DNA of 64,000 nt from Leptolyngbya sp. NIES-3755. Its GTDB lineage: Bacteria > Cyanobacteriota > Cyanobacteriia > Leptolyngbyales > Leptolyngbyaceae. Every line of letters starts with the position of its first letter. Position 1 is the first letter of the stretch. The notes below the pieces were generated by a model, which was given only the letters and a program-made list of their open reading frames with translations, searched no databases and was not told the origin of the DNA. The translations under genes and the position numbers were made by a program. This document shows positions 1 to 64,000 of this stretch, in pieces. The stretch spans positions 4,969,030-5,033,029 of the forward strand of contig AP017308.1 in NCBI GenBank assembly GCA_001548435.1, in the 5' to 3' direction.

Positions 1-16
1 CAGATTGAGAAACGTT

Positions 17-1879
17 ATGGCACAAACACAACCCCGCAATAAAGTTGGCGAAGTCCGTCCTAGCCAAATCCTATTTTCGGCTGGTATCGGTTCTGTGATC
101 GATTTACCGAACCTTTCCGCGATGGTGATGGGACTCGATGACTGGGATATCAATCATGCGACTGAACTAGGCGAAGAACGGTTACTCGCAGCAGTAAAAC
201 GATCGCTCAGTCCAACGGTGAAACGCCTCTTGTCGCCGCCCATTCCGCCCGAATCTGATGGAATGCCAAGCTTCTTAGATGAAAGTCATCGGATCGGCAT
301 TCCCGTCTCTCCATTCCCGTCCTGGATGCTTTGTCCAAGTTGTCGGCTTTTAGCTCCGCTGCAATCTCGATTGTTTGAACTGAAAAGCGATCGCTATCGT
401 CCAGATCAAAACCGCTATGTTCATACGAATTGTCGAGGCAAGTATACACCAACCGCAATCCCCGCTCGATTTCTAGTCGCTTGCAAGCATGGACATCTCG
501 ATGATTTTCCGTGGCACTATTTTGTCCATCGTGGAACAGTCTGCAAAGACTACCGATTAAGACTCTACGAGTATGGCGTGTCTGGTTCTGCCGCTGATAT
601 TGAAGTGAAATGTGATACCTGTGGTGTCGCTCGGCGAATGTCCGATGCCTTTGGTGACTTGGGCAAAAAGAATATGCCACAGTGCCGTGGTCGCCATGTT
701 CATCTACGAAACTTCGATGAAGACGGTTGCAACCAACGAATGGTTGGAATTTTGCTAGGTGCTTCTAATAGTTGGTTTCCAATTACGCTTTCTGCCTTAT
801 CAATCCCCAGTGCAGTCGATCAGCTTGCACAACTCGTTGAGAAACATTGGACAGTTTTAGAAAAGGCAACTAGCCCAGAAATTCTCGCTGCTTTTCGATC
901 AATCGGACAACTCAAAGACTTTCCAAAGTACTCAGACGAAGAGCTTTGGGCGCAAATTCAGCAAAAGCGATCGACCTCGATCGAGGAAGAAGAAGCTAAG
1001 GATATTAAAACTCCAGAGTGGCAAGTTTTCTCAGCAGCAGATACAAGCCTCAACTCGTCGGACTTCTGGCTCACTCCAGTTGCTCCACCGACAGGCTATG
1101 AATCTTACTTTGACAAAGTTGTTTTAGTAGAACGATTGCGAGAAGTTCGGGCACTGGTCGGCTTTTCCCGAATTGAGTCTCCAGGCGATTTTGCCGAAAC
1201 TGGAGAACTACCCGAAGATTATTGGGCACCGCTAAGTCGTCAAGAGCCAAAATGGGTTCCAGCCACCGAAGTTCGAGGAGAAGGATTGTTCCTGCAATTC
1301 AGCGATCGGGCGATCGCACACTGGGAAAATCAACCTCAACTCACCGCATACAAGCAACAAAGTATTGAAGCGCATCGTCGTTGGCGAACGGCTCGATCGC
1401 TCAATCCAGATACGAACTATCCGGGTGTTCGATACATTTTGCTGCATTCTTTTGCTCATGCACTCATGCGCCAACTCGCGATCGAATGCGGTTACACGGC
1501 TGCCAGTCTGCGCGAACGCATTTACTCGAAGCTCCCAAATGAAGAGAACGGACCAATGGCAGGCATTCTGATTTACACAGCGGCTCCTGATAGTGAAGGT
1601 ACGTTAGGCGGTTTAGTTAGTTTGGGACAGCCTGCAATTCTCGGTCGTCATCTGGATCAAGCCTTAGAGCAAATGCGGCTATGTGCTTCTGATCCACTCT
1701 GCGCGGAACATAGCCCATTGCAATCTCCGAATACTTTACATTGGGCGGCGTGTCATGCCTGTCTCTTCAGTCCAGAGACTTCTTGTGAGCGGGGTAATAA
1801 ATACCTCGATCGTACTTTGCTCATTCCGACAGTAAAGACAGAGTTCGCTTCACTTGCCTTCTTCAAACCTGAGAGTTGA
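17..1879 (+). CDS. drmB: DrmB-like DUF1998 protein (DISARM component)
   Basis: About 620 residues. The N-terminus carries the VRPSQILFSAGIGSVIDLP pattern typical of DrmB, followed by Cys pairs (CPSC near residue 105, CKHGH and CDTCG further on), and a C-terminal DUF1998 region with a Cys cluster (HWAACHACLF, ETSCERG) near residue 580. DrmB is a core subunit of DISARM, a multi-gene anti-phage system, where it acts with the DrmA helicase. The ATG at 17 is chosen because the family motif starts shortly after it; an in-frame TTG lies at 5, and the frame stays open to the window edge, so the true start could lie outside. No drmC-type phospholipase follows; the next genes are on the other strand and unrelated. 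Family call is fairly firm; membership of a working DISARM is inference. Confidence 0.8.
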   Translation: MAQTQPRNKVGEVRPSQILFSAGIGSVIDLPNLSAMVMGLDDWDINHATELGEERLLAAVKRSLSPTVKRLLSPPIPPESDGMPSFLDESHRIGIPVSPFPSWMLCPSCRLLAPLQSRLFELKSDRYRPDQNRYVHTNCRGKYTPTAIPARFLVACKHGHLDDFPWHYFVHRGTVCKDYRLRLYEYGVSGSAADIEVKCDTCGVARRMSDAFGDLGKKNMPQCRGRHVHLRNFDEDGCNQRMVGILLGASNSWFPITLSALSIPSAVDQLAQLVEKHWTVLEKATSPEILAAFRSIGQLKDFPKYSDEELWAQIQQKRSTSIEEEEAKDIKTPEWQVFSAADTSLNSSDFWLTPVAPPTGYESYFDKVVLVERLREVRALVGFSRIESPGDFAETGELPEDYWAPLSRQEPKWVPATEVRGEGLFLQFSDRAIAHWENQPQLTAYKQQSIEAHRRWRTARSLNPDTNYPGVRYILLHSFAHALMRQLAIECGYTAASLRERIYSKLPNEENGPMAGILIYTAAPDSEGTLGGLVSLGQPAILGRHLDQALEQMRLCASDPLCAEHSPLQSPNTLHWAACHACLFSPETSCERGNKYLDRTLLIPTVKTEFASLAFFKPES

Positions 1880-1957
1880 TTAGCGAGAATCTACGATCGC
1901 AAAGAATTGCTTTGCCCACAGTACATTATCCATCGAGAAACTAGCTCTTAGAAAGGT

Positions 1958-2479
1958 CTAAATCGGCACATTAAATGCCTTGGAAACCAGAATCGGATTG
2001 AAGTATTCGGTGTATTCCTTGATCAGTCCATTTTCAAACCGAAAGATACCAACATAGTCATTTTGATACCGCCCTCCTGCTCGGATCTCGATGTCACCCT
2101 TGAATTGAACAAACAGCACATTGGGATTCTCAGTCGGATAAATGGTGCGAGGAAACGACATTTTGCTGAACAGCTTTGGAAGTGAACTGTACTGCTTATA
2201 GATTCCTTCGCGTCCATCAAAGCTTCTGGGAAAGTCTCCGAAAGCATACGGCATGATCTGTCGAGCATCTTCCGCAAAGATTTCGCGCAATACTTCAAAC
2301 TTCCCAGTCTCTAAAGCAACAAAGTACGCTTCTACACTGTCTCGATTCGTTCTCCGAGGCGCGGGAGCAGCAGTCGCGATCGATTGCAATTTAGCAAACC
2401 CCGCTGTTGCTCCAAATCCAAACAATCCCAATCCACCTTTGATCGTCGATCGTCGATCGGACCACATCTTTCTACTCAT
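1958..2479 (-). CDS. SnoaL/NTF2-like protein with Tat-like signal
   Basis: 173 residues. The N-terminus has a twin-arginine-like stretch (SDRRSTIKGG) followed by a hydrophobic Gly/Ala/Phe segment and an Ala-rich cleavage region, so export by the Tat route is likely. The rest matches the SnoaL/NTF2 cone fold: an N-terminal helix (SVEAYFVALETGKFEVL), then EDARQIMP, and a C-terminal sheet ending in KEYTEYFNP. Such folds bind small hydrophobic ligands or act as isomerases or hydrolases; no substrate can be named. It lies 4 bp downstream of the alpha/beta hydrolase gene on the same strand, so the two are almost certainly co-transcribed and probably act on related compounds outside the cytoplasm. 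Confidence 0.75.
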   Translation of the reverse strand: MSRKMWSDRRSTIKGGLGLFGFGATAGFAKLQSIATAAPAPRRTNRDSVEAYFVALETGKFEVLREIFAEDARQIMPYAFGDFPRSFDGREGIYKQYSSLPKLFSKMSFPRTIYPTENPNVLFVQFKGDIEIRAGGRYQNDYVGIFRFENGLIKEYTEYFNPILVSKAFNVPI

Positions 2480-2483
2480 GATT

Positions 2484-3521
2484 CTATCTCAATGAATTGT
2501 TGAGCATGTTGACCGTTAATGCGATCGCACGATCAACGGTTTGCGGCTGATCATAAAAGTCGAACTGCGATCGATTCTCTAACCAAACAAATTGCTTGTT
2601 CTGACTGGGAATTGCTGCAAAGAACTGACGCGCCCCATCAGGAATCGCAGCTTGCTCACTGTGAATAAAGAGGGTTGGCACTTTGATGTTCTTCGCTTCC
2701 GGTAATGGATTGAAAGTCAGCCATTCTGCCCAAGATGCAACAGCAAACTGATTCTTCCATTGCGGAATTGCGCCCCGTTTTGGATTTTGATAGTAATCAA
2801 CCTCACCAAACATCGGAGAGTTGCGGTCAGTTCGACTCGTTGCTGGAACCGATTTTACTTGACCTGTTTGCCGAAACTTTGCTTCCGCATCTCTACCTAG
2901 AGCAATCCGCTGTTGAACGGCAGCTTCCCCACCATAAACTGTGTTGACAATCTCCGGATTGTGCAGCCAAGGTGCAACTGTGATCAATGCTTTGAGGCGG
3001 GTATCTTCGGCTGCAACAGTGGTCATATAGCCTGCACTTGCACAGATACCGAGTCCTGCAATGCGATTTCCGTCAACAGCATCCACAGTTTGCAGATACG
3101 AGATTGCATTCTTGATGTCCTGAATCTTCGCAGTTGGAGACTCGAAATTGCGGAGTTTTCCACCACTTTCACCAAACGTGCGGAAGTCAAAGGCAAGTGC
3201 GGCAAATCCTTGCTGTGCTAATCGTTCAGCGTAGATTGCAGGCATTTGCTCTTTGATCGTCATCCAAGCACCTGTGACAATCACTACTGGAAGCTTGTCG
3301 CCTGCTCTGTAGGTTGCCGGAAGATAGAGATTACCTACGATCGTTTCTCCTTCACTCTGGAAGGTAACTCGATTGATTCCAGCTTTCAATGGAGTCGATT
3401 TTGCAATCGAAACGGTCGAATCAGATACAGACGGATTAGCGTGAATACGATCGATAGAAATCGTTGTTGCAGTACTCAAGGCAATCAGCGAAACCAGACC
3501 AAAACGGGTAAGGGCTTTCAT
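2484..3521 (-). CDS. Exported alpha/beta hydrolase (dienelactone-hydrolase-like)
   Basis: 345 residues with a clear N-terminal signal peptide (hydrophobic LVSLIALSTATTIS, cleavage near IHANP). The alpha/beta hydrolase core shows the oxyanion-strand region VVIVTGAWMTIKEQ, the FDFRTFGESGG loop, and a nucleophile elbow GLGICASAGY where a Cys or Ser could be the nucleophile. The C-terminal QFDFYDQP motif is typical of this subfamily. Substrate unknown. It is the first gene of a two-gene operon with the SnoaL-like protein. Upstream, at about -63 to -93 from the start, lie two direct repeats spaced by 21 bp, suggesting control by an AraC-type or similar activator. Confidence 0.8.
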   Translation of the reverse strand: MKALTRFGLVSLIALSTATTISIDRIHANPSVSDSTVSIAKSTPLKAGINRVTFQSEGETIVGNLYLPATYRAGDKLPVVIVTGAWMTIKEQMPAIYAERLAQQGFAALAFDFRTFGESGGKLRNFESPTAKIQDIKNAISYLQTVDAVDGNRIAGLGICASAGYMTTVAAEDTRLKALITVAPWLHNPEIVNTVYGGEAAVQQRIALGRDAEAKFRQTGQVKSVPATSRTDRNSPMFGEVDYYQNPKRGAIPQWKNQFAVASWAEWLTFNPLPEAKNIKVPTLFIHSEQAAIPDGARQFFAAIPSQNKQFVWLENRSQFDFYDQPQTVDRAIALTVNMLNNSLR

Positions 3522-3583
3522 GAGTTAACTCCAGTAGGTTGAATGTCTCTACTTTAGGTAAGGCAACCAGGGGAGAAATACTA

Positions 3584-3614
3584 AAATCTTGCGCGAAACT
3601 ATCGAAATCTTGCG
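3584..3614 (-). promoter_or_regulatory. Tandem direct-repeat operator upstream of hydrolase operon
   Basis: The 10-mer AAATCTTGCG occurs at 3584-3593 and again at 3605-3614, exactly 21 bp apart (two helical turns), in the 276-bp gap upstream of the hydrolase-SnoaL operon. This spacing is typical of tandem sites for AraC-family dimers, but no AraC gene is in the window. A second repeat, TTTAGGTAA, appears at 3553 and 3669 on either side. The regulator is unknown. Confidence 0.5.
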
Positions 3615-3797
3615 GACTCGTCTTAGGAGTTGAACAATGAGAAACAGGTGAGTCGCAACCTAACTTATTTTAGGTAAACGATTTTGTCAAGAATTAAATT
3701 TGAATTGCGTCTTTCACCTCATTTCCAGACAAGAAACGCCGAACTGATGATCTCACTTCGGCGACTTGATAGATTGATGGAAAATGGTGGATGGAAT

Positions 3798-4583
3798 TTA
3801 GGGATCGCTCTGTAACACTTGGGGATGTAGCAATCCGACCATTTGCTGGATGCCGCGATGAATGCGACGAGTGACGGTCATTGGGCTGACTCCGATCTGT
3901 TCAGCGACTTCCTTGCGAGACAGATCATGCAGGAAGACGTATTCGATCGCTTGTCTCGTTTTGTCTTCAAGCTGGTTGAGTGCCCGTTGCAGTTGCTGAC
4001 GATCTTCTTCTAGCACTTGTAGGGCTTGGTAGCGGGCATCGGGAAGCGTATCGCCTAATGTCATGGGCGAATCTAATTGCTGGCAAACGGTCGCATCCAA
4101 GCTCAACGGGAGACGGTTCTTCGCTGCGAGTTTGCTTTCGCGCCATTCGTTGACGGAGACTTTCAGCACATCTGCAATCTCTTCATCGCTGGGTTGGCGA
4201 CCGAAGGCTTCCATCAGCTGTTCGCGGACTCGTTGTCCTTCTTTGTTTAATTGCTGCCAGCGACGGGGAATTTTGACGGTTCCAGCACGATCGCGTAAGA
4301 AGTGGAGCATTTCGCCTCGGATATAAGGCACAGCGAACGAACTAAAAGCGCAACCTTGATTGGGGTTGAACCGTTCGATCGCACGAATCAGTCCGAGATA
4401 TCCGATTTGTTCAAGATCTTCATAAGGTTCTGCACATTGATGACTCACCCGGTGGGCGATTTTACGAACCAAGCCAGCATTCATTTGTACCAATTGATTG
4501 CGGAGTCTCACCGAAGGGTTTTGGTGATACGAAACTAGAAGTTCCATCCCGCGAGAGCGTAAAGAAGATTGAGTTGCCATCAT
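3798..4583 (-). CDS. sigF: Group 3 RNA polymerase sigma factor, SigF type
   Basis: 261 residues, sigma-70 family. Region 2 is recognisable from EDLEQIGYLGLIRAIERF and the SSFAVPYIRGEMLHFLRD segment (about residues 30-100), region 3 from PRRWQQLNKEGQRVREQL and EEIADVLKVSV (about 110-175), and region 4 from the helix-turn-helix RKEVAEQIGVSPMTVTRRIHRG (about 215-245). The pattern is that of cyanobacterial SigF, which is linked to pilus/motility and stress genes in Synechocystis. Two consecutive ATG codons (4583 and 4580) both fit as start. No anti-sigma factor gene is adjacent. It is transcribed divergently from the acidic protein gene, with a shared 311-bp regulatory region. Confidence 0.9.
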   Translation of the reverse strand: MMATQSSLRSRGMELLVSYHQNPSVRLRNQLVQMNAGLVRKIAHRVSHQCAEPYEDLEQIGYLGLIRAIERFNPNQGCAFSSFAVPYIRGEMLHFLRDRAGTVKIPRRWQQLNKEGQRVREQLMEAFGRQPSDEEIADVLKVSVNEWRESKLAAKNRLPLSLDATVCQQLDSPMTLGDTLPDARYQALQVLEEDRQQLQRALNQLEDKTRQAIEYVFLHDLSRKEVAEQIGVSPMTVTRRIHRGIQQMVGLLHPQVLQSDP

Positions 4584-4894
4584 CTACCACAAGGTCAAAG
4601 TTCACATCAGCGTTGAGCCTATTTTCTGTAGAGAGGCTTTCTAAAACCATCGTCGTTATACGGTACTGATCGAGTTTATTCTGGTATGAATTCGGCAGAA
4701 ACACGCAAAATCTTAAGCCTTTCTGTAGAGGGCATTTCAGTCAGTTTCAGGCTGTGATCCACATCATATTTTGAATGTGATTATGCTCCATCTAAAGTGT
4801 GATCTAAGTCGCTTCTTTTGGCAGAGGGAAATGATTCTAATCGACTTTATTTTGGTTTACATATCTTTGCTGAAATGTAGAAGGAACAAGGATT
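4584..4894. promoter_or_regulatory. sigF/acidic-protein divergent intergenic region with phased TGTGAT boxes
   Basis: This 311-bp gap separates two divergent genes. TGTGAT occurs at 4753, 4776 and 4798, spaced 23 and 22 bp, so all three lie on nearly the same helical face. The first is part of TGTGA-N6-TCATA, close to the CRP/SyCRP1 consensus TGTGA-N6-TCACA (9 of 10 positions). The other two lack a good right half. Which of the two genes is controlled cannot be decided from sequence; the boxes are closer to the plus-strand gene. Confidence 0.45.
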
Positions 4895-5362
4895 ATGGCA
4901 ACTAAAGACGAGAAAACTACGCAGAAGGAAGCTCATTCTTCTGAGGCAGAAAAGGAACAAAAAGCAGCAAAAAAATCGGATTCAGCAGCAGTTGAAAACG
5001 ATGTAGATAATGCTCCTGATATTGAATCTTTGACGGAAATTCTACACAGTGATGCTACTGAGGTTGAACCCGAAGAAGCGATCGATTCGATCGATGAATG
5101 GGTGGATTTTCTCAAAGGTCACAAAGAGGAAAATATCAAGGAGTTGTCTGCTTCCCTGAAAGAGTTGAAAAAACTACTGAAGGGTAAAAAGACCGAAGCA
5201 AGCGAGATCGTAGAAGCGCTCGCTAAATTGGGTGAGCAGACGAATGCGATCGGGGATGAAGCGGGACGCGGCGTGAAAGGTCCGGTGCATACCCTGGGCA
5301 AAGCGCTGATCACGTTTAGCCACAAGATCGAGCGGGCTGCGGCGAAGGCGGAAAAAGAATAA
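4895..5362 (+). CDS. Acidic helical protein of unknown function
   Basis: 155 residues, not recognised as a named family. The first 45 residues are highly charged and low in complexity (Lys/Glu/Ser/Ala), then an acidic stretch (EVEPEEAIDSIDEW) leads into a Leu/Lys/Glu-rich helical region (ELSASLKELKKLLKGK) and a C-terminal helix with Ala and Lys. No signal peptide or membrane segment is seen, so it is probably cytoplasmic. A purine-rich site (AAGGAACAAGG) precedes the ATG. The upstream region shared with sigF carries three phased TGTGAT boxes. It converges with the ppk2 operon, with a terminator hairpin between. The coding assignment is good; the function is unknown. Confidence 0.75.
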   Translation: MATKDEKTTQKEAHSSEAEKEQKAAKKSDSAAVENDVDNAPDIESLTEILHSDATEVEPEEAIDSIDEWVDFLKGHKEENIKELSASLKELKKLLKGKKTEASEIVEALAKLGEQTNAIGDEAGRGVKGPVHTLGKALITFSHKIERAAAKAEKE

Positions 5363-5399
5363 GCCTAACTGAGAGGGTTGCGTTGATCGTCTAAATCAG

Positions 5400-5447
5400 A
5401 AAAGGGGTGATGCAGATTCATGAATTTGAATTTGGATCGCCCCTTGT
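5400..5447 (-). terminator. Terminator of the tspO-like to ppk2 operon
   Basis: Arms AAGGGGTGAT (5402-5411) and ATCGCCCCTT (5436-5445) pair with one G-T wobble around a 24-base loop. Read on the minus strand the hairpin is followed by TTTTCTGATTT, so it suits the gene ending at 5453. Confidence 0.65.
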
Positions 5448-5452
5448 TCGGT

Positions 5453-6322
5453 TTATCTGGACTCGCTTTCTAAGATTTTCTTGACTTCGAGCAGTTCTAA
5501 ACGGTGTTGTTCGCTGACTTCGGGATAGGCTAAATTCATCGATTTGAGCTTGCTAACGATGATGTCAGAGACAACTAAACGAGTAAACCATTTGTGGTCG
5601 GCAGGAATAATGTACCAGGGTGCGTGTTCAGTGCTGGTATGACTGAACATCTCTTCGTAAGCGCTCATGTATTCGTCCCAGTGTTGACGCTCTTTGGCAT
5701 CGGAAGCGGAGAATTTCCAATTTTTGTCGGGCTGATCGATGCGATCGAGAAATCGCTTTTTCTGCTGTTCTTTTGAGACATTCAGAAAGAATTTGAGAAT
5801 CATCGTTCCGTTATCGACTAGGTATTTCTCAAAGTCATTAATCTGTCGATATCTTGTCTTCCAAATATCCTTGCCGAGCGCTTCACGCGGTAGCTTTTGT
5901 TTCACTAATAATTCAGGGTGAACGCGCACGACGAGGACTTCTTCGTAGTAGGAACGGTTAAAGATTCCAATGCGTCCTCGTTCGGGTAAAGCTTTGTGCG
6001 ATCGCCATAAATAATCGTGATCTAGATCTTCAGAAGATGGAGATTTGAAGCTAAACACTTGACAGCCTTGAGGATTCACTCCAGACATGACATGCTTAAT
6101 GGTGCTATCTTTTCCAGCCGCATCCATCGCTTGGAATAGAATCAGCAAGGAATAAGAATCGTGAGCGTAAAGAATGTCTTGATATTTAGCAAGTTTTTGT
6201 ACACCTGCTTGGAGTTCTGCTTGAGCCGCAACTTTATCCTTTAAACCATTTGTATAAGCTGGATCGTAATCTTTTAGCTTAATTTTTTGGTTCGGTGGAA
6301 CGATGAATCGATCGTGTTTCAT
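5453..6322 (-). CDS. ppk2: Polyphosphate kinase 2 family phosphotransferase
   Basis: 289 residues. The Walker A region AMDAAGKDSTIKHVMSG (about residues 65-80) and the second motif GRIGIFNRSYYEEVLVVRVH (about 115-135) are diagnostic of PPK2. The family moves phosphate between inorganic polyphosphate and nucleoside mono- or diphosphates; the sequence most resembles class III enzymes that phosphorylate AMP and ADP from polyphosphate, though class is my inference. Cytoplasmic, one catalytic domain, normal length. It is the last gene of a minus-strand run that also contains an Ap4A phosphorylase 48 bp upstream, pointing to joint handling of adenylates and phosphate stores. A T-tailed hairpin follows the stop. 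Confidence 0.92.
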   Translation of the reverse strand: MKHDRFIVPPNQKIKLKDYDPAYTNGLKDKVAAQAELQAGVQKLAKYQDILYAHDSYSLLILFQAMDAAGKDSTIKHVMSGVNPQGCQVFSFKSPSSEDLDHDYLWRSHKALPERGRIGIFNRSYYEEVLVVRVHPELLVKQKLPREALGKDIWKTRYRQINDFEKYLVDNGTMILKFFLNVSKEQQKKRFLDRIDQPDKNWKFSASDAKERQHWDEYMSAYEEMFSHTSTEHAPWYIIPADHKWFTRLVVSDIIVSKLKSMNLAYPEVSEQHRLELLEVKKILESESR

Positions 6323-6370
6323 AAGAGTTCTCTTGGAGGCTATTCTCTAATTATGATCAGCCTGCTTCGA

Positions 6371-7261
6371 TTAGAGTGCGATCGCAACGTTCTTTAAAAA
6401 ATTCAGAGGACGTAATTGTTTTAGCGTTTCAAGTTGCTCGGTATTTCGGACTAAAAGTGCCCCTGCAAACGCGAGAGAATTCACTGCGATCGCTCGATAT
6501 TCGGCTTGCGATCGTGGCACAATCATCATCCATTCTCGTGTCGCTAAGAAATTATAGGGAGCGGTTTGTATCGGTTGATGAGGATCAATTTTAACCGTTT
6601 CTAATAGCTCTGAATAACAGATTAGAAGCTGTTCAGGAGTGGTGATATTCTCTAGTTTTTTGAAAGCGTGAACGAAGGGAAAATCAGAAATAACTGCAAT
6701 ATCAGAGGAATTTACAGAGTGGATTAATGGATCGATCGGTAAGCGATCGCCTTCTTTGATAAACGGAAAGGGGACGAGTTGTAAATGCTTGTGACGTTGA
6801 CTTGCACCTGCTACTGAACCCGCATTGTAGAACGCTAAGCCATCGACTTCGGATAGACATGCCCACATTGCAGTGAAATCACTCAAGGTTAATAAAGCTT
6901 CTTGTTCTTCAAATGCACGAGTGATGATTAAGAGATGATTTTCGACAACGTTGAATTTATTGAGTAAACAAACGTGAGTCTCGGAAATATCAACTACGAA
7001 GAGATCGCGATCGTAAGGCAGAAATGGATCGATCGGTTTTCCAGTTGCGATCTCTTCTTGTTTTTGTTTCAAATCAGAGGCTTCTTTGCGGATTAGATTC
7101 GTGACAATGCGGACGAGAAATTTAGCACCTGCTTGCTCGATGAAGGTTTGGCTGGTGGGAATGGAGAGAAGTGCACCGCAGGAAAGAGCAGATTGTGTTT
7201 GCTCGATCGTGCGTTGCCACAAGATTCCGGGATTTTCCAACAGCGGCAAATGATTAGACAT
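6371..7261 (-). CDS. Ap4A phosphorylase (ATP adenylyltransferase)
   Basis: 296 residues. The HIT-type catalytic motif is RHKHLQLVP (HxHxQ form, near residue 156-160), preceded by LLITRAFEEQEALL and followed by a C-terminal domain with FLATREWMMIVPRS, both typical of Apa1/Apa2-type ATP adenylyltransferases. The reaction is phosphorolysis of diadenosine tetraphosphate to ATP and ADP. Length is normal for the family. It sits 48 bp upstream of ppk2 and 27 bp downstream of the DUF4385 gene on the same strand, so co-transcription is likely. Its ADP product is a possible acceptor for the neighbouring PPK2. Confidence 0.9.
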   Translation of the reverse strand: MSNHLPLLENPGILWQRTIEQTQSALSCGALLSIPTSQTFIEQAGAKFLVRIVTNLIRKEASDLKQKQEEIATGKPIDPFLPYDRDLFVVDISETHVCLLNKFNVVENHLLIITRAFEEQEALLTLSDFTAMWACLSEVDGLAFYNAGSVAGASQRHKHLQLVPFPFIKEGDRLPIDPLIHSVNSSDIAVISDFPFVHAFKKLENITTPEQLLICYSELLETVKIDPHQPIQTAPYNFLATREWMMIVPRSQAEYRAIAVNSLAFAGALLVRNTEQLETLKQLRPLNFLKNVAIAL

Positions 7262-7288
7262 GGTAGAGCGCGGTCATCAACACTCTTA

Positions 7289-7744
7289 CTATTTCACATC
7301 TTCGTAGCGTGTGCGATGCGCGTTTAATTGTGCAATGTATTCGGGATCGAGTTTTGCTTGTTGCCATTTCTCGTAAAAAATCTTGGCGGATTCAGCTTTA
7401 ATTGGATCTTCTTCACGGGGCAAAACGGTTTTGTCGGTGGCGTATTTTCGACCGGATTTGTGGTTGGCGTAACGGCGCGATCGCGTATATCCCATCTGCA
7501 AGAATTTTCGCGCCATGTCCATCCCAATAAAATCACCCTGCGCTTTGTACTCTTGGAAAAGCTGATAAATCTTGTCGGCGGAAACTCGCGCAATTTCAGG
7601 CGTTTTGAACCTCCAGTGTGGCAGAATTTCGCTTTTGTAAGGTTCGACGAGGAGGACACCCTGTTCGCCTTTTCCGACGCGATAGAGTTCTGGATGCTCT
7701 CTAAAATTGATTTGGGTGAAATCGATCGAGTAATCAAACGCCAT
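7289..7744 (-). CDS. DUF4385 family protein
   Basis: 151 residues from the ATG at 7744, which is preferred over an upstream ATG at 7774 because the family starts with MAFDYS. Characteristic segments are FREHPELYRVGKGEQGVL and EPYKSEILPHWRFKTPE, then a C-terminal YANHKSGRKY and KIFYEKW. The family is widespread in bacteria and some eukaryotes and has no established function; its frequent K/R and aromatic residues give no clear catalytic motif. It lies between the tspO-like gene (50 bp) and the Ap4A phosphorylase gene (27 bp), suggesting one operon. Confidence 0.8.
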   Translation of the reverse strand: MAFDYSIDFTQINFREHPELYRVGKGEQGVLLVEPYKSEILPHWRFKTPEIARVSADKIYQLFQEYKAQGDFIGMDMARKFLQMGYTRSRRYANHKSGRKYATDKTVLPREEDPIKAESAKIFYEKWQQAKLDPEYIAQLNAHRTRYEDVK

Positions 7745-7794
7745 TTTGAGAATTTCAACTCTAAAGGCATTCAATCAAGGCGAAATCATCCCTG

Positions 7795-8574
7795 TCATGC
7801 GTCACGGGAGCGATTTCGGAAAATCAGTAGGAGGATAAGCACGATCGAGCTTCCGATCGCTGTAATTAGAATCGGGATTTGAGTGAATTGACGAACTGCG
7901 ATCGCGACAAATGCCCAGATAATGACTCCTGTAAATGCAATATCTCCGTAGCGAATCGCGATTATGGCTGAAATCACTGCCGCAATCAGAATCATTAACA
8001 CTGTCCAGATCACTGGACTAATTCCAAAGCCATTCCAGCCAGAAGCATAAAGCGCAGAGGCAACATTCACGATCGATGCCACACTAATCCAACCGAGATA
8101 AATACCAATTGGAATTCGAGCTAACCACTTTTCTTCACGAGAAACGCGATTCTTTGGAAATCTCGACCAGATATAAGCGGCAATCAGATTCAAAAGAATC
8201 CCAAACATGAAGAGAACAGATAGCCAGAATTGCCGGAATTGGAAGAGATAAACCCAGACGATTTGGAACACAGATGCCCAAATGATCGGAGCACGTAATT
8301 TTAGTAAATGTGAATTGAAACGCTGCGATGGTAGAAATTGGTAGATTCCAAAGCCAATTAAACCAATGTAGATTACACCCCAGATCGCAAACGCATAATT
8401 CTTTGGCGTGATTAGGACACCGCCGAGAATTGTATTTGCGATCGCGCCAATGTTAAGTCCTCCGACGGGAAACGCATTAGAAAGCGCATTGATGACGATC
8501 GCAGCAACAATCGAGACAAGCGTGGCGACTTGTAGAAAGACCGTAAATGAAGAATTTCGTTCAGAGCGTTGCAT
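7795..8574 (-). CDS. TspO/MBR-like tryptophan-rich membrane protein
   Basis: 259 residues with about seven hydrophobic segments. The signature YAFAIWGVIYIGL (about residues 58-72) and WLSVLFMFGILLN resemble the tryptophan-rich sensory protein (TspO/MBR) family. It is longer than canonical five-helix TspO (about 160 residues), as is common for the long bacterial tryptophan-rich sensory proteins. TspO proteins bind tetrapyrroles and act in stress responses; for this long type the role is not established. It is the first gene of the probable operon with DUF4385, Ap4A phosphorylase and PPK2. Confidence 0.75.
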   Translation of the reverse strand: MQRSERNSSFTVFLQVATLVSIVAAIVINALSNAFPVGGLNIGAIANTILGGVLITPKNYAFAIWGVIYIGLIGFGIYQFLPSQRFNSHLLKLRAPIIWASVFQIVWVYLFQFRQFWLSVLFMFGILLNLIAAYIWSRFPKNRVSREEKWLARIPIGIYLGWISVASIVNVASALYASGWNGFGISPVIWTVLMILIAAVISAIIAIRYGDIAFTGVIIWAFVAIAVRQFTQIPILITAIGSSIVLILLLIFRNRSRDA

Positions 8575-8670
8575 AGTATCTCTTGAAACTCACTCTCTCT
8601 ACGGTAGCGAGAAATTCGCGCTCAGGTGAATGAAATTTGGTCGGGGAGGGGTTCAATCTCCCCTAATTCG

Positions 8671-9369
8671 TTATCGGACGCTTCGGACAAGGAAATTTGC
8701 CTGACCACAACTTCTTTGCGATCGACGTAAGACTTCTTCGCTACAAGTTCCCGGTTTGCCATCTTTCGAGTAGCACACCAATGTTTCTTGCAAGAATCGT
8801 CCTGATCCTGAACAACTTGGCGCAACACTCGTTTCAGTAAAGCCAGGATTCGCTTTGACAAAATCTTGCTTAAATTGGCTCAGCGTCACTCGGAACGGTT
8901 GAGTCGGGCGAACATATCGATCGGGAATTCTCACGCTCTCTTTCAGGTCTTTTGACAACTGATGATACTGAGGTTGTGTTAGCCCTGTACAAGTGCCGTG
9001 TTTTTCCCATTCGTGCTTGAACAGCTTGGAACTCGGATAGAGACCGGGGAACTGTTGTTGCATTTTTGGGTTGAACGCTTCGGTGGTGCAATCTTGGGGG
9101 TAACCTCGATCGTATTGGGGCCACAATCCGTGTAGGACAAAGCCTAATTGCCAACCTTTGCTGCACTGTTGAGTATCGTTCTGTCCTTTGGTTGCACAGT
9201 AATCAGGCGACCAGGATAGAGCCATCACATAGTAATCGAACCGACCGGGAACATTGCGGGTTTGTTGGGCGGGTTTGGGGCGAGAAACTGGACGACGCGC
9301 CTCAGATAACGTGGGAAATGCACAGATCCCAGCTAGAACTAGCGCCGGAAGAATCGTCTTTTTGAACAT
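8671..9369 (-). CDS. Ribonuclease T2 family protein, exported
   Basis: 232 residues with an N-terminal signal peptide (LPALVLAGICAFPTLSEA). Both active-site blocks are present: CAS-I as LHGLWPQY (near residue 81) and CAS-II as HEWEKHGTC (near 115), including the catalytic histidines. Multiple Cys residues (PDYCAT, QQCSKGW, QDCTTE, HGTC, APSC, LVCYS, GTCSEE, RSCGQ) would form disulfides after export. The family cleaves single-stranded RNA through a 2',3'-cyclic phosphate. Probably periplasmic, serving phosphate or nucleotide scavenging, or stress. Downstream of the zinc-ribbon membrane protein gene (59 bp gap) on the same strand. Confidence 0.9.
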   Translation of the reverse strand: MFKKTILPALVLAGICAFPTLSEARRPVSRPKPAQQTRNVPGRFDYYVMALSWSPDYCATKGQNDTQQCSKGWQLGFVLHGLWPQYDRGYPQDCTTEAFNPKMQQQFPGLYPSSKLFKHEWEKHGTCTGLTQPQYHQLSKDLKESVRIPDRYVRPTQPFRVTLSQFKQDFVKANPGFTETSVAPSCSGSGRFLQETLVCYSKDGKPGTCSEEVLRRSQRSCGQANFLVRSVR

Positions 9370-9428
9370 TACTTTGATGCAGGAAAATTGGGTAGGACAT
9401 CATCATACAGAGCGATCGAGAAAGCGGC

Positions 9429-10697
9429 TTACGATCGATTCAAATCTTGCTCTGCTCCACAGTTTCGACAGTAAGGTAACTGCTTGTAAGTCGGTTGATG
9501 ACAGTTGTGGCACTCTAGATGCTGATGATGACCACAGTGAGGACAGTAATTTTCATTGTTCTTGAGGGTTCGAGTGCAGTTTAGACAGCGGGACTGTTGT
9601 ACCAAACTCGAAGGCGAAGCTTTACTTCTGACGTTGATTTTTTGAAAGACTTTGATCAGGACAAAACCAGCGATCGGAACAATCAGAATGTACGCATAGC
9701 TCACTAGAAAGACTAATCCGCCAAACAGAGTGCTAATGATGTCGAATAGGAATCGGAACAGCGCACCGACTTGTAGAAATTCAAAGATCTTCAGAATGAG
9801 CGGAATGAAGAAGATGATCAACAAGTGCCAGCTAATTAGCGCGACCAATCCATAGCGTTTTCGTTCTGCAAATCGATAAATCAGCCCGGCTCCAATGAGT
9901 AGAGGCACTAAGAACAATGCTTGTAGAGAAAGCTGAATGCTGGGATACCAGAACGAAGCGCTTTTGTAGCCTCTTTCGACTTCGTTAAACGCATCATTGT
10001 TGGCGAGAAACTTGAATAGTTCAGCACTTTCAGGTTTTGCAAGTAAATCCGCTTCGAGCTTGTCAATCTCTGATTTTAGTTGAGCAATCTTCTGATTGTT
10101 GCTGTCGAGTTGGGCTTTGGCTTTTTCTGCTCCGACTGCATTGATTGATTGATCGCGGTTCTGTCCTGCAATCTTTTCGAGCAAAGTGGAATCATATTGA
10201 GCGCGAATGTTGCGATTCGAGTTCTCTAGATTGCCGATCGTGGTTTGCTTTTGGTCGATCGATTTGAAAACAGTCTGATTCGCAGGTGTATCAATCTTAT
10301 CTTTTGTCGCTCCGAAGGCTAGACAGGTTGATGAAACCGTTCCCAGTCTTCCTTGGCTAGCTTGTTGGAAACGTTCTTGGAAGCTACGGGCTGGAGGTGC
10401 AGTTGATGGATAGCTAGAAACGGGATACTCCTCACGCAAAGCGCTTTCAATCTGTTGAATGTTTTTATCTGGAGATGTGTTTTCGCGATAAGTGCGCCAT
10501 TGTTGATAACAAGGATAAGCATCATTTGGACTGAGTGCCCAGTTACTAATATCATTCAAACCTGTAAAGACATTTACTAGGATGAAGATATCGATCAGAA
10601 TGACCACAATCAAGCTCACCGGGTTGAGCGGCTGTTTGTTAATCGATCGAGTTCGCGTAAAAAATTGTCTAACCCATCGCCGAAATCGTCTCAACAT
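9429..10697 (-). CDS. Membrane protein with coiled coil and C-terminal double zinc ribbon
   Basis: 422 residues, no named family recognised. One membrane segment near the N-terminus (VSLIVVILIDIFILVNVF), then an extracytoplasmic-looking region with a coiled coil (KAKAQLDSNNQKIAQLKSEI), then about four hydrophobic segments (residues 235-355). The C-terminal 65 residues hold paired CxxC motifs: CLNC, CPHC, CHNC and CRNC, which would bind two zinc ions in the zinc-ribbon/DZR style. The basic N-terminus suggests the tail and N-terminus are cytoplasmic. Role unknown; a scaffold or sensor is possible. Upstream of RNase T2 on the same strand. Confidence 0.75.
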   Translation of the reverse strand: MLRRFRRWVRQFFTRTRSINKQPLNPVSLIVVILIDIFILVNVFTGLNDISNWALSPNDAYPCYQQWRTYRENTSPDKNIQQIESALREEYPVSSYPSTAPPARSFQERFQQASQGRLGTVSSTCLAFGATKDKIDTPANQTVFKSIDQKQTTIGNLENSNRNIRAQYDSTLLEKIAGQNRDQSINAVGAEKAKAQLDSNNQKIAQLKSEIDKLEADLLAKPESAELFKFLANNDAFNEVERGYKSASFWYPSIQLSLQALFLVPLLIGAGLIYRFAERKRYGLVALISWHLLIIFFIPLILKIFEFLQVGALFRFLFDIISTLFGGLVFLVSYAYILIVPIAGFVLIKVFQKINVRSKASPSSLVQQSRCLNCTRTLKNNENYCPHCGHHQHLECHNCHQPTYKQLPYCRNCGAEQDLNRS

Positions 10698-10841
10698 AGT
10701 CTCTCTTTAGCCTGAATCGGGGATACTTCAGGTGAAGTGAATGGAACACTATCCCCGGAGTGATTCTTCTATTTAGAGAGACACGCAGAACAAAGGAAAT
10801 TCCAGATGTGCCAGGTTCCTAACTTGCCTAAGAATGAGCGT

Positions 10842-11357
10842 TCAAGGCTGACTGATTTCTTTCTGCGGTTCGTGTAATTTTCGCGGAATTTTTCGGCTTA
10901 AAAACTCACGCTTGATGATTTCATAAGCTTGCTTATAGATTTGGAAATCGGTCGGTTTTTCAATCTCTGGAACGCTTTGAGTCACGGTATGAAAGGCTTG
11001 GAAGAGAGCACTTAATCCAGCGATCGCATCTTCAAGCGGAATCGTCACCTGATACGAATCCTTGCTGAATTTCGTGGCATAGATCAATCGATTCCGTTGT
11101 GCCAATTTCTCTAGCTTGTTTTCATGCACCAATCGCGACACCTCGGTAAAGTTCGCCCCAATTGTTCGAGCAACCCTAAGCGCTGTTTCTTCATCAGGAT
11201 TACTTTCTTTGCGACAAATCCAGCCCAACCCTGCTCGTGAGATCCCAACCTCCCTCGCCAATTGACTCATGTTCGTATCAGGATTTTTTTCTAGATAATG
11301 CAAGACCAAGCAACCGAATGACGAACATTCCTCGGCGTTTAACTTTAGAGAATTCAT
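10842..11357 (-). CDS. HTH domain regulator-like protein
   Basis: 171 residues. Residues about 20-65 (EKNPDTNMSQLAREVGISRAGLGWICRKES and following EETALRVARTIGANFTEV) fit an XRE/Cro-type helix-turn-helix fold. The C-terminal 100 residues (LEDAIAGLSALFQAFHTV, YKQAYEIIKREFLSRK) look helical and are not recognised. Likely a DNA-binding repressor. It is divergent from the lipoprotein gene at 11565; two palindromes lie between them (11513-11528 and 11540-11552) and could be its operators. The link is inferred from position only. Confidence 0.65.
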   Translation of the reverse strand: MNSLKLNAEECSSFGCLVLHYLEKNPDTNMSQLAREVGISRAGLGWICRKESNPDEETALRVARTIGANFTEVSRLVHENKLEKLAQRNRLIYATKFSKDSYQVTIPLEDAIAGLSALFQAFHTVTQSVPEIEKPTDFQIYKQAYEIIKREFLSRKIPRKLHEPQKEISQP

Positions 11358-11512
11358 AAGAAGTTCCAGTTTTTATTAGTCGAAACAATTGTATTGATCT
11401 CTAGCGTAGAAAGGGGTAGCTAAAGGATCATCTGTCTAGTGTCTATCTTGTGGCTTCTCAAATCGCTTGATTGTTCACTCTAAAGTATGGTGAATCGTTA
11501 GGGATCGCGATC

Positions 11513-11552
11513 TTTACTCTTAAGTAAAAGCACTTCAAATACTTTAGAAGTA
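11513..11552 (+). promoter_or_regulatory. Twin palindromes overlapping the lipoprotein ribosome binding region
   Basis: TTTACT-N4-AGTAAA (11513-11528) and TACTT-N3-AAGTA (11540-11552) share the AGTAAA/AAGTA half-site. A short hairpin CTTTA-GAAG-TAAAG (11542-11555) runs into the strong AAAGGAGG ribosome binding site at 11552-11559. Either operator binding or RNA pairing could limit expression of the gene starting at 11565. Confidence 0.45.
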
Positions 11553-11564
11553 AAGGAGGTTCAT

Positions 11565-11990
11565 GTGAGCTTTTTTCAACAAGGGCGTAGGATTTTCGCT
11601 ACGATCGCGCTCATTCTGCTGCTCACGGTCACGACTGCTTGTGGCGGTCCTGCAACCGCGAGAGAACCGATCGCACCCACGAGCAATTACACTCAGTTAG
11701 AGCGTGGAAATTCGACTGCTGGACAGGATTTTGGAAACTGGGTCGTCAGCGCCAGCAAAGGATTGGTCAAGGATGCTTACGTGCGCGATAACAATAAGTT
11801 GGGTGTGGTGATTTCATCGCAAGTTCGACCGACTGAAGTGAGAGATTTAGCTCGATCGCTGGCGCAAGGTTTCCACAAAAACTTTCCCAACCAAGATTTA
11901 ACAGTTTTAGTCTACGCACCCGACAAACAGTTGATCTTGACTGCCAAATATGATGAGCAGTCCAAGCAAATTCAATATCAAGCCAGCTAA
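11565..11990 (+). CDS. Small lipoprotein of unknown function
   Basis: 141 residues from a GTG start, set by a strong AAAGGAGG site 5 bases upstream; no ATG fits. The N-terminus is a lipoprotein signal (IALILLLTVTTAC, lipobox TTAC-G), so the mature protein is membrane-anchored. The mature part has a compact alpha/beta pattern (NWVVSASKGLVKDAYVRDN, VRDLARSLAQGFHKNFPNQDLTVLVYAP, QLILTAKYDE) but no family I recognise. It stands at the head of a plus-strand series of stress or envelope genes and is divergent from the HTH regulator gene. Confidence 0.75.
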   Translation: MSFFQQGRRIFATIALILLLTVTTACGGPATAREPIAPTSNYTQLERGNSTAGQDFGNWVVSASKGLVKDAYVRDNNKLGVVISSQVRPTEVRDLARSLAQGFHKNFPNQDLTVLVYAPDKQLILTAKYDEQSKQIQYQAS

Positions 11991-12023
11991 GAGTACAGAG
12001 TGATTTGAACTAGGAGAAAAATT

Positions 12024-12533
12024 ATGTCGAGTAGTGATGCTTACAAACGCCAAGTCATGCAAGATTTGGCTGGTGGAAACAAAGAACAATTAGAAGATGT
12101 CGATTCGACAGAGAACTATCAAAGCTTTGATGACTTTGCTCAGAGAACAAGCCGAGATGAGCGCCATCAATTGTTCAAAGGTCTCCATCCTAATCAAGTT
12201 CCAACTAGCCAAATGGAACCGGAATTGCAACATGCGATCGCACAAATTAAACCCAACGAGCGGGATGATGTGGCGCGTGAGTTCTTTAACCATTTGAAAA
12301 AGCGTGGACTCAGCGATCGAGATTTAGAGAAACAGCTTGGTCTTTCGACGCATCATCCGAATCGCATGAGCGCAGATGATGTGAGTAAGCTGGCGAGCTT
12401 TGCCTATCACAATCATCCAGATGTGTTTCAAGAAGTGTTGGCGGATCAGCCTGCATTGGTGAAATTCTTGAGCAATCCGGTGGTTGGGGCAGCATTAGGC
12501 GCGATCGCTTCTAAGTGGTTTGGTCACCGTTAA
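12024..12533 (+). CDS. Hypothetical helical protein
   Basis: 169 residues, not recognised. The first third is polar and charged (DAYKRQVMQDLAGGN, SFDDFAQRTSRDERHQLF); the middle has HAIAQIKPNERDDVAREFFNHLKKRGLSDRDL split by short turns; the end is a hydrophobic Gly/Ala segment (NPVVGAALGAIASKWFG) that could be a membrane anchor or amphipathic helix. An AGGAG-type site precedes the ATG. It lies 33 bp after the lipoprotein gene, so co-expression is likely, and is closed by a clear terminator at 12540. Confidence 0.7.
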   Translation: MSSSDAYKRQVMQDLAGGNKEQLEDVDSTENYQSFDDFAQRTSRDERHQLFKGLHPNQVPTSQMEPELQHAIAQIKPNERDDVAREFFNHLKKRGLSDRDLEKQLGLSTHHPNRMSADDVSKLASFAYHNHPDVFQEVLADQPALVKFLSNPVVGAALGAIASKWFGHR

Positions 12534-12539
12534 AGTTCG

Positions 12540-12570
12540 GACTGCCGATCGGCTTTGGTCGGCAGTCTTT
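12540..12570 (+). terminator. Rho-independent terminator after the 169-residue protein gene
   Basis: Perfect 9-bp arms GACTGCCGA (12540-12548) and TCGGCAGTC (12559-12567), loop of 10 bases, followed by TTT. It also abuts the 5' end of the decayed frame starting at 12573. Confidence 0.8.
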
Positions 12571-12572
12571 AA

Positions 12573-12932
12573 CTAATTGACTTTAACGATCCGCAAGCTG
12601 GAGCGGAAGCATTGAGAGCAAGATTGGGTCAAGTCGATCGCGGAACTTTAGTGGCACTGCTTAGCTCGAATCCGAATCTTTCGGAAGCACAAGCAAATCG
12701 CATCGTTGATCAGATTGAATCAGCCAGAGAAAGTGTGATTGGACAGGCAGAATATGTTCAGCAAGAAACACAGAGATGGCTGAATCAGATCAAAGAGCAA
12801 GCTCAAAAACAAGCGATCGCAACTCAGAAAATGGCGGCAGGTGCAGCTTGGTGGTTATTTGGAACTGCATTTACTTCCTTGATTGCATCTGCGATCGCTG
12901 GATTCCTTGCAGTCCGGGTTAATCTTTTCTAG
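12573..12932 (+). pseudogene. 3' fragment of a larger cyanobacterial helical/membrane protein gene
   Basis: The open frame begins right after a stop at 12570-12572 that lies inside the terminator tail. It has no good ATG or ribosome site; the first possible start is a TTG at 12612. Residues before that TTG (DPQAGAEALRARLGQ) read in frame and look like part of the same domain, which argues that the 5' end has been lost. The rest has a helical region (LVALLSSNPNLSEAQANRIV, then Gln/Glu-rich helix) and a C-terminal membrane segment (GAAWWLFGTAFTSLIASAIAGF). I recall this C-terminal arrangement from much larger cyanobacterial proteins; that is memory, not a search. It may still be a short real gene with a TTG start. 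Confidence 0.5.
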
Positions 12933-13070
12933 TCTCGTCTCTGTCTCAAGATAGGGCATCTAAAGCATTCCTAGATGTTTCCTTTAGATGATGTTGCGCC
13001 TGGTCATTTCTGTATTAATAGAAAGTGTTCAGGCGCATTCAATTTTTTATAGTTCAAACGAGTAAGTACT

Positions 13071-14150
13071 ATGGTTTTAGATCGTCATCACACTTCTATG
13101 AATAGCAATCGCAGAGCAGTTGGAGTCTTCTCAAACCGCCGGGATGCAGAAAACGCACTGCACGAGTTGAAAGCATCGGGCTTCGATATGAATCGTGTTT
13201 CTGTGATTACGCGTGATGCTCACGGTAACCAAGAGATTGAAGGGGCAGAAGTCACGAAGAAAATTGGCAACAAAGCTGATGAAGGAGCGGGAGCGGGAGC
13301 GCTGTCTGGGGGTGCATTGGGCGGTTTAACGGGCTTACTGGTGGGTTTGGGAACGTTAGCCATTCCCGGAATTGGTCCGGTGATGCTCGCAGGTGAAGTT
13401 GCGACCGCATTGGCAACCACAGCCGCAGGAGCCGCGATCGGGGCTGCTTCCGGTGGTTTAATCGGCGGATTAGTCGGTCTTGGCATTCCTGAAAAAGAAG
13501 CGAAGGCATACAGCGATCGAGTGCATCAAGGCGATTACCTTGTGATTGTGGACGGAACCGACGAAGAGATTCGACGGGCTGAAACGGCATTGAATCACGC
13601 TAACGGTTTACAAGATTGGGCAACTTACGATCATCCGAATGCGGGGGTGACTGCTTCAGCACCAACGACATCCTCGTTTGAAACCGAAAGCCGAGTTCAT
13701 CCTACACCCGTAGTTGATCACACTATTGTCGATCGCCCTAATGTTGATGTCGATCGCGCCCATGATGATGCGATCCGCTTGTACGAAGAACGCTTAATCG
13801 TTGATAAAGATCGCGAAAAAACGGGTGAAGTCTCGATCGGGAAGCATATCGAAACTGAAACTGCACGAGTGTCGGTTCCGATCGAGAAAGAGCGCGTGGT
13901 GATCGAGCGTGTGACTCCGAGTACGAGCGAACCGATTGGGGATGATGCGTTCCGCGATTCTGCGGTTCGGATGGAAGTCTACGAAGAAACGCCTGACATT
14001 CAGAAAGAAGCCTTTGTGCGTGAAGAAGTCACCGTTCGCAAAGAAGTCACGGAAGAAACGGTTGCAGTCCAAGAAACGCTGCGACGCGAGGAAATCGACG
14101 TTGTGACTGATGGTAATGCAGTGGTCGATCGTGATTTGAACCAACGCTAA
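13071..14150 (+). CDS. YsnF/AvaK-like stress protein (GsiB-type N-domain plus DUF2382)
   Basis: 359 residues. The N-terminal domain (RRAVGVFSNRRDAENALHEL to about residue 175) is the general-stress 17M-like fold, interrupted by a long Gly/Ala hydrophobic hairpin (ALSGGALGGLTGLLVGLG and GAAIGAASGGLIGGLVGLG) that could insert in a membrane. After a linker, the C-terminal DUF2382 domain follows (IRLYEERLIVDKDREKTGEV, EKERVVIERVTP, then repeated VREEV/VRKEV strands). Such proteins are induced by desiccation, salt or oxidative stress in cyanobacteria; the biochemical role is unknown. A possible later start is the ATG at codon 10. A stem-loop (14161-14180) follows. Confidence 0.85.
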   Translation: MVLDRHHTSMNSNRRAVGVFSNRRDAENALHELKASGFDMNRVSVITRDAHGNQEIEGAEVTKKIGNKADEGAGAGALSGGALGGLTGLLVGLGTLAIPGIGPVMLAGEVATALATTAAGAAIGAASGGLIGGLVGLGIPEKEAKAYSDRVHQGDYLVIVDGTDEEIRRAETALNHANGLQDWATYDHPNAGVTASAPTTSSFETESRVHPTPVVDHTIVDRPNVDVDRAHDDAIRLYEERLIVDKDREKTGEVSIGKHIETETARVSVPIEKERVVIERVTPSTSEPIGDDAFRDSAVRMEVYEETPDIQKEAFVREEVTVRKEVTEETVAVQETLRREEIDVVTDGNAVVDRDLNQR

Positions 14151-14160
14151 CCCGATGGAT

Positions 14161-14180
14161 GAGCGGGCTATCTCCCGCTC
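14161..14180 (+). terminator. Stem-loop after the DUF2382 gene
   Basis: Perfect arms GAGCGGG (14161-14167) and CCCGCTC (14174-14180) with a 6-base loop. There is no strong T-run after it, so it may be a weak terminator or a stabilising 3' hairpin between this gene and the BON lipoprotein gene. Confidence 0.45.
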
Positions 14181-14204
14181 CTAACTATTCATAAATCTGA
14201 AACC

Positions 14205-14738
14205 ATGAAAAAACTTACCTTTCTTTTCCTATCTGGCTTATTAACGCTCAGTGTGTCAGCTTGTGGTCCTGCAAAAACCAGCAGCGAAGCTCCAGACACC
14301 ACGACCCAAAACAATACCACAACGGCTCAAAGCAGTCCCAACCTAGATAAGCCCACCGCTCAAACCAATCAAAATGATGCTGTGAGCGAAACTCGCAGAA
14401 AGCAACTCAACGCCGACATTCGAGCGCGGGAACAACGCAACCAAGCCGCCGGTGATCCGAATGTGAGAGACGATAATGACCTCAAGAGCGAAGTTCGATC
14501 GAAGCTTGAAGCAAACCTTCCTGCAAGTGCCTTATCGGTTGATGCAAAAGATGGCAAGGTCACTGTGACGGGTACAGTTGTGGATGACAATCAACTCCGC
14601 AAAATTGAGCCGTTAGCAAAACAAATCAAGGGCGTTAAATCCGTTGAGATCAAAGCCGCAACAAACTCGGCGGCAAAACCTGCCGCTCCTGATCCTTCAA
14701 CTTCAAACATCACCAAGGAACAGACGAATAGAAACTGA
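14205..14738 (+). CDS. BON-domain lipoprotein
   Basis: 177 residues. Lipoprotein signal with lipobox VSAC-G at about residue 20. A Thr/Asn/Gln-rich linker follows (to about 65), then a BON domain (about 85-150): LKSEVRSKLEANLPASALSV, GKVTVTGTVVDDNQLRKI, KQIKGVKSVEIKA. BON domains bind phospholipids or membranes and occur in osmotic-stress proteins such as OsmY. The mature protein is expected to sit on a membrane facing the periplasm. It lies 54 bp after the DUF2382 stress gene and is closed by a terminator at 14750, consistent with a stress-response role. Confidence 0.85.
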   Translation: MKKLTFLFLSGLLTLSVSACGPAKTSSEAPDTTTQNNTTTAQSSPNLDKPTAQTNQNDAVSETRRKQLNADIRAREQRNQAAGDPNVRDDNDLKSEVRSKLEANLPASALSVDAKDGKVTVTGTVVDDNQLRKIEPLAKQIKGVKSVEIKAATNSAAKPAAPDPSTSNITKEQTNRN

Positions 14739-14749
14739 TGTTCTGACTT

Positions 14750-14775
14750 GGCAGTTCAGCCGTTGGACTGCCTTT
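14750..14775 (+). terminator. Terminator after the BON lipoprotein gene
   Basis: Arms GGCAGTTC (14750-14757) and GGACTGCC (14765-14772) pair with one G-T wobble, loop 7 bases, followed by TTT. Confidence 0.65.
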
Positions 14776-14853
14776 GAGATTACTCATCAGGAAGGATGAA
14801 ACCCTATCTTTATCAATGACATAGTTAAGGAATAAAACTTTTAATTCAAAGCG

Positions 14854-15924
14854 ATGGCACAATCTAGTAACTCTAAACGGAACGCATTAGTCAGCCAGAA
14901 CCAGAAGATTACAGGCGTGTTCGATTTTGGAGAGATGCTCGCCAAAGGCTCGATCGGTTGGGTTGGACGCTTGAGCAGACGTGCAGGACATGTTTTAGAT
15001 TTTATCGGCAACATTCCCTTACTCCGAAACCCGATTGTCAGAAGATTTGCAGGAGTTCTTAAGCTAGATTGGCTGCTTGGAATTAGCAGTCAAGTCGATG
15101 TGAATCGAGCAGAAGAAGCGGTGAGAAAACTTCAGCAGAAGTATCCGAATGAAACGCCTCAGCAGATTGCACACCGATTGATTGTTCGTAAAGCGATGCA
15201 AGCAGGCGGAACAGGCTTTGTTACAAGCATTCTTCCAGGATTTGCGATCGCTTTTCTCGCTTTAGATCTCGCTGCCGTGACTGCGCTTCAAACTGCATTG
15301 GTATACGAAATTGCAGCAGCTTACGGATTAAACCTCCGCGACCAAGAACGCAAAGGAGAAGTACTGGCAATCTTTGGACTCGCACTCGGCGGGAGTAATG
15401 CACTTAGAGCAGGATTGAAGTTTCTGCGGAATGTGCCGTTTGCTGGAGCAGCAACTGGAGCTAGCACGAATGCAACCGTGCTTTATTCTCTAGGATATGC
15501 TGCAAGCCGATTTTATGAAGCGAAACTGCAAGCTGATGTTCCAGAATCGGAAGCCTTAGAAAAGATTCATCAGGACAGCGAGAAGTATCTCAATGTTGCG
15601 ATCGCACAACAGACAGTGATGGATCAAGTTCTCGCTCACATGTTGTTAGCCAGCTATCCCTCTAAGACTTGGGATTCGATTTTGCCTGAACTGAAGTCGT
15701 TGAACCTCGAACCTTCTTCGCTAAAAACCATTGAAGGCAATCTACGATCGCCGCAACCTTTGAACGCTTTGTTGGATCAATTGAACTGTGATTTTGCAGT
15801 TCCTTTATTGGTTCAATATCGTCGAATCGCTGAGAGCAAAGATGGAGTTTCGCCTCAAGAGATGGAGATTTTGAGCGCGATCGAGAAACGATGCCGTAAA
15901 GCGATCGCTGAAGTGGATGTTTAG
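14854..15924 (+). CDS. EcsC-like protein
   Basis: 356 residues. The central region (VDVNRAEEAVRKLQQKYPNE, AHRLIVRKAMQAGGTGFVTS, PGFAIAFLALDLAAVTALQTALVYEIAAAYGL split across residues about 85-170) matches the EcsC family pattern, with two hydrophobic segments. A second Gly/Ala-rich segment (residues about 175-210) and a helical C-terminus follow. EcsC was named from the B. subtilis ecsABC locus; its function is poorly defined, with links to membranes and secretion. No ABC transporter genes are adjacent. Its 3' end overlaps the convergent 100-residue protein gene by 4 bp. Confidence 0.75.
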   Translation: MAQSSNSKRNALVSQNQKITGVFDFGEMLAKGSIGWVGRLSRRAGHVLDFIGNIPLLRNPIVRRFAGVLKLDWLLGISSQVDVNRAEEAVRKLQQKYPNETPQQIAHRLIVRKAMQAGGTGFVTSILPGFAIAFLALDLAAVTALQTALVYEIAAAYGLNLRDQERKGEVLAIFGLALGGSNALRAGLKFLRNVPFAGAATGASTNATVLYSLGYAASRFYEAKLQADVPESEALEKIHQDSEKYLNVAIAQQTVMDQVLAHMLLASYPSKTWDSILPELKSLNLEPSSLKTIEGNLRSPQPLNALLDQLNCDFAVPLLVQYRRIAESKDGVSPQEMEILSAIEKRCRKAIAEVDV

Positions 15925-16223
15925 AGCAAAAACCTCGATCGCATAAATACCGTGAAACTTGCTACGGTTGAAACCACTTGCAGAATATCCGGTGAACGAT
16001 CAATCTTTTGCCGGAGTTCTTTCATTTTCTGAATATCAGCATCGGTGCAAGCAATGTTCTGCTTCAGAATCGCTAATCGGGCTTGAGAATAAATCGTCAT
16101 GGCGCGATCGCGTTCATCTTTCAGTTCGATCTGATCGTCAAACTCTGCCTGCATGTAGCGAATTTCAATCTTACTCAGCAGATCAGAAGCTTGCTTGAAG
16201 AAAAGCTCATTGTTATCTGCCAT
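15921..16223 (-). CDS. Small helical protein of unknown function
   Basis: 100 residues, not recognised. Mostly charged amphipathic helix (EIRYMQAEFDDQIELKDERD, DIQKMKELRQKIDRSP) with a mildly hydrophobic C-terminal stretch (VVSTVASFTVFM). No signal peptide. It starts 2 bp after the stop of the upstream lipoprotein gene, so the pair is translationally coupled and may form a complex at the membrane. Its 3' end overlaps the EcsC gene by 4 bp on the opposite strand. Confidence 0.65.
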   Translation of the reverse strand: MADNNELFFKQASDLLSKIEIRYMQAEFDDQIELKDERDRAMTIYSQARLAILKQNIACTDADIQKMKELRQKIDRSPDILQVVSTVASFTVFMRSRFLL

Positions 16224-16225
16224 TG

Positions 16226-17200
16226 TTACCTCCTGTCTAAACTGCCCACTTCAGCACTGCGACTCGGAACTCGACTTTGAGCCGCAGTGTTTACTCGATC
16301 GAGAAATTTCTGTGCAACATCTCTCCATAGTGGATCGCTCTGAATATCGGTGACAAGACGAGTCGCTTTGGTTCTTAAGCTTGAATAGTCCCGTCCTGTA
16401 AAGGTAGAAGCAGTCGTTAGAACTCTTGGAACTAACGCATTTAATTGATTGAGATCCAGTTGATCGTATCGATTTGCAGTTTCGATCACGTCTTTACCGA
16501 CCGCAGCAGCTTTCATACATTGAGCTACAGTCGTTTCGAGCAATCGTTGTTCTTCTTGTTTAATCCGCTGCCACTCATCAAGCATTGTTCCAGTTTGACT
16601 TTCCAATTCTGCTCTGCGCTGGATCAAAGCGGGCTGTGTCTCTCCAGCTTTGATTCGGGCTTGAATCGATTGATACTCGCGCTTGATCGCTTGAAGTTTA
16701 ACGATCGTACTGGTTCGATACTGAACTAAGACAGGCGGATTATCGCTAATCGCTTTCGCTAACAATGCCATTTGAACAGTTAAAGTCTGGGCGTACTCTG
16801 CCGATTTCTTTACTTCTTCGCGGCTCACCATGCTTCGACTATCGAGCTTTTCAAAAATTTCGGAAAAGCCCTCGTACTGATTCCTTAGGTCGCTGATGAA
16901 CGTGTCCCATTCGCGGACTTTTGGTGGCTGAAAGGGATCGATCGCGAAATCAATAATTTCCCCGCTGACTTCTGCTCTCGAAGTAAGAATCCGATTAACA
17001 AAGGCTTGGCGAGTTTCGGCACTGGTTTTGGGCGGAGCTTCGAGTTCACGTTTTCGCATGGTGTCGATCGCATCGATCGCGCTCAAGGATTCATTGCGAA
17101 ACTGCAAGGCTGCACCTTGTAGAGCACGAGCTTTTTCAACACTGCATCCCCCTAACGCTAAACTTCCAACAATCAGAACCGAAACTGCCCATCGCCTCAT
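16226..17200 (-). CDS. Lipoprotein with long helical domain
   Basis: 324 residues. Lipobox LALGGC-S after a short hydrophobic signal. The mature protein is almost entirely helical with heptad-like patterns (FEKLDSRSMVSREEVKKS, KLQAIKREYQSIQARIKAG, MLDEWQRIKQEEQRLLETT), consistent with an extended coiled-coil bundle facing the periplasm. Family not recognised. It is followed within 2 bp by the 100-residue helical protein, a likely partner. A role in envelope integrity is only an inference from lipidation and from the neighbouring stress/envelope genes. Confidence 0.7.
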   Translation of the reverse strand: MRRWAVSVLIVGSLALGGCSVEKARALQGAALQFRNESLSAIDAIDTMRKRELEAPPKTSAETRQAFVNRILTSRAEVSGEIIDFAIDPFQPPKVREWDTFISDLRNQYEGFSEIFEKLDSRSMVSREEVKKSAEYAQTLTVQMALLAKAISDNPPVLVQYRTSTIVKLQAIKREYQSIQARIKAGETQPALIQRRAELESQTGTMLDEWQRIKQEEQRLLETTVAQCMKAAAVGKDVIETANRYDQLDLNQLNALVPRVLTTASTFTGRDYSSLRTKATRLVTDIQSDPLWRDVAQKFLDRVNTAAQSRVPSRSAEVGSLDRR

Positions 17201-17228
17201 TTTGCACCTCTCCTTTTACCCAATCCGA

Positions 17229-17645
17229 TCATTCACCGATCAGATGCACGACTAATTCTCGTGTGTGCCGATGTTGTCGATGCTCCCACAGATAAATGCC
17301 TTGCCAAGTTCCTAAAACTAATCGACCTTGAGACACCGGAATCTGTTCGGAAGAATGTGTTAACACGGTGCGAATATGAGCAGGCATATCGTCTGCTCCT
17401 TCCGTACTGTGAATGTAGTTCTCCCACTCCGGAACCAGTTTGGCAAAGAAATTTTCTAAGTCCTGTAACACATCTGGATCAGCGTTTTCCTGAATAATCA
17501 GACTGGCAGACGTATGCCGTAGAAATAGATTGCACAATCCAGTTTTAATCCCCGACTCAGCCACGATCGAAGTCACCTGTGGGGTAATTTTATGCAGCGA
17601 TTTTCCTTGTGTGGCAATCCGAATAACCTTCTGATACTGCGTCAT
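17229..17645 (-). CDS. YjbQ/UPF0047 family protein
   Basis: 138 residues from the ATG at 17645 (an upstream ATG at 17663 adds six residues unlike the family). Motifs are HTSASLIIQENADPDV, HSTEGADDMPAHI and GTWQGIYLWEHR, all diagnostic of YjbQ. E. coli YjbQ has weak thiamine-phosphate synthase activity and the structure shows a conserved metal-binding pocket formed by His residues, here HTSAS, HIRT and HR. True in vivo role remains unsettled. Small cytoplasmic protein, normal length. It lies 28 bp upstream of the helical lipoprotein gene on the same strand and may be co-transcribed with it. Confidence 0.88.
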   Translation of the reverse strand: MTQYQKVIRIATQGKSLHKITPQVTSIVAESGIKTGLCNLFLRHTSASLIIQENADPDVLQDLENFFAKLVPEWENYIHSTEGADDMPAHIRTVLTHSSEQIPVSQGRLVLGTWQGIYLWEHRQHRHTRELVVHLIGE

Positions 17646-17856
17646 AGTCAATCCTTGTAACACTGAATACCATTATTCAAGCGAATTCGATCGCGCTTTC
17701 AAGTTAAAAAATCATAAACAAACCTAAACAGGGAAGACTCAAATTTTCTGTAGAAATTCCGAAATTGCGTTACACAGTATTGTAGGTTTGTAAAATCTGT
17801 GTGTGCTGCTCATCGAATTTCGTCGTTGCGAATCCCTAATTAGTCGAGGTCTTCCT

Positions 17857-18510
17857 ATGCAAGAGCATAAACGTCGTTTTCCTGTTGGAATTGTGGTTGG
17901 GCTGTCCACTCTTGTTGTCGCCACCGGAAGCGCAACCGCCTTTTTCACCTGGCAAAACGCTCAAAAGAATCAACCTGTTCCGGTCGCTGTCGAACCGCCT
18001 CAAGCGATTCCCCCTCAAGCATCGGCTCCCACGGCTCCCTCGATCGCTCAAAATTCGATTCAGCCAACCGTTGAGAAAACCGCTCAAATTTATTGGCTCA
18101 AAAATAGCGATACCGACCTAGAGTTCGTTCCCGTCGCGGTGAAAGTGAAGTCCGCCGATCGAGAAGAAGCCCTTCTAACCACCGCTGTGAATAATCTCCT
18201 CAGCGACACACCAGGAAAAGACTTGAGCACAGGCATTCCCAAAGGAACCACACTTCGGAGTCTCAAAGTCAAATCCGATTCAGTCTACGTTGATCTGTCT
18301 AAAGCGTTTGTTTCTGGGGGCGGTAGCCTTTCAATGACAGGTCGCCTCGGTCAGATTCTCTACACCGCAACCAGCCTGAATCCCAGTGCCAAAGTGTATT
18401 TATCCGTCGAAGGAGAGCCGCTGACGGTTCTGGGCGGAGAAGGGCTGATGGTGGATCAACCCCTAACGCGATCGCAGTTTGAGCAAGACACAGCTTCCAC
18501 CAAGAATTAG
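17857..18510 (+). CDS. GerMN-domain membrane-anchored protein
   Basis: 217 residues from the ATG at 17857; an in-frame GTG at 17803 would add residues unlike a signal sequence. One N-terminal membrane anchor (VGIVVGLSTLVVATGSATAFF), a Pro/Ala-rich linker (about 30-65), then the GerMN domain (about 70-200): AQIYWLKNSDTDLEFVPV, EALLTTAVNNLLSDTP, IPKGTTLRSLKVKSDSVYVD. GerMN occurs in spore germination GerM and in cell-envelope proteins; in cyanobacteria the role is not established. Expected to face the periplasm. Confidence 0.85.
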   Translation: MQEHKRRFPVGIVVGLSTLVVATGSATAFFTWQNAQKNQPVPVAVEPPQAIPPQASAPTAPSIAQNSIQPTVEKTAQIYWLKNSDTDLEFVPVAVKVKSADREEALLTTAVNNLLSDTPGKDLSTGIPKGTTLRSLKVKSDSVYVDLSKAFVSGGGSLSMTGRLGQILYTATSLNPSAKVYLSVEGEPLTVLGGEGLMVDQPLTRSQFEQDTASTKN

Positions 18511-18532
18511 GGGGACTCCTCGGTGGGTTCTT

Positions 18533-18889
18533 TTAGCGACGACTCGCTAGACTGAAGGCTCGAAAATGTTGAGCTTGCTGCTCTATCCGGCTCGCGAGTC
18601 GATCGCACACCAGATTACACAACTCGAAGATCAGATCATCCTCAACGCTGTAATATGCCAGCGTTCCTTTCGATCGACGAGTCAGAATTCCAGCTTGCAG
18701 CATCACTTTAAGATGCTTCGACACGTTGGCTTGACTGGTTTCGGTCGCCTCCACCAGATCTTGGACGCATTTTTCGCCATCCCTCAGTAAATTCAGGATG
18801 CGGAGACGCATCGGTTCGCCTAACACACTAAAATAATCAGAAACTTGCTGTACCACTTCGGGCGGCACAGGTTGTGCGGGTGATTTCAT
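18533..18889 (-). CDS. ArsR-family transcriptional regulator
   Basis: 118 residues. Winged helix-turn-helix with LGEPMRLRILNLLRDGEKCV, the recognition region EATETSQANVSKHLKVML and wing AGILTRRSKGTLAYYSVEDD. The motif set fits ArsR/SmtB repressors. The classical metal-binding ELCVCD motif is not complete (GEKCVQDLV has one Cys), so the effector need not be a metal. Converges with the GerMN gene, 22 bp apart. No obvious metal transporter is adjacent, so the regulon is unknown. Confidence 0.88.
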   Translation of the reverse strand: MKSPAQPVPPEVVQQVSDYFSVLGEPMRLRILNLLRDGEKCVQDLVEATETSQANVSKHLKVMLQAGILTRRSKGTLAYYSVEDDLIFELCNLVCDRLASRIEQQAQHFRAFSLASRR

Positions 18890-19302
18890 GCCAACTTGAC
18901 AACAGAAGGACTTGATCCCCGGATCTTAGCCAAGTGCAATTCTCTATAGCAATAGAGTCATGTTCTTTCTACGTGATTTTGGCTAAAACTTCATAAAACC
19001 AAGGGCAATCTTGTAGAGAACATATAGTGATTTTACGGAGATACAACTTTGAACAGATCCGTGTCACTGCGGAAAACGGAAACTGGAATTGCAAAGTTGA
19101 AGTCGAGCTTACGCCCAAAGACACGCACCAAAGTCCCTCTCTGGGCGTAGAAATTAAAAAAACCAACCCCCTATTGTAAAAGGGAACTTACCGTGCACTT
19201 TGGAATTCTTCATAAATAATGTCGCTGTGATAGTATCTGGATGTCTGAGGAGATTTTATTGCTGGTTACCAGCACAATTTCGGTGGTGGAGGAGGATTAA
19301 GA
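18890..19302. other. 413-bp intergenic region holding one possible small gene
   Basis: Between the ArsR gene (minus) and the Gfo/Idh/MocA gene (plus). The only coding-like stretch is the GTG-started frame at 19027-19179, listed separately. The remainder presumably holds promoters for the ArsR gene and for the oxidoreductase; a GGTGGAGGAGG site immediately precedes the oxidoreductase GTG start at 19303. No strong hairpin was found. Confidence 0.5.
19027..19179 (+). CDS. Possible 50-residue protein with GTG start
   Basis: The plus-strand frame from GTG at 19027 to TAA at 19177 encodes 50 residues with a protein-like pattern: a basic start (ILRRYNFEQIRV), an alternating strand region (NGNWNCKVEVELTPKD) and a tail GVEIKKTNPLL. 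Codon third positions and amino-acid composition look coding rather than random. There is only a weak ribosome site (AGAG, about 8 bases upstream), and the frame is open a further 30 bases upstream without ATG. Not recognised as a family. An antisense frame of 65 codons overlaps but has no protein-like pattern. Confidence 0.4.
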   Translation: MILRRYNFEQIRVTAENGNWNCKVEVELTPKDTHQSPSLGVEIKKTNPLL

Positions 19303-20385
19303 GTGCAGAATAATATGCCGATTGGGTATTCCCAGTTTGGTGTCCCCCGGACTCAGCCAGAACCGCTTCGCGTTGGCGTGATCGGCGTGGGCAATATGGG
19401 ACAGCATCATACAAGAGTCTTAAGTCTACTCAAAGATGTGGAACTCGTTGGGGTTTCAGACATTAATGTAGAGCGCGGATTGGACACGGCAAGTAAGTAT
19501 CGTGTCCGATTTTTTGAGGATTTTCATGATTTGTTGGATCGCGTAGATGCAGTGTGTATTGCAGTTCCAACTCGACTGCATCATTCTGTTGGAATGGCGG
19601 CTCTGAAGGCTGGAGTTCATGTCTTGATCGAAAAGCCGATCGCGGCAAGTATCGCGGAAGCAGAATCGCTGGTGAATGCGGCTGCGGATTGTCAGTGTAT
19701 TCTGCAAGTCGGTCATATTGAGCGCTTCAATCCAGCGTTTCAGGAACTCAGCAAGGTTCTCAAAACTGAGGAAGTCTTGGCGCTTGAGGCTCACCGGATG
19801 AGTCCGTATAGCGATCGAGCAAACGATGTGTCGGTCGTGCTCGATCTGATGATTCACGATATTGATTTGCTGTTGGAATTGGCAAATTCTAAAGTCGTGA
19901 AGTTGACAGCGAGTGGAAGTCGGGCAACGAATTCGGGTCAGCTTGATTATGTGACGGCGACTTTAGGGTTTGCAAATGGCATGGTGGCTACGTTGACTTC
20001 GAGCAAAGTGACACACCGTAAGATTCGACGGATTTCGGCACATTGTCGCAATTCCTTGACAGAAGCGGATTTTCTCAATAATGAGATTCTGATTCATCGT
20101 CAAACAACGGCGAATTATAAGACGGATTACGGTCAGGTGTTGTATTGCCAGGATGGATTGATTGAGAAGGTGAAGACGAGCAACATTGAGCCGCTTCATG
20201 CTGAATTAGAACATTTTGTCCAATGTGTTCGGGGCGGAATGGCTCCCTCGGTTGGGGGAATTCAGGCGCTCAAGGCTCTGAGATTAGCCAGTTTGATCGA
20301 ACAAATGGCACTGGATGGAAAAGTTTGGCATTCGGCTCCGGATTCTAAGGTGATTGAACTGGAGACAGCCGCGATCGCAGTGTAG
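19303..20385 (+). CDS. Gfo/Idh/MocA family oxidoreductase
   Basis: 360 residues from a GTG start preceded by GGAGGAGG. Rossmann motif GVIGVGNMGQHH (about residues 25-36), then the family motif VHVLIEKPIA (about 105-114, with the conserved EKP lysine) and the GHIERFNPAF segment. The C-terminal domain has the mixed sheet with HDIDLLLEL. The family uses NAD(P) to oxidise or reduce sugars and related compounds; the GHxERFNP form often occurs in sugar-nucleotide or lipopolysaccharide pathways, but no substrate can be assigned here. A strong terminator at 20406 closes the unit. Confidence 0.9.
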   Translation: MQNNMPIGYSQFGVPRTQPEPLRVGVIGVGNMGQHHTRVLSLLKDVELVGVSDINVERGLDTASKYRVRFFEDFHDLLDRVDAVCIAVPTRLHHSVGMAALKAGVHVLIEKPIAASIAEAESLVNAAADCQCILQVGHIERFNPAFQELSKVLKTEEVLALEAHRMSPYSDRANDVSVVLDLMIHDIDLLLELANSKVVKLTASGSRATNSGQLDYVTATLGFANGMVATLTSSKVTHRKIRRISAHCRNSLTEADFLNNEILIHRQTTANYKTDYGQVLYCQDGLIEKVKTSNIEPLHAELEHFVQCVRGGMAPSVGGIQALKALRLASLIEQMALDGKVWHSAPDSKVIELETAAIAV

Positions 20386-20405
20386 ATGAATTCGTTTCAA
20401 TTCGT

Positions 20406-20437
20406 TGAGGGATGGCGTGGCTGTCCCTCATTTTTTT
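20406..20437 (+). terminator. Terminator after the Gfo/Idh/MocA gene
   Basis: Perfect arms TGAGGGA (20406-20412) and TCCCTCA (20424-20430), loop 11 bases, followed by seven T residues. Confidence 0.9.
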
Positions 20438-20958
20438 GCGTTCACAAATAGTTTGGAACCCATTCCACGAATAAAGACACAAGTTATCGCATGAATATTG
20501 CTAAATTTTATTGATTAACGTGAGTTCATAATTTTAGACAAAAGAAATTCAAGATAGTCGATCGTTTAACTGGCATAAATCAGTTTGACAATCAGTAAGA
20601 CTTAACAGGCTTGTGAATCTGGGATAAAACGAGCCAAACGTCCAAAACAGCTTGAGGATCAAATTTGGTCCGAACTTGTAACTGGCACACGCACGATCAA
20701 GGATTCTTCGCTTTCCCTTTACATTGACTGCGTGCATCCACCGCATTATTTAAGACTCAGAACCGTTCAGTAATCGATCGCGCAACTTCCAAATTTATCC
20801 GCGATCGCTGACGTTCACTCTTTCATCCTTCATGTTGTGTTCCTTACCGAGTTAGAAATCTAGACTCGCAAAGCTTCTTCAGTCGTTGAATCCGCGATCG
20901 AGTTCGCGATCGCACCAGAATTCTCTCCAGATGATCTCGAACTGAGGTCTGATTTGGC
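20438..20958. other. About 520-bp region without a convincing gene
   Basis: Frames here are short and lack protein-like patterns. The region contains HIP1-type sequences (for example GCGATCGC near 20801 and 20909) and presumably the promoter of the CAP-domain protein gene. A frame at 20864-20998 on the plus strand reads into a hydrophobic run (WRILLVVIPG) and stops at TGA just inside the CAP gene; it could be a frameshifted signal peptide of that gene. Confidence 0.4.
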
Positions 20959-21576
20959 ATGGCGAATTCTGCTTGTTGTCATTCCAGGAAAATCAGCATG
21001 ATATTTCGTTCCGTTGATCGATCGAATCAATTTTCGCAAACCCAGCAAGATCCATTTGGTGGGCGCTTTCAAACTCAACTGAATACCGCCCCTCAACCGA
21101 ATGCGCTTCCTATGGAACCTCGATCGAGCAGTCCTGCTCCACTCGAAGTTGCTCCAACTCCTGCTCCTGTTCAGGTTGATCTGAGTACAGGATTTAAGGA
21201 TCTTGAATGGCAAGTGTACGATTTTACCAATCAACAGCGAATTCAAGCGGGCTTATTGCCGTTGACGCTCAATCTCACGCTGAATGATGTCGCAGAAAAG
21301 CATAGTGTAGACATGGCAACTCGGAGCTATTTCAGCCATCAAGGATTGGATGGATCGCTGCCTTGGGATCGAATGAGAGCAGGCGGTTACAATTATTCGA
21401 GAGCGGCTGAAAACATTGCTTTCGGATATCCATCTGCGCTAGAAGTTGTAACCGCTTGGATGAATAGTCCAGGACATAGACAGAACATGCTCGATCCGAA
21501 TTTAAGAGAAATCGGAGTGGGATTCTATAACGGATACTGGACGCAAAACTTTGGAACGGCAATGCAGATTGCTTGA
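20959..21576 (+). CDS. CAP (SCP/PR-1) domain protein
   Basis: 205 residues. A Pro/Gln-rich N-terminal half (about residues 30-75) precedes a CAP domain (about 85-205): VYDFTNQQRIQAGLLPL, VAEKHSVDMATRSYFSH, AAENIAFGYPSALEVVTAWMNSPGHRQNML split over the second half. The conserved His, Glu and HR residues are present. CAP proteins are usually secreted, yet no signal peptide is seen in the annotated N-terminus; a hydrophobic run exists just upstream in another frame, so a frameshift or wrong start is possible. Alternative start ATG at 20998. Function in bacteria is unclear (adhesion, lipid binding and peptidoglycan roles have been proposed for relatives). Confidence 0.8.
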   Translation: MANSACCHSRKISMIFRSVDRSNQFSQTQQDPFGGRFQTQLNTAPQPNALPMEPRSSSPAPLEVAPTPAPVQVDLSTGFKDLEWQVYDFTNQQRIQAGLLPLTLNLTLNDVAEKHSVDMATRSYFSHQGLDGSLPWDRMRAGGYNYSRAAENIAFGYPSALEVVTAWMNSPGHRQNMLDPNLREIGVGFYNGYWTQNFGTAMQIA

Positions 21577-21584
21577 TTGAATGC

Positions 21585-21622
21585 AGGAAAACTCTGGCTT
21601 TTAAGTGAGTTGGAGTTTTCCT
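21585..21622 (+). terminator. Long perfect stem-loop after the CAP gene
   Basis: Arms AGGAAAACTC (21585-21594) and GAGTTTTCCT (21613-21622) are perfectly complementary with an 18-base loop. There is no long T-run after it, so termination efficiency is uncertain. Confidence 0.55.
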
Positions 21623-21718
21623 GGAATTGAAAAACTCGCGAGGGATGGCAGACATTACAATAAGAAATAGAGCTTTGTTGAATTTCAACTGAGTTTTTTA
21701 ACCTGATAGCCGAGAGTC

Positions 21719-22150
21719 ATGTCTTTGTCATCCACGCAACTTCCTCCCGCCCTCGATCGCATTGTGCAACGACTCGCACGATCGACAGAGCCGAAACGGA
21801 AATATGAACTTCTGATCACGCTGGCTCAACGGCTTAAACCTTTTCCTGAAGCCGAAAAAACGCCTGAAAATAAAGTGTCTGGTTGTGCCTCGCAGGTCTT
21901 TGTGGTGGCGAACTTGGACGATGGGAAAATCCAGTTTGAGGGGGATTCGGATTCGCAGTTGGTGAAAGGATTAGTCGCATTATTAGTCGAAGGCTTGAGC
22001 GGGTTAACTCCTCAAGAAGTTGTCGATCTATCGCCAGAATTCATTAAAGCGACCGGATTAGATGTGAGTTTGACTCCTTCTCGTGCGAATGGTTTTTACA
22101 ATATCCTGGCGAAAATGAAGCACAAATCCCAGGCATTGATGGAGAGCTAA
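21719..22150 (+). CDS. sufE: SufE-family Fe-S assembly sulfur acceptor
   Basis: 143 residues. The active-site loop is KVSGCASQVFV (Cys near residue 60), and the flanking patterns (KYELLITLAQRLKPFPEAEK, VKGLVALLVEGLSGLTPQEV, GLDVSLTPSRANGFYNIL) match SufE over its full length. SufE takes persulfide sulfur from the cysteine desulfurase SufS and passes it to the SufBCD scaffold. The suf operon itself is not in this window, which is usual in cyanobacteria. Cytoplasmic. Confidence 0.92.
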   Translation: MSLSSTQLPPALDRIVQRLARSTEPKRKYELLITLAQRLKPFPEAEKTPENKVSGCASQVFVVANLDDGKIQFEGDSDSQLVKGLVALLVEGLSGLTPQEVVDLSPEFIKATGLDVSLTPSRANGFYNILAKMKHKSQALMES

Positions 22151-22198
22151 CAGTTCAATATCCGAAAATGAGATAAAATTCAGGGCGAAATTGCCGAT

Positions 22199-23509
22199 TT
22201 GAAACCGTTGGAATATTATCAGCCGACTCTTCCTAATTTATCGATCGAACAACTGCCCCCCCGTCGTCATCGTCGCAGTTCTGATCTCAATCATATTCGT
22301 GTTCACGATCGCGCCTGTCACGATTGGTATCGCTTTGTGCTGTCGTTTCCACCTCATCTGGTGCAGAAGTATTTGACGGATTTTGGCATGGGTTCTGATC
22401 AGCGGGTTCTCGATCCTTTTTGTGGCACTGGAACGACCGTTGTAGAGTGTAAAAAACAAGGCGTTCCAAGTGTTGGAGTTGAAGCGAATCAAATGGCTTG
22501 GTTTGCAGGGACAACGAAATTAGATTGGTCGATCGATCAAAATCGCTTACTCGATCACGCTACGAAAATCGCAGAATTGGCTCACGCGAATCTCGATCGA
22601 CCACTCCAAACATTATCAGAAGAACAAACACAGTTATTACTGAAGAATTCGATTAGCGAATTGCCTCTACATAAGGCATTGATTCTATTAGAGCAATTAG
22701 AAAAACATAAAGATGAACATTGCGATCGACATGAAAGACTCGCATTAGCTAAAATTCTTGTTTATTCCATCAGCAATCTAAAATTTGCACCAGAAGTGAG
22801 TATCGGAAAACCGAAACAAGATGCTCCGGTGATCGAACTTTGGTTAGATGAAATTCGACAAATTGCTACTGATTTAGAGTATTTGAAATCGCTGAAAGAT
22901 ACGCCAGCAATGATTCATCACGCGGACTCTCGCAGTTTGTTGAAAGTTTTGGAACCGAACTCGATCGATGCGGTCATTACTTCGCCACCGTATCCGAATG
23001 AGAAAGATTACACTCGCACAACTCGATTAGAGTCGGTCTTGCTTGGATTCTTGAAAACGAAGGCTGATTTAAGGACATTGAAACAGGGATTAATGCGATC
23101 GAACTCTCGGTGCGTTTATCGATCGGACAATGACGATCAGTGGGTGGCAAATCATCCAGAGATTCAACGAATTGCGAACGAGATTGAAGCCAAGCGAATT
23201 GAATTGAAAAAAACGAGTGGATTCGAGCGGCAATATGCACGAGCGACAAAACTCTATTTCGGTGGGATGGCGAAACACTTAGCTGATTTGCGCCAAGCTT
23301 TAAGACCGAATGCACAGTTGGCTTACGTGGTGGGAGATCAGGCTTCTTATTTGCGCGTCATGATTCGGACAGGAGAACTCATCGCAGACTTGGCGAAATC
23401 ACTCGGTTACGAAGTCACTGATATCGAGCTTTTCCGAACGCGATTGGCGACCGCGACTAAAGAGCAATTGCGCGAAGAAGTTGTTCTACTGAAGTGGAAA
23501 GGGAACTAG
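22199..23509 (+). CDS. Site-specific DNA methyltransferase, solitary
   Basis: 436 residues from a TTG start; no in-frame ATG fits better. Motif I (SAM binding) is LDPFCGTGTT at residues 71-80; the catalytic motif IV is SPPYPNEKDY at 262-271. SPPY is the form common to N4-cytosine and some N6-adenine enzymes. The region between is long and probably holds extra recognition elements. No restriction endonuclease gene is adjacent: SufE lies upstream and a small membrane protein overlaps the 3' end. It is therefore a solitary methylase, possibly a regulator or HIP1-related enzyme; target sequence unknown. Confidence 0.88.
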   Translation: MKPLEYYQPTLPNLSIEQLPPRRHRRSSDLNHIRVHDRACHDWYRFVLSFPPHLVQKYLTDFGMGSDQRVLDPFCGTGTTVVECKKQGVPSVGVEANQMAWFAGTTKLDWSIDQNRLLDHATKIAELAHANLDRPLQTLSEEQTQLLLKNSISELPLHKALILLEQLEKHKDEHCDRHERLALAKILVYSISNLKFAPEVSIGKPKQDAPVIELWLDEIRQIATDLEYLKSLKDTPAMIHHADSRSLLKVLEPNSIDAVITSPPYPNEKDYTRTTRLESVLLGFLKTKADLRTLKQGLMRSNSRCVYRSDNDDQWVANHPEIQRIANEIEAKRIELKKTSGFERQYARATKLYFGGMAKHLADLRQALRPNAQLAYVVGDQASYLRVMIRTGELIADLAKSLGYEVTDIELFRTRLATATKEQLREEVVLLKWKGN

Positions 23510-23683
23510 GCGGAGCAAGAGAAAACCCACGATCGCACAAACGATCGAGAATCCTAATACCTTCAACCGACCTGTCTGATCACCTGGAATCGTCCAAAGC
23601 AACAAGGAAGCAACAATCATCAAACTTCCTAGAATCGCTGCAATTCCGCCAATCCACGCCGCTATCAGCCAAATGATCATCAT
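23486..23683 (-). CDS. Small two-helix membrane protein
   Basis: 65 residues with two membrane segments (WLIAAWIGGIAAILGSLMIV and LGFSIVCAIVGFLLLRLV) joined by a short polar loop (TIPGDQTGRLK). A GGAGAAGGAAG site directly precedes the ATG, supporting it as a real gene. The last 24 bases overlap the 3' end of the convergent methyltransferase gene. Not recognised; a membrane stress or assembly peptide is possible. Confidence 0.65.
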   Translation of the reverse strand: MMIIWLIAAWIGGIAAILGSLMIVASLLLWTIPGDQTGRLKVLGFSIVCAIVGFLLLRLVPFPLQ

Positions 23684-23844
23684 CTTCCTTCTCCAGATGT
23701 ACGGTTCTCCCTACAATTACTACCCCAGTGGCGGATGGTCATTTTGTCAAATGCTTGTTATCTTTTTTAATATCAAATATAAGATTCCAGGTTAATTCAG
23801 GGAATCCTCAAGGAATCAATTTGATTCGTTCAGGATAAACTACC

Positions 23845-23873
23845 TTGACAATCAACCCAAGGCATCCTGTACT
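23845..23873 (+). promoter_or_regulatory. Candidate sigma-70-type promoter of nblA
   Basis: TTGACA at 23845-23850, a 17-bp spacer and TGTACT at 23868-23873 (4 of 6 matches to TATAAT), about 30 bp upstream of the nblA ATG. Transcription would start near 23880. No good NtcA site (GTA-N8-TAC) was found within 200 bp. Confidence 0.5.
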
Positions 23874-23903
23874 TGATCTACTCTCTTCTACTTGGAGTGT
23901 GTT

Positions 23904-24098
23904 ATGAGTCAACCTGTCGAACTTTCCTTGGAACAACAATTCAGCATCCGCTCGTTCGAGACGCAAGTGAAACAAATGAGCCGTGAACAGGCACAAGAGT
24001 TTCTCGTCCAACTGTACGAACAAATGTTAATGCGCGAGACGATGTACCGTCACTTCCTCAAGCATGAGTGGGGTTTAGAGTCCGGTCCCATGGGCTAA
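23904..24098 (+). CDS. nblA: Phycobilisome degradation protein NblA
   Basis: 64 residues from the ATG at 23904, chosen over an upstream TTG at 23892 because GGAG lies 8 bases before it and the family begins MxxPxELSLEQQF. The whole protein matches NblA: LEQQFSIRSFETQV, MSREQAQEFLVQLYEQML, MRETMYRHFLKHEWGL. NblA binds phycobilisomes and Clp chaperone to trigger their breakdown under nitrogen or sulfur starvation. It is found only in phycobilisome-bearing organisms, which fixes the host as a cyanobacterium. A possible terminator hairpin (24098-24126) follows the stop. Confidence 0.95.
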   Translation: MSQPVELSLEQQFSIRSFETQVKQMSREQAQEFLVQLYEQMLMRETMYRHFLKHEWGLESGPMG

Positions 24099-24452
24099 GG
24101 TCGTATTTCCATTTTGTGGGCGACCTCGAACTTTTGCTTCGTTCTGAAGAATTGGAAAAGAGCAGGGGTGTGGGGCGTTCAACGAAAGACTTGATATGAG
24201 TGCGATCGTTCTTTCTGAGGTTCGTCGCTACTAAAGTCCTCAGCACAACTGATTGGAGTTCTATTCCGTCATTTTCTCGAATTGAGCCAGGTTACGATCG
24301 CGTCAAAGCGTTCTTATTAAATACCGATTACAACAAATTCTGAGACAAGATTTTGACAATTTAATGCTGCATTGCAGGTGTACAGCGCAAATCAGCAACA
24401 AAAAAGGCAGACAATTAGCCTGCCCAAAGAACTTTACAAGGTTAATCTCGAA
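24099..24452. other. 354-bp region between nblA and rbp
   Basis: No gene seen. It holds a weak 6-bp hairpin (AGGTCG at 24098, CGACCT at 24121) that may end nblA, and the rbp terminator near 24400-24424. The middle is AT-rich with no clear promoter or repeat. Confidence 0.4.
24400..24424 (-). terminator. Terminator of the rbp gene
   Basis: On the minus strand, a GGCAG...CTGCC hairpin (arms at 24420-24424 and 24406-24410) is followed by TTTTTTG. Confidence 0.7.
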
Positions 24453-24755
24453 TTAATAGCGGCGCGAAGATCCACCTTTACGATCGAATCCACCACGAGA
24501 CGGACCACGCTCTTCACGAGGTTTCGCCTTATTTACGGTCAAGTCGCGTCCCATCCATTCCGCACCGTTCAGCGCTTCGATCGCGGCATCTTCTTCCGCA
24601 TCGCTAGACATTTCAACGAATCCGAAGCCGCGTAACCGTCCGGTTTCACGATCAGTCGGAAGCTGAACGCGCTTAACCGTTCCAAACTCAGCAAAAATCT
24701 CTGCAAGATTTTCTTGCACAACCTCATAAGAGAGGTTTCCAACGTAGATTGACAT
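24453..24755 (-). CDS. RRM RNA-binding protein, Rbp type
   Basis: 100 residues from the ATG at 24755, where the family N-terminus MSIYVGNLSY begins; an ATG at 24770 adds five odd residues. RNP-2 is IYVGNL (2-7) and RNP-1 is RGFGFVEM (about 43-50). The C-terminus is Gly/Arg-rich (RGGFDRKGGSSRRY), as in the cold-inducible cyanobacterial Rbp proteins. These proteins bind single-stranded RNA and help localise mRNAs and adapt to cold. Single RRM, normal length. Its start is followed upstream by a long 5' region, typical of cold-regulated rbp genes. Confidence 0.92.
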   Translation of the reverse strand: MSIYVGNLSYEVVQENLAEIFAEFGTVKRVQLPTDRETGRLRGFGFVEMSSDAEEDAAIEALNGAEWMGRDLTVNKAKPREERGPSRGGFDRKGGSSRRY

Positions 24756-25032
24756 AAAGCATTGCTCCAAAATTACAGTGTGGAGAGAGTTAGATTCGGA
24801 GCAATATTCTGTGGAGGAAATTACGTTGCCGAAGAACGTCTCTTCATTCAGAAGCTTAACACAATCTCAAAAGGTGGATGCGATCGCAAGTTGTAAATTT
24901 CTGCTGCGATCGCAGTCATCATGTTAAGGTCTTTAAGAAGGTTTATCTTCGGTCGTGTAAATCGTTTCAGCTTAGCGTCTCTCCGAACATAACTCTCTTT
25001 GTAAATGATTCTGATTGTTAGGGAGGCGATGA

Positions 25033-25221
25033 ATGACGCAAGTGATTCCAGGTGAGAATGAAAGCATTGAGTCCACTTTGCGACGATTTAAGCGAGAAGT
25101 TTCTAAAGCAGAGATCTTCCCAGATATGCGGAAACACCGCTATTTTGAAACCCCGATCGAGAAGCGAAAACGCAAAGCTCTAGCAAAACAGAAGCAGCGC
25201 AGAAGAAAGATCCGCAATTAG
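25033..25221 (+). CDS. rpsU: Ribosomal protein bS21
   Basis: 62 residues. [20 protein letters not shown] followed by [17 protein letters not shown] and a Lys/Arg tail is the bS21 pattern. It is a small-subunit protein near the anti-Shine-Dalgarno end of 16S rRNA, important for translation initiation. GGGAGGCG precedes the ATG. In cyanobacteria rpsU often lies near cold-regulated RNA-binding protein genes, and here the rbp gene is upstream and divergent. Confidence 0.93.
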
Positions 25222-25262
25222 GGTTTTAAGAGTGAGCAGCATGATCCCCTGCCAATTGTTCT

Positions 25263-25706
25263 TCACCTTGAGACTTGGCGAGGATCGATCGCTGTAATCT
25301 CAGTAAATCGCTTGAAGTCAGCCGTATTGAATGTAAGCAAGTGAGAAATCTGATGCGTTAACATGCCTGCAACCAGTCGCGTATCATGGGCTTGCTTGCC
25401 AATTACCTGATAGGTCGTCACCAATCTTTCCCATTCAGCAAATAGAGACGGAGCATCGAGTTGAAGCGTGAAAATGCTCTTTAACGAGGTCAGTTCAGCG
25501 GTCGCTTGCGTCAACGATAAATCTAATCCGTTGACGCTGCTAGGACGAGTTGCAACCGCCCAAAATTCGATGAGGTTCTGCGGCATGATACAGAGGTCTT
25601 CTCCTTGCGCTAACAAGACCTGAACAGCATTAACTGCCGCATAATTCATTGGATGCTTCGCTTCAACGCTTCGTAGTAAGACGTTGGTATCAATTAAATA
25701 CTTCAC
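25263..25706 (-). CDS. vapC: VapC-type PIN-domain toxin
   Basis: 147 residues. PIN catalytic acids are visible: YLIDTNVLLR at the start (Asp6), a Glu in NLIEFWAV (about residue 47), and a late HDTRLVAG segment plus LLTFNTADF. PIN toxins are Mg-dependent RNases, commonly cutting tRNA or rRNA. Its ATG overlaps the antitoxin stop by one base, and both lie downstream of hom. It looks complete, so the pair may be active. The gene converges with rpsU. Confidence 0.88.
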   Translation of the reverse strand: MKYLIDTNVLLRSVEAKHPMNYAAVNAVQVLLAQGEDLCIMPQNLIEFWAVATRPSSVNGLDLSLTQATAELTSLKSIFTLQLDAPSLFAEWERLVTTYQVIGKQAHDTRLVAGMLTHQISHLLTFNTADFKRFTEITAIDPRQVSR

Positions 25707-25975
25707 TACTGACTATCTTCGCGCTCCCGGTAAATATTTTCACGGCTAATGGCTTCATCAGAAAGTGGCTGTGTCTGAATATTGTGACTTTTTGCCCATC
25801 GGACAAATTTTTCTGCCCGTTCTTGAGGGGAAAGAACTGCGTCATCTGAGTCTGAAGCAGTCAATAGCGTGTCGATCGTTGCACTAATTAATTCTTCTAC
25901 TGACATCCCACGTGCAGCAGCTTGAGCAATTAACCGGGCTTCGGTCTCTGGTTTGAGGTCGAGTTGGATGGTCAT
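25706..25975 (-). CDS. VapB-type antitoxin
   Basis: 89 residues. The N-terminus (MTIQLDLKPETEARLIAQAA, then SVEELISATID) is a ribbon-helix-helix-like region; the C-terminal acidic tail would block the toxin. It overlaps the vapC start by one base. It begins 18 bp after the hom stop on the same strand, so readthrough from hom is likely. Confidence 0.82.
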   Translation of the reverse strand: MTIQLDLKPETEARLIAQAAARGMSVEELISATIDTLLTASDSDDAVLSPQERAEKFVRWAKSHNIQTQPLSDEAISRENIYREREDSQ

Positions 25976-25993
25976 GTTGAATGCTCCTAGCGT

Positions 25994-27298
25994 TTAAGCG
26001 GATAGAACTCGTAAAACACTCGCAACTTTCGAGATCGCTTCCATGTTTTCAATTTCACTCAATGCTTTGCGGAAGTTTCCTTCCTGAACTTCATGAGTTA
26101 CGACGACAATTTCCGCTGCTCCATCTCTGAATCCTGCTTGGACGACGGATTCTAAGCTGACTTCGTGATCGCCAAAACAGGTTCCTACTTTGCCAATCAC
26201 GCCAGGATAATCTTGAGTGAGAAAGCGAGCATAGAAGCGGGTGTAAAGTTCTTCCATGGGCGCGATCGTACAATAATGCTGATGTGAACAAGCCAATAAT
26301 GGATCGAGCATCGGGGACTCGTTCGGCTCAGACGCATGAGCAACTTTGAGGAGTGCCGCAATCTTCAAAATGTCCGCGACGACTGCGCTGGCGGTCGGAC
26401 CTGATCCCGCTCCTCGTCCAAAGAACATTACTTGCCCGATCGGTTCCCCTTCAATCAAAATCGCGTTGTAAACATCGTTGACGCTGGCGAGGGGATGCGA
26501 CTTCGGAATGAGCGTGGGATGCACTCTAACTTCGAGTTCGTCGCTTGATTTGCGTTTGGCGATCGCCAAAAGTTTGATCACGAATCCAAGTTTTTCAGCG
26601 TATGCAATCTCGATCGTGCTGACGTTGCGAATTCCTTCACAATAGACTTCCGGTAATTTAATCCGTCCCCCAAATGCCAGTGATGCCAGAATTGCAATCT
26701 TGTCCGCTGCATCGAATCCATCCACATCGGCAGTTGGATCAGCTTCGGCATATCCTAATTTCTGAGCATCGGTGAGAATTTCCGTAAAATCGCCGCCTTC
26801 AATCTGCATCCGAGTCAGAATATAGTTCGTCGTACCGTTAACGATTCCAGTCACGGTATTAATTCGATTGGCACAGAGCGATTGTTTGAGCGGTTCAATC
26901 ACCGGAATACCACCGCCGACCGCAGCTTCGAGTAAGACGTAAACGCCTGCTTCGGATGCCGCTGTAAAGATCTCATCTCCAAATTTCGCGATCGCAGCTT
27001 TATTGGCGGTCACAACGTGCTTTTTATGTTGAATCGCTTTTAACATCAGCGATCGAGCAGGTTCTAATCCGCCCATGACTTCGATTACGATATCAATTTC
27101 GGGATCAGTCACGATCGACTCTAAATCCGTGGTTAATAACTCAGTCGGCACGATTCGGGGTTGATCGATCGATCGCACCCCCACCTTATGAATTTCAATC
27201 TCTTGCAGTAACGGGTGACGCTGAGCCGGATCACGGAGAATTTCAACCGTTCCAGTCCCGACTGTTCCCAATCCCAACAAACCGACTTTAAACGCCAC
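25994..27298 (-). CDS. hom: Homoserine dehydrogenase
   Basis: 434 residues. NAD(P) motif GLGTVGTGTVEIL (about 8-20), GGLEPARSLML, the catalytic-domain segments GIVNGTTNYILTRM and YAEADPTADVDGFDAADK, and a C-terminal ACT domain (DHEVSLESVVQAGF, from about residue 350) that senses threonine. The enzyme reduces aspartate semialdehyde to homoserine for threonine and methionine. It is the common monofunctional form with ACT domain. Divergent from pdhB; vapBC follows 18 bp downstream. Confidence 0.95.
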   Translation of the reverse strand: MAFKVGLLGLGTVGTGTVEILRDPAQRHPLLQEIEIHKVGVRSIDQPRIVPTELLTTDLESIVTDPEIDIVIEVMGGLEPARSLMLKAIQHKKHVVTANKAAIAKFGDEIFTAASEAGVYVLLEAAVGGGIPVIEPLKQSLCANRINTVTGIVNGTTNYILTRMQIEGGDFTEILTDAQKLGYAEADPTADVDGFDAADKIAILASLAFGGRIKLPEVYCEGIRNVSTIEIAYAEKLGFVIKLLAIAKRKSSDELEVRVHPTLIPKSHPLASVNDVYNAILIEGEPIGQVMFFGRGAGSGPTASAVVADILKIAALLKVAHASEPNESPMLDPLLACSHQHYCTIAPMEELYTRFYARFLTQDYPGVIGKVGTCFGDHEVSLESVVQAGFRDGAAEIVVVTHEVQEGNFRKALSEIENMEAISKVASVLRVLSA

Positions 27299-27446
27299 GG
27301 CTTTTTCCCATCACGACAGATCTTTAATTTTATGGGAACGAGTTGCGATCGAGTGACATGATGTTTTCGAGTGGGAGCTTTGCGGAATGTCCTGCGTCCT
27401 TATAGAATGAGACCTTGCAAGTAACTTATACACACGTGGGAACGCA

Positions 27447-28430
27447 ATGGCAGAGACACTCTTCTTTAATGCCCTTCGAGAAGCGATCGACGAAGAAATG
27501 GCAAAAGACCCGACGGTTTTGGTGATGGGCGAAGATGTCGGGCATTATGGCGGTTCTTACAAAGTCACAAAGGATTTATATAAGAAGTACGGTGATTTGC
27601 GATTGCTCGATACGCCGATCGCAGAAAATAGCTTTACCGGAATGGCAGTCGGAGCGGCAATGACTGGATTGCGCCCGATTATCGAAGGGATGAACATGGG
27701 ATTTCTCTTGCTGGCGTTCAACCAAATCTCGAATAATGCGGGAATGTTGCGCTACACGTCAGGTGGAAATTTCACCATCCCGATCGTGATTCGCGGTCCG
27801 GGTGGAGTGGGTTCTCGTCTCGGTGCAGAACATTCCCAACGTCTAGAAGCTTATTTCCAAGCTGTTCCTGGATTGAAGATCGTTGCCTGTTCAACTCCTT
27901 ACAACGCGAAAGGCTTATTGAAATCAGCGATTCGAGACAATAATCCAGTGCTGTTCTTTGAACACGTTCTGCTTTACAACTTGAAGGAAGATTTGCCAAG
28001 CGAGGAATATTACTTGCCGCTGGATAAAGCCGAAATTGTTCGCAAAGGGAAAGATGTGACGATTCTCACTTATTCGAGAATGCGTCACCATGCGATGCAA
28101 GCGATGAAGACTCTAGATAAAGAAGGCTATGACTGCGAAGTGATCGATCTGTTGTCGCTCAAACCCTTAGACTTTGACACGATCGGCGAATCAATTCGCA
28201 AAACTCACCGGGTGATCATCGTTGAAGAATGTATGCGAACGGGTGGAATTGGTGCGGAATTGACGGCATCGATTAACGATCGCTTTTTCGATGAACTCGA
28301 TGCGCCTGTGTTGCGAATGTCGTCTCAGGATATTCCAACTCCGTACAATGGAGCTTTAGAAGCGTTAACGATCGTGCAACCGCCGCAGATTGTGGAGGCA
28401 GTTCGCAACATGGTTCCGCTGAAGGTTTAG
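27447..28430 (+). CDS. pdhB: Pyruvate dehydrogenase E1 beta subunit
   Basis: 327 residues. Transketolase-like beta subunit: [36 protein letters not shown], and [19 protein letters not shown] near the middle, with the C-terminal domain ([31 protein letters not shown]). It forms the thiamine diphosphate-dependent E1 with PdhA, converting pyruvate to acetyl groups for acetyl-CoA. In cyanobacteria pdhA is usually encoded elsewhere, as here. A long hairpin follows at 28455-28495. Confidence 0.95.
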
Positions 28431-28454
28431 CGCGATCGCTAACGGGAAGAATCA

Positions 28455-28495
28455 AAGACTCATGGATCGGAATCAAACGCTGATCGATGAGTCTT
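28455..28495. terminator. Stem-loop between pdhB and the SLOG gene
   Basis: Perfect arms AAGACTCAT (28455-28463) and ATGAGTCTT (28487-28495), with further GATC/GATC pairing inside. No T-run on either side, so it may be a bidirectional weak terminator between convergent genes. Confidence 0.5.
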
Positions 28496-28513
28496 GAAGG
28501 CTGAAAAGGTCAT

Positions 28514-29260
28514 TTAACGGCTTTGCTGAAAAATCGTTTCGATCGCAGTTCTCAATTCCACTAAATTTGTTAACTCAATCGACTGTACCAATCCCGATTC
28601 AATCAGCGGAATTGCCCGATCGTCGGTCGGTTCTCCACGTAATCCCGCTGCTAAAATGTTCGCTGTTCTGCCACTGCCATCAATCACCAGTAACGGACGT
28701 AATTGCTCTACATTTTTCAGTGCATCTCTCCAGGTAATGTCTCCCCCATTCACTAGCACGGTCACCGAGGGCGCACTTTTCGCAATTTCGGTCGCGGCGG
28801 CTGCCATCCAATGAGATTCATCTCCCCAATCTGAACCCGGAACCAGCAAGAAATGAGAATGATGAGGTTCTAAGGGAGCCGCTGATTCAGAAGAGGACTC
28901 CCCGCCGGGTAAGATTGCAAGCTCGATCGGAGTCACCCCAATTAACGGAAACGTCCCTGCGATTCGTTCTCTAGCATGTCCCATCAAGCGCATCACCCCT
29001 GCATCTGTGCCACCATCGACCACTGCGGCTTTCCATTGCTCTGCGATCGGGGCTAAGACTGATTCAAAGACTTGCTTCACCAGTTCGTAATCGGACGGGC
29101 TTAATTTACTTGCGCCACCAATCACGACAAGAACTGGACGATCGTGATCGATCTGAAGCGATCGAATCGTTGCACCAACTTGTTCTAGTGACTCTAACTC
29201 TGCGATCGTGGCAGTGGATTGCATCGAAAATTTAACTTTTAAGGGGGTTGACATTTCCAA
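28514..29260 (-). CDS. SLOG/LSDAT-like nucleotide-binding protein
   Basis: 248 residues. A Rossmann-like start (VLVVIGGASKLSPSDY), then DGGTDAGVMRLMGHA, a loop with HHSHFLLVPGSDWGDE, and VTVLVNGGDITW followed by VIDGSGRTANILA. These motifs match the prokaryotic LSDAT/SLOG superfamily (related to the TRPM channel N-terminal sensing region), which binds nucleotides or their derivatives. The motif GGxxxG plus GSGR suggests a phosphate-binding pocket. No effector domain is attached, so this is a stand-alone sensor or enzyme; target unknown. Separated from the histidine kinase upstream by 23 bp on the same strand. Confidence 0.7.
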   Translation of the reverse strand: MEMSTPLKVKFSMQSTATIAELESLEQVGATIRSLQIDHDRPVLVVIGGASKLSPSDYELVKQVFESVLAPIAEQWKAAVVDGGTDAGVMRLMGHARERIAGTFPLIGVTPIELAILPGGESSSESAAPLEPHHSHFLLVPGSDWGDESHWMAAAATEIAKSAPSVTVLVNGGDITWRDALKNVEQLRPLLVIDGSGRTANILAAGLRGEPTDDRAIPLIESGLVQSIELTNLVELRTAIETIFQQSR

Positions 29261-29283
29261 ATTTTAGCCTCAAATGCCAAAAT

Positions 29284-31044
29284 CTATTCTTGCCTAGCGT
29301 GTTCGATCGCAGAAATCGTTTGCATCGGTAGGAATACCGTAAACTTTGAGCCGACTCCGACTGTAGAATCGACCTCGATCGAACCGCCATGTAGCTCTAC
29401 TAATTGTTTCGTCAGTGCGAGTCCTAATCCGGTTCCTTCGTATTTTCGATCGTAAGAAGCATCCAGTTGTCGAAACATTTGGAACAAGAACGATCGCTGA
29501 TGCTTGGGAATGCCGATTCCTGTATCTTCGACTTGCAGAATTGCTGTATCGCCGCTCACTCGAACTCGCAAGGTGACTCGTCCACGAGCGGGAGTGAACT
29601 TAATTGCGTTGCTGAGTAGATTAAGACAAATCTGCTGAATGCGCTGAGGATCGGCTTGAAAGGTAAAACTTTGGGTGCGATCAGGCAAGAGTTCCAAAAT
29701 GAGATTCACTTGTTTACGATCGGCTTCTTCCTGAAGCATTTGAAGTGTTTGTTCAGCGAGTTCTGAGAGCGAGAATCTTTGAACTTGCAGAACCATTCTT
29801 CCCGCTTCGACTTCTGACAAATCTAAAATGTCGTTAATCAATGACAGCAAGTGTTCGCCTCGTTCTTGAATCGTCTGAAGATATTCTTGCTGTTTCTGCG
29901 GAGCAATCTTGTAGTTCACATCGAGCGATCGCAATAGAGTCGATGCCATTCCGATAATGGTGGTTAACGGGGATCGGAGTTCATGGCTCATCGTGGCTAA
30001 GAATTCCGATTTTGTCCGATTCGCAGACTGAGCCGCTATTAAGGTATCTCGGAGTTCTTGAGTTCGATCGATAATCCGTTGCTCTAATGTATTTTTTTGC
30101 TGTTGTAGTTCGCTATAGAGTTTCGCTTGATAGATAGCGATCGCTAAATGTTCTGCAATTCGCTGAAGCAATACTTTTTCTCGATCGTGCCACTGTCGCG
30201 GAAATTCACACTGATGCACAATCAGCAATCCCCAGAGTTCATCTTGCACGACGATCGGTGTGACCAATTCAGCTTGAATATCATTCGGAGAATGCGTTAA
30301 TAACGCTGCAACGGTTGACGGCTCAGAAGCGTTTTTTCCATTGCTTCCCCAAGTGCTTGATTCATGGGGTTTCTTTTGTAATCTTTTCAGACTGACCGCA
30401 CTATATTCGCTGATCACATTCAGAATCGATGGAATTCGATCGCTACTCCGAGATTCATACGTAATCCCATCCAAATGATGCGTTGCTTCGGTCATTGGAG
30501 GCATTTCGCTATCGATTGCACAAGACGGAGCGGGAAAATTGAACTGATAGATGATTAAGCGATCGGCATTCAAAAACTCTCGAACTTGATGCACCGCAGT
30601 TTCGAGAATCACAGGTAGATTCAAGCTGTGTCGAATCAGCGTTGTAACTTGAATTAAAAGTCGTTCTTGCTCGATTTGATGAGCCGATTCGACGGGGGAT
30701 TGAGACAAGACTTCAATCAATCTCAGCGTGAATTCGCTTTGTCGATCGCTCTTATTTTCTTGCAGCGTAAACGGAATTGTAGTGTTCAGCGTTTGGAGAA
30801 AATCTGCGATCGCATCCGGAGCAAAAATAATTTCTAAATTGCACTGTTCTGGATCGATCAAAGTTCCGAGGAGCAGCGCATTAAACTCTGGAGAAGCCAC
30901 TAGCACAAAGCGCCCAGAGATTTGCGGGAATTCGGCTTCTGTGTAAACGATCGCAGATGGGCTAACCAGGTGACGAAGCAAGCTTCCAACTTGGTTAAAT
31001 ACAGCCCATGAAGAAGTTTGACGCAGGTTCTGGAAGCTAGACAT
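29284..31044 (-). CDS. GAF-domain sensor histidine kinase
   Basis: 586 residues. The first 115 residues form an uncharacterised domain (WAVFNQVGSLLRHLVSPSA, ISGRFVLVASPEFNALLLG). A GAF domain follows (about 125-310; FLNADRLIIYQFNF, ELWGLLIVHQCEFPRQW) without the Cys-His of chromophore-binding GAFs. A coiled coil leads to HisKA (EFLATMSHELRSPLTT, His near 354) and HATPase_c (N box NLLSNAIKFTP, VEDTGIGIPKHQRSF, GTGLGLALTKQL). The input signal is unknown. The SLOG gene is 23 bp downstream, hinting at a linked nucleotide signal. Confidence 0.88.
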   Translation of the reverse strand: MSSFQNLRQTSSWAVFNQVGSLLRHLVSPSAIVYTEAEFPQISGRFVLVASPEFNALLLGTLIDPEQCNLEIIFAPDAIADFLQTLNTTIPFTLQENKSDRQSEFTLRLIEVLSQSPVESAHQIEQERLLIQVTTLIRHSLNLPVILETAVHQVREFLNADRLIIYQFNFPAPSCAIDSEMPPMTEATHHLDGITYESRSSDRIPSILNVISEYSAVSLKRLQKKPHESSTWGSNGKNASEPSTVAALLTHSPNDIQAELVTPIVVQDELWGLLIVHQCEFPRQWHDREKVLLQRIAEHLAIAIYQAKLYSELQQQKNTLEQRIIDRTQELRDTLIAAQSANRTKSEFLATMSHELRSPLTTIIGMASTLLRSLDVNYKIAPQKQQEYLQTIQERGEHLLSLINDILDLSEVEAGRMVLQVQRFSLSELAEQTLQMLQEEADRKQVNLILELLPDRTQSFTFQADPQRIQQICLNLLSNAIKFTPARGRVTLRVRVSGDTAILQVEDTGIGIPKHQRSFLFQMFRQLDASYDRKYEGTGLGLALTKQLVELHGGSIEVDSTVGVGSKFTVFLPMQTISAIEHARQE

Positions 31045-31253
31045 GTCCGGGGCAGCAGGCGGATGAGTTGAAGCAATCTAACGGAATGCACACCGATGTG
31101 CGAAGGATCGATCGTCTGGGAGTTTCTTTATTATCAGACTGATTTTCAACGACCTAGACTTTGTGAAGGTTGCCGTAATCTGGCGATTATTATGTCTGTA
31201 ATTCTATATATTTCTTTATGTCTTCTGCATGTAAATTCAGTTTCACAGACGTG

Positions 31254-31277
31254 AAAAAGGCGGGAGAATTTCCCGCC
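31254..31277 (-). terminator. Terminator of the DUF1517 gene
   Basis: Perfect arms GGCGGGA (31259-31265) and TCCCGCC (31271-31277), loop 5 bases. On the minus strand it is followed by TTTTTCAC, matching the gene that ends at 31301. Confidence 0.8.
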
Positions 31278-31300
31278 CGTCGATGTCTAAACGACCTTGT

Positions 31301-32245
31301 CTAAACCATCTTTAGATTTGGATATTCAGCGACCATATCATCGCGAGTCAGAACATCGCCTTCTGCCTGTGGTGTCCACAACACTTCAAGTGCCAAAAGC
31401 TGATCACTCGAAACGCTACCCAACTGACTCAGCGATCGACGCAGATCTTCAGTGCTATTAATCGCCGGAAGCTGCAATTTGCCCTGGGTTCCAATCAGAA
31501 CGGTGACGACAATATATTCACCCTGACTTTCTGCCAATGCGCCCCCTTTCTCTGCCACCGTCAACGCACTCGACGATGCTTGCTTCAATTGGTTGTTCAC
31601 ATTCGAGAAAGTTTCTGCATTGAACTTACTACGCTCAGTCAATGCCAATCGATTGAATTCTGCACCTGCGGCTTCCAATCGAGCCTGATGCGATTCTGCA
31701 TTTCCGTAAACCCAGTACTGCGGATTGCGTAAGAGCGCCAGCGACACTTCTTGCAGCACTTGAGCCAGACCTTCAGAGGTCTCAGTATTCGCCCGTTGAC
31801 CAATTCGATCGAGGTCGTCTTTTAGTTCCCGTGCTTGCGCGAGTAGTCCAACTTGCACTTTCGCCACCGAAACAGTCGGAGTACTGTAACCGAGTTCGTC
31901 GCCATCATTATTGGAGCGTCGGAAGCTGTTGACTAAGAAACTCGCGATCGAGATCAAAATCAGCAGCGAGAACAGCCCACCAAATCCGCCACCCACTCCA
32001 AAGAACGGGAAGTAGACGAAGGGGAAAAATCCGCCACCGCCACCGGGATAGTAACCGCCTCCAGGGGGTGCGTATGTGCGGCTAGGAGGGGAATACGATC
32101 GAGCAGGTGCTCGGAATGATCCGCCGCCAATCCGTCCACCGCTTGCAGCCAGAGCGCCATCCGCATGACTAAATGCCAGCGTCAAGACGAGAGCGATCGC
32201 GATGACCGGACGGATCAGAGTTTTAAATAGTTTTGAAATCTTCAT
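31301..32245 (-). CDS. DUF1517 family membrane protein
   Basis: 314 residues. Signal peptide (VIAIALVLTLAFSHADGALA), then a Gly/Tyr/Pro-rich region (RIGGGSFRAPARSYSPP, GGGYYPGGGGGFFPF), a membrane segment (GLFSLLILISIASFLVNSF), and the C-terminal DUF1517 domain (KVQVGLLAQARELKDDLDRI through LQLPAINSTEDLRRSL, LALEVLWTPQAEGDVLTRDD). The family is found in cyanobacteria and chloroplasts (thylakoid membrane proteins) with no established activity. Confidence 0.85.
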   Translation of the reverse strand: MKISKLFKTLIRPVIAIALVLTLAFSHADGALAASGGRIGGGSFRAPARSYSPPSRTYAPPGGGYYPGGGGGFFPFVYFPFFGVGGGFGGLFSLLILISIASFLVNSFRRSNNDGDELGYSTPTVSVAKVQVGLLAQARELKDDLDRIGQRANTETSEGLAQVLQEVSLALLRNPQYWVYGNAESHQARLEAAGAEFNRLALTERSKFNAETFSNVNNQLKQASSSALTVAEKGGALAESQGEYIVVTVLIGTQGKLQLPAINSTEDLRRSLSQLGSVSSDQLLALEVLWTPQAEGDVLTRDDMVAEYPNLKMV

Positions 32246-32405
32246 GAGTCTATCCCTATCGCTTGCCCAGACGGAGCTTTAACCCGTCCGGCTTGTGTTA
32301 ACTCTTTGTTACAGAGTTTTAAGCTAACAGATCTACTGTATCGCGTTCACCAGAGGTTGCAAACGTCTTAAGCGATAGGTTTTAGGGGAGATTTCCGTAC
32401 TGGAT

Positions 32406-32609
32406 TTAGCCTCCGCCTACGATCGTCACGATTTCTAATCGATCGCCATTTTTAACTTCGGTTTCGTCCCAAAATTGCCGATGTAAGATCTCGCCGTTGT
32501 ATTCGACTGCGACTAATCGTGGATTCATACCCAAGGATTCGAGAAATTTTGGCAGCGTTAACGTCAATTCACAAGTTCGAGTTTCGCCATTCACTTCTAA
32601 TGTGATCAT
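32406..32609 (-). CDS. thiS: Sulfur carrier protein ThiS
   Basis: 67 residues from the ATG at 32609, chosen because the family starts MITLEVNGE. The beta-grasp fold and the C-terminal GG (here EIVTIVGGG) mark it as ThiS, whose C-terminus becomes a thiocarboxylate that gives sulfur to the thiazole of thiamine. The ATG overlaps the thiE stop (TGATG), so translation is coupled. Confidence 0.92.
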   Translation of the reverse strand: MITLEVNGETRTCELTLTLPKFLESLGMNPRLVAVEYNGEILHRQFWDETEVKNGDRLEIVTIVGGG

Positions 32610-33685
32610 CACCCCTCCCACGGATCAGCTACAGAATTCGTTTGAAATCGTCGTTTCTGATTCAACTGAGCAACAAAAAACTGAGTTGCATAAGTCGGCT
32701 GATCGGATTGCATAATCGCTCGTACAACCGAAACCCGTTCTGCACCTGCATCTAGGACTTCATGAATATTTTGTGTGTCAATTCCCCCGATCGCATACCA
32801 GGGAATCGAGCAATTGGCAGCGGCATGTCGGACGTAATCTAATCCTGCCGCAGGTCTACCCGCTTTGGTTGGCGTTTCGTAAACCGGACCGACTCCCACA
32901 TAATCGGCTCCTTCTGCGATCGCACTTTCCAATTGTTCTGCACTATGCGTCGATCGACCAATGATCTTATGCTCACCGAGCATTCGACGCGCCCACTCTA
33001 ACGGCAAATCATCCTGTCCAAGATGCACTCCATCCGCATCGACCGCTAAGGCTAAATCGACTCGATCGTTCACGATAAACAGCGCATCGTATTCGTGACA
33101 CAATCGGCGCAATTTCTCTGCATTCCGCAATCGAATTAAATCATCAGACTCCTTATCGCGGTATTGAACAAGCGTTAATCCACCTTGAAGGGCAGATTCA
33201 ACCGTCGTAAATAAATTCTCGGAGGGTGAAGTGACTAAATAAAGTCTTGCCGATTCGAGTAACTGACGACGCTGAATCGAGAGCAATCGACTTTCTAACG
33301 TATACACCTCGTAGCGCATTTGTTTGACTGCGCTTGCCATCTCCGATCGGTAAACTTTTCCGTACTCTTCCAAGACCCGCAGCGCTTCCTCCACACGGGC
33401 AAAATTCGCCTGTAAAACTTGTTCGATGCTGCTACGGACGGCTTCTTGAGGGTGAGTGAGTTCTGTACCTGGATCATCAGGCGTATTCCGAGCCGATCGC
33501 AGTTCTGCGCGATGCCACTGAGCGAGTTCTTGTCGCCAGTGTTTGCACTGTTCGGTGAACGCAACATCTTCTAAGCCGAACCGACACCACTCCTCAATTA
33601 CTCGTAAGCCTTCACGAGCACGATCGAGGTTGGCATCTAAAATCCGGTACAGTGCTGGCTGCATAGAGGATTGGAAATTGCCCAT
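32609..33685 (-). CDS. thiE: Thiamine phosphate synthase with N-terminal helical domain
   Basis: 358 residues, longer than the usual 210-residue ThiE. The first 150 residues are a helical domain (RAREGLRVIEEWCRFGL, VEEALRVLEEYGKVYR) seen mainly in cyanobacterial versions; its function is not known. The ThiE TIM barrel (from about 145) has LTLVQYRDKESDDLIRL, ALFIVNDRVDLALAVDADGVHLGQDDL and the phosphate site YVGVGPVYETPTKAG. It joins the pyrimidine and thiazole phosphates to thiamine phosphate. Overlaps thiS by one base in an operon. Confidence 0.93.
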   Translation of the reverse strand: MGNFQSSMQPALYRILDANLDRAREGLRVIEEWCRFGLEDVAFTEQCKHWRQELAQWHRAELRSARNTPDDPGTELTHPQEAVRSSIEQVLQANFARVEEALRVLEEYGKVYRSEMASAVKQMRYEVYTLESRLLSIQRRQLLESARLYLVTSPSENLFTTVESALQGGLTLVQYRDKESDDLIRLRNAEKLRRLCHEYDALFIVNDRVDLALAVDADGVHLGQDDLPLEWARRMLGEHKIIGRSTHSAEQLESAIAEGADYVGVGPVYETPTKAGRPAAGLDYVRHAAANCSIPWYAIGGIDTQNIHEVLDAGAERVSVVRAIMQSDQPTYATQFFVAQLNQKRRFQTNSVADPWEG

Positions 33686-33798
33686 AGAATCAGTCAGTCC
33701 TATTGATTGTTTATCGTATCAGGGGCGCGAGTCGTCTTACTTTTGTAAAGTTTTATGAAGTTGGTTGATCTCAGTGGAGTTACAGAGAGAATAAGTTC

Positions 33799-33845
33799 AC
33801 TGTGGTGATTTGCATGGAAACCCTCTCGAATTAAGGGTTCCAGTG
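33799..33845. other. Stem-loop upstream of the beta-helix protein gene
   Basis: GGAAACCCT (33816-33824) pairs with AGGGTTCC (33834-33841) with one bulged base, and outer CACTG/CAGTG flanks can extend the stem. It lies between the divergent thiE and DUF1565 genes, in the upstream region or leader of the latter. Role unknown; not a thiamine riboswitch by motif. Confidence 0.4.
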
Positions 33846-33939
33846 ATTTTACAGAGGTCGAATGTGATGCAGGGTGTAAACTGAAGCCCGTTACATCCCG
33901 TCATGTGATCCATACAAGCCGTGTGTAGGAGAACAACCC

Positions 33940-35715
33940 GTGAACAACCGCCCGTTTTATTCCTCCGTATTCTCTGTATTTAGTGTATCGGGACTGCTTG
34001 GACTTGCTGCAATTCCGGTCGCGGCAAACCCAATTCCTGATCCGGTGATGGCATCTACCCGTTCGATCATTTATGTGAATCCGACGATCGGAAACGATAA
34101 CGCTTCTGGTCAAGCCCAATCTCCACTCCGAACGTTAACGGTGGCGCTCGATCGAGCCATGCCGAATTCAACGATCGTACTTTCTCCTGGAACTTACAGT
34201 GTCGAAACTGGCGAAGTGTTTCCAATCCAACTAAAACCGACTGTGACGGTTCAGGGTGATCCACGCGATCGTGGACTGAGTGTGATCATTCGGGGTGGGG
34301 ATGCGTTCTTGAGTCGAACCTTCGCTCGGCAAAATGTGACGATTCTGGGTGCGAATAATGCCACCCTGACGGGAGTGACCGTCACGAATCCGAATCCTCA
34401 AGGCTATGGACTCTGGACAGAATCGAGCAGCCCGATCGTGGTGGCGAATACGTTTACTCGAAGCGGGCATGATGGCGCTTCGATCGTCGGAAATAGCGCT
34501 CCTGTTCTGAGAAATAATTACTTCTTTCAAAACGGCGCAAACGGTATCACGATTTTTGGTTCATCTCGACCAGAACTTCAAGAGAATATCTTTGAACGAA
34601 CGGGATTTGGGGTGAATATCGCTCAGAATGCGGCTCCCAGACTGGTCGGCAACCGAATCACTCAGAACAAAGACGGCATTGTGATTCAGGGTAATGCTCA
34701 GCCAATTTTGCGGAATAACGTGATCGATGCCAACGATCGAGATGGAATTGTGTCGATCGCTCAGTCTCGTCCGGATCTCGGAACCTCTACTGATCCAGGA
34801 AATAATACGTTTTTGAGCAATCGCCAATTCGATATCAACGCTCAAAGAAGTTCCCAAATTCTGCCAGCCTTTGGCAATCAACTTTCTACTAGAACGATCG
34901 GACGATTAGATCTGTCTGGAATTGCTTCAGTCGTTCCAGTTAATGTCGCTTCTTCAAGGGTGACGACGAGACTCAATCCCATTGCAATTAATCCTAGTGC
35001 TCGAATCGCTCGTCCTTTGCCTCGTCCCAATGCTCCGACTGCTGGCGCGATTGAAATTCCCGTCCCGGCTCCAATGACGACTCCGATCGCAACTCAAACT
35101 CCGATGATCGCTCCGATCGCGACTCAAACTCCGATCGCAACTTCGGTTCCGGTTCGTCGAATGGCGCGACCTGCCTTTCCCCGTCCAAACGCACCTTCTC
35201 CGATCATTCCATTAGGCGAGAGTGCGCCGTTACCCATTGCTCAGTCTCGACCCAGTAGACCGCTTCCAATGGCTCGATCGAGTGCACCGCTCCCAATTGC
35301 CCAATCGCGCCCGACCTTGCAAATCAACGCGATTTCAACGGCTCCCATTCCAGTTCAGGTTTCTCAAGCCGCTGCACCTCGACGATTTACACCTTCAGGA
35401 ATTCTGCCTGTCCCTCGTGCTACGCCACCGATCGGCAATACCCGTGGCACATCGGTTCGGATCTGGCGCGGTGGATCATCTGGTGGATCGTCTGGAGTCA
35501 GCCAAGCTGCAAGTTTAGGGTTCCGATTCCGCGTGGTGGTGAGAGCGAATTCAGATTTGGAACAATCCCAAGTTCGATCGATTGTGCCAGATGCGTTTTC
35601 GTTGCGAGGACGTGGAGTCATGCAGGCGGGAGCATTTCGCGATCGTACTGAAGCGGATGAATTGTTCCAGGTTTTGGTGAATCAAGGATTGCAGGTATCG
35701 ATCGAACAAATTTGA
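33940..35715 (+). CDS. Exported DUF1565 beta-helix protein with C-terminal SPOR-like domain
   Basis: 591 residues from a GTG start. Signal peptide (VSGLLGLAAIPVAANP), then the right-handed beta-helix (DUF1565) from about 40 to 290: IIYVNPTIGNDNASG, IVLSPGTYSVETGE, and repeated turns (PVLRNNYFFQNGANGITI, RLVGNRITQNKDGIVI, ILRNNVIDANDRDGIV). A long Pro/Ala/Arg-rich low-complexity region (about 345-520) with repeats such as PIATQTP and PIAQSRP follows. The last 65 residues (GVMQAGAFRDRTEADELFQV) are SPOR-like and may bind peptidoglycan. Probably a cell-surface or periplasmic protein. Confidence 0.85.
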   Translation: MNNRPFYSSVFSVFSVSGLLGLAAIPVAANPIPDPVMASTRSIIYVNPTIGNDNASGQAQSPLRTLTVALDRAMPNSTIVLSPGTYSVETGEVFPIQLKPTVTVQGDPRDRGLSVIIRGGDAFLSRTFARQNVTILGANNATLTGVTVTNPNPQGYGLWTESSSPIVVANTFTRSGHDGASIVGNSAPVLRNNYFFQNGANGITIFGSSRPELQENIFERTGFGVNIAQNAAPRLVGNRITQNKDGIVIQGNAQPILRNNVIDANDRDGIVSIAQSRPDLGTSTDPGNNTFLSNRQFDINAQRSSQILPAFGNQLSTRTIGRLDLSGIASVVPVNVASSRVTTRLNPIAINPSARIARPLPRPNAPTAGAIEIPVPAPMTTPIATQTPMIAPIATQTPIATSVPVRRMARPAFPRPNAPSPIIPLGESAPLPIAQSRPSRPLPMARSSAPLPIAQSRPTLQINAISTAPIPVQVSQAAAPRRFTPSGILPVPRATPPIGNTRGTSVRIWRGGSSGGSSGVSQAASLGFRFRVVVRANSDLEQSQVRSIVPDAFSLRGRGVMQAGAFRDRTEADELFQVLVNQGLQVSIEQI

Positions 35716-35722
35716 TCGAACC

Positions 35723-35766
35723 TAGAGACGCGAATGTGAATTGCAAGCGTTCTAATCGCGTCTCTA
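35723..35766 (+). terminator. Terminator between convergent genes
   Basis: Perfect 11-bp arms TAGAGACGCGA (35723-35733) and TCGCGTCTCTA (35756-35766) between the beta-helix gene and the flavoprotein gene. A loose T-rich stretch follows on the plus strand (AGTTTTGCTG). Confidence 0.65.
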
Positions 35767-35788
35767 TCAAAAGTTTTGCTGTTTCCAA

Positions 35789-37006
35789 TTACCCGTTAAA
35801 CGCCGGGAAAAAATTCCCTCCAACCGATCGCTTTAATCGTCGCATCGCCCGACCTGCCATATCGGTAAATAACAAATCCCCACACAATAGCTCGGTTGCA
35901 TACCGTGTACTCTTCTCATACTTCACGCCGTACTTATAGCAAACTCCTGTGCACTGATAAAAGATTCGCGCTAAATTCAACGCTGCATCGAAATTCGCCG
36001 CAAATTCTGCATGAATTCGATCGGTATACTCTTCTGCCGCATCCTCAATAATCGATCGAGCCGCAATTCCGCCGCTCTTCACCGCGTGTAGAATTCCATC
36101 CCCAAAAATTGGATTAATCAATCCAGCGGCATCGCCCACTAATAGAATTCGCCCTTCGTGTAACGGCTCTTTTCCGCTCCAAGTCGGTAAAGGATGAGCA
36201 TGAAATTTCAGCGCATCAGGGTCATATCTCACGCCCACTGCATCCATATAATCCAAAATCGTCTTCTGCAACACGGTACGTAACGTCCGATCGCTTCTCG
36301 CATCCTGATTATCGGGTCGAAACACGCCTGCCCCAATATTCAAATGATCCGCTTTGGGGAAAATCCACGCATACCCCCGCTTGACTGCTCCATATTCTAG
36401 ATGTGCAATCTCTGGACGTAATTCTGGATGTCCATCGCCCCATTGATGCGGATGTTCAATTTCCATTGCTAACGCGATCGCTCTTTTTTTCCTTAACTGC
36501 GTCGCCTTTACCGTCACACCATTCGCGCCATCCGCCCCAATTAGATAACGCGCCTTTGCGGTGAATTCACTGCCCGTCTTCATTCCTTGTGCTCGAACGA
36601 TCACCCCATCGGATTCAGGCTGGATCGCTCTCACAGCAATTCCATCTCTCAATTCGGCTCCAAACTTTGCTGCTCTTTGTGCCAGGGTGTGATCAAATAT
36701 CGATCGCTGTACCATCCAAAGTGACAGGCGCTCATCCGTCGATCGAGGATTCATCGACACCAGATACGGATCGCCAAAATTCCAAGTGTGTCGCATCATC
36801 GTGACATCGGACTCTACAAACGCCTCTGGAGCCAAATCACGCAATTGACTCTGCATGACCATTGGCATTCCGCCACCACAGGTTTTGTGACGGGGTAAAA
36901 TCTGTTTTTCCAGCAGCGCCACTTTTAGTCCAGATTGCGCCAATTCAGCAGCGGCGATCGTTCCCGACGGACCCGCACCGCACACGATGACATCGTAGTT
37001 TTGCAT
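35789..37006 (-). CDS. Geranylgeranyl-reductase-family FAD protein
   Basis: 405 residues. FAD-binding motif VIVCGAGPSGTIAAAELA at the N-terminus, then the family motif LPRHKTCGGGMP (about 38-49), the YLIGADGANG motif and the second FAD site LLVGDAAGLINPIFGDGI (about 285-303). The family includes ChlP and related prenyl reductases and halogenase-like enzymes. The sequence is not a close fit to cyanobacterial ChlP, so the substrate is left open; a prenyl-lipid is the likely choice. A long C-terminal helical part includes IHAEFAANFDAALN and a Cys-rich TGVCYKYG. Confidence 0.85.
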   Translation of the reverse strand: MQNYDVIVCGAGPSGTIAAAELAQSGLKVALLEKQILPRHKTCGGGMPMVMQSQLRDLAPEAFVESDVTMMRHTWNFGDPYLVSMNPRSTDERLSLWMVQRSIFDHTLAQRAAKFGAELRDGIAVRAIQPESDGVIVRAQGMKTGSEFTAKARYLIGADGANGVTVKATQLRKKRAIALAMEIEHPHQWGDGHPELRPEIAHLEYGAVKRGYAWIFPKADHLNIGAGVFRPDNQDARSDRTLRTVLQKTILDYMDAVGVRYDPDALKFHAHPLPTWSGKEPLHEGRILLVGDAAGLINPIFGDGILHAVKSGGIAARSIIEDAAEEYTDRIHAEFAANFDAALNLARIFYQCTGVCYKYGVKYEKSTRYATELLCGDLLFTDMAGRAMRRLKRSVGGNFFPAFNG

Positions 37007-37050
37007 GAGCGATCGATGAAATTTCGCTTACTAGCCTAATCGAAAACCGT

Positions 37051-37434
37051 TCAATGCAACAGTTGACTAAGCACCGATTCTAAGCCTTGCACTTCGATGA
37101 GAAATTGTTGTTTGTCCTGTTCGTCAATGGCACTCCAATTGTTTCGGAGATTGATGCCTAACAAATAGCGCTGTTTTGAGCAGCAAATAATCACCGAGAT
37201 TCCGCGATCGATCAATTTTGAACCCAGGTCATAAGCTTGTTCACGACGTTGCGTACTAAAACTGTGAAACTGGTAAAACAGTTCGCCTTGATAGCTAATT
37301 CCATCACACACTCGATCGTGGAACCAGAACTTGAATAGCCGACAGTCTGATTCATTTGCAAGTAACAGATTCATATTGGCGAGAATGGGCACATTGATTA
37401 CTCTCTTCAAGGCAAATATCTTGATTCCTGACAT
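37051..37434 (-). CDS. Hypothetical small protein
   Basis: 127 residues as listed; the ATG at 37374 (MNLLLANESDCRLFKFWFHD) may be the real start because the protein-like pattern begins there, but neither start has a clear ribosome site. The core reads as alternating strands and helices (ISYQGELFYQFHSF, REQAYDLGSKLIDRGISV, QRYLLGINLRNNW). Unrecognised. No signal peptide if the short start is used. Confidence 0.6.
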   Translation of the reverse strand: MSGIKIFALKRVINVPILANMNLLLANESDCRLFKFWFHDRVCDGISYQGELFYQFHSFSTQRREQAYDLGSKLIDRGISVIICCSKQRYLLGINLRNNWSAIDEQDKQQFLIEVQGLESVLSQLLH

Positions 37435-37875
37435 ATTGTGCCAGTTTTGGCGCTTGACAAAGTAGCAATCTGATTATGCTCATCTCTCTACCTCCGTGTT
37501 TTCGCGTAGATTAGAACTGAGCATAGATTTAGCTCAATGAATGAAATTAGCTTATCCTGTGGAATATAAGAATCTCTCTATCTTTAGACAGAGGGAGGTC
37601 AAAAAAATTGCTTTGATGCCTCGATCGACTAAATCTCTGCGTATGGACTTTGCGTGAATTCCACAGGATTTATGTGAACAAATCGTGGAGTGTCACAAGA
37701 TTCTAGACTTTTCTCAGGGAAATTCGCTAGGATTTATAAACTATGCCGTATTTTTACGCGGGCGCTTCGTCTCCCACTCCATGCTTTCACGGAATCATTG
37801 ACGCTTTTTGTAAGCTTGGGCAGCTTCTACCAATAATCCTCGTTTCCGATCCATTTCTCAATCCAGCCAATCGTG
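37435..37875. other. 441-bp intergenic region with a 12-bp inverted repeat
   Basis: Contains a perfect 12-bp inverted repeat, ATCCTGTGGAAT at 37554-37565 and ATTCCACAGGAT at 37658-37669, enclosing 92 bp. Inside is a small secondary hairpin (CTCTATC...GACAGAG near 37574-37589). Outside are a TTGACA (37454-37459) and a TA-rich region but no clear gene. It may be a small non-coding RNA, a remnant mobile element or a promoter region for the downstream signalling genes. Confidence 0.45.
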
Positions 37876-39021
37876 ATGACTCGCTCCTATAATTCTCAAC
37901 CGCTCCAGCCACCGACCGGAAGAGACTTGAAGATTCTGGTAATTGAAGACGAAACCGATGTCCGGCTCAATATCGTCGAAATCCTTGCATCCGGAGGGTT
38001 TGATTCTCTGAATGCAGACAATGGACTCACAGGGGTACAACTTGCAAAAGAGCGATCGCCGGATCTGATCATTTGCGATATTAAAATGCCCGATTTTGAT
38101 GGCTACAACGTGCTAGAGGAACTCCGTCAAGATCCCACCACTGCAATGATTCCATTCATTTTCCTCACCGCAAAAGCCGATAAAGCAGATGTCCGGCAGG
38201 GCATGAATTTAGGGGCAGATGATTATTTAACCAAACCCTTTCGTCGAGTGGAATTGCTCGATACGATCGCGGCTCGGCTCAAACGGCATCGCGCTCAAGC
38301 CGAAATTCAAAAAAAAGTCGATGAGCTTCAGCAAATTAATAGTCAGAAAAACGATTTACTCAATACGATCACACACGATTTACGCGCTCCGCTCACTACG
38401 ATCAAAGTCGCGCTTCAACTGATGGATGCGATGCCAGAAAATCGGCGGCAATATGTCGAAATTGCGTTGAATGCTTGTGATCAAGGAGACGAACTGATTC
38501 AAAATCTGCTCGATCTCTATCAACTCGAATCCGGTGAAACCTTAGCCCTTCCGGAACCCCTGAATTTAAGAGAGCTTTTAAGAAAAACGACCGATGCGTT
38601 CCAGGTGAGAACTCGTGACTGTCAGCAACTTTTAAAAGTAAATCTTCCGGAAACTCTGCCTGTAATCGTGGCAGATGGAGTAAGTCTACGCCGAATTTTG
38701 GTGGAGTTGCTGAATAACGCTTGCAAGTACACAAGAAGTGGAGGTGAAATCTGTCTTAAAGTGCGAGAAGCTCATTTAAGTCAACAACCTGTACTTAAAT
38801 TTACGATCGCGAACGAGTCCGAGATTCCCGCCAGAAATTTGCCGCACATTTTTGACAAGTTCTATCGCGTCCCCGGAAGCGATCGCTGGCAGAAAGGCGG
38901 AACAGGACTGGGATTAGCGCTCGTCAAGAAACTGGTGGAACAACTCCAAGGCAATATCATTGTCACCAGCGAGCAGGGTTGGACCCGCTTTACAGTTGAG
39001 CTTCCTTATGAAACTCTTTAA
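37876..39021 (+). CDS. Response regulator-histidine kinase hybrid (REC-HisKA-HATPase)
   Basis: 381 residues from the ATG at 37876, with a GTG just before it at 37873. The N-terminal receiver domain (about 18-135) has the acidic pair EDE, phospho-acceptor Asp in LIICDIKMPDFDG, and the conserved Lys in GADDYLTKPF. A coiled linker leads to HisKA (NTITHDLRAPLTTIKVAL, His near 169) and HATPase_c (LLNNACKYTRSG, GTGLGLALVKKL). A REC domain at the N-terminus of a kinase means its activity is set by another kinase's phosphate. The 1001-residue PAS kinase gene starts 79 bp downstream. Confidence 0.9.
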   Translation: MTRSYNSQPLQPPTGRDLKILVIEDETDVRLNIVEILASGGFDSLNADNGLTGVQLAKERSPDLIICDIKMPDFDGYNVLEELRQDPTTAMIPFIFLTAKADKADVRQGMNLGADDYLTKPFRRVELLDTIAARLKRHRAQAEIQKKVDELQQINSQKNDLLNTITHDLRAPLTTIKVALQLMDAMPENRRQYVEIALNACDQGDELIQNLLDLYQLESGETLALPEPLNLRELLRKTTDAFQVRTRDCQQLLKVNLPETLPVIVADGVSLRRILVELLNNACKYTRSGGEICLKVREAHLSQQPVLKFTIANESEIPARNLPHIFDKFYRVPGSDRWQKGGTGLGLALVKKLVEQLQGNIIVTSEQGWTRFTVELPYETL

Positions 39022-39100
39022 GTGAACTTCAGCAAGTCTGCATAAAGAACGTGCAAAATTCGAGCAAAGATTTAAAACTGATGTCGATCGAGCAGGAGTC

Positions 39101-42100
39101 ATGCAAGAAACCGACCAACTCCGGTTAGCCAAGCGCAATGCTGAACTAGAAGTCCTCGTGGATGAACTGCGATCGCAGCTTGAAGCGCAGTCCATTCAAG
39201 AACGAGACCCCACTCCCAAAGCGATGGCTCCAGAGCGATCGACCGATCAGGATGCGGTAATGGATCGTAAAGTTGCTCAACTCGAACACAGAATCGAGCA
39301 GTTGCAAGCGGAAGTGAGCCGCCGTCGCCGCGAACAAGAAAGTCTCAAAACGAGTGAGCAACGCTACCGATCGGTTGTAGAAGCGATGCACGAAGCAGTG
39401 ATCATGCTGAACGCGGAAGGCGTGATCGAAACCTGTAACGCGAGTGCGGCTCAGATTTTGGAATCTGCGGCTGAGGAATTGGTCGATCGGAATCTGCTCG
39501 ATCTCGATTGGGAAGCAGTGCACGAAGATGGTTCACCGTTTAATCCGCAAGAATTTCCGGGTGTGATTACTGCCAAAACAGGAATTCCTTGCTCTGAAGT
39601 GGTTTTGGGCTTGTGCAAACCTGAAAAGCAAATGACTTGGATTTCGATTAATTCCCAGCCGTTGTTTAAATCAGGTCAAATTCTGCCGTATGCGGTCGTT
39701 GTTTCTTTTTCAGATATCAGTCTGCGTCGCTGGATCGAGGAAGAGCGGCATCAACTTCTAGAGCGAGAACAGGCGGCTCGTGCAGAATCTGAACTCGCTC
39801 GTGAACAGATTACTCAAGTCTTACAAAGTATTACGGATGGCTTTGTCGCGCTCGATCGTTCTGCCCGATTCACTTACATCAATCACGAAGCTGCCAGTAC
39901 ATTCGGCAAACCTGCCAGAGATTTGCTTGGCAAAGTCCTGTGGCAAGAATTTCCTGATTTTGCAGGAACCAGTTTTGGACGGCTCTATCGTCGAGCGCTG
40001 GCAGAAGGTGTTCCATTAGAACTGGTCGATTATTACGAGCCTTGTCAGCGGTGGTATTCCGTCCGAGCTTATCCTTCAAAATCCGGTGTCTCGCTGTTCT
40101 TTCGCAATATGACCGACTCGGTACAGACCGCACGAGAGCGCGATCAGGCACAGGAAGCGTTAAAAGGCGCATTACAGCGATTGGCTTTCCATGTGGACAA
40201 TTCCCCATTTGCAGTGATCGAATGGGATCGGAACTTGCGAATTACGCGCTGGTCAAGTGAAGCAGAATCGCTCTTGGGCTGGAATACGTCAGAAGTGATC
40301 GGGAAACAATTCGGCAGTTGGAATTTAGTGCTGCCAGAAGACTTAGAGCAAGTCGATCGAGCGATCGCTGAACTGCTCAATGGTCAAACCACCCGAAATG
40401 TTTGCTACAGCCGCAATACGTCGAAAGATGGCTCGATCGTCCATTGCGAGTGGTATAACTCGGTTCTATTTGACAGCAAGGGCGATTTAATCTCTGTTCT
40501 GTCGCTGATTCTGAATGTCGGTGAACGGTTGCGCGTCGAAGACGAACGAAAATTAGCAGCGGCGGAACTACAAGAAAGTGAAGAGCGTTTTCGACAATTA
40601 GCAGAAAACATTCAGCAAATCTTCTGGATGTACGATGTCGAGCGCAAAAAGCTGATTTATATCAGTCCTGCCTGTCAGCAAGTTCTTGGCTATGACAGTG
40701 AAACTTGTTATGAAAAATCGCTCGACTTCTGGATTCATCGATCGCGTCCTGAAGACATTCCGGAGTTAATGAAAGTCAGTCGTCAAGCCCTAAGAGGCAA
40801 GCCCACAGAAGCGACTTTCCAATTCAACCGAGAAGATAACGTCGATCGCTGGTTACGTGCCCGTGCCTTTCCCGTTCGCAATGCTCAAGGCAAAATTTAT
40901 CGCATCGCTGGAATTGCAGAAGACATGACCGAAGCGAAACATCACGAAGCAGAACGCAGAGACCAGGAACAACGGATGTGCCTACTCGAATCGGTGGTTG
41001 TGAATGCGAGTGATGCGGTCGTGATTACTGAAGCGGAACCTGTCGAGCCACCCGGACCCAGAATTATTTACGTGAATGATGCGTTTACGAAAATGATGGG
41101 CTACGAGCGTGAAGAAGTCATTGGAAAAACGCCACGAATTTTACAAGGTCCAAAAACCAATTGGGCAATTCTGAAAGACATTAGAAGCGCCTTGAAAAAT
41201 TGGCAACCTGCGATCGCGGAATTAGTCAACTATCACAAAGATGGTTCCGAAGTTTGGATCGAACTGAGCATTTTCCCCGTCACCGATCAAACGGGACATT
41301 ATACGTATTGGGTCGGTTTACAGCGGGATATCACCCATCGAAAACAAGCCGAAAACGAAATGAGAAAAGCGCTTGAAAAAGAGCGCGAACTCAGCGAACT
41401 CAAATCGCATTTCGTGACGACCGTTTCTCATGAGTTCCGGACTCCGCTCTGTACAATCCTTTCTTCAGCCGACATGCTGGAATTTTATGCACACGCGCAA
41501 GATGGCTCGATCGAGAAACAACTTGAACACATTCAGCGCATTCAAACCGCCTCGCTCAACATGAAAGATCTGCTCAGCGTTGTGCTTGATTTAGAGCGGG
41601 CGGAAGCGAAAAAAATGAAGTTTGAACCCGCACCCATGAACGTTCTATCGTTCTGCGAGACGCTCGTTGATGAGATGCGACTGAATGATCAAAATCAGCA
41701 TCAATTAGTGTTTGAACCGCAAACGATGCTGCCTGAAGTTCGTGGCTATATGGATGCGAAATTGATGCGACAAATCCTCACGAATTTATTAACCAATGCG
41801 TTAAAGTATTCGCCTGCTGGTTCAACCGTGACTTTCCGATTCGGTCACGATGAAACGAACGCTCATTTTGAAGTGCAAGATCAAGGCATTGGAATTCCCG
41901 CGTCCGATCAAGCGCGATTGTTCGAGGCATTTCATCGAGCGACCAATGTTGGAGCGATTTCTGGAAATGGATTAGGACTCGTCATTGTCAAACAGTCCGT
42001 TGAGTTTCATCAAGGCACGATCCACCTGATGAGTCGAGAAAATGAAGGCACGATCGTGCAAGTTACGCTGCCGCTCCAACCCAATGCGGAATTTATGATT

Positions 42101-42106
42101 GAATGA
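39101..42106 (+). CDS. Multi-PAS sensor histidine kinase
   Basis: 1001 residues, cytoplasmic (no membrane segment seen). An N-terminal coiled coil (LAKRNAELEVLVDELRSQLE) is followed by about five PAS/PAC units: near 85-215, 235-345, 350-475, 495-620 and 630-755. The last resembles the LOV/PYP type (YVNDAFTKMMGYEREEV, KTPRILQGPKTN) but lacks the photoreactive Cys. HisKA is HFVTTVSHEFRTPLCTILSS (His near 777) and HATPase_c has LLTNALKYSPAGS and GNGLGLVIVKQS. AGGAG precedes the ATG. It lies between the REC-kinase gene (79 bp) and a small membrane protein gene (4-bp overlap). Confidence 0.92.
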   Translation: MQETDQLRLAKRNAELEVLVDELRSQLEAQSIQERDPTPKAMAPERSTDQDAVMDRKVAQLEHRIEQLQAEVSRRRREQESLKTSEQRYRSVVEAMHEAVIMLNAEGVIETCNASAAQILESAAEELVDRNLLDLDWEAVHEDGSPFNPQEFPGVITAKTGIPCSEVVLGLCKPEKQMTWISINSQPLFKSGQILPYAVVVSFSDISLRRWIEEERHQLLEREQAARAESELAREQITQVLQSITDGFVALDRSARFTYINHEAASTFGKPARDLLGKVLWQEFPDFAGTSFGRLYRRALAEGVPLELVDYYEPCQRWYSVRAYPSKSGVSLFFRNMTDSVQTARERDQAQEALKGALQRLAFHVDNSPFAVIEWDRNLRITRWSSEAESLLGWNTSEVIGKQFGSWNLVLPEDLEQVDRAIAELLNGQTTRNVCYSRNTSKDGSIVHCEWYNSVLFDSKGDLISVLSLILNVGERLRVEDERKLAAAELQESEERFRQLAENIQQIFWMYDVERKKLIYISPACQQVLGYDSETCYEKSLDFWIHRSRPEDIPELMKVSRQALRGKPTEATFQFNREDNVDRWLRARAFPVRNAQGKIYRIAGIAEDMTEAKHHEAERRDQEQRMCLLESVVVNASDAVVITEAEPVEPPGPRIIYVNDAFTKMMGYEREEVIGKTPRILQGPKTNWAILKDIRSALKNWQPAIAELVNYHKDGSEVWIELSIFPVTDQTGHYTYWVGLQRDITHRKQAENEMRKALEKERELSELKSHFVTTVSHEFRTPLCTILSSADMLEFYAHAQDGSIEKQLEHIQRIQTASLNMKDLLSVVLDLERAEAKKMKFEPAPMNVLSFCETLVDEMRLNDQNQHQLVFEPQTMLPEVRGYMDAKLMRQILTNLLTNALKYSPAGSTVTFRFGHDETNAHFEVQDQGIGIPASDQARLFEAFHRATNVGAISGNGLGLVIVKQSVEFHQGTIHLMSRENEGTIVQVTLPLQPNAEFMIE

Positions 42107-42576
42107 GCAAATCTCTGATTCTTGGAATTGCAGGATTATTAGTCATTGGGTTGTTGGGCGCGAGTAGAAGAGCGATCGATTCAATGGGCGGACTGGTGCA
42201 TTTCAATTGCCGTCCTCGATCCGATCAAGTGCTGTGTGAACTGACTCGCGAACCTTTAATCGGTGGAGTTGAGACACGACAGTTTGAGAAAGCAATACTA
42301 CAAGCCACAAAAACTCAACAAGGACGCAAGAATCAAACTCGACTCGCCTTGGTAACACGCTCTGGTGAAGAGATTCCACTGACTCACAACTGGTCGATCA
42401 GCAACAATCAGCAGCTATTTCGACAACGGGAAACGCTCGATCGATTTCTCGCTGATCCCACTGCAACCACGATCGAAGTTCGCACTCATCGCCCTTGGCA
42501 ACTCTGGGCAATTCTAGTCGGATTGATTGGAATGGCGATTTTGGTTGGAACGATCGCGCTTCAACTCGCTCGATAG
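42103..42576 (+). CDS. Small membrane protein coupled to the PAS kinase
   Basis: 157 residues. Two membrane segments, LILGIAGLLVIGLLGA near the N-terminus and LWAILVGLIGMAILVGTIAL near the C-terminus, enclosing a soluble domain of about 100 residues with two Cys (FNCRPRSDQVLCELTRE). Its start overlaps the stop of the PAS kinase by 4 bp (ATGA), so translation is coupled and a functional link is probable. Unrecognised family. It ends 1 bp before the convergent pentapeptide gene's stop. Confidence 0.7.
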   Translation: MSKSLILGIAGLLVIGLLGASRRAIDSMGGLVHFNCRPRSDQVLCELTREPLIGGVETRQFEKAILQATKTQQGRKNQTRLALVTRSGEEIPLTHNWSISNNQQLFRQRETLDRFLADPTATTIEVRTHRPWQLWAILVGLIGMAILVGTIALQLAR

Positions 42577-43110
42577 TTACCGACAGCCTAAACTTTCACG
42601 GGTGTCGGCTCCGGTCGTTGAATTGGTTCCTGAAGCGCGCTTGCACAGTTGAGAGGTCGTGTATCGATCGACGATCGCATCGGTAAAATCCGCCCCAGTC
42701 ACATCCGCTTCATCCAGAATGCTATTCGACAAGGTTGCGCCAATGAAAATTGCATTGGTGAGATTGGCTTTGTAGAGCGTCACTCGATCGACCAATGATC
42801 CTTCTAAGTTCGCCCCGCTCAAATTTGCTCCCAAAAGATTCCCTTTCGTCAGCATCGTATTCTTAAGATTTGCGCCTTGAAAATTCGCTTCACGCATTTC
42901 TGCCGACACAAACACACCCCCCTCGAAATTCTGATTTGAGAGGTCTTTCCCGGTTAAATTCGCGTTGGAATAGTTGAGGAAAGTAGTCTCAGCCAATGCG
43001 GGACTCGCTCCCAAAACAATCCAAAACCAAGCAAGAGCAAGAATCAACAGTGCGTAAATAACACGCTTTACGGTTCGGGGAACTGAGACAAACATGAGCG
43101 ATCGCATCAA
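42577..43110 (-). CDS. Exported pentapeptide-repeat protein
   Basis: 177 residues. Signal peptide (IYALLILALAWFWIVLG, cleavage ASPALA-ET), so the mature protein is periplasmic or in the thylakoid lumen. About 16 tandem pentapeptides of the A(D/N)LxX type follow (ANLTGKDLSNQNFEGG, ANFQGANLKNTMLTKG, ANLSGANLEGSL, ANLTNAIFIGA), forming a right-handed quadrilateral beta-helix. A Cys near the end (QLCKRAS and GCR) may form a disulfide. Function unknown. It lies 21 bp after the LCP gene on the same strand. Confidence 0.88.
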   Translation of the reverse strand: MMRSLMFVSVPRTVKRVIYALLILALAWFWIVLGASPALAETTFLNYSNANLTGKDLSNQNFEGGVFVSAEMREANFQGANLKNTMLTKGNLLGANLSGANLEGSLVDRVTLYKANLTNAIFIGATLSNSILDEADVTGADFTDAIVDRYTTSQLCKRASGTNSTTGADTRESLGCR

Positions 43111-43131
43111 AGGGTTCTTTAAGCCTAACGT

Positions 43132-44520
43132 TTATGGTTGGTACTGCGGAAATCTCGATCGCTGAGTTTGCCAATCACTCCCAATCCGAATCGTTAGATC
43201 AGAATCTAATTCTCCAGTCGAAGTGGCTTCCACTCTGCCAAATCCCATTGAACTTTGCAGCACTTTCGCCCCTTGCAAATCGCCTCGCTGCACAATAATC
43301 TGTGTCTTCTGCTGGAGATCTTTCCAATTTTCTGCCTGATACACATTGGTATATCCAAGCGATGCCAGATACTCGGCAAATTGCTTTCCAGCTTGAGGAT
43401 CGCCCGACGCGTTCTGAATCGCAACCTTCAGATCAGCCAATGGTGGCTCACTTGAAGCAACCGTAGAAGAATCTTTGAAATATTCCTGAAGAACACGATC
43501 GCGTCCTTGGGTATCCATAATCCAATAGCTGGCGCGAAACTCATTCGGAGCGCTAAATCGTCCCGGCAACAGCACCATTTTGAAATCATCTCGATCCAGC
43601 CTCTGCCCAAGATTCACCAGCGCCAACATTTCTTCGAGGCTCAGATTTGTATCAATATACTTCTGCATCGCGCCAATCAAACTGGGAATCCGAGGAATCA
43701 CCGAAGGACTGGTCAACTTTGCACGTAAGGCTTTGATCAGTGCCTGTTGCCGCTGAACCCGTCCAATGTCCCCAAACGAATCATGTCGGAATCGGGCAAA
43801 TTGTTCCGCCTTGTCGCCATCTAAAGTCTGCCAACCCGGTTGAAGATCAATCTTGAGCTTTTGAGTGTTATCGGTGTATTCCATCCGTTCTGGAACATAC
43901 ACTTCAATCCCACCCAGCAAATCGACTAATTCCCGAAACGCATCTGTGCTAACGCGAACATATCGATCGATCGTAATTCCATTCAAAGTCCGACTAATCG
44001 TTTCCCGCGCCAAAAGCGGACCCCCACTCGCGTTCGCCTGATTAATCTTCGTCACTCCGACTCCCGGAATTTCCACCTGTGTATCACGCGGAATCGAGAG
44101 CATATTCACCGAATTATCCGTCGGATCAACCCGCAACAAGAGCATCGTATCGCTACGACCAGAGAAGACCTCATCCGAACCGGGAGGCGCATCTAAAACA
44201 CGATCGATCCCCATCACCAGTACATTCACCGGACGAGAAATCTTGTACTGAAACCCAGTCGTCCACAAATCCCCAAGTAGTCTTCGTCCCTGATCCGTAT
44301 TCGTTCCCGGCAACGGAGCCAACAATGCCAGCGTCGTTCCAAGCGTAGCTGAAATCGTTGCGGCTCCTAACAGTCCAGCAACCCATAAGACCGTTCGACC
44401 CAGAGACGGCTTTTGAGGAGAAGTCCGGGGAACGGTCGATCGAGATTCGGGCATTAACCGTTCAGTCGCGCTAGAAGGCTCTAGCGTGGATTGTCGCTTA
44501 GACTCTTTCACTCCGTTCAC
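43132..44520 (-). CDS. LCP family (LytR-CpsA-Psr) ligase with LytR C-domain
   Basis: 462 residues. A cytoplasmic Ser/Pro-rich start, one membrane anchor (VLWVAGLLGAATISATLG, about 45-65), then the LCP domain (about 90-290): VLVMGIDR, SGRSDTMLLLRVD, MLSIPRDTQVEIPG, KINQANASGG, FARFRHDSFGDIGR. The arginine/aspartate residues that bind polyprenyl pyrophosphate are present. The last part (about 365-455) is a LytR_C domain. These enzymes attach polysaccharides or teichoic-type polymers to peptidoglycan; in cyanobacteria they probably anchor surface glycans. Confidence 0.9.
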   Translation of the reverse strand: MNGVKESKRQSTLEPSSATERLMPESRSTVPRTSPQKPSLGRTVLWVAGLLGAATISATLGTTLALLAPLPGTNTDQGRRLLGDLWTTGFQYKISRPVNVLVMGIDRVLDAPPGSDEVFSGRSDTMLLLRVDPTDNSVNMLSIPRDTQVEIPGVGVTKINQANASGGPLLARETISRTLNGITIDRYVRVSTDAFRELVDLLGGIEVYVPERMEYTDNTQKLKIDLQPGWQTLDGDKAEQFARFRHDSFGDIGRVQRQQALIKALRAKLTSPSVIPRIPSLIGAMQKYIDTNLSLEEMLALVNLGQRLDRDDFKMVLLPGRFSAPNEFRASYWIMDTQGRDRVLQEYFKDSSTVASSEPPLADLKVAIQNASGDPQAGKQFAEYLASLGYTNVYQAENWKDLQQKTQIIVQRGDLQGAKVLQSSMGFGRVEATSTGELDSDLTIRIGSDWQTQRSRFPQYQP

Positions 44521-44902
44521 ACCTCAAAAACAGTTCGGTCAGTGTCTTCGTTGCTTGTCGTCATCTTAGCGGGAAAGCTTCCCATTTTCTTCCACTTTTA
44601 GAGATATCTATCTCTCACGGAATCAATAGATCGTCCTAGTAGCTTCAGATACAAAACAACCGCAACAACGCTTAGATAGTCCCTGGGAATTCTACACTTG
44701 AACTTCGACATTCGGCTAGTGTTCTCGATCGGAATCATTCAACTGGAGTCGAAGTCCGGATAAAACCGTAAAATCCGCGACAAACTAATATGGTCTTGGG
44801 AAAAATGAGAAGAGTCCACGAAGATGCCGCAAGAGTGTCCGGTGATTGATTAAAATCTGGGCACTGCACGATTTAACTAGCCCCCTTTTCGGTGAACAAC
44901 GT
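44521..44902. other. 382-bp upstream region of manC
   Basis: No gene seen. It holds a perfect palindrome AGAGATA-TC-TATCTCT at 44600-44615, a possible operator shared by the divergent LCP and manC genes, and a run of AT-rich sequence after it. The ATG at 44903 is chosen for manC, leaving this as leader. Confidence 0.4.
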
Positions 44903-45964
44903 ATGACCCATTCTCTCGTCCCCATTATTCTGGCAGGTGGAAAAGGCGAACGGTTCTGGCCCCTCAGCCGCAAACACCGCCCGAAACAATTTCTCTGTCT
45001 AGATGGCAGTGGAAGAAGTCTTTTACAAACTACTGCCGATCGCTTACTCGAAACCGCTGGCGGCTGGAACAATCTCTGGGTTGTGACGGCTTCTCATTTG
45101 GCTGAAGGTGTCCGAGAACAACTCCCCGAACTGCCACTGGAAAACATCCTAGTCGAGCCAGAAGGACGCGATACGGCTCCCGCTGTGGCATGGAGTACGA
45201 TCGAGGTTGCAAAACGCTACGGTGACGATGTGGTGACGGGATTTTTTCCAGCGGATCACTGGATCGCAGAACAAGACATTTTTGAATCGACGTTAAAAGC
45301 TGCCGTGGATGCAGCCGTTCAGAATAATGCGATCGTCACTCTCGGAATTGCTCCCACTCATGCCGCAACTGGATACGGTTACATTGAGCAAGGCGAGAAG
45401 ATTGGACTGTACGACGACTATCCTGCTTATAAAGTCGATCGCTTTACGGAAAAGCCCGATCGAGACACCGCAGAACAATTCGTCAGCAGTGGTCGCTTTA
45501 GCTGGAATGGCGGGATGTTCGTGTTTCAGGCAAAAGTGATGATCCAAGAACTGCATCAACATGCACCAGAAATCATTCAACTTTTAGAAGCAAAAGGCAT
45601 CGAAGCTTATTCGACCGTTCCAAAACTCAGTATCGATTACGCGGTGATGGAAAAGACCGATCGAGCGTGTGTCCTTCCGGTGCGATTTAGCTGGGATGAT
45701 TTGGGCGACTGGGGCGCGATCGAGCGATTAATGAAATCCGATAGTCCGAATGTCGAATTAGGTCAGCACGTCGGACTCGATACGAGTGGTGCGATCGTCT
45801 ATACCTCCGATGACGATGAAGTGGTGGTCACGATCGGTTTAGACGATACCGTGATTGTTCGCGATGGCAAGGTAACTTTGATTGTGAAAAAGGATCGAAC
45901 TCAGGACATTAAAGCGGTGCTGAAAACGATTCAAGCTCGATCGGAGTTCCAGGATTTGCTATAG
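44903..45964 (+). CDS. manC: Mannose-1-phosphate guanylyltransferase
   Basis: 353 residues from the ATG at 44903, at which the family begins (MTHSLVPIILAGGKGERFWP). The nucleotidyltransferase signature is ILAGGKGERFWPLSRKHRPK; ILVEPEGRDTAPAVAW and FFPADHWI follow, and FTEKPDRDTAEQF is the sugar-site region. The C-terminus (VIVRDGKVTLIVKKDRTQDI) is short: the type II isomerase domain of bifunctional enzymes is absent. Makes GDP-mannose for glycans, which fits the divergent LCP gene. A terminator at 45974 follows. Confidence 0.93.
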   Translation: MTHSLVPIILAGGKGERFWPLSRKHRPKQFLCLDGSGRSLLQTTADRLLETAGGWNNLWVVTASHLAEGVREQLPELPLENILVEPEGRDTAPAVAWSTIEVAKRYGDDVVTGFFPADHWIAEQDIFESTLKAAVDAAVQNNAIVTLGIAPTHAATGYGYIEQGEKIGLYDDYPAYKVDRFTEKPDRDTAEQFVSSGRFSWNGGMFVFQAKVMIQELHQHAPEIIQLLEAKGIEAYSTVPKLSIDYAVMEKTDRACVLPVRFSWDDLGDWGAIERLMKSDSPNVELGQHVGLDTSGAIVYTSDDDEVVVTIGLDDTVIVRDGKVTLIVKKDRTQDIKAVLKTIQARSEFQDLL

Positions 45965-45973
45965 GAAACTCAA

Positions 45974-46010
45974 GCTGTGAGGTAATATCTCTATCTCACA
46001 GCGATCTTTT
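45974..46010 (+). terminator. Terminator of manC
   Basis: Perfect arms GCTGTGAG (45974-45981) and CTCACAGC (45995-46002), loop 13 bases, followed by GATCTTTT. The 3' end of the TacA-like fragment (minus strand) overlaps it. Confidence 0.8.
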
Positions 46011-46199
46011 CTCAGCACGATTGATCACTCGCTCGTAACGTTGGACAGCAGTTTTCAAGGCTTTATTCGGTTTGGGTGGGTTCAGCAGCGCATCGACAAA
46101 GGCTTTACAGTCTTCTAGACTTAGTACTTCGAGTTGCGTCGCTGGTTTGGGCTGATTGTCGATCGACATATCAAACATAGAATTCAAGTTTGGTTTCAT
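45996..46199 (-). pseudogene. C-terminal fragment of a DUF1778/TacA-like antitoxin
   Basis: 67 residues. The segment LSLEDCKAFVDALLNPPKPN followed by KALKTAVQRYERV matches the C-terminal toxin-neutralising part of DUF1778 (TacA) antitoxins. The N-terminal ribbon-helix-helix DNA-binding region is missing, and no acetyltransferase toxin gene is beside it. It probably decayed from a type II toxin-antitoxin pair. Its candidate ATG at 46199 is only 3 bp from the divergent YgiT start at 46203. Confidence 0.5.
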
Positions 46200-46202
46200 T
46201 GT

Positions 46203-46436
46203 ATGCGATGCCTCACCTGCAAATGCGGACGGACTCACTTCGGAACTGTGACCGTCACGCTAGAGCATAATCACTCTATTGTCGTTTTGAAGAACGTTCC
46301 CGCCGAGTTATGTGAGAACTGCGGAGAGTACTATCTCAGTGAAACAGTTGCACAAGAAGTTTTACATCGTGCAGAGGTGGCAGTCGATAATGGGACTGAG
46401 GAGACAGACTTCAGAAGAAGCGAGAGCCGAACTTGA
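46203..46436 (+). CDS. YgiT/MqsA-like zinc-finger protein
   Basis: 77 residues from the ATG at 46203. Two CxxC pairs (CLTCKCGRT and CENCGEYY) frame a beta-rich segment (FGTVTVTLEHNHSIVVLKNVP), the pattern of the YgiT-type zinc finger found in MqsA antitoxins. Length fits the short antitoxin form without the DNA-binding XRE domain. The usual partner, a DUF4258/MqsR-like toxin directly upstream, is missing; the upstream space holds the divergent TacA-like fragment. Probably an orphan antitoxin or a retained regulator. Confidence 0.75.
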   Translation: MRCLTCKCGRTHFGTVTVTLEHNHSIVVLKNVPAELCENCGEYYLSETVAQEVLHRAEVAVDNGTEETDFRRSESRT

Positions 46437-46561
46437 AAATGTGTTTGACATGATCCGAGAAGAATTTCAAGAAGAAGGTCGATCGTGCTGCTAAGTAGGA
46501 ATCCGTTAATTTCATTAGAGACACACTAATCTAACTTTCTTAGCTGCCAACTTTTAGAAAC

Positions 46562-46609
46562 AAAAAATGCCACCAAGCTCCGCGAATTTCGCTTTAGCTT
46601 AGTGGCATT
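46562..46609 (-). terminator. Terminator of the small secreted protein gene
   Basis: Arms AATGCCAC (46566-46573) and GTGGCATT (46602-46609) are perfect, with AGCT/AGCT and GCGAA/TTCGC pairing inside. On the minus strand it ends in TTTTTTG. Confidence 0.85.
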
Positions 46610-46630
46610 AAAAACAACTGAGAACTTACA

Positions 46631-46873
46631 TTAGTTCATGCAGTGAGCAGATTTTTGGACGTTGATACAAAGGTGACTAGATTTAGTTAGTTCAGTAGAA
46701 GGCTGTTCAATGAAATGTCCCCCTACATAGTGACTACCTTTTCCATGACTGTTGGTTCCTCCGACTCTATGGCTGCCTGTGCGATTTGCTGCATAAGAAG
46801 GCGCGACAAAAACACAAAACACGAATAAAAAGGCGACGCAGACAGTAAGAAAACTTTTCAGATACTTATCCAT
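46631..46873 (-). CDS. Small exported His/Gly-rich protein
   Basis: 80 residues. A strong signal peptide (FLTVCVAFLFVFCVFVAPSYA) is followed by a short basic, Gly/His-rich mature part with paired motifs RTGSHRVGGTNSHGKG and SHYVGGHFIEQP, then a C-terminal pair of Cys (HLCINVQKSAHCMN). The paired Cys suggests a disulfide after export. The GSH-xVGG-H motif resembles a short motif in the next plus-strand protein (NGTFVSGHF). Family unknown. It ends in a strong terminator (46562-46609), supporting it as a real gene. Confidence 0.7.
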   Translation of the reverse strand: MDKYLKSFLTVCVAFLFVFCVFVAPSYAANRTGSHRVGGTNSHGKGSHYVGGHFIEQPSTELTKSSHLCINVQKSAHCMN

Positions 46874-47052
46874 AAGTAAATTGCTCTGAACTCGATAACT
46901 ACTTTGTAGCTTTGAAGTTTCCTATTCACTCCTAGAACTTGTACTGAAAATAAAAGAAATGTTCTTAATTGTTCTGTGTATCTAACTAGAATTAACAGCG
47001 GAATTCGGGAACACTGCCTTCTATCTGTTACCGTATCTCAACTGTACTTGCT

Positions 47053-47469
47053 ATGCGTATTAGACTTGTTCTTACCTGGCTGTGCTTGCTTATGCCAATT
47101 GAATTTCTAGGATCTTTTGCAACAGGCGAAATGCCTTCGTCTGACATATATGTTGGTTCTCTATTTTGGATTGTCCTTACAGCATGGATGTATACACCAC
47201 AGGGAGAAAACAAAACTCAGAACTGGGGTGAGTCTTACAAGAATTGGAAACAAAATTATCTTCAAAAACAAGAAGCAGCTAAACAAGAAAAACTAGAGGC
47301 TGAACAAGAGAAGGACAGTTCTGAGCAGACAAGCAAAGTGAATTGGCTGACTATGCTTGCAGTTCTAATGGGCACAGTAAGTGCTACACGGACTTCGTAT
47401 GTTAAACCACATTTTCGCAAAAACGGTACATTTGTCTCAGGACACTTCAAGCGGTATCGTAAGTATTAG
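47053..47469 (+). CDS. Small membrane protein with Lys/Glu helix and GHF tail
   Basis: 138 residues. The N-terminus has two hydrophobic segments (LVLTWLCLLMPIEFLGSF and SLFWIVLTAWMYT), then a charged helical stretch (YLQKQEAAKQEKLEAEQEKD), a third hydrophobic piece (VNWLTMLAVLMGTVSAT) and a basic tail (KPHFRKNGTFVSGHFKRYRK). The tail motif resembles the secreted protein at 46631 and surface-peptide motifs of the form NGTxVxGHxR. Unrecognised otherwise. Divergent from the secreted protein gene with 179 bp between. Confidence 0.6.
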   Translation: MRIRLVLTWLCLLMPIEFLGSFATGEMPSSDIYVGSLFWIVLTAWMYTPQGENKTQNWGESYKNWKQNYLQKQEAAKQEKLEAEQEKDSSEQTSKVNWLTMLAVLMGTVSATRTSYVKPHFRKNGTFVSGHFKRYRKY

Positions 47470-47642
47470 GAATTACGCCGCATACCAAGCCCTATGGATA
47501 TTGGACAGGAATCTCTACATCTTCTGAAATTTGCCTGACTTCAGAAAATAAATTTTTTGCAGGCGATTGGGGTTCCTTAATTCCCCCACCTGATGGCGAA
47601 CTGCTTAGCATTCCCACTCGCTATCGCTTAAAGCAACGGTAA
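47463..47642 (+). pseudogene. Coding-like fragment without a start
   Basis: A 59-codon frame (after a stop at 47460-47462, ending TAA at 47640) reads KPYGYWTGISTSSEICLTS and GDWGSLIPPPDGELL, which looks protein-like, but has no ATG, GTG or TTG near its start. It lies in a different frame right after the 138-residue protein gene. Probably a remnant of a larger gene, or a frameshifted tail of it. Confidence 0.3.
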
Positions 47643-47656
47643 ATTTTCCGTCGTTC

Positions 47657-48607
47657 ATGAATAGTCCGCTTCTAAACTTGCCAACTCTGAGAGCAAGCGT
47701 TTCAGGAGCGGATCGCATGAATCGGTTACAGAAAAAATGTCTAATCGGATTGCTGGCTTTGCCTGTTGGAGTTGGCGCGATCGCTTTCGTCTCTCTCAGA
47801 AATCCCTACTCGATCGAGTGTTCGCAAGTTGAAGATTCTTCTCCCGTTTCCGCTCGGCTCCATTGCGCTCAACGACGAGCCGATCGAGATACGCCTGAAA
47901 GTTTAGCTGCCGCGATCGAGATGCTTCAAACTGTTCCGATCGATGATCCTTACTATCAGCAAAGTACGCAACTGGTTCAACGCTGGAGAACTGCACTCTT
48001 AACGGAAGCTGAAATCGAAATACAAGCTGGAAATTTAGAGAAAGGGATTTCGATCGTGCAACCGCTTTCCGAAGAAGCAAAAGTACGATCGTGGAAATTG
48101 CTCTGGGAAAAAGGTGAATCGCTGATGAAAACTGCGCTCACTCAAGTGGAGAAACGTGAGTGGCATCAAGCCTTTGAAACGGCGAAACAATTACAGAAGT
48201 TAGACAATCAATATTGGGCGACTGAACAATACAACTCGTTAATTGATCAGATTCAAAGCGATCGAGAATTTCGCGATTGGAAGCTCAGAAATCCAGTCGA
48301 ACCTCGTAAAACTCCAAAAGAAATTAATTTGAACTCACCAAAACCGGAAAAAGTTGCTCGTCGAAGTCGATCGCTTTGGAAGCCACAAGAAGAGGCTCCA
48401 GTTTCGCGTCCAGTTAGCGTCGTTGAATCACCAAAGCCTGAAATTCAGCCAACTCCTGAGATCCAACCGAGTCCACAGATTGAACCTTCTGTCGAGCCTG
48501 AACCTCCGGTCGAAGTTGTCAAACCTGAAGAGCCACCTATCGAGATTCCGGTTCCTGAAGCTGAAAAGAGCGATGCCTATGGCACACGCAAGCGTGACCG
48601 TACCTAA
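47657..48607 (+). CDS. Hypothetical anchored protein with Pro/Glu-rich tail
   Basis: 316 residues. One membrane anchor ([18 protein letters not shown], about 28-46), a helical repeat-like region (about 70-215; [58 protein letters not shown]) resembling TPR-type helices, and a C-terminal tail rich in Pro, Glu and Val (about 250-305; [19 protein letters not shown]). The tail is periplasmic if the N-terminus is cytoplasmic, and would act as a spacer. Unrecognised. The stop overlaps the convergent mtnA by 4 bp. Confidence 0.65.
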
Positions 48608-49668
48608 ACAACTTGCTGATGCAATCTTGCCTGAATTTGATTGGGAGCAAACGCGCCGAATTCAGTGACGATCGCAGTAATTAATTCCGCTGGAGTCACA
48701 TCAAATGCTGGATTGTAATATTCAATTCCAGGTGGACAAATGATCGTCTCACCGATTTCGTAAATCTCAACGGGATCGCGTTCTTCGATCGGGATCTGAC
48801 TACCATCGGAGATTTGGAAATCGATCGTTGAAACTGGAGCCGCAACAAAGAACGGAATGTTATGCGCTTTTGCAATTAACGCCACGCTGTAAGTTCCGAT
48901 TTTATTTGCCGCATCTCCATTCGCAGCAATCCGATCGGCTCCCACGACAACCGCATCGATCATTCCATGCTGCATACAATGAGCCGCCATGTTATCGGTA
49001 ATCACCGTCACCGGAATTCCTTCTTGAGCGCATTCCCAAGCGGTGAGTTTTGCACCTTGCAATCGAGGTCGCGTTTCATCTGCGTAGATTCGTTCTAAAC
49101 GGTTTGCAGCCCAAGTCGATCGCACAACTCCCAAAGCCGTCCCATATCCCGCTGTCGCCAATGCACCCGCGTTACAGTGCGTTAGAAGGCGTAATTTCTC
49201 AGGCGTAGAAGGTAAAGCAGCAAGACCATGATCACCAATCGATCGACAAGTTTCTAAATCGTCTTCCTGAATCTGTTTCGCGGCAAGTAAGAGCGCTTCT
49301 TTGAGATATTCAACTGATCCCAGAGTTTGACGAGCCGTTTTTAGCATTTGCTCGATCGCCCAAAACAAATTCACCGCAGTTGGACGAGTTGTGCGTAACT
49401 GTTCCGCCACTTTTTCCAATCGTGCCAAAAACTGTTCGCGATTCGTTGCCTCAATTTCTCGCGCTCCCAGATACATTCCATACGCAGCAGCAACTCCGAT
49501 CGCTGGCGCACCCCGAACAATCATGGTTTTAATCGCTCGTGCCATATCATCACAGCGATGAATATCAACTAGAGCGTATTCGCTCGGTAAACGAGTTTGA
49601 TCAATTAAGAGAACGCGATCGCGATCCCAAACAACGGGATAAACCGGACTCAGAGACATATTTCGCAT
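48604..49668 (-). CDS. mtnA: Methylthioribose-1-phosphate isomerase
   Basis: 354 residues. MtnA motifs are all present: [16 protein letters not shown] (about 49-64), the catalytic-Cys segment [15 protein letters not shown] (about 162-176), TDNMAAHCM and [19 protein letters not shown] (about 230-250, Asp of the active site), and APVSTIDF. The enzyme isomerises methylthioribose 1-phosphate to methylthioribulose 1-phosphate in the methionine salvage pathway. Divergent from moeA with 39 bp between the starts. Confidence 0.95.
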
Positions 49669-49707
49669 TAGTGTTAATGATTGAGTATCTTACTTTGGGT
49701 TTGGATC

Positions 49708-50916
49708 ATGCTATCAGTAGCAGAAGCGGAAAAGCTGATTTTTGAATCGATTCAAGCGATCGAGGAAACGAACATTGTCCAGTTAAAAGAGTGTCGCGAT
49801 CGTATTCTCGCGGCTCCAATCACCAGCAAACTCGACTTTCCTCACTGGGATAATTCTGCAATGGATGGCTATGCAGTTCGATTCGAGGATGTCAAAGAAC
49901 CAACAACTTTAGAAATTATCGAAGAAATTCCAGCAGGCTTTCAACCGCAGAAAACCATACAACCTGGACAAGCGGCAAGAATTCTCACGGGATCAGTGAT
50001 GCCTACGGGTGCGGATACGGTGATTATGCAGGAAGAAACGAAACGAGACGGCGATCGCGTTTCTATCCTTACGCCTGCTGAAAAACAAGGTTCATTCGTT
50101 CGATATCGCGGTTCGTATTATCAAGCTGGAAATTCTTTGCTCACGCCTGGTACGGTTCTCAAAGCTCCTGAGATTGCGATTCTTGCAGCCGCTCAATGTC
50201 TAGAAATTCCAGTTTTTCGTCGCTTACGAGTGGCAGTTCTGTCAACGGGTAGCGAGTTAGTAACGCCAGATCAGCCGCTTCAACCCGGACAAATTGTGGA
50301 CTCGAACCAATACGCGCTAGAGGCTTTAGTTGCAGAAATGGGAGCCGACGTGATTTCTTTGGGGATCATTCGAGACGATCCAACGGAATTGAAAAATGCG
50401 ATCGCTCAAGCCGTCCAATCCGCTGATGTGGTTCTCTCTTCCGGTGGCGTTTCAGTTGGAGATTACGATTATGTCGATCGCATTCTCGAAGAATTAAACG
50501 CAGACATTCGGATTCGCTCGATCGCGATCAAACCTGGTAAACCGCTAACTTTCGCTACCTTCCCAAATTCAACGCTTTTCTTCGGTCTGCCCGGAAATCC
50601 AGGATCAGTTTTAGTGACATTTCTGCGATTTGCTCAACCTGCGATTCGGAAATTATCAGGACTCGCTCACAGTTGGAAGCCAGAATTTTTCAATGCTGTC
50701 ACCACTCAGGATTTGAAATCGGATGGAAAGCGAGAATTTTATCTTGTGGGATCAGTGTCGATCGCAAATCACACGTTCCAATTCACTCCCACAGGTGGCG
50801 CTCGATTGTCAGGGAATCTGATTAATCTCGCTGGAATAAATACTCTCGGAAAAATGTCGATCGGACAAACCCACATTCCAGCAGGCGAATTCATTCAAGT
50901 TTTAAAAATCACCTAA
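49708..50916 (+). CDS. moeA: Molybdopterin molybdenumtransferase MoeA
   Basis: 402 residues from the ATG at 49708 (MLSVAEAEKLIFES), preferred over an upstream TTG at 49681. Motifs are NSAMDGYAVR, ARILTGSVMPTGADTVI, LSTGSELV, LSSGGVSVGDYDYVDRI and the FFGLPGNPGSVLVTF segment. It inserts molybdenum into molybdopterin to make the cofactor used by nitrate reductase and others. Full length with all four domains. A bidirectional terminator at 50926-50944 separates it from ftsZ. Confidence 0.95.
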   Translation: MLSVAEAEKLIFESIQAIEETNIVQLKECRDRILAAPITSKLDFPHWDNSAMDGYAVRFEDVKEPTTLEIIEEIPAGFQPQKTIQPGQAARILTGSVMPTGADTVIMQEETKRDGDRVSILTPAEKQGSFVRYRGSYYQAGNSLLTPGTVLKAPEIAILAAAQCLEIPVFRRLRVAVLSTGSELVTPDQPLQPGQIVDSNQYALEALVAEMGADVISLGIIRDDPTELKNAIAQAVQSADVVLSSGGVSVGDYDYVDRILEELNADIRIRSIAIKPGKPLTFATFPNSTLFFGLPGNPGSVLVTFLRFAQPAIRKLSGLAHSWKPEFFNAVTTQDLKSDGKREFYLVGSVSIANHTFQFTPTGGARLSGNLINLAGINTLGKMSIGQTHIPAGEFIQVLKIT

Positions 50917-50920
50917 AAAC

Positions 50921-50944
50921 TAAAAATCCCCCGATTTGGGGGAT
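50921..50944. terminator. Bidirectional terminator between moeA and ftsZ
   Basis: Perfect arms ATCCCCC (50926-50932) and GGGGGAT (50938-50944), loop 5 bases. On the minus strand it is followed by TTTTTAGTTTTTAGG, suiting ftsZ; moeA converges from the other side. Confidence 0.88.
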
Positions 50945-50950
50945 CAAAAC

Positions 50951-52261
50951 CTACTTTTGAGGTTTGCGTCTCGTTCTTAGGAATTCAGGAATATCAAGTC
51001 CTGGTGGTTTCTGCTGAGTTGAGTCTGGAGTGGCAGGAGGTTGACTCACCGGAGGAGCAGAGATCGATCGAGCTTTCGGCTGTGGAATCGTTGCGCCCTT
51101 CGTACTCGCTTGCGGCTGTATTTCTTGAGTAAATCCAGTCGCAATCACCGTAATCCGAATTTCGCCTTGCAGTCTGTCATCAATCACCGCACCAAAAATA
51201 ATATTGGCGTTCGGATCAACGGCTTCATAAATAATGTCTGCCGCTTGGCTCACTTCATGCAAGGTGAGATCAGATCCGCCCGTAATGTTGAAGACTACGC
51301 CACGAGCACCATCGATCGACGCTTCCAACAAGGGAGAAGAAATTGCCGCAACCGCCGCTTCTCTCGCTCGTGACTTGCCAGACCCGATCCCGATTCCCAT
51401 CAAAGCCGATCCTGCATCTGCCATGATCGCTCTGACATCGGCAAAATCCACGTTCACTAATCCGGGGATCGTGATGATATCTGAAATCCCTTGTACCCCT
51501 TGGCGCAGAATATCATCGGCAGTTTTGAACGCTTCTTGAACTGGAGTTTGTTCTGAAACGACCGAAAGAATCTTATCGTTCGGAATAATAATCAGCGTAT
51601 CTACACGGCTTTGAAGTGCAGCAACTCCTTCTTCTGCCTGCCCTGTTCGTCGCCGACCTTCAAACGTAAACGGACGAGTTACGATCCCAACCGTTAGCGC
51701 CCCTAATTCTTTTGCCACTTCAGCCACGATCGGAGCCGCACCTGTTCCAGTACCGCCACCCATCCCAGCAGTGATAAAGACTAAATCCGCATTTTCGAGT
51801 GCCGCAGCAATTTCATCCCGCGATTCTTCTGCCGCTTTTTGACCGATCGCAGGATTTCCGCCCGCACCGAGTCCGCGAGTTAACTTTTGACCGACCTGCA
51901 ACCGTTTCATCGAGGTCGATTGCGCCAATGCTTGAGCATCCGTATTGATCGACCAGAACTCAACCCCAGCCACATCGCTTGCAATCATTCGGTTGACCGC
52001 ATTACTGCCGCCACCGCCCACGCCAATCACCTTAATCTTTGCAATGCTTCCAGGCACGATATCACCACTCCTTGCATCTTCAGGAACCGTCTTAAGCCCC
52101 AGACCTTGGTTATGGTACAGCCCAGAATTAAACGGATTGGAATTGTCCGAGGTTGAGAAGTTATTCATTTGCCCTTCCGTATTCGAGGTGGCAATGCCGG
52201 ATTCAGGCTGGTGATTCAGCGTCATTGGGTTGGCATTCGACTCATTATGATTAAGCGTCAT
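50951..52261 (-). CDS. ftsZ: Cell division GTPase FtsZ
   Basis: 436 residues from the ATG at 52261, with a repeated MTLNH at the N-terminus (an upstream start at 52327 is less likely). The GTP-binding domain has [16 protein letters not shown], the tubulin signature [17 protein letters not shown], and [17 protein letters not shown]; the C-terminus ends in the conserved [10 protein letters not shown] peptide used by partner proteins. The C-terminal linker is Pro/Gln/Ser-rich. It polymerises into the division ring. Downstream of ftsQ with 121 bp between, the common cyanobacterial order. Confidence 0.96.
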
Positions 52262-52382
52262 TGGGATTTCAAGCGATGGAGATGAACAAAAGAGAAGTCT
52301 AAAAGGGCGACTGAACTCGATTAGCACATTAGCTTATCAGGACTCGCGACCGTTGGCTGGAAATTTTCCCACAACTTTTGCT

Positions 52383-53195
52383 CTATGGAGTACCTAATTT
52401 TACCGGAGTTTTTGTCGTATTCATTTGCAGAAGTGGAGAATTTGGATTTCTTAAGTCGATCGACAAAATTTGTGCCCCACTCATCCGACTCGGCAGCCGC
52501 CGCATCTCGTCTAACACTTTGAGTTGCGCCGGAAAGTTTGAACCATAGACACCAAACTGTACCGCACCCAGTTCGGTTTTGAGAATTAAATTTGTCGGAT
52601 CTTCCCAGTTCGCTTCCAAAATCTTGACTGGACTCTGGCGAATGGTGCGATAAAAGGTCGCCCAATTGGAACGATAGCGCTCTGGGTTGCCAATAATTTT
52701 TAAGGGCGGCAGTTTGAAGTTTGGGTTCAAGTTCGTGTAGCTGTCTTGCGGCATCCACACGCCTGTTTCGTCAATCAGTCCGGGTTGAGAAGTCTTAGAA
52801 ACTGTTTGCGCGATCGGGATTCGTTCTCGAACACGCACCGTTAAACTCGGCGGAAACAATTGTCGATCGACGGTGGCATCTGCGATGGGCGCTTTTGCCT
52901 TGAGTGCGTCTGAAATCGATTGGGGCTGCACTTTTAGGAGCGATTGCGGGTATGCGATCGGTAAAAGTGTGCGAATTGTCTGCTCAGAGATAAATCGGTT
53001 GCCTTTGATTGTAACCTGCTCTGGCTTGCGAATCACCCAGGCGGGCAGCGTTGCCACCCAGAGCGCACTTGCGGCAAAACCTGCGATCGCAACGTTGCGC
53101 CAACTGGTTTGCAAAAATCGATTGCGACGCTGGCGACGAAGTTTTTGACGGCGCTGGGACAGTTCAGTGCGTGACACGGGGGCGATGCTGGTCAT
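52383..53195 (-). CDS. ftsQ: Cell division protein FtsQ
   Basis: 270 residues from the ATG at 53195, where the protein-like sequence begins; upstream in-frame ATGs lack support. One membrane anchor (VAIAGFAASALWVATLPAW, about 38-56), then the POTRA domain (about 60-130; VTIKGNRFISEQTIRTLL, APIADATVDRQLFPPSL) and the FtsQ beta domain (VKILEANWEDPTNLILKTEL, ILSIDLRNPNSPLLQM). It links the FtsZ ring with periplasmic wall synthesis. Basic Arg-rich N-terminus faces the cytoplasm. Confidence 0.9.
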   Translation of the reverse strand: MTSIAPVSRTELSQRRQKLRRQRRNRFLQTSWRNVAIAGFAASALWVATLPAWVIRKPEQVTIKGNRFISEQTIRTLLPIAYPQSLLKVQPQSISDALKAKAPIADATVDRQLFPPSLTVRVRERIPIAQTVSKTSQPGLIDETGVWMPQDSYTNLNPNFKLPPLKIIGNPERYRSNWATFYRTIRQSPVKILEANWEDPTNLILKTELGAVQFGVYGSNFPAQLKVLDEMRRLPSRMSGAQILSIDLRNPNSPLLQMNTTKTPVKLGTP

Positions 53196-53372
53196 TGTGA
53201 GGATACGAATCGCGGAGCAACGGGTAAGACTGAGAATTGAAGCCATTCTGACAGGTGTTTCGGTGGATCTCAAGCAACTGATAAATCTCGAAATCTACCG
53301 GGTTCTGGCGCTGGCTTTAGAGGTCTACTCTAATCGATTTGACTAAAGTTGCAAGCTTTTTTCTGAAGTCCT

Positions 53373-53765
53373 TCAACTCGGTGTTTCTTGTAGCAAAGTT
53401 GCCACCCGTTCTCCGAATTCTGGATCGACGTTCGCCAGACTCAAAAGTTGCAAATATTCCTGCCGAGTTAATCCATTTTTTTCAATAATCGCGATCGCTT
53501 CTCCTTCGATATCCTGTTGAATCCGCGCCGATTCCGAATCCGTTTCCGCTGCCTGCAATTCTCCTTCTCGTCGTTCAATCAGGGCGACGACTTGCAAACA
53601 GGCTTGGACAAATTGATTGAGTTTTTCGGATGGGATCGTGTTGACATCTAGGTTTGAGCTAATTGGGGGATCGCTGACAGGTTGCGCCCAGATTGCGCTA
53701 GGGTGAGCTAGACCGCAAAATAATGAGAGCGCGATCGCGAAAATTAGTTTAAGAATTCGAGCCAT
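53373..53765 (-). CDS. DUF4168 family exported protein
   Basis: 130 residues. Signal peptide (LKLIFAIALSLFCGLAHP, cleavage near SAIWA-QP) and a helical mature part (EKLNQFVQACLQVVALIERREGE split, then EGEAIAIIEKNGLTRQEYLQLLS). Matches the DUF4168 pattern in cyanobacteria; the function is unknown. The start codon is positions 53763-53765 and overlaps by two bases the ATG of the divergent DUF2288 gene, so each gene's ribosome site and leader lie inside the other's coding region. Confidence 0.8.
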   Translation of the reverse strand: MARILKLIFAIALSLFCGLAHPSAIWAQPVSDPPISSNLDVNTIPSEKLNQFVQACLQVVALIERREGELQAAETDSESARIQQDIEGEAIAIIEKNGLTRQEYLQLLSLANVDPEFGERVATLLQETPS

Positions 53766-54057
53766 GTCAGATTTAAAAGCAGAACTAAGAGAATCTTTGG
53801 ACGAAGCAGAGTGGGAATGGTTAATGCCTCATGCCGATCGCGATGCGGTGATTATGGTGTCCGATTCGCTCGATCTGGTCGATGTTGGATATGCGATCGC
53901 CAACGATCAAACTACTTCAGTTCAGCAGTGGATTCAAGATTGTCTGATTTATAAACCGTCGATCGAGCAGAAATCCGTCTGGAATGAGGATCAGACCAAA
54001 CGCTTCCAGGCATTGATTCTTCAGCCTTATGTATTGATTCAAGAATTAGCGGCTTAG
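53764..54057 (+). CDS. DUF2288 family protein
   Basis: 97 residues. MSDLKAELRESLDEAEWEWL followed by LMPHADRDAVIMVSDSLDLVDV and SVQQWIQDCLIYKPS matches DUF2288, a small cytoplasmic family of unknown function. Start is fixed by the family N-terminus. It shares the CATG start overlap with the DUF4168 gene. Its stop overlaps the YdcF gene by 4 bp (convergent). Confidence 0.85.
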   Translation: MSDLKAELRESLDEAEWEWLMPHADRDAVIMVSDSLDLVDVGYAIANDQTTSVQQWIQDCLIYKPSIEQKSVWNEDQTKRFQALILQPYVLIQELAA

Positions 54058-54671
54058 GGTTCTTTGGCAGGAGCAAGCTGCGCCCCTGTCTGTCCCGTTG
54101 CGACCCAAAGCACTGCCCGTCCTCCATCTCGCAGAGCCTTAGACATCGGCTCGTCCAAGTGATTAGACGGGATCGAGACGGGCTGAATATTAATCCCACG
54201 ACTACCAAAGACAATTTCTCCGATCACCTGAGCGCGACGCATGTGATAGTCCGAAGTAATCAGGTAAACACTACGAACATTCTTCTGACGCAATCGATCG
54301 ACTAACGACGTAAAGTTCGTCACCGTATCAACCGCTTGATAATCCAGATTCAATCGATGCAGATCCACACCCGTTCTGGAAAATACTCGCTCTGCATACT
54401 CACGTGGCGCACCAGAAGAAATCCAAACAGGTAAATTCGGGTGCTGCTTGGCAAATTTTGCGCTAAAAACCTCTCGTTCTTCCGAGCCACCTAACACGAC
54501 GATCGCGTCTGGTTGCTCAAAATGAAGTCTTGCCGATCGCACTCCCATCCACAAAGCGAATGGAGTCAGGAGAAGCAACCAAGGAAACGATCGTTTCCGA
54601 CTTTTGCGGTGATGATGATAATGACCTGGCGAAACGGCTTTCACACGCACGATGCCACCCCTGCACAACAC
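54054..54671 (-). CDS. YdcF/DUF218 family membrane-anchored protein
   Basis: 205 residues. A basic His-rich N-terminus, one anchor (FPWLLLLTPFALWMGVRSA), and a DUF218 core: DAIVVLGGSEEREVFSAKFA, WISSGAPREYAERVF, VTNFTSLVDRL, and SVYLITSDYHMRRAQVIGEI. The VLGG and SDYHMRRA motifs are family hallmarks; members such as ElyC and SanA affect envelope and peptidoglycan metabolism. The ATG at 54671 is kept because no later start gives a better anchor. Overlaps the convergent DUF2288 gene by 4 bp. Confidence 0.85.
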   Translation of the reverse strand: MLCRGGIVRVKAVSPGHYHHHRKSRKRSFPWLLLLTPFALWMGVRSARLHFEQPDAIVVLGGSEEREVFSAKFAKQHPNLPVWISSGAPREYAERVFSRTGVDLHRLNLDYQAVDTVTNFTSLVDRLRQKNVRSVYLITSDYHMRRAQVIGEIVFGSRGINIQPVSIPSNHLDEPMSKALRDGGRAVLWVATGQTGAQLAPAKEP

Positions 54672-54720
54672 ATTAGAAATTCATGCCCACCTTACCAGAC
54701 ACTTTGCGAAACCGATCAAA

Positions 54721-55605
54721 TTATTGTCCGCGACCTTCTTGGGCAGCTTGGGCGGATTGTGCTTGAGCGATCGCAGCTTGGATTCGAGGCACAGCAAAGA
54801 ATTTTTGAGTATCTGCCATTAATCTTGCGCCCCAAAGATTTTCAACCAAGAATTTAGGTTCACCATATCGCGCATCTGCTTTCAGTGCCGCTTCTGCGAG
54901 TGTGAAGGCTTCCGCCTGGTTGCCTTTTCGGAAGAGTGCCACTGCGATCGCCAACTGTGGTTCTGCGGTGGTCTTGGGATCGATCGCGACCGATTGCCGC
55001 CAGAGTTTGATCGCTTCGTCGATCTTGCCTTCCTCGTAGCGGATCAGTCCGATGTTATTGATGGCGGGCCAAAACGTTTTATCGAGTGAAACGGCTTTTT
55101 CGTAATTCGCGATCGCTTCTCGATTTCGCTTCAACATGAAATTGGCATTGCCCATATCGAAATAAGCACCAGCCACATCAGGCTTAATTTTCAGCCCTGC
55201 TTGAATCTGCTTAATTGACTCTTCGTATTGTGCCTTTTGGAAATGCGCTGTTCCTAGAGCGAACAAGATCGCAGGATTCTTGGGATCAAGTGAACCTGCT
55301 CTTTGAAGTGCTGGGATCGCTTCGTCGGCTCGTTTCGTCTCTAAATACAAACCGCCCAAGACTGCCCAAGTTTCAGGACGTTTGGGAGCGAGTTGTACTG
55401 CCAATCTTGCGCGTGCAAGTGCTAACTGATTCTGATTAAACTGTGCAAGTTGTGACGCTTCTTGAATCAGTCCAATGCCCTGTTGTTCGAGTTTGTCAAA
55501 ATCAACTTGGGGGGCATGGGGGATCAGCGCTTGAGCGAATGCGGGTTGGCTCGTCCACAGTCCGAGAATCAAGCAAATTGAGAGGATAGAGAGACGTTTG
55601 GGCAC
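54721..55605 (-). CDS. Exported TPR-repeat protein
   Basis: 294 residues. Signal peptide (LSICLILGLWTSQPAFA). Five to six tetratricopeptide repeats run from about 75 to 250 (PETWAVLGGLYLETKRADEA, PAILFALGTAHFQKAQYEES, AGAYFDMGNANFMLKRNREA, WPAINNIGLIRYEEGKIDEA), each with the WLGYAFAP-type pattern. The C-terminus is Ala/Gln-rich (IQAAIAQAQSAQAAQ). A periplasmic or lumenal scaffold protein; partners unknown. Same strand as YdcF, 49 bp upstream. Confidence 0.85.
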   Translation of the reverse strand: MPKRLSILSICLILGLWTSQPAFAQALIPHAPQVDFDKLEQQGIGLIQEASQLAQFNQNQLALARARLAVQLAPKRPETWAVLGGLYLETKRADEAIPALQRAGSLDPKNPAILFALGTAHFQKAQYEESIKQIQAGLKIKPDVAGAYFDMGNANFMLKRNREAIANYEKAVSLDKTFWPAINNIGLIRYEEGKIDEAIKLWRQSVAIDPKTTAEPQLAIAVALFRKGNQAEAFTLAEAALKADARYGEPKFLVENLWGARLMADTQKFFAVPRIQAAIAQAQSAQAAQEGRGQ

Positions 55606-55837
55606 AACAAAGCCTTTTGAAAAAACTGCAAGAGATATGGAGTAAGCTTAATCGATCTTGTTAACTTTGGGGCAGGAGATGTTCGATCGAAGAATTCCCT
55701 TTCTTTCCTTTCACAACTCTGGAGGAATTCCCGGAAAGATAAATTCTCGTTCTACATCTTGCGCTTTCCTCAAACTGGAGTTAGATTAAACGCTACCTAT
55801 AGCGTCTTACTTTAATCTATCGTTTGAGGAATCTTTC

Positions 55838-56617
55838 ATGGTTCAATCTATTGCTGTTCCCAATTTTACCGATATGTCTGATTCAGCGTTGCCCACTCGC
55901 ACAGCAGAATTTCCCTCGATCGATCCGCTCAACGATGGCAAAAGTCGGATCGCGCTCTTGTCCCACATGGGTAACGATTTAGACATTGTGAACGATGCGA
56001 GAGCGAGTTTTGATAAAGTCTCGATCGACCTAGATGAGAAAGATGTCAAACTGATTCGCTACTTGATCCAACATCATCATACGTCCCCGTTTCGCGGCGT
56101 TGTCTTTAAGTTCAAAGTGAAAGCACCGCTGTTTGTCGCACGTCAGTGGTGGAAGCATGTGATCGCTTCTTCGCATAACGACGAGCAAGTGGGCTGGAAT
56201 GAGAAGAGTTTTCGCTATGTTGCGATCGAGGATTCTGAAGATTTCTACGTTCCCGCTTCATTCCGCCAGCAGTCCAAATCGAATCGGCAAGCAACTTTCG
56301 GCGAAATTCCCGAAGAGCAGAATCAAAAAGCGCTAGACATCTATCGCGCTCAATGTGAAGCCAGCTACAAAGCTTACAAAGACTTGCTCGAATTGGGAGT
56401 TGGACGGGAACAAGCTCGTGGCGTTTTAGTTCCAAGCGTTTACACCTCTTGGGTTTGGACAGTTTCGCTGCAATCCGTTCTGCACTTTATCGGACTGCGG
56501 AAAGGGGAAGGCGCACAGCAGGAAATTCACTTCTATGCCGATGCAATTTCTCAATTGATTCAGCCGATCGTGCCTCAGACGATCGCGGCTTGGGAGGACC
56601 TCAATCGATCGTTCTAA
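55838..56617 (+). CDS. thyX: FAD-dependent thymidylate synthase ThyX
   Basis: 259 residues. ThyX core: YLIQHHHTSPFRGVVFKF, VARQWWKHVIASSHNDEQ, then GWNEKSFRYVAIED, and C-terminal GREQARGVLVPSVYTSW. In the usual motif RHR-x7-S-x-RY the first part (RQWWKH) and the SxRY part are separated here by an insertion of about ten residues, which I believe is characteristic of cyanobacterial ThyX. It makes dTMP from dUMP with FAD and folate. Cyanobacteria generally use ThyX instead of ThyA. Confidence 0.93.
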   Translation: MVQSIAVPNFTDMSDSALPTRTAEFPSIDPLNDGKSRIALLSHMGNDLDIVNDARASFDKVSIDLDEKDVKLIRYLIQHHHTSPFRGVVFKFKVKAPLFVARQWWKHVIASSHNDEQVGWNEKSFRYVAIEDSEDFYVPASFRQQSKSNRQATFGEIPEEQNQKALDIYRAQCEASYKAYKDLLELGVGREQARGVLVPSVYTSWVWTVSLQSVLHFIGLRKGEGAQQEIHFYADAISQLIQPIVPQTIAAWEDLNRSF

Positions 56618-56785
56618 TCTTTCTGAGATCAAATTGCGAACTCTGTGTCCCATTCGGCTGCGGAGTTCTTTTTTCTTTTAGAAATGAACGGAAATACTGT
56701 CGATCGCACAGTAAGATTTTATGGAATCTTTAAAGACCCGATTCAACAAGATGCTACGAGGGACGCACAGAAAGGAAGAACAATC

Positions 56786-57442
56786 ATGAATATCATCGAA
56801 CTGTTTGAAAGAGGCGGCGTGACCATGATCCCGCTGTTTGTTCTCTCAATCTTGTCGCTTGGAGCCATTATTGAGCGATCGTGGTTTTGGTTCAACGTCC
56901 TGAATAAAGAGAAAGAAGTTGCAGGACGAATTCTCGAAACCTCTAGACGCGATTGGGAAGCAGCGGTCGAAATTGCACGTCAATCTTATGATCAACCGAT
57001 CGGACGTTTTCTCTACGCTCCGATGCGCCTACAAAATCCTGACCCAGAACTTTTTCGTCTCGCACTGGAATCTTCTGCGGATGAAGAAATCGCTTCAATG
57101 CGTCGTGGAGACAAAATTCTCGAAGCGGTGATTGCATTATCTCCACTGCTTGGGCTGTTGGGAACTGTGATCGGTCTAATTCTGTCACTACGATCGATTC
57201 GGATTGGCGACATCGGAACTGCTTCAACTGCTGGTGTCACAACCGGGATTGGGGAAGCACTGATTAGTACTGCAACTGGGCTAGTCGTCGCGATTTTCAG
57301 CCTTGCCTTTTACCGAGTATTTCAAGGACTCATCTTCAATCAGGCAAAGATCTTTCGTCGCACAGGCAACGACCTAGAATTGCTCTACCGCCAAAAATGG
57401 CAACTGACTCACAATAACCCGTTGCACAAAGACGATCTATAG
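56786..57442 (+). CDS. exbB: MotA/TolQ/ExbB proton-channel family protein
   Basis: 218 residues from the ATG at 56786, with GGAAG before it; the upstream open frame is not protein-like. Three membrane segments: [39 protein letters not shown], and [19 protein letters not shown]. The central LGTVIGLI motif and the TGIGEAL segment are typical of ExbB/TolQ. With ExbD it forms a proton-driven motor that energises outer-membrane transport. exbD starts 20 bp downstream. Confidence 0.9.
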
Positions 57443-57462
57443 TTCCTCACTCGATTAGCGCC

Positions 57463-58101
57463 ATGAAAGTAAATCTCGACTCTCAACCTGATGAAGCTCA
57501 GATCCAGATCATCCCGCTGATCGATGTGATCTTTTGTATTCTGACGTTCTTTATCCTTGCCGCGCTTCAACTCACTCGCCAACAAGGAATCGGGTTAGAG
57601 CTTCCGTCCTCTCAAACGAGTAGTTTGCTGACGGCTGATCAGCTTGTGATTAACATCGACTCCAACGGGCAAACCTATTTGTCAAGTCAGGGACAGCGAC
57701 AACTCATCGATCGTGCTCAGCTTTTCCAACTCGCTCAGGAGTATCACCAACAGCGACCCGAAGGACTCTTAGTGATCGCAGCTTCACAAACAGCGTTCTA
57801 CAACGATGTCATTCAAACAATGGACATTCTGCGGCAGGTTGCTCCCGATCGCGTTGCGCTTTCCACTGCTGCTGAACAACCCGGACAACCCCAACAAGGA
57901 CAGCCTCAAGCCCCTGGAACCATTCCGCAAATTACCCCCGCTCCGAACTTGGTTCCCAGTCCAACGGCTCCAACGAACACCTTGCCCACGAATCCCGCGA
58001 ATCCGAATCTCACGCCAACGACTCCAGTTCAGCCAATTTCTCCACAGGTTCCCGCTCCTACTCCAACGGCTCCAGGTGGCGCAGTTCCACAATCCCCGTA
58101 G
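57463..58101 (+). CDS. exbD: ExbD/TolR protein with Pro-rich C-terminus
   Basis: 212 residues. One anchor near the N-terminus with the proton-path aspartate (IIPLIDVIFCILTFFILAAL), then the TolR/ExbD periplasmic domain (VINIDSNGQTYLSSQGQ, RPEGLLVIAASQTAFYNDVI). From about 140 on, a long Pro/Thr/Gln/Ala-rich tail (PGTIPQITPAPNLVPSPTAP) replaces the usual short end. The tail resembles TonB's Pro-rich spacer and could span the periplasm. No tonB gene is adjacent. Confidence 0.88.
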   Translation: MKVNLDSQPDEAQIQIIPLIDVIFCILTFFILAALQLTRQQGIGLELPSSQTSSLLTADQLVINIDSNGQTYLSSQGQRQLIDRAQLFQLAQEYHQQRPEGLLVIAASQTAFYNDVIQTMDILRQVAPDRVALSTAAEQPGQPQQGQPQAPGTIPQITPAPNLVPSPTAPTNTLPTNPANPNLTPTTPVQPISPQVPAPTPTAPGGAVPQSP

Positions 58102-58213
58102 TGAAACTTACTCTATCCAAACGACTGAATTGCGATGAGCGTTGGGTAGTTCACTGCTGGCTGTGATTGATGAAGCCTTACAATGGAGCTATTCAGTGAA
58201 GGTAATTTTAGTA

Positions 58214-58444
58214 ATGAACTACCAAAACTTCATCACAATTGAACCTGATAAACGAGGTGGAAAACCTTGTGTACGTGGTTTAAGAATCACAGTTTATGAA
58301 GTGCTGGAGTACTTAGCTTCCGAGATGACTGAAGCAGAAATTCTTGACGATTTCCCCGATCTGACGCGAGAAGACCTAAAAGCCTGTATTGCTTATGCTG
58401 TGGACCGCGAACGTCGGTTGATGATTTCTCCATTATCTGCATGA
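58214..58444 (+). CDS. DUF433 antitoxin, orphan
   Basis: 76 residues from the ATG at 58214. The motif sequence ITIEPDKRGGKPCVRGLRIT followed by YLASEMTEAEILDDFPDL matches DUF433, a VapB-like antitoxin family. Its usual partner, a DUF5615 PIN-like toxin gene starting within a few bases downstream, is not there: the next gene is a methyltransferase on the opposite strand. It may be the remainder of a lost pair. Confidence 0.8.
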   Translation: MNYQNFITIEPDKRGGKPCVRGLRITVYEVLEYLASEMTEAEILDDFPDLTREDLKACIAYAVDRERRLMISPLSA

Positions 58445-58462
58445 GATTATTTGTAGTAAAGC

Positions 58463-59128
58463 TTACTTTGTCCAAACTGCTGAATATCGCCAAAAGAGAT
58501 GTCTTCTGATTTGAACGTTTTCTAGAAATCTGGAGTACATCTCTTTTGCTTGGGAAATAGTCAAGTATCTGTCAGTGCGAAGATGTTCGTGCATTGCTTC
58601 GATCGCTTCTCTCGATCGCTTAATTCCGCGATTTCTCAAATTCTCATAAACCCAATTCAGTGGAACAGCAACAACATCGATTAATCGATCGATTCCTTCA
58701 GGCTCAACTAAATCCAAAATTACAAGCTTTCCACCTGGTTTTAATGCTGCTTTGATTTTGGGTAATAGCAATTCTAACGAGACGTGATGCAGAGTCGCGA
58801 TCGACACAATCACATCAAATTGCTCGATCGGAAATTCCCATTTCAAAACATCTGCAACTTGAAAATCGATATTTGATAAAGACTGCGATCGAGCAATTTC
58901 GATCATGTTTGATGAGAGATCGATCGCGCAAACCTCCCAACCTCGATCCGCTAAAACTCTCGAAAACTCCCCAGTTCCGCATCCAATTTCAAGCACTTTC
59001 TGACCAGAAGACGGCAACTGATCCAACAAAAATGAGAAATAGTGATTGTTATGATCCCATCGTTGTTGTTCGTGGAGCGCAATGCGATCGAAGTCATTCC
59101 GAATCCTCTCAATCAATGACTCATCCAT
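58463..59128 (-). CDS. Class I SAM-dependent methyltransferase
   Basis: 221 residues. Motif I VLEIGCGTGEFSRVLADRG (about 40-58), motif II AIDLSSNMIEIARSQ, then the acidic loop QFDVIVSIATLHHVS and post-motif LKPGGKLVILDLVEPEG. The HH in LHHV is common in ubiquinone/menaquinone-type and small-molecule methyltransferases. Substrate unknown. Cytoplasmic, complete. Confidence 0.88.
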   Translation of the reverse strand: MDESLIERIRNDFDRIALHEQQRWDHNNHYFSFLLDQLPSSGQKVLEIGCGTGEFSRVLADRGWEVCAIDLSSNMIEIARSQSLSNIDFQVADVLKWEFPIEQFDVIVSIATLHHVSLELLLPKIKAALKPGGKLVILDLVEPEGIDRLIDVVAVPLNWVYENLRNRGIKRSREAIEAMHEHLRTDRYLTISQAKEMYSRFLENVQIRRHLFWRYSAVWTK

Positions 59129-59143
59129 AGTGTGATGCCGCTA

Positions 59144-59170
59144 AAAAATGGGTGAGCAATTTGCCCACCC
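59144..59170 (-). terminator. Terminator upstream of the methyltransferase gene
   Basis: Arms GGGTGAGCAA and TTGCCCACCC (59150-59170) pair with one mismatch and almost no loop. On the minus strand it is followed by ATTTTTTAG. It ends a transcript coming from the right, presumably the short frame at 59193-59264. Confidence 0.7.
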
Positions 59171-59192
59171 CAAAGACTAGCAATTCAAACCT

Positions 59193-59264
59193 CTAGCGTC
59201 GAATCGGAGTACCGCAGGGATAAGTCGCAACGGGTTCACGATCGACAACTGCAAAACGCTGCAT
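59193..59264 (-). CDS. Candidate 23-residue protein gene
   Basis: A minus-strand ATG at 59264 opens a 23-codon frame ending TAG at 59193. It starts MQRFAVVDREP and ends in a Cys-Gly-Thr-Pro-Ile-Arg-Arg tail. A T-tailed hairpin lies 23 bp after the stop, in the position expected for the end of its transcript. No strong ribosome site is seen. It is too short to recognise; a small regulatory or membrane-linked peptide is possible, or it could be chance. Confidence 0.4.
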   Translation of the reverse strand: MQRFAVVDREPVATYPCGTPIRR

Positions 59265-59327
59265 TTTTTAGAGACTGATCTCAGCACAGATGCGGTAAGA
59301 TCAATCCCCTCTACAACTGTGTGACTT

Positions 59328-59933
59328 ATGCTCGAAAACGCTGAACAACATCGCGCCAAAATGCAGCGCCGCAAAGAAGTTCAAGATCAACGAATTGCCG
59401 ATCGCACTCGCGAAAAAGGGTTAATCATCGTCAATACCGGAAACGGCAAAGGGAAAACCACTGCTGCTTTGGGAATGGTTTTACGATCGCTTGGTCACGG
59501 GTACAAAGTTGCGATCGTGCAATTCATCAAAGGAGCCTGGGAACCTGCCGAAAAAGCAGCCTTCGATCGTTGGGGTGATCAAATCGAATTTCATGCAATG
59601 GGAGAAGGTTTTACTTGGGAAACTCAAGATCGCGATCGTGACATTCTCAAAGCCACAGAAGCTTGGGAAACTGCCCTTTCGTATCTTCAAAATCCTGATT
59701 TTCGCCTAGTTTTACTCGACGAAGTGAACATTGCTCTAAAACTCGGATATCTCCAAGTTGAAACCGTTCTAGCGGGACTTGCTCAAAAGCCTGAAGATTC
59801 GCATGTCATTCTAACGGGACGGGGTGCACCTGCTGAATTAATTGAACGAGCAGACCTCGTAACCGAAATGACTCTCGTGAAACATCCTTTTCGGGAACAA
59901 GGAATCAAAGCCCAAGCTGGAATCGAATTCTAA
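59328..59933 (+). CDS. cobO: Cob(I)alamin adenosyltransferase, CobO/BtuR type
   Basis: 201 residues. The P-loop is VNTGNGKGKTTAALGM (about 35-50), followed by KVAIVQFIKGAWEPAEK, FTWETQDRDRDI, LVLLDEVNIALKLGYL, HVILTGRGAPAELIERAD and the end EMTLVKHPFREQGIKAQAGIEF, all BtuR/CobO family blocks. It adenosylates cobalt-corrinoids to make adenosylcobalamin. Complete. The rest of the cobalamin pathway is elsewhere. Confidence 0.95.
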   Translation: MLENAEQHRAKMQRRKEVQDQRIADRTREKGLIIVNTGNGKGKTTAALGMVLRSLGHGYKVAIVQFIKGAWEPAEKAAFDRWGDQIEFHAMGEGFTWETQDRDRDILKATEAWETALSYLQNPDFRLVLLDEVNIALKLGYLQVETVLAGLAQKPEDSHVILTGRGAPAELIERADLVTEMTLVKHPFREQGIKAQAGIEF

Positions 59934-60061
59934 TTCCGCAGTCTTACTCATCTGACTTGAGCTTGCCAACGTTTTTCAGTATTCACTCTGAAGAAACATC
60001 AAGCTTTTGCGTCTAAATTCTTCTAAGTAATCCGCTCTGTTGACTTCGGCTGAATTGAGAT

Positions 60062-62821
60062 GTGTCTCCCGCTTTTCGAGCTTCCCAAACGGGAATACTA
60101 CGTCAAGCATTTCGATCGCAGTTTAGCCAAAGTCAATACAGTATGTCTTCGCCACTACCCATTCAAAACCCGCTGACCCCTTCTACTTTCAGCGGAACCG
60201 TTGATACCACGACTCGAACCATTGCCTATCAACTCAATCTCACCAGCTTCCAAAGTGCCTCGGTAAACTTGTCACTAACAGGTCTCTCTGGCGATGCGAA
60301 TTTGCGTGTGATTCAAGAACCGACCACTCCAACCGGGCAACGATCGCCAATTAAAGAATCAATCAATCAGGGCAAACTCTCCGAATCGATTCTGCTCAAC
60401 GATATTGGTCAAAGAATTTATACGATCGAAGTCACCCTGGGAGAGAACATGCCCAGTGCTGCATACACTCTGAATGTTGCTGTCAACGCCGATGCCAATT
60501 TGAACAACATTCTCTGGCGCTCTCCTTCTCAAGTCACGGGATGGAAAATAAACGGAGCAACGTTGTCAGGAGAAGCGAAATACCCCGATCAGCCCGCAAA
60601 CATGCAAATTCAAGGGATCGCTGATCTCAATGCCGATGGTGAAGATGACCTGATCTGGCGCGATGCCAATGACGGAAGAACCTACTACTGGCTGTTCAAA
60701 GGAGGAGAAGCGGTTGCGGGCGATCGAGTCTCTCAAAACGTCATTCCTCCAGATTGGCAAATCGCTGCCGTGAAGGACTTGGACGGAGATAATCAAGCCG
60801 ATATCGTTTGGCATAACGCCAATGGAGGTCAAGTTGCGATTTGGATGCTCCGAGATGGAATCGCAGTCAACGGAAGTCTTTTCACCGTAGGACCAGGCTG
60901 GAAACCTGTCGCTGCGGCTGACTTGAGCGGCGATTTAAGAGCCGACCTTGTGTTTCACAATCCGCTGAATGGGGGTGTCGCAATCTGGCAAATGAATGGC
61001 ATGGCGGTGATAAATGCAGCAAGTTACGGACCTGGATTAGAGTGGCGACCCCAATTTTTCGGTGATTTCAATGGCGATGGGAAAACCGACATCATGTTCC
61101 GGAATACATTCTCCGGTACGGCTGCATTCTGGTTGATGAACGGAGTGAGCGTTGACTTTGGGTGGACAACTCCTTCCGTTACACCAGACTGGCAAGTTGA
61201 AGCCCTCGGTAACTTTGACGGATCTGCGAACAAGGGTAATAAAGACTTGCTCTGGCGCAACCGCAACTCTGGAGATTTAGTCGTTTGGTTGATGAACGAT
61301 ACCGGACGCGGTTTTGCCAGCGGCGGCGGATTTGTCACGCAATCAGGACAAAACTACAACCGAGGAACAGGTTGGACGATCGCAGGTGTGGGTGACTTCA
61401 ATAGCGATGGCAAGGAAGACATTCTCTACCGCAACGCAACCGATGGAAGTCAAGAAATTCTGCTGATGAATGGCTCTACCATTACAGGTAAAGGTCCATT
61501 GAAAGCGCAAGCGGGCAGTTGGCAAGTTCAAGGTCTGATGAAGCGAGAAGTGAAAAGCGATCCGTTTGAGATTAGTGGACGTTCTGCAACGGGTGACTTC
61601 TTCTCAGCAACTGCATTTGATCTTGGACTGTTGGATGGAACTGGAAGCTATACCGATCGCGTTTCCCCCAGAAATGCCGATTTCTTCAAGTTCAATCTCG
61701 CAACCGAATCGAACGTCACTCTCAGTGTCGCTCAGTCAGGCGTAACTTTAGAACTGTTCCGAATTCAGCAAAACGGGTCACTGAGCAGTGCCGTTCCGAT
61801 TAGTCCTGAGATGCTGTTGAGTGGTGGTGCTTATGCCATCAAAGTTTCTACTACAAATCAAGCGAATCTGACTTACACGCTGAGTGCGACAGGTAGACCC
61901 AAGGTGACTGATGTAACCAGCGCTGAGTTTTCACTGGTGAGTAATTCGCTCACGCTGACTCCATCCAGTACGCCAGATGGTAAAAATACCGTGACGGCGC
62001 GATTCCGAGTCACCAATAGAAGTTCGACCACGCTGACCAATCTCGAAGTTGGTTTCCGGATGTCTCGTGACGGACAGATCTCGCTCACGCCTTCAGATCC
62101 GCTTCTGGCGATCGAGGGTGCAACCTCAAATATTTACACCTTGGCAACCCCGCTGGCGGCAGGAGCAACCAGTGAATTGCTCACCGTGACGTTACGTTTA
62201 CCGGATACCAAGGCTGGATTCTGGTTTGTGGACGGTAACTATACGGTCGGTATGGTGGTCGATCCGAATGGCAAACTGACCGAGAGCAACGAGAACGACA
62301 ACTTTAACGTGGCATTAGGTCGCGACAAGGCAGACTTAGCGATCGCTGGAACCGAAACGATCGAACTGGTTGGAATGAACTTTACCGCGAATGGAACGTT
62401 TGCAGCGGGTCAGCGGATGACGGCTTCCTTTACAGTGGCGAACCTTGGAAATCGTGCCTTCCCTGACTCGACTGCCTTGCCAATTCGGTTTGTTCTGTCG
62501 TCGGATACCACGATCGATGGCAATGATCCTCTGGTCGGGGTCAGACGTGCAGGCTCAACTGGCGCATTTGGAGCGCTAATCAATATCTTGCCAACAAACA
62601 ATCCGAGTGTGCTGCTTGGGAAAGAAACGAAAACGTTCCAGCTTGAATTTGAACTTCCCGATGCGGATTCGAGCATCTGGAGCGAGAATCGACCCTTCTA
62701 TTTATCGGCTTGGATTGATCCAGACGGAAGCCAAGACCGAGAGGCAGATGCGACAAACAACAAGTTAGACGCAGCAACCATGAACGATACCCTCGGCAAG
62801 ATCTATCTGAGATTCAACTAA
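60062..62821 (+). CDS. Large FG-GAP/VCBS repeat protein with PPC and CARDB domains
   Basis: 919 residues (GTG start; ATG at 60143 is an alternative). Order: PPC-like domain (about 40-145), six FG-GAP/VCBS-type repeats (about 180-490) with DxDxD calcium loops (DLNADGEDDLIWRD, DLDGDNQADIVWHN, DFNGDGKTDIMFRN, DFNSDGKEDILYRN), a second PPC domain (about 510-620), then two CARDB-like domains (about 630-755 and 765-915, with NENDNFNVAL and EADATNNKLD). No signal peptide, so export would need a non-classical or type I route. Probably a surface protein with adhesive or binding function. Strong terminator after the stop. Confidence 0.8.
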   Translation: MSPAFRASQTGILRQAFRSQFSQSQYSMSSPLPIQNPLTPSTFSGTVDTTTRTIAYQLNLTSFQSASVNLSLTGLSGDANLRVIQEPTTPTGQRSPIKESINQGKLSESILLNDIGQRIYTIEVTLGENMPSAAYTLNVAVNADANLNNILWRSPSQVTGWKINGATLSGEAKYPDQPANMQIQGIADLNADGEDDLIWRDANDGRTYYWLFKGGEAVAGDRVSQNVIPPDWQIAAVKDLDGDNQADIVWHNANGGQVAIWMLRDGIAVNGSLFTVGPGWKPVAAADLSGDLRADLVFHNPLNGGVAIWQMNGMAVINAASYGPGLEWRPQFFGDFNGDGKTDIMFRNTFSGTAAFWLMNGVSVDFGWTTPSVTPDWQVEALGNFDGSANKGNKDLLWRNRNSGDLVVWLMNDTGRGFASGGGFVTQSGQNYNRGTGWTIAGVGDFNSDGKEDILYRNATDGSQEILLMNGSTITGKGPLKAQAGSWQVQGLMKREVKSDPFEISGRSATGDFFSATAFDLGLLDGTGSYTDRVSPRNADFFKFNLATESNVTLSVAQSGVTLELFRIQQNGSLSSAVPISPEMLLSGGAYAIKVSTTNQANLTYTLSATGRPKVTDVTSAEFSLVSNSLTLTPSSTPDGKNTVTARFRVTNRSSTTLTNLEVGFRMSRDGQISLTPSDPLLAIEGATSNIYTLATPLAAGATSELLTVTLRLPDTKAGFWFVDGNYTVGMVVDPNGKLTESNENDNFNVALGRDKADLAIAGTETIELVGMNFTANGTFAAGQRMTASFTVANLGNRAFPDSTALPIRFVLSSDTTIDGNDPLVGVRRAGSTGAFGALINILPTNNPSVLLGKETKTFQLEFELPDADSSIWSENRPFYLSAWIDPDGSQDREADATNNKLDAATMNDTLGKIYLRFN

Positions 62822-62844
62822 CTCTCAAACGATCGTGAATTAAG

Positions 62845-62874
62845 CAGGGACAGTTAAAAGCGTCCCTGTTTTTT
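62845..62874 (+). terminator. Terminator after the FG-GAP protein gene
   Basis: Perfect arms CAGGGAC (62845-62851) and GTCCCTG (62862-62868), loop 10 bases, followed by six T residues. The T-run overlaps the stop codon of the convergent amidase gene (62873-62875). Confidence 0.9.
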
Positions 62875-63781
62875 ATTCTTCTTGTGCGATCGCAGGTGTC
62901 GTACATTGCGTTGAAATATCGTTCGTTTTCGGGAAGGTCGCTAGAAGTTGCTCGAAGAATTGAGCATTAAAACTTCTGGGATCGCTACGTTGGCGCGATC
63001 GATCCACGAGTCGATGCGTCGTAATGCGATCGTTCGGAATTCCTGTTTTCGCCACTAACCAAGCAAGAGATTGATACTGAGCGCGAGTATATCCACTATG
63101 TCTAGCTCCATTTCCTCGTCCATCAGGTGGCGTGACTAGCGAAATGTGATAGGCAAAATTATTGACCGAAGCTGGAAAGACGGGATTGGTTTTGACCGCT
63201 TCGTTTCCTTTGTTGCCACTAAAGATGGAATTCCCTGCACCGAAAGCACGTCGATCGGGTGGAACAAGATAGACGATATTGCCGTTTTCACGAATTAGCG
63301 TGTGATAGCTAACTTGGTCATCATCGCGGGGGTGCGGAGTGCGGAAATAATTGATGGCGGAACTGCCTGAGCCAACTGTTTCATGCAAAACGATGATGGG
63401 ATCATTATCCACAGGACGACCTGACAAATCTTGGGTGAATCTTCGCCCGAAGTTGGAAGGATGAGCGATCGCGATTTCTTCCCTGGGTTGATAGGTCGAA
63501 TTAGGCGGTGACTCTAGGCGAAATCTGGTCAGAGGAGGCGTTCCTTGAATGGCAGGAAGGTTTCTCAGTCTACCGGGTCGTGGGATCGGCTTGAGCGCAC
63601 AGGCACTAGACAGGAGATCGCTGGCGTTGGCGACGTTTTGCTGAAAACTGATCAGTTGTTGGGGTTCCGAAGGTTTGATGCGAAGACCGTCGAGCCATTC
63701 GGCTTGTCCGGATTGAACAGCAATCAAAAATGTGGCGAATCCTGCTAGGACGATCGCAGAAACCTGAAAAAGCCTCTTCAT
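62873..63781 (-). CDS. N-acetylmuramoyl-L-alanine amidase (PGRP/Amidase_2 type), exported
   Basis: 302 residues. Signal peptide (VLAGFATFLIAVQSGQA). An uncharacterised region of about 110 residues precedes the Amidase_2 domain: PIIVLHETVGSGSSAINYF, HTLIRENGNIVYLVPP, then NFAYHISLVTPPDGRGN and ITTHRLVDRSRQRSDPRSF, with the zinc-binding His residues (LHET, THRLV) and the RSDPRSF tail. It cuts the lactyl-peptide bond of peptidoglycan, for wall turnover or defence against other cells. The stop lies within the T-run of the neighbour's terminator. Confidence 0.88.
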   Translation of the reverse strand: MKRLFQVSAIVLAGFATFLIAVQSGQAEWLDGLRIKPSEPQQLISFQQNVANASDLLSSACALKPIPRPGRLRNLPAIQGTPPLTRFRLESPPNSTYQPREEIAIAHPSNFGRRFTQDLSGRPVDNDPIIVLHETVGSGSSAINYFRTPHPRDDDQVSYHTLIRENGNIVYLVPPDRRAFGAGNSIFSGNKGNEAVKTNPVFPASVNNFAYHISLVTPPDGRGNGARHSGYTRAQYQSLAWLVAKTGIPNDRITTHRLVDRSRQRSDPRSFNAQFFEQLLATFPKTNDISTQCTTPAIAQEE

Positions 63782-63928
63782 GCGTTTGTAGAAATTGTCT
63801 CAGTGAAGGAAAGATGAACGTTCGTTATTGTGGAACAAGATAGAGTCTTTTCGAGATTAGTTCCAGAGAGAACTGAATCAAATACAGCGTGATTCAGTAT
63901 ACGTTGCGAAAAGAAAGTATGCAGAAAT

Positions 63929-64000
63929 TTATCGTTTTTCGAGTCTCGCAACTTTTTCTTCTAGCGCTTGAATACGATCGCGGGATTCAATTACTAACGT
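63929..64000 (-). CDS. 3' end of a gene cut by the window edge
   Basis: A minus-strand frame ends in TAA at 63929 and runs to the edge. The 23 residues visible (ending KVARLEKR) look like a Glu/Arg/Leu-rich coiled-coil C-terminus. The rest of the gene is outside the window, so the family cannot be named. Confidence 0.5.
   Translation of the reverse strand, partial: TLVIESRDRIQALEEKVARLEKR

Follow-up and report, generated by a model that had tools for sequence, protein, structure and literature searches.

A class 1 DISARM operon with a RelE-UvrD gene and two young insertion sequences in Leptolyngbya sp. NIES-3755

The drmB gene found at the left edge of a 64,000-nucleotide stretch of the genome of Leptolyngbya sp. 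NIES-3755 (the whole stretch is referred to below as the window) belongs to a class 1 DISARM operon. This operon has probably been crippled by two young insertion sequence (IS) hits, and in its intact relatives a RelE-UvrD protein probably acts as an effector composed of a motor and an RNase head. Once the window is extended, the finding at its edge is ordinary (the DrmB of a DISARM operon); what is new is the RelE-UvrD variant around it.

Results and Discussion

Gene content of the operon

The window corresponds to C1:4969030-5033029 of the source genome G000 (6.76 Mb in four contigs, rated 99.99% complete), and the leftward reading covered C1:4930001-4973030. Window numbering is used throughout, negative values lying to the left of the window (L003 coordinate minus 20029, or L004 coordinate minus 9999). 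The following features were identified:

-17344 to -14198, + strand: drmD, 1048 aa (NCBIfam DISARM_DrmD, 1382.8 bits, cut-off 610)
-14161 to -13670, + strand: gene of 163 aa without a family (open frame)
-13666 to -13633, + strand: first 11 codons of drmMI, the 5' piece before IS copy 1
-13632 to -12372, - strand: IS copy 1, interrupting drmMI at codon 12
-12413 to -8253, + strand: remainder of drmMI, its ATG inside the IS (PADLOC DrmMI, 1826 bits; Pfam Eco57I)
-8217 to -7978, + strand: VapB-like gene, named by its position ahead of the PIN gene
-7978 to -7577, + strand: VapC-like PIN gene (Pfam PIN, 62.5 bits; the start is a chosen one)
-7267 to -5183, + strand: RelE-UvrD gene, 694 aa (UvrD and GajB motor models)
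-5186 to -4868, + strand: first 106 codons of drmA, the 5' piece before IS copy 2
-4867 to -3607, - strand: IS copy 2, interrupting drmA at codon 107
-3648 to 8, + strand: remainder of drmA, its ATG inside the IS (DISARM_DrmAS, 1469.6 bits)
1 to 8, + strand: last bases of drmA, an SF2/YprA-like helicase gene (stop codon at 6-8; matches to DISARM_DrmAS and to solved DrmA)
17 to 1879, + strand: drmB, 620 aa (NCBIfam, PADLOC and Pfam matches)
1880 to 1957, no strand: 3' junction of drmB, the site of drmC in most near relatives inspected, here without drmC

The sequence-only reading had taken the first gene for a DISARM DrmB whose frame runs from the window boundary. The identification was borne out: the protein matches NCBIfam DrmB_fam NF038324 over the entire profile (1-604 of 604; 711.8 bits against a cut-off of 240, E 8e-214), the PADLOC DrmB model (271 bits) and the Pfam domain MZB (MrfA zinc-binding domain; 45 bits against a cut-off of 24.2). 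The claim about the frame was wrong, since the gene is complete, with an ATG at 17, directly behind the drmA stop codon, and 620 codons free of internal stops. One DrmB gene was found in the source genome. The remainder of DrmA likewise covers the whole of NCBIfam DISARM_DrmAS NF038325 (profile 1-1165 of 1165; 1469.6 bits against a cut-off of 950) and matches the solved DrmA 7s9v_A with 1162 bits; the helicase and methylase motifs of the operon proteins look intact by eye.

The partner genes expected to the left were thus found there, with DrmA, DrmMI and DrmD encoded in the same operon, and neither of the outcomes named beforehand as contrary to a DISARM assignment (no helicase or methylase gene upstream, or membership of an unrelated DUF1998 family) was observed. 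The other arrangement that had been considered, a solitary DrmB, had nothing in its favour beyond the position of the gene at the window edge; it is refuted by the drmA, drmMI and drmD genes that stand upstream (1,469.6, 1,826 and 1,382.8 bits, respectively), and we attach practically no probability to it. With these genes in one operon, DrmA, a separate DrmB (DUF1998/MZB), the adenine methylase DrmMI and the helicase DrmD are all present, and on the strength of its sequence matches the operon (drmD, small gene, drmMI, vapBC-like genes, relE-uvrD, drmA, drmB) is assigned to class 1 DISARM. In class 2 DISARM, drmE and drmMII take the place of drmD and drmMI. The methyltransferase gene at 22.2 kb, which had been judged too distant to be a partner of DrmB, does lie outside the operon; this DNA methyltransferase-like frame (window 22199-23509, 436 aa) shows the motifs DPFCGTGTT and SPPY by eye.

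The small gene between drmD and drmMI (L003:5868-6359) encodes a conserved protein of about 160 aa for which no family was found. Its counterpart in L046 (5159-5686) is adjoined by an extra gene that looks nuclease-like (EEP, by eye). A structure model of the DrmA N-terminal domain had a pLDDT of 65, and its best PDB match an E value of 0.46; an EVE-like domain is reported for class 1 DrmA in the accessible part of PMC12458937.

Analysis of the surroundings revealed no tRNA beside the operon in L002-L004, and no chromosomal site cleanly devoid of the operon: G003 and G004 carry the gene of the right flank but have no match to the left flank. The area to the left is rich in mobile elements, with a transposase-like gene in two frames (L002:7550-8627) and a TnpB-like gene (L002:8888-10207; both by eye). 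An AbiU-like gene (L002:5117-6889; PADLOC 606 bits) lies about 32-34 kb left of the window, i.e. about 15 kb left of drmD.

Absence of drmC

As noted from the sequence alone, drmB is not directly followed by drmC: the next gene (window 1958-2479) is an unrelated one on the opposite strand. The PADLOC DrmC model gave 0 matches anywhere in G000, and a protein search, run without a positive control, also found none, while the PADLOC model matched a gene adjoining drmB in each of six control relatives, which had been picked for a visible drmC-like gene. By eye, a drmC-like gene follows drmB in 11 of the 12 near loci (it is absent in L053). Among the matches listed, DrmC is present in 22 of the 29 RelE-UvrD DISARM loci in which drmB is followed by enough sequence to show it, and lacking in L081, L088, L089, L104, L114, L143 and L147. 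The source operon therefore lacks the PLD nuclease DrmC, which is typical of class 1 and described as dispensable. The absence of drmC is real but not rare, considering these seven loci and the statement in the accessible part of PMC9142583 that DrmC is dispensable and often missing. How DISARM halts phage without needing DrmC is posed there as an open question.

Insertion sequences within the operon

The two IS copies in the operon are identical, 1,261 bp in length and antisense to the operon, and each is bordered by its own 4-bp target duplication (TTAT in one case, TTAG in the other). The open frames of drmMI and drmA share their first 38 residues, each having its start within a copy of this IS. 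Joining the flanks of the drmMI insertion yields MSTARHHAEWLSLVEASGPF..., which is identical in L043 and L046 and differs by one residue in L053 and L054; joining those of the drmA insertion gives back a continuous DrmA N-terminus like that of L077 and L086. In near relatives the N-terminal 106 residues of DrmA and the rest of the protein form one frame.

The transposase of this IS matches Pfam DDE_Tnp_1. With IS4- and IS701-type elements it shares the DDE transposase and the 4-bp duplication, but it scores under every listed NCBIfam transposase cut-off (IS4_1, 64.6 bits against 115; IS701, 61.4 bits against 150). Nine copies with 100% identity were detected in the genome (eight complete, one truncated at the end of a contig), which argues for a recent burst. 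Several of the seven copies outside the operon (L005, L008-L013) seem by eye to lie inside other genes, and one of the seven runs into the end of contig C4. The chance that at least two of nine copies fall in a given 14 kb is 1.5e-4 under uniform insertion, and 1.7e-3 when insertions are assumed to be tolerated in only 30% of the genome; for this calculation the operon locus was chosen independently of IS content.

It is very improbable that the interruptions are an artefact of assembly. The nine identical copies, one of them at a contig end, are of the kind that could mislead assembly, but each copy in the operon has its own target duplication, the joined flanks restore the reading frame of the relatives, and the genome is in only 4 contigs at the completeness given above.

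Since the insertions separate the 5' ends of two core genes from their own start codons and detach the N-terminal domain of DrmA, we judge from the sequence that the DISARM operon has recently been crippled, short of being proven dead, and that at present it would be impaired. No other breaks were seen in the interrupted frames, and every later frame is still open, presumably owing to the young age of the IS hits. The double hit is read as loss of the operon under weak or negative selection and would represent a recent example of the breakdown of a defence operon.

An unlikely alternative is that the operon still works, the ATG carried by the IS restarting translation of DrmMI and DrmA, and DrmA functioning in split form, as an N-terminal peptide of 113 aa plus the core. 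This ATG stands 14 codons before the IS end, and both interrupted frames reopen there (MPLATPIETGARSE...) and continue into the gene. DrmMI loses only 11 residues, the remainder of DrmA still spans the entire DISARM_DrmAS model, the break in drmA falls in a poorly conserved linker, and four of the nine IS copies are placed so that this read-out frame leads into an open frame. This last excess is, however, weak (p 0.048 against 1/6), and the read-out is not tied to function. Moreover, no promoter-like site was found on the + strand at the exit of IS copy 2 (identical to copy 1), in the scan of which promoter-like and terminator-like counts were within chance, and a double hit within a single operon is consistent with relaxed or negative selection. 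We thus retain the crippled operon as the preferred reading.

The motor and head of RelE-UvrD

The motor of the RelE-UvrD protein matches UvrD and GajB models. It shares a UvrD-like motor with GajB of Gabija (PADLOC 72 bits), but it differs from Gabija in bearing a RelE head and in that no GajA was seen among the neighbours scanned. In Pfam, the head gave matches to Gp49 (E 0.0075) and ParE (E 0.029), both weak and under the cut-offs; it was therefore modelled from the close homologue L083, whose head is 78% identical to that of the source genome (26 sequences, pLDDT 83.9). The best solved fold match of this model was aRelE 1wmi_A (Foldseek E 5e-6), and the head profile matched aRelE 1wmi with E 5.3e-9.

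As a criterion for a RelE head we used residues L48, R58, R65 and R85 of aRelE, with the roles that we take them to have. All four are matched in the profile alignment: R58 is invariant, L49, R65 and R83 occur in at least 90% of the 26 heads, and all four are invariant in seven proteins, that of the source genome included. As judged from the model, the head is of the RelE fold. It thus has the fold and arginines of RelE/aRelE mRNA interferases, but differs from them in being fused to a UvrD motor, with no RelB-like gene recognised beside it.

Distribution of RelE-UvrD

A survey of 78 loci (of the 80 matches listed) revealed that in 37 of them (36 by rule, and L093 on inspection) RelE-UvrD lies upstream of drmA at a distance of no more than 2.5 kb; the rest of the listed loci comprise 14 upstream of an ArmC-like gene, 18 others and 9 cut by a contig end. 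The 37 listed drmA-linked loci belong to (i) Cyanobacteriota (21), (ii) Chloroflexota (11), (iii) Myxococcota (3), (iv) Acidobacteriota (1) and (v) Actinomycetota (1). RelE-UvrD genes of the Ktedonobacteria loci L097, L103, L106 and L111 had no DISARM or ARMADA partners that were recognised in view.

The gap between relE-uvrD and drmA is at most 500 bp in 33 of the 37 listed loci, i.e. at most 337 bp between aligned ends in all 21 listed cyanobacterial loci and above 500 bp in 4 of the 16 listed non-cyanobacterial ones. Among the matches listed (n=29 loci), distances of DrmA correlate with those of DrmB (r 0.969), the motor (r 0.916) and the head (r 0.789; permutation p 0.001 each). The motor distances that follow those of DrmA, together with the short gap to drmA, favour RelE-UvrD as a partner of DISARM, so far as sequence comparison can tell.

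An even draw of 386 cyanobacterial genomes contained 26 with DrmA over the family cut-off. Three of these loci (L159, L168, L177) have less than 300 bp of upstream DNA, and RelE-UvrD precedes drmA in two of the remaining 23 (L158 and the source genome, with the IS in between in the latter), in loci that reach back only 1.0-1.5 kb, so that a RelE-UvrD gene farther off would be missed. L182 is a further case, with DrmA below the cut-off. DISARM hence generally does without RelE-UvrD, and the RelE-UvrD DISARM is a minority variant. The gene occurs in 8 of the 12 nearer relatives (it is absent in L053-L056) and is absent in all six more distant loci.

RelE-UvrD may instead have no working part in DISARM and be just another passenger in the slot between drmMI and drmA. 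This is the less likely case in our view, but it draws on the rarity of the gene in the drawn cyanobacterial loci and on the fact that DISARM loci without RelE-UvrD also carry other DNA between drmMI and drmA (above 500 bp in 7 of 8 measured). It is opposed by (i) the closeness to drmA in the 33 listed loci, where the remaining slot content varies, (ii) the correlation of motor and DrmA distances among the matches listed, (iii) the short distance from drmMI to the start of RelE-UvrD, 500 bp or less in 8 of 12 listed loci outside Cyanobacteriota, and (iv) the essential role of a like protein in ARMADA according to the accessible part of PMC12458937. A partnership with DISARM remains the favoured reading.

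Comparison with ARMADA

The only published counterpart of RelE-UvrD that was found is ArmD of ARMADA; no description of it in DISARM was found in the literature searched, which is no proof of absence, and the accessible part of PMC12458937 names no RelE-UvrD-like protein in DISARM. According to the same part of that paper, the deletion of any gene of ARMADA type II, ArmD included, abolishes defence, as does mutation of the ArmD Walker A motif, while a Walker B mutation abolishes it only in part; no mutation of the ArmD RelE domain is reported there.

The locus shares with ARMADA type II (ArmA-D) an SNF2 helicase, a PglX-like methylase and the RelE-GajB-like helicase, ArmD (components after the accessible part of PMC12458937). 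It differs in that the YprA-like motor is split into DrmA and DrmB: there is no single-chain YprA helicase with a DUF1998 canopy and a C-terminal Vsr-type nuclease, and Pfam detected no nuclease domain in DrmA or DrmB. The ArmD-like gene, moreover, stands before the YprA gene, whereas in ARMADA it stands after it (PMC12458937, accessible part). As the locus lacks the ARMADA YprA architecture, it was filed as a RelE-UvrD variant of class 1 DISARM. With class 1 (drmD, drmMI, drmA, drmB, drmC) it shares core genes in the usual order, with DrmA, DrmB and DrmD over the NCBIfam cut-offs and a strong PADLOC DrmMI; unlike the standard system, it adds RelE-UvrD before drmA and vapBC-like slot genes, bears two IS interruptions and lacks drmC.

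In the cyanobacterial ARMADA-like loci L120, L123, L125, L131 and L132, a RelE-UvrD-like gene precedes a large YprA-type gene, as it does DrmA here; by domain, L120 and L125 have MZB in the same chain, and nuclease model matches below the cut-off. The order armA-armB-armD-armC in cyanobacteria, and the related protein before an ArmC-like gene in 14 of the 78 listed loci, might suggest a DISARM/ARMADA hybrid with RelE-UvrD captured from ARMADA, and the DISARM and ARMADA states need at least two changes on a quick, unrooted motor tree. We consider such a capture improbable. DISARM-linked motors fall in two places on this tree, and the protein of the source genome lies deep inside a DISARM-linked group; among the matches listed, only the Chloroflexota DISARM loci of the smaller group (L128, L133, L135, L138, L140) fall with most ARMADA proteins, and the unrooted tree leaves the direction open. 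The filing as a DISARM variant is accordingly kept.

Exchange of the RelE head

Among the matches listed, the motor of the source genome is nearest to that of L077 (82% identity), but the heads of the two are only 39% identical. Its head and linker are nearest to those of L083 and L080 (78% and 70-72%, respectively), the motors of which are 66-67% identical to its own. Forcing the head to group with the motor kin cost 253 log units (AU p 2.45e-5), and forcing the motor to group with the head kin cost 82 log units (AU p 1.3e-4), both p values being flattered because the groups were defined with the identities already known. At least three changes between A and B heads are required on the motor tree. 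From these comparisons the RelE head appears to have been exchanged between lineages independently of the motor; such turnover would be expected if a constant head were at a disadvantage against phage- or antitoxin-like inhibitors. In L080 and L083, the closest head relatives among the matches listed, there is only a distant DrmD match (25-26% identity) upstream of RelE-UvrD and DrmA, and other DNA may have taken the place of the operon's upstream half.

Putative role of RelE-UvrD

In intact relatives, DrmMI would mark host DNA and DrmAB would load on phage DNA with free 5' ends; such loading has reportedly been published for the DrmAB of Serratia. RelE-UvrD, whose motor diverges in step with DrmA, could run on the exposed single strand and carry along a RelE-type, ribosome-dependent RNase head, by which DNA recognition would be coupled to the stopping of translation. 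The protein may thus serve as an effector that complements or replaces DrmC. The function of the head as a ribosome-dependent mRNase is what we infer from sequence and model; the mechanism of ARMADA is called non-abortive in the accessible part of PMC12458937, which speaks against global translation arrest by a RelE head. Among the matches listed, a gene with a toxin-like head recurs beside drmA in five phyla, which makes its product a tangible candidate for the effector; the apparent head exchange supplies a ready-made comparison by which this could be tested.

The slot between drmMI and relE-uvrD

The distance from drmMI to relE-uvrD exceeds 500 bp in all 15 measurable listed cyanobacterial loci (1,071-9,369 bp, median 1,834, between aligned ends), and in 4 of the 12 listed loci outside Cyanobacteriota. 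Among listed cyanobacterial loci, gaps of this size were observed in 0 of 21 cases for relE-uvrD-drmA, 0 of 15 for drmB-drmC, 5 of 8 for drmD-drmMI and 2 of 17 for drmA-drmB. The slot of the source genome (985 bp) holds the vapBC-like pair; the contents of other slots are as follows:

L043 (= L077): PDC-M02A/B-like pair, the second matching only in its first 90 residues (by tool)
L045 (= L086): DarT/DarG with sacsin-like domains (by tool)
L048 (= L078): ResIII helicase (by tool)
L049 (= L092), and also L053, which is without RelE-UvrD: HIRAN (by tool)
L052: ThiF-JAB (by tool)
other loci: PIN with a small partner, RAYT-like, MazF-like and STAND-like (by eye; several frames nameless)

Some slot genes are common to related loci, and so the cases are not all independent. 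In L047 (= L109; L047:2-4072), the drmMI frame up to 1651 is followed by a vapBC-like pair, a second drmMI 3' fragment (3716-4072) and then relE-uvrD, as if a module had been inserted with partial duplication. The slot shows how other modules join a defence operon.

A broader interpretation, which we put forward tentatively and think doubtful, is that RelE-UvrD is a portable effector common to DISARM and ARMADA, in which the motor would stay with a YprA-type partner and the RNase head would be swapped, leading to local destruction of the messages translated at phage DNA; the cyanobacterial gap upstream would then be a standing docking place for toxin-antitoxin and defence modules, with DISARM as the chassis.

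Two further observations concern L043, from the same MAG as L077 (Leptolyngbya Prado105). Its drmMI lies in two overlapping frames (L043:4561-8744), reflecting a frameshift or a sequencing error. Its drmA and drmB form one open frame of 1961 aa with almost no linker (L043:13003-18885), which is either a natural DrmA-DrmB fusion or the result of a stop codon lost in the MAG.
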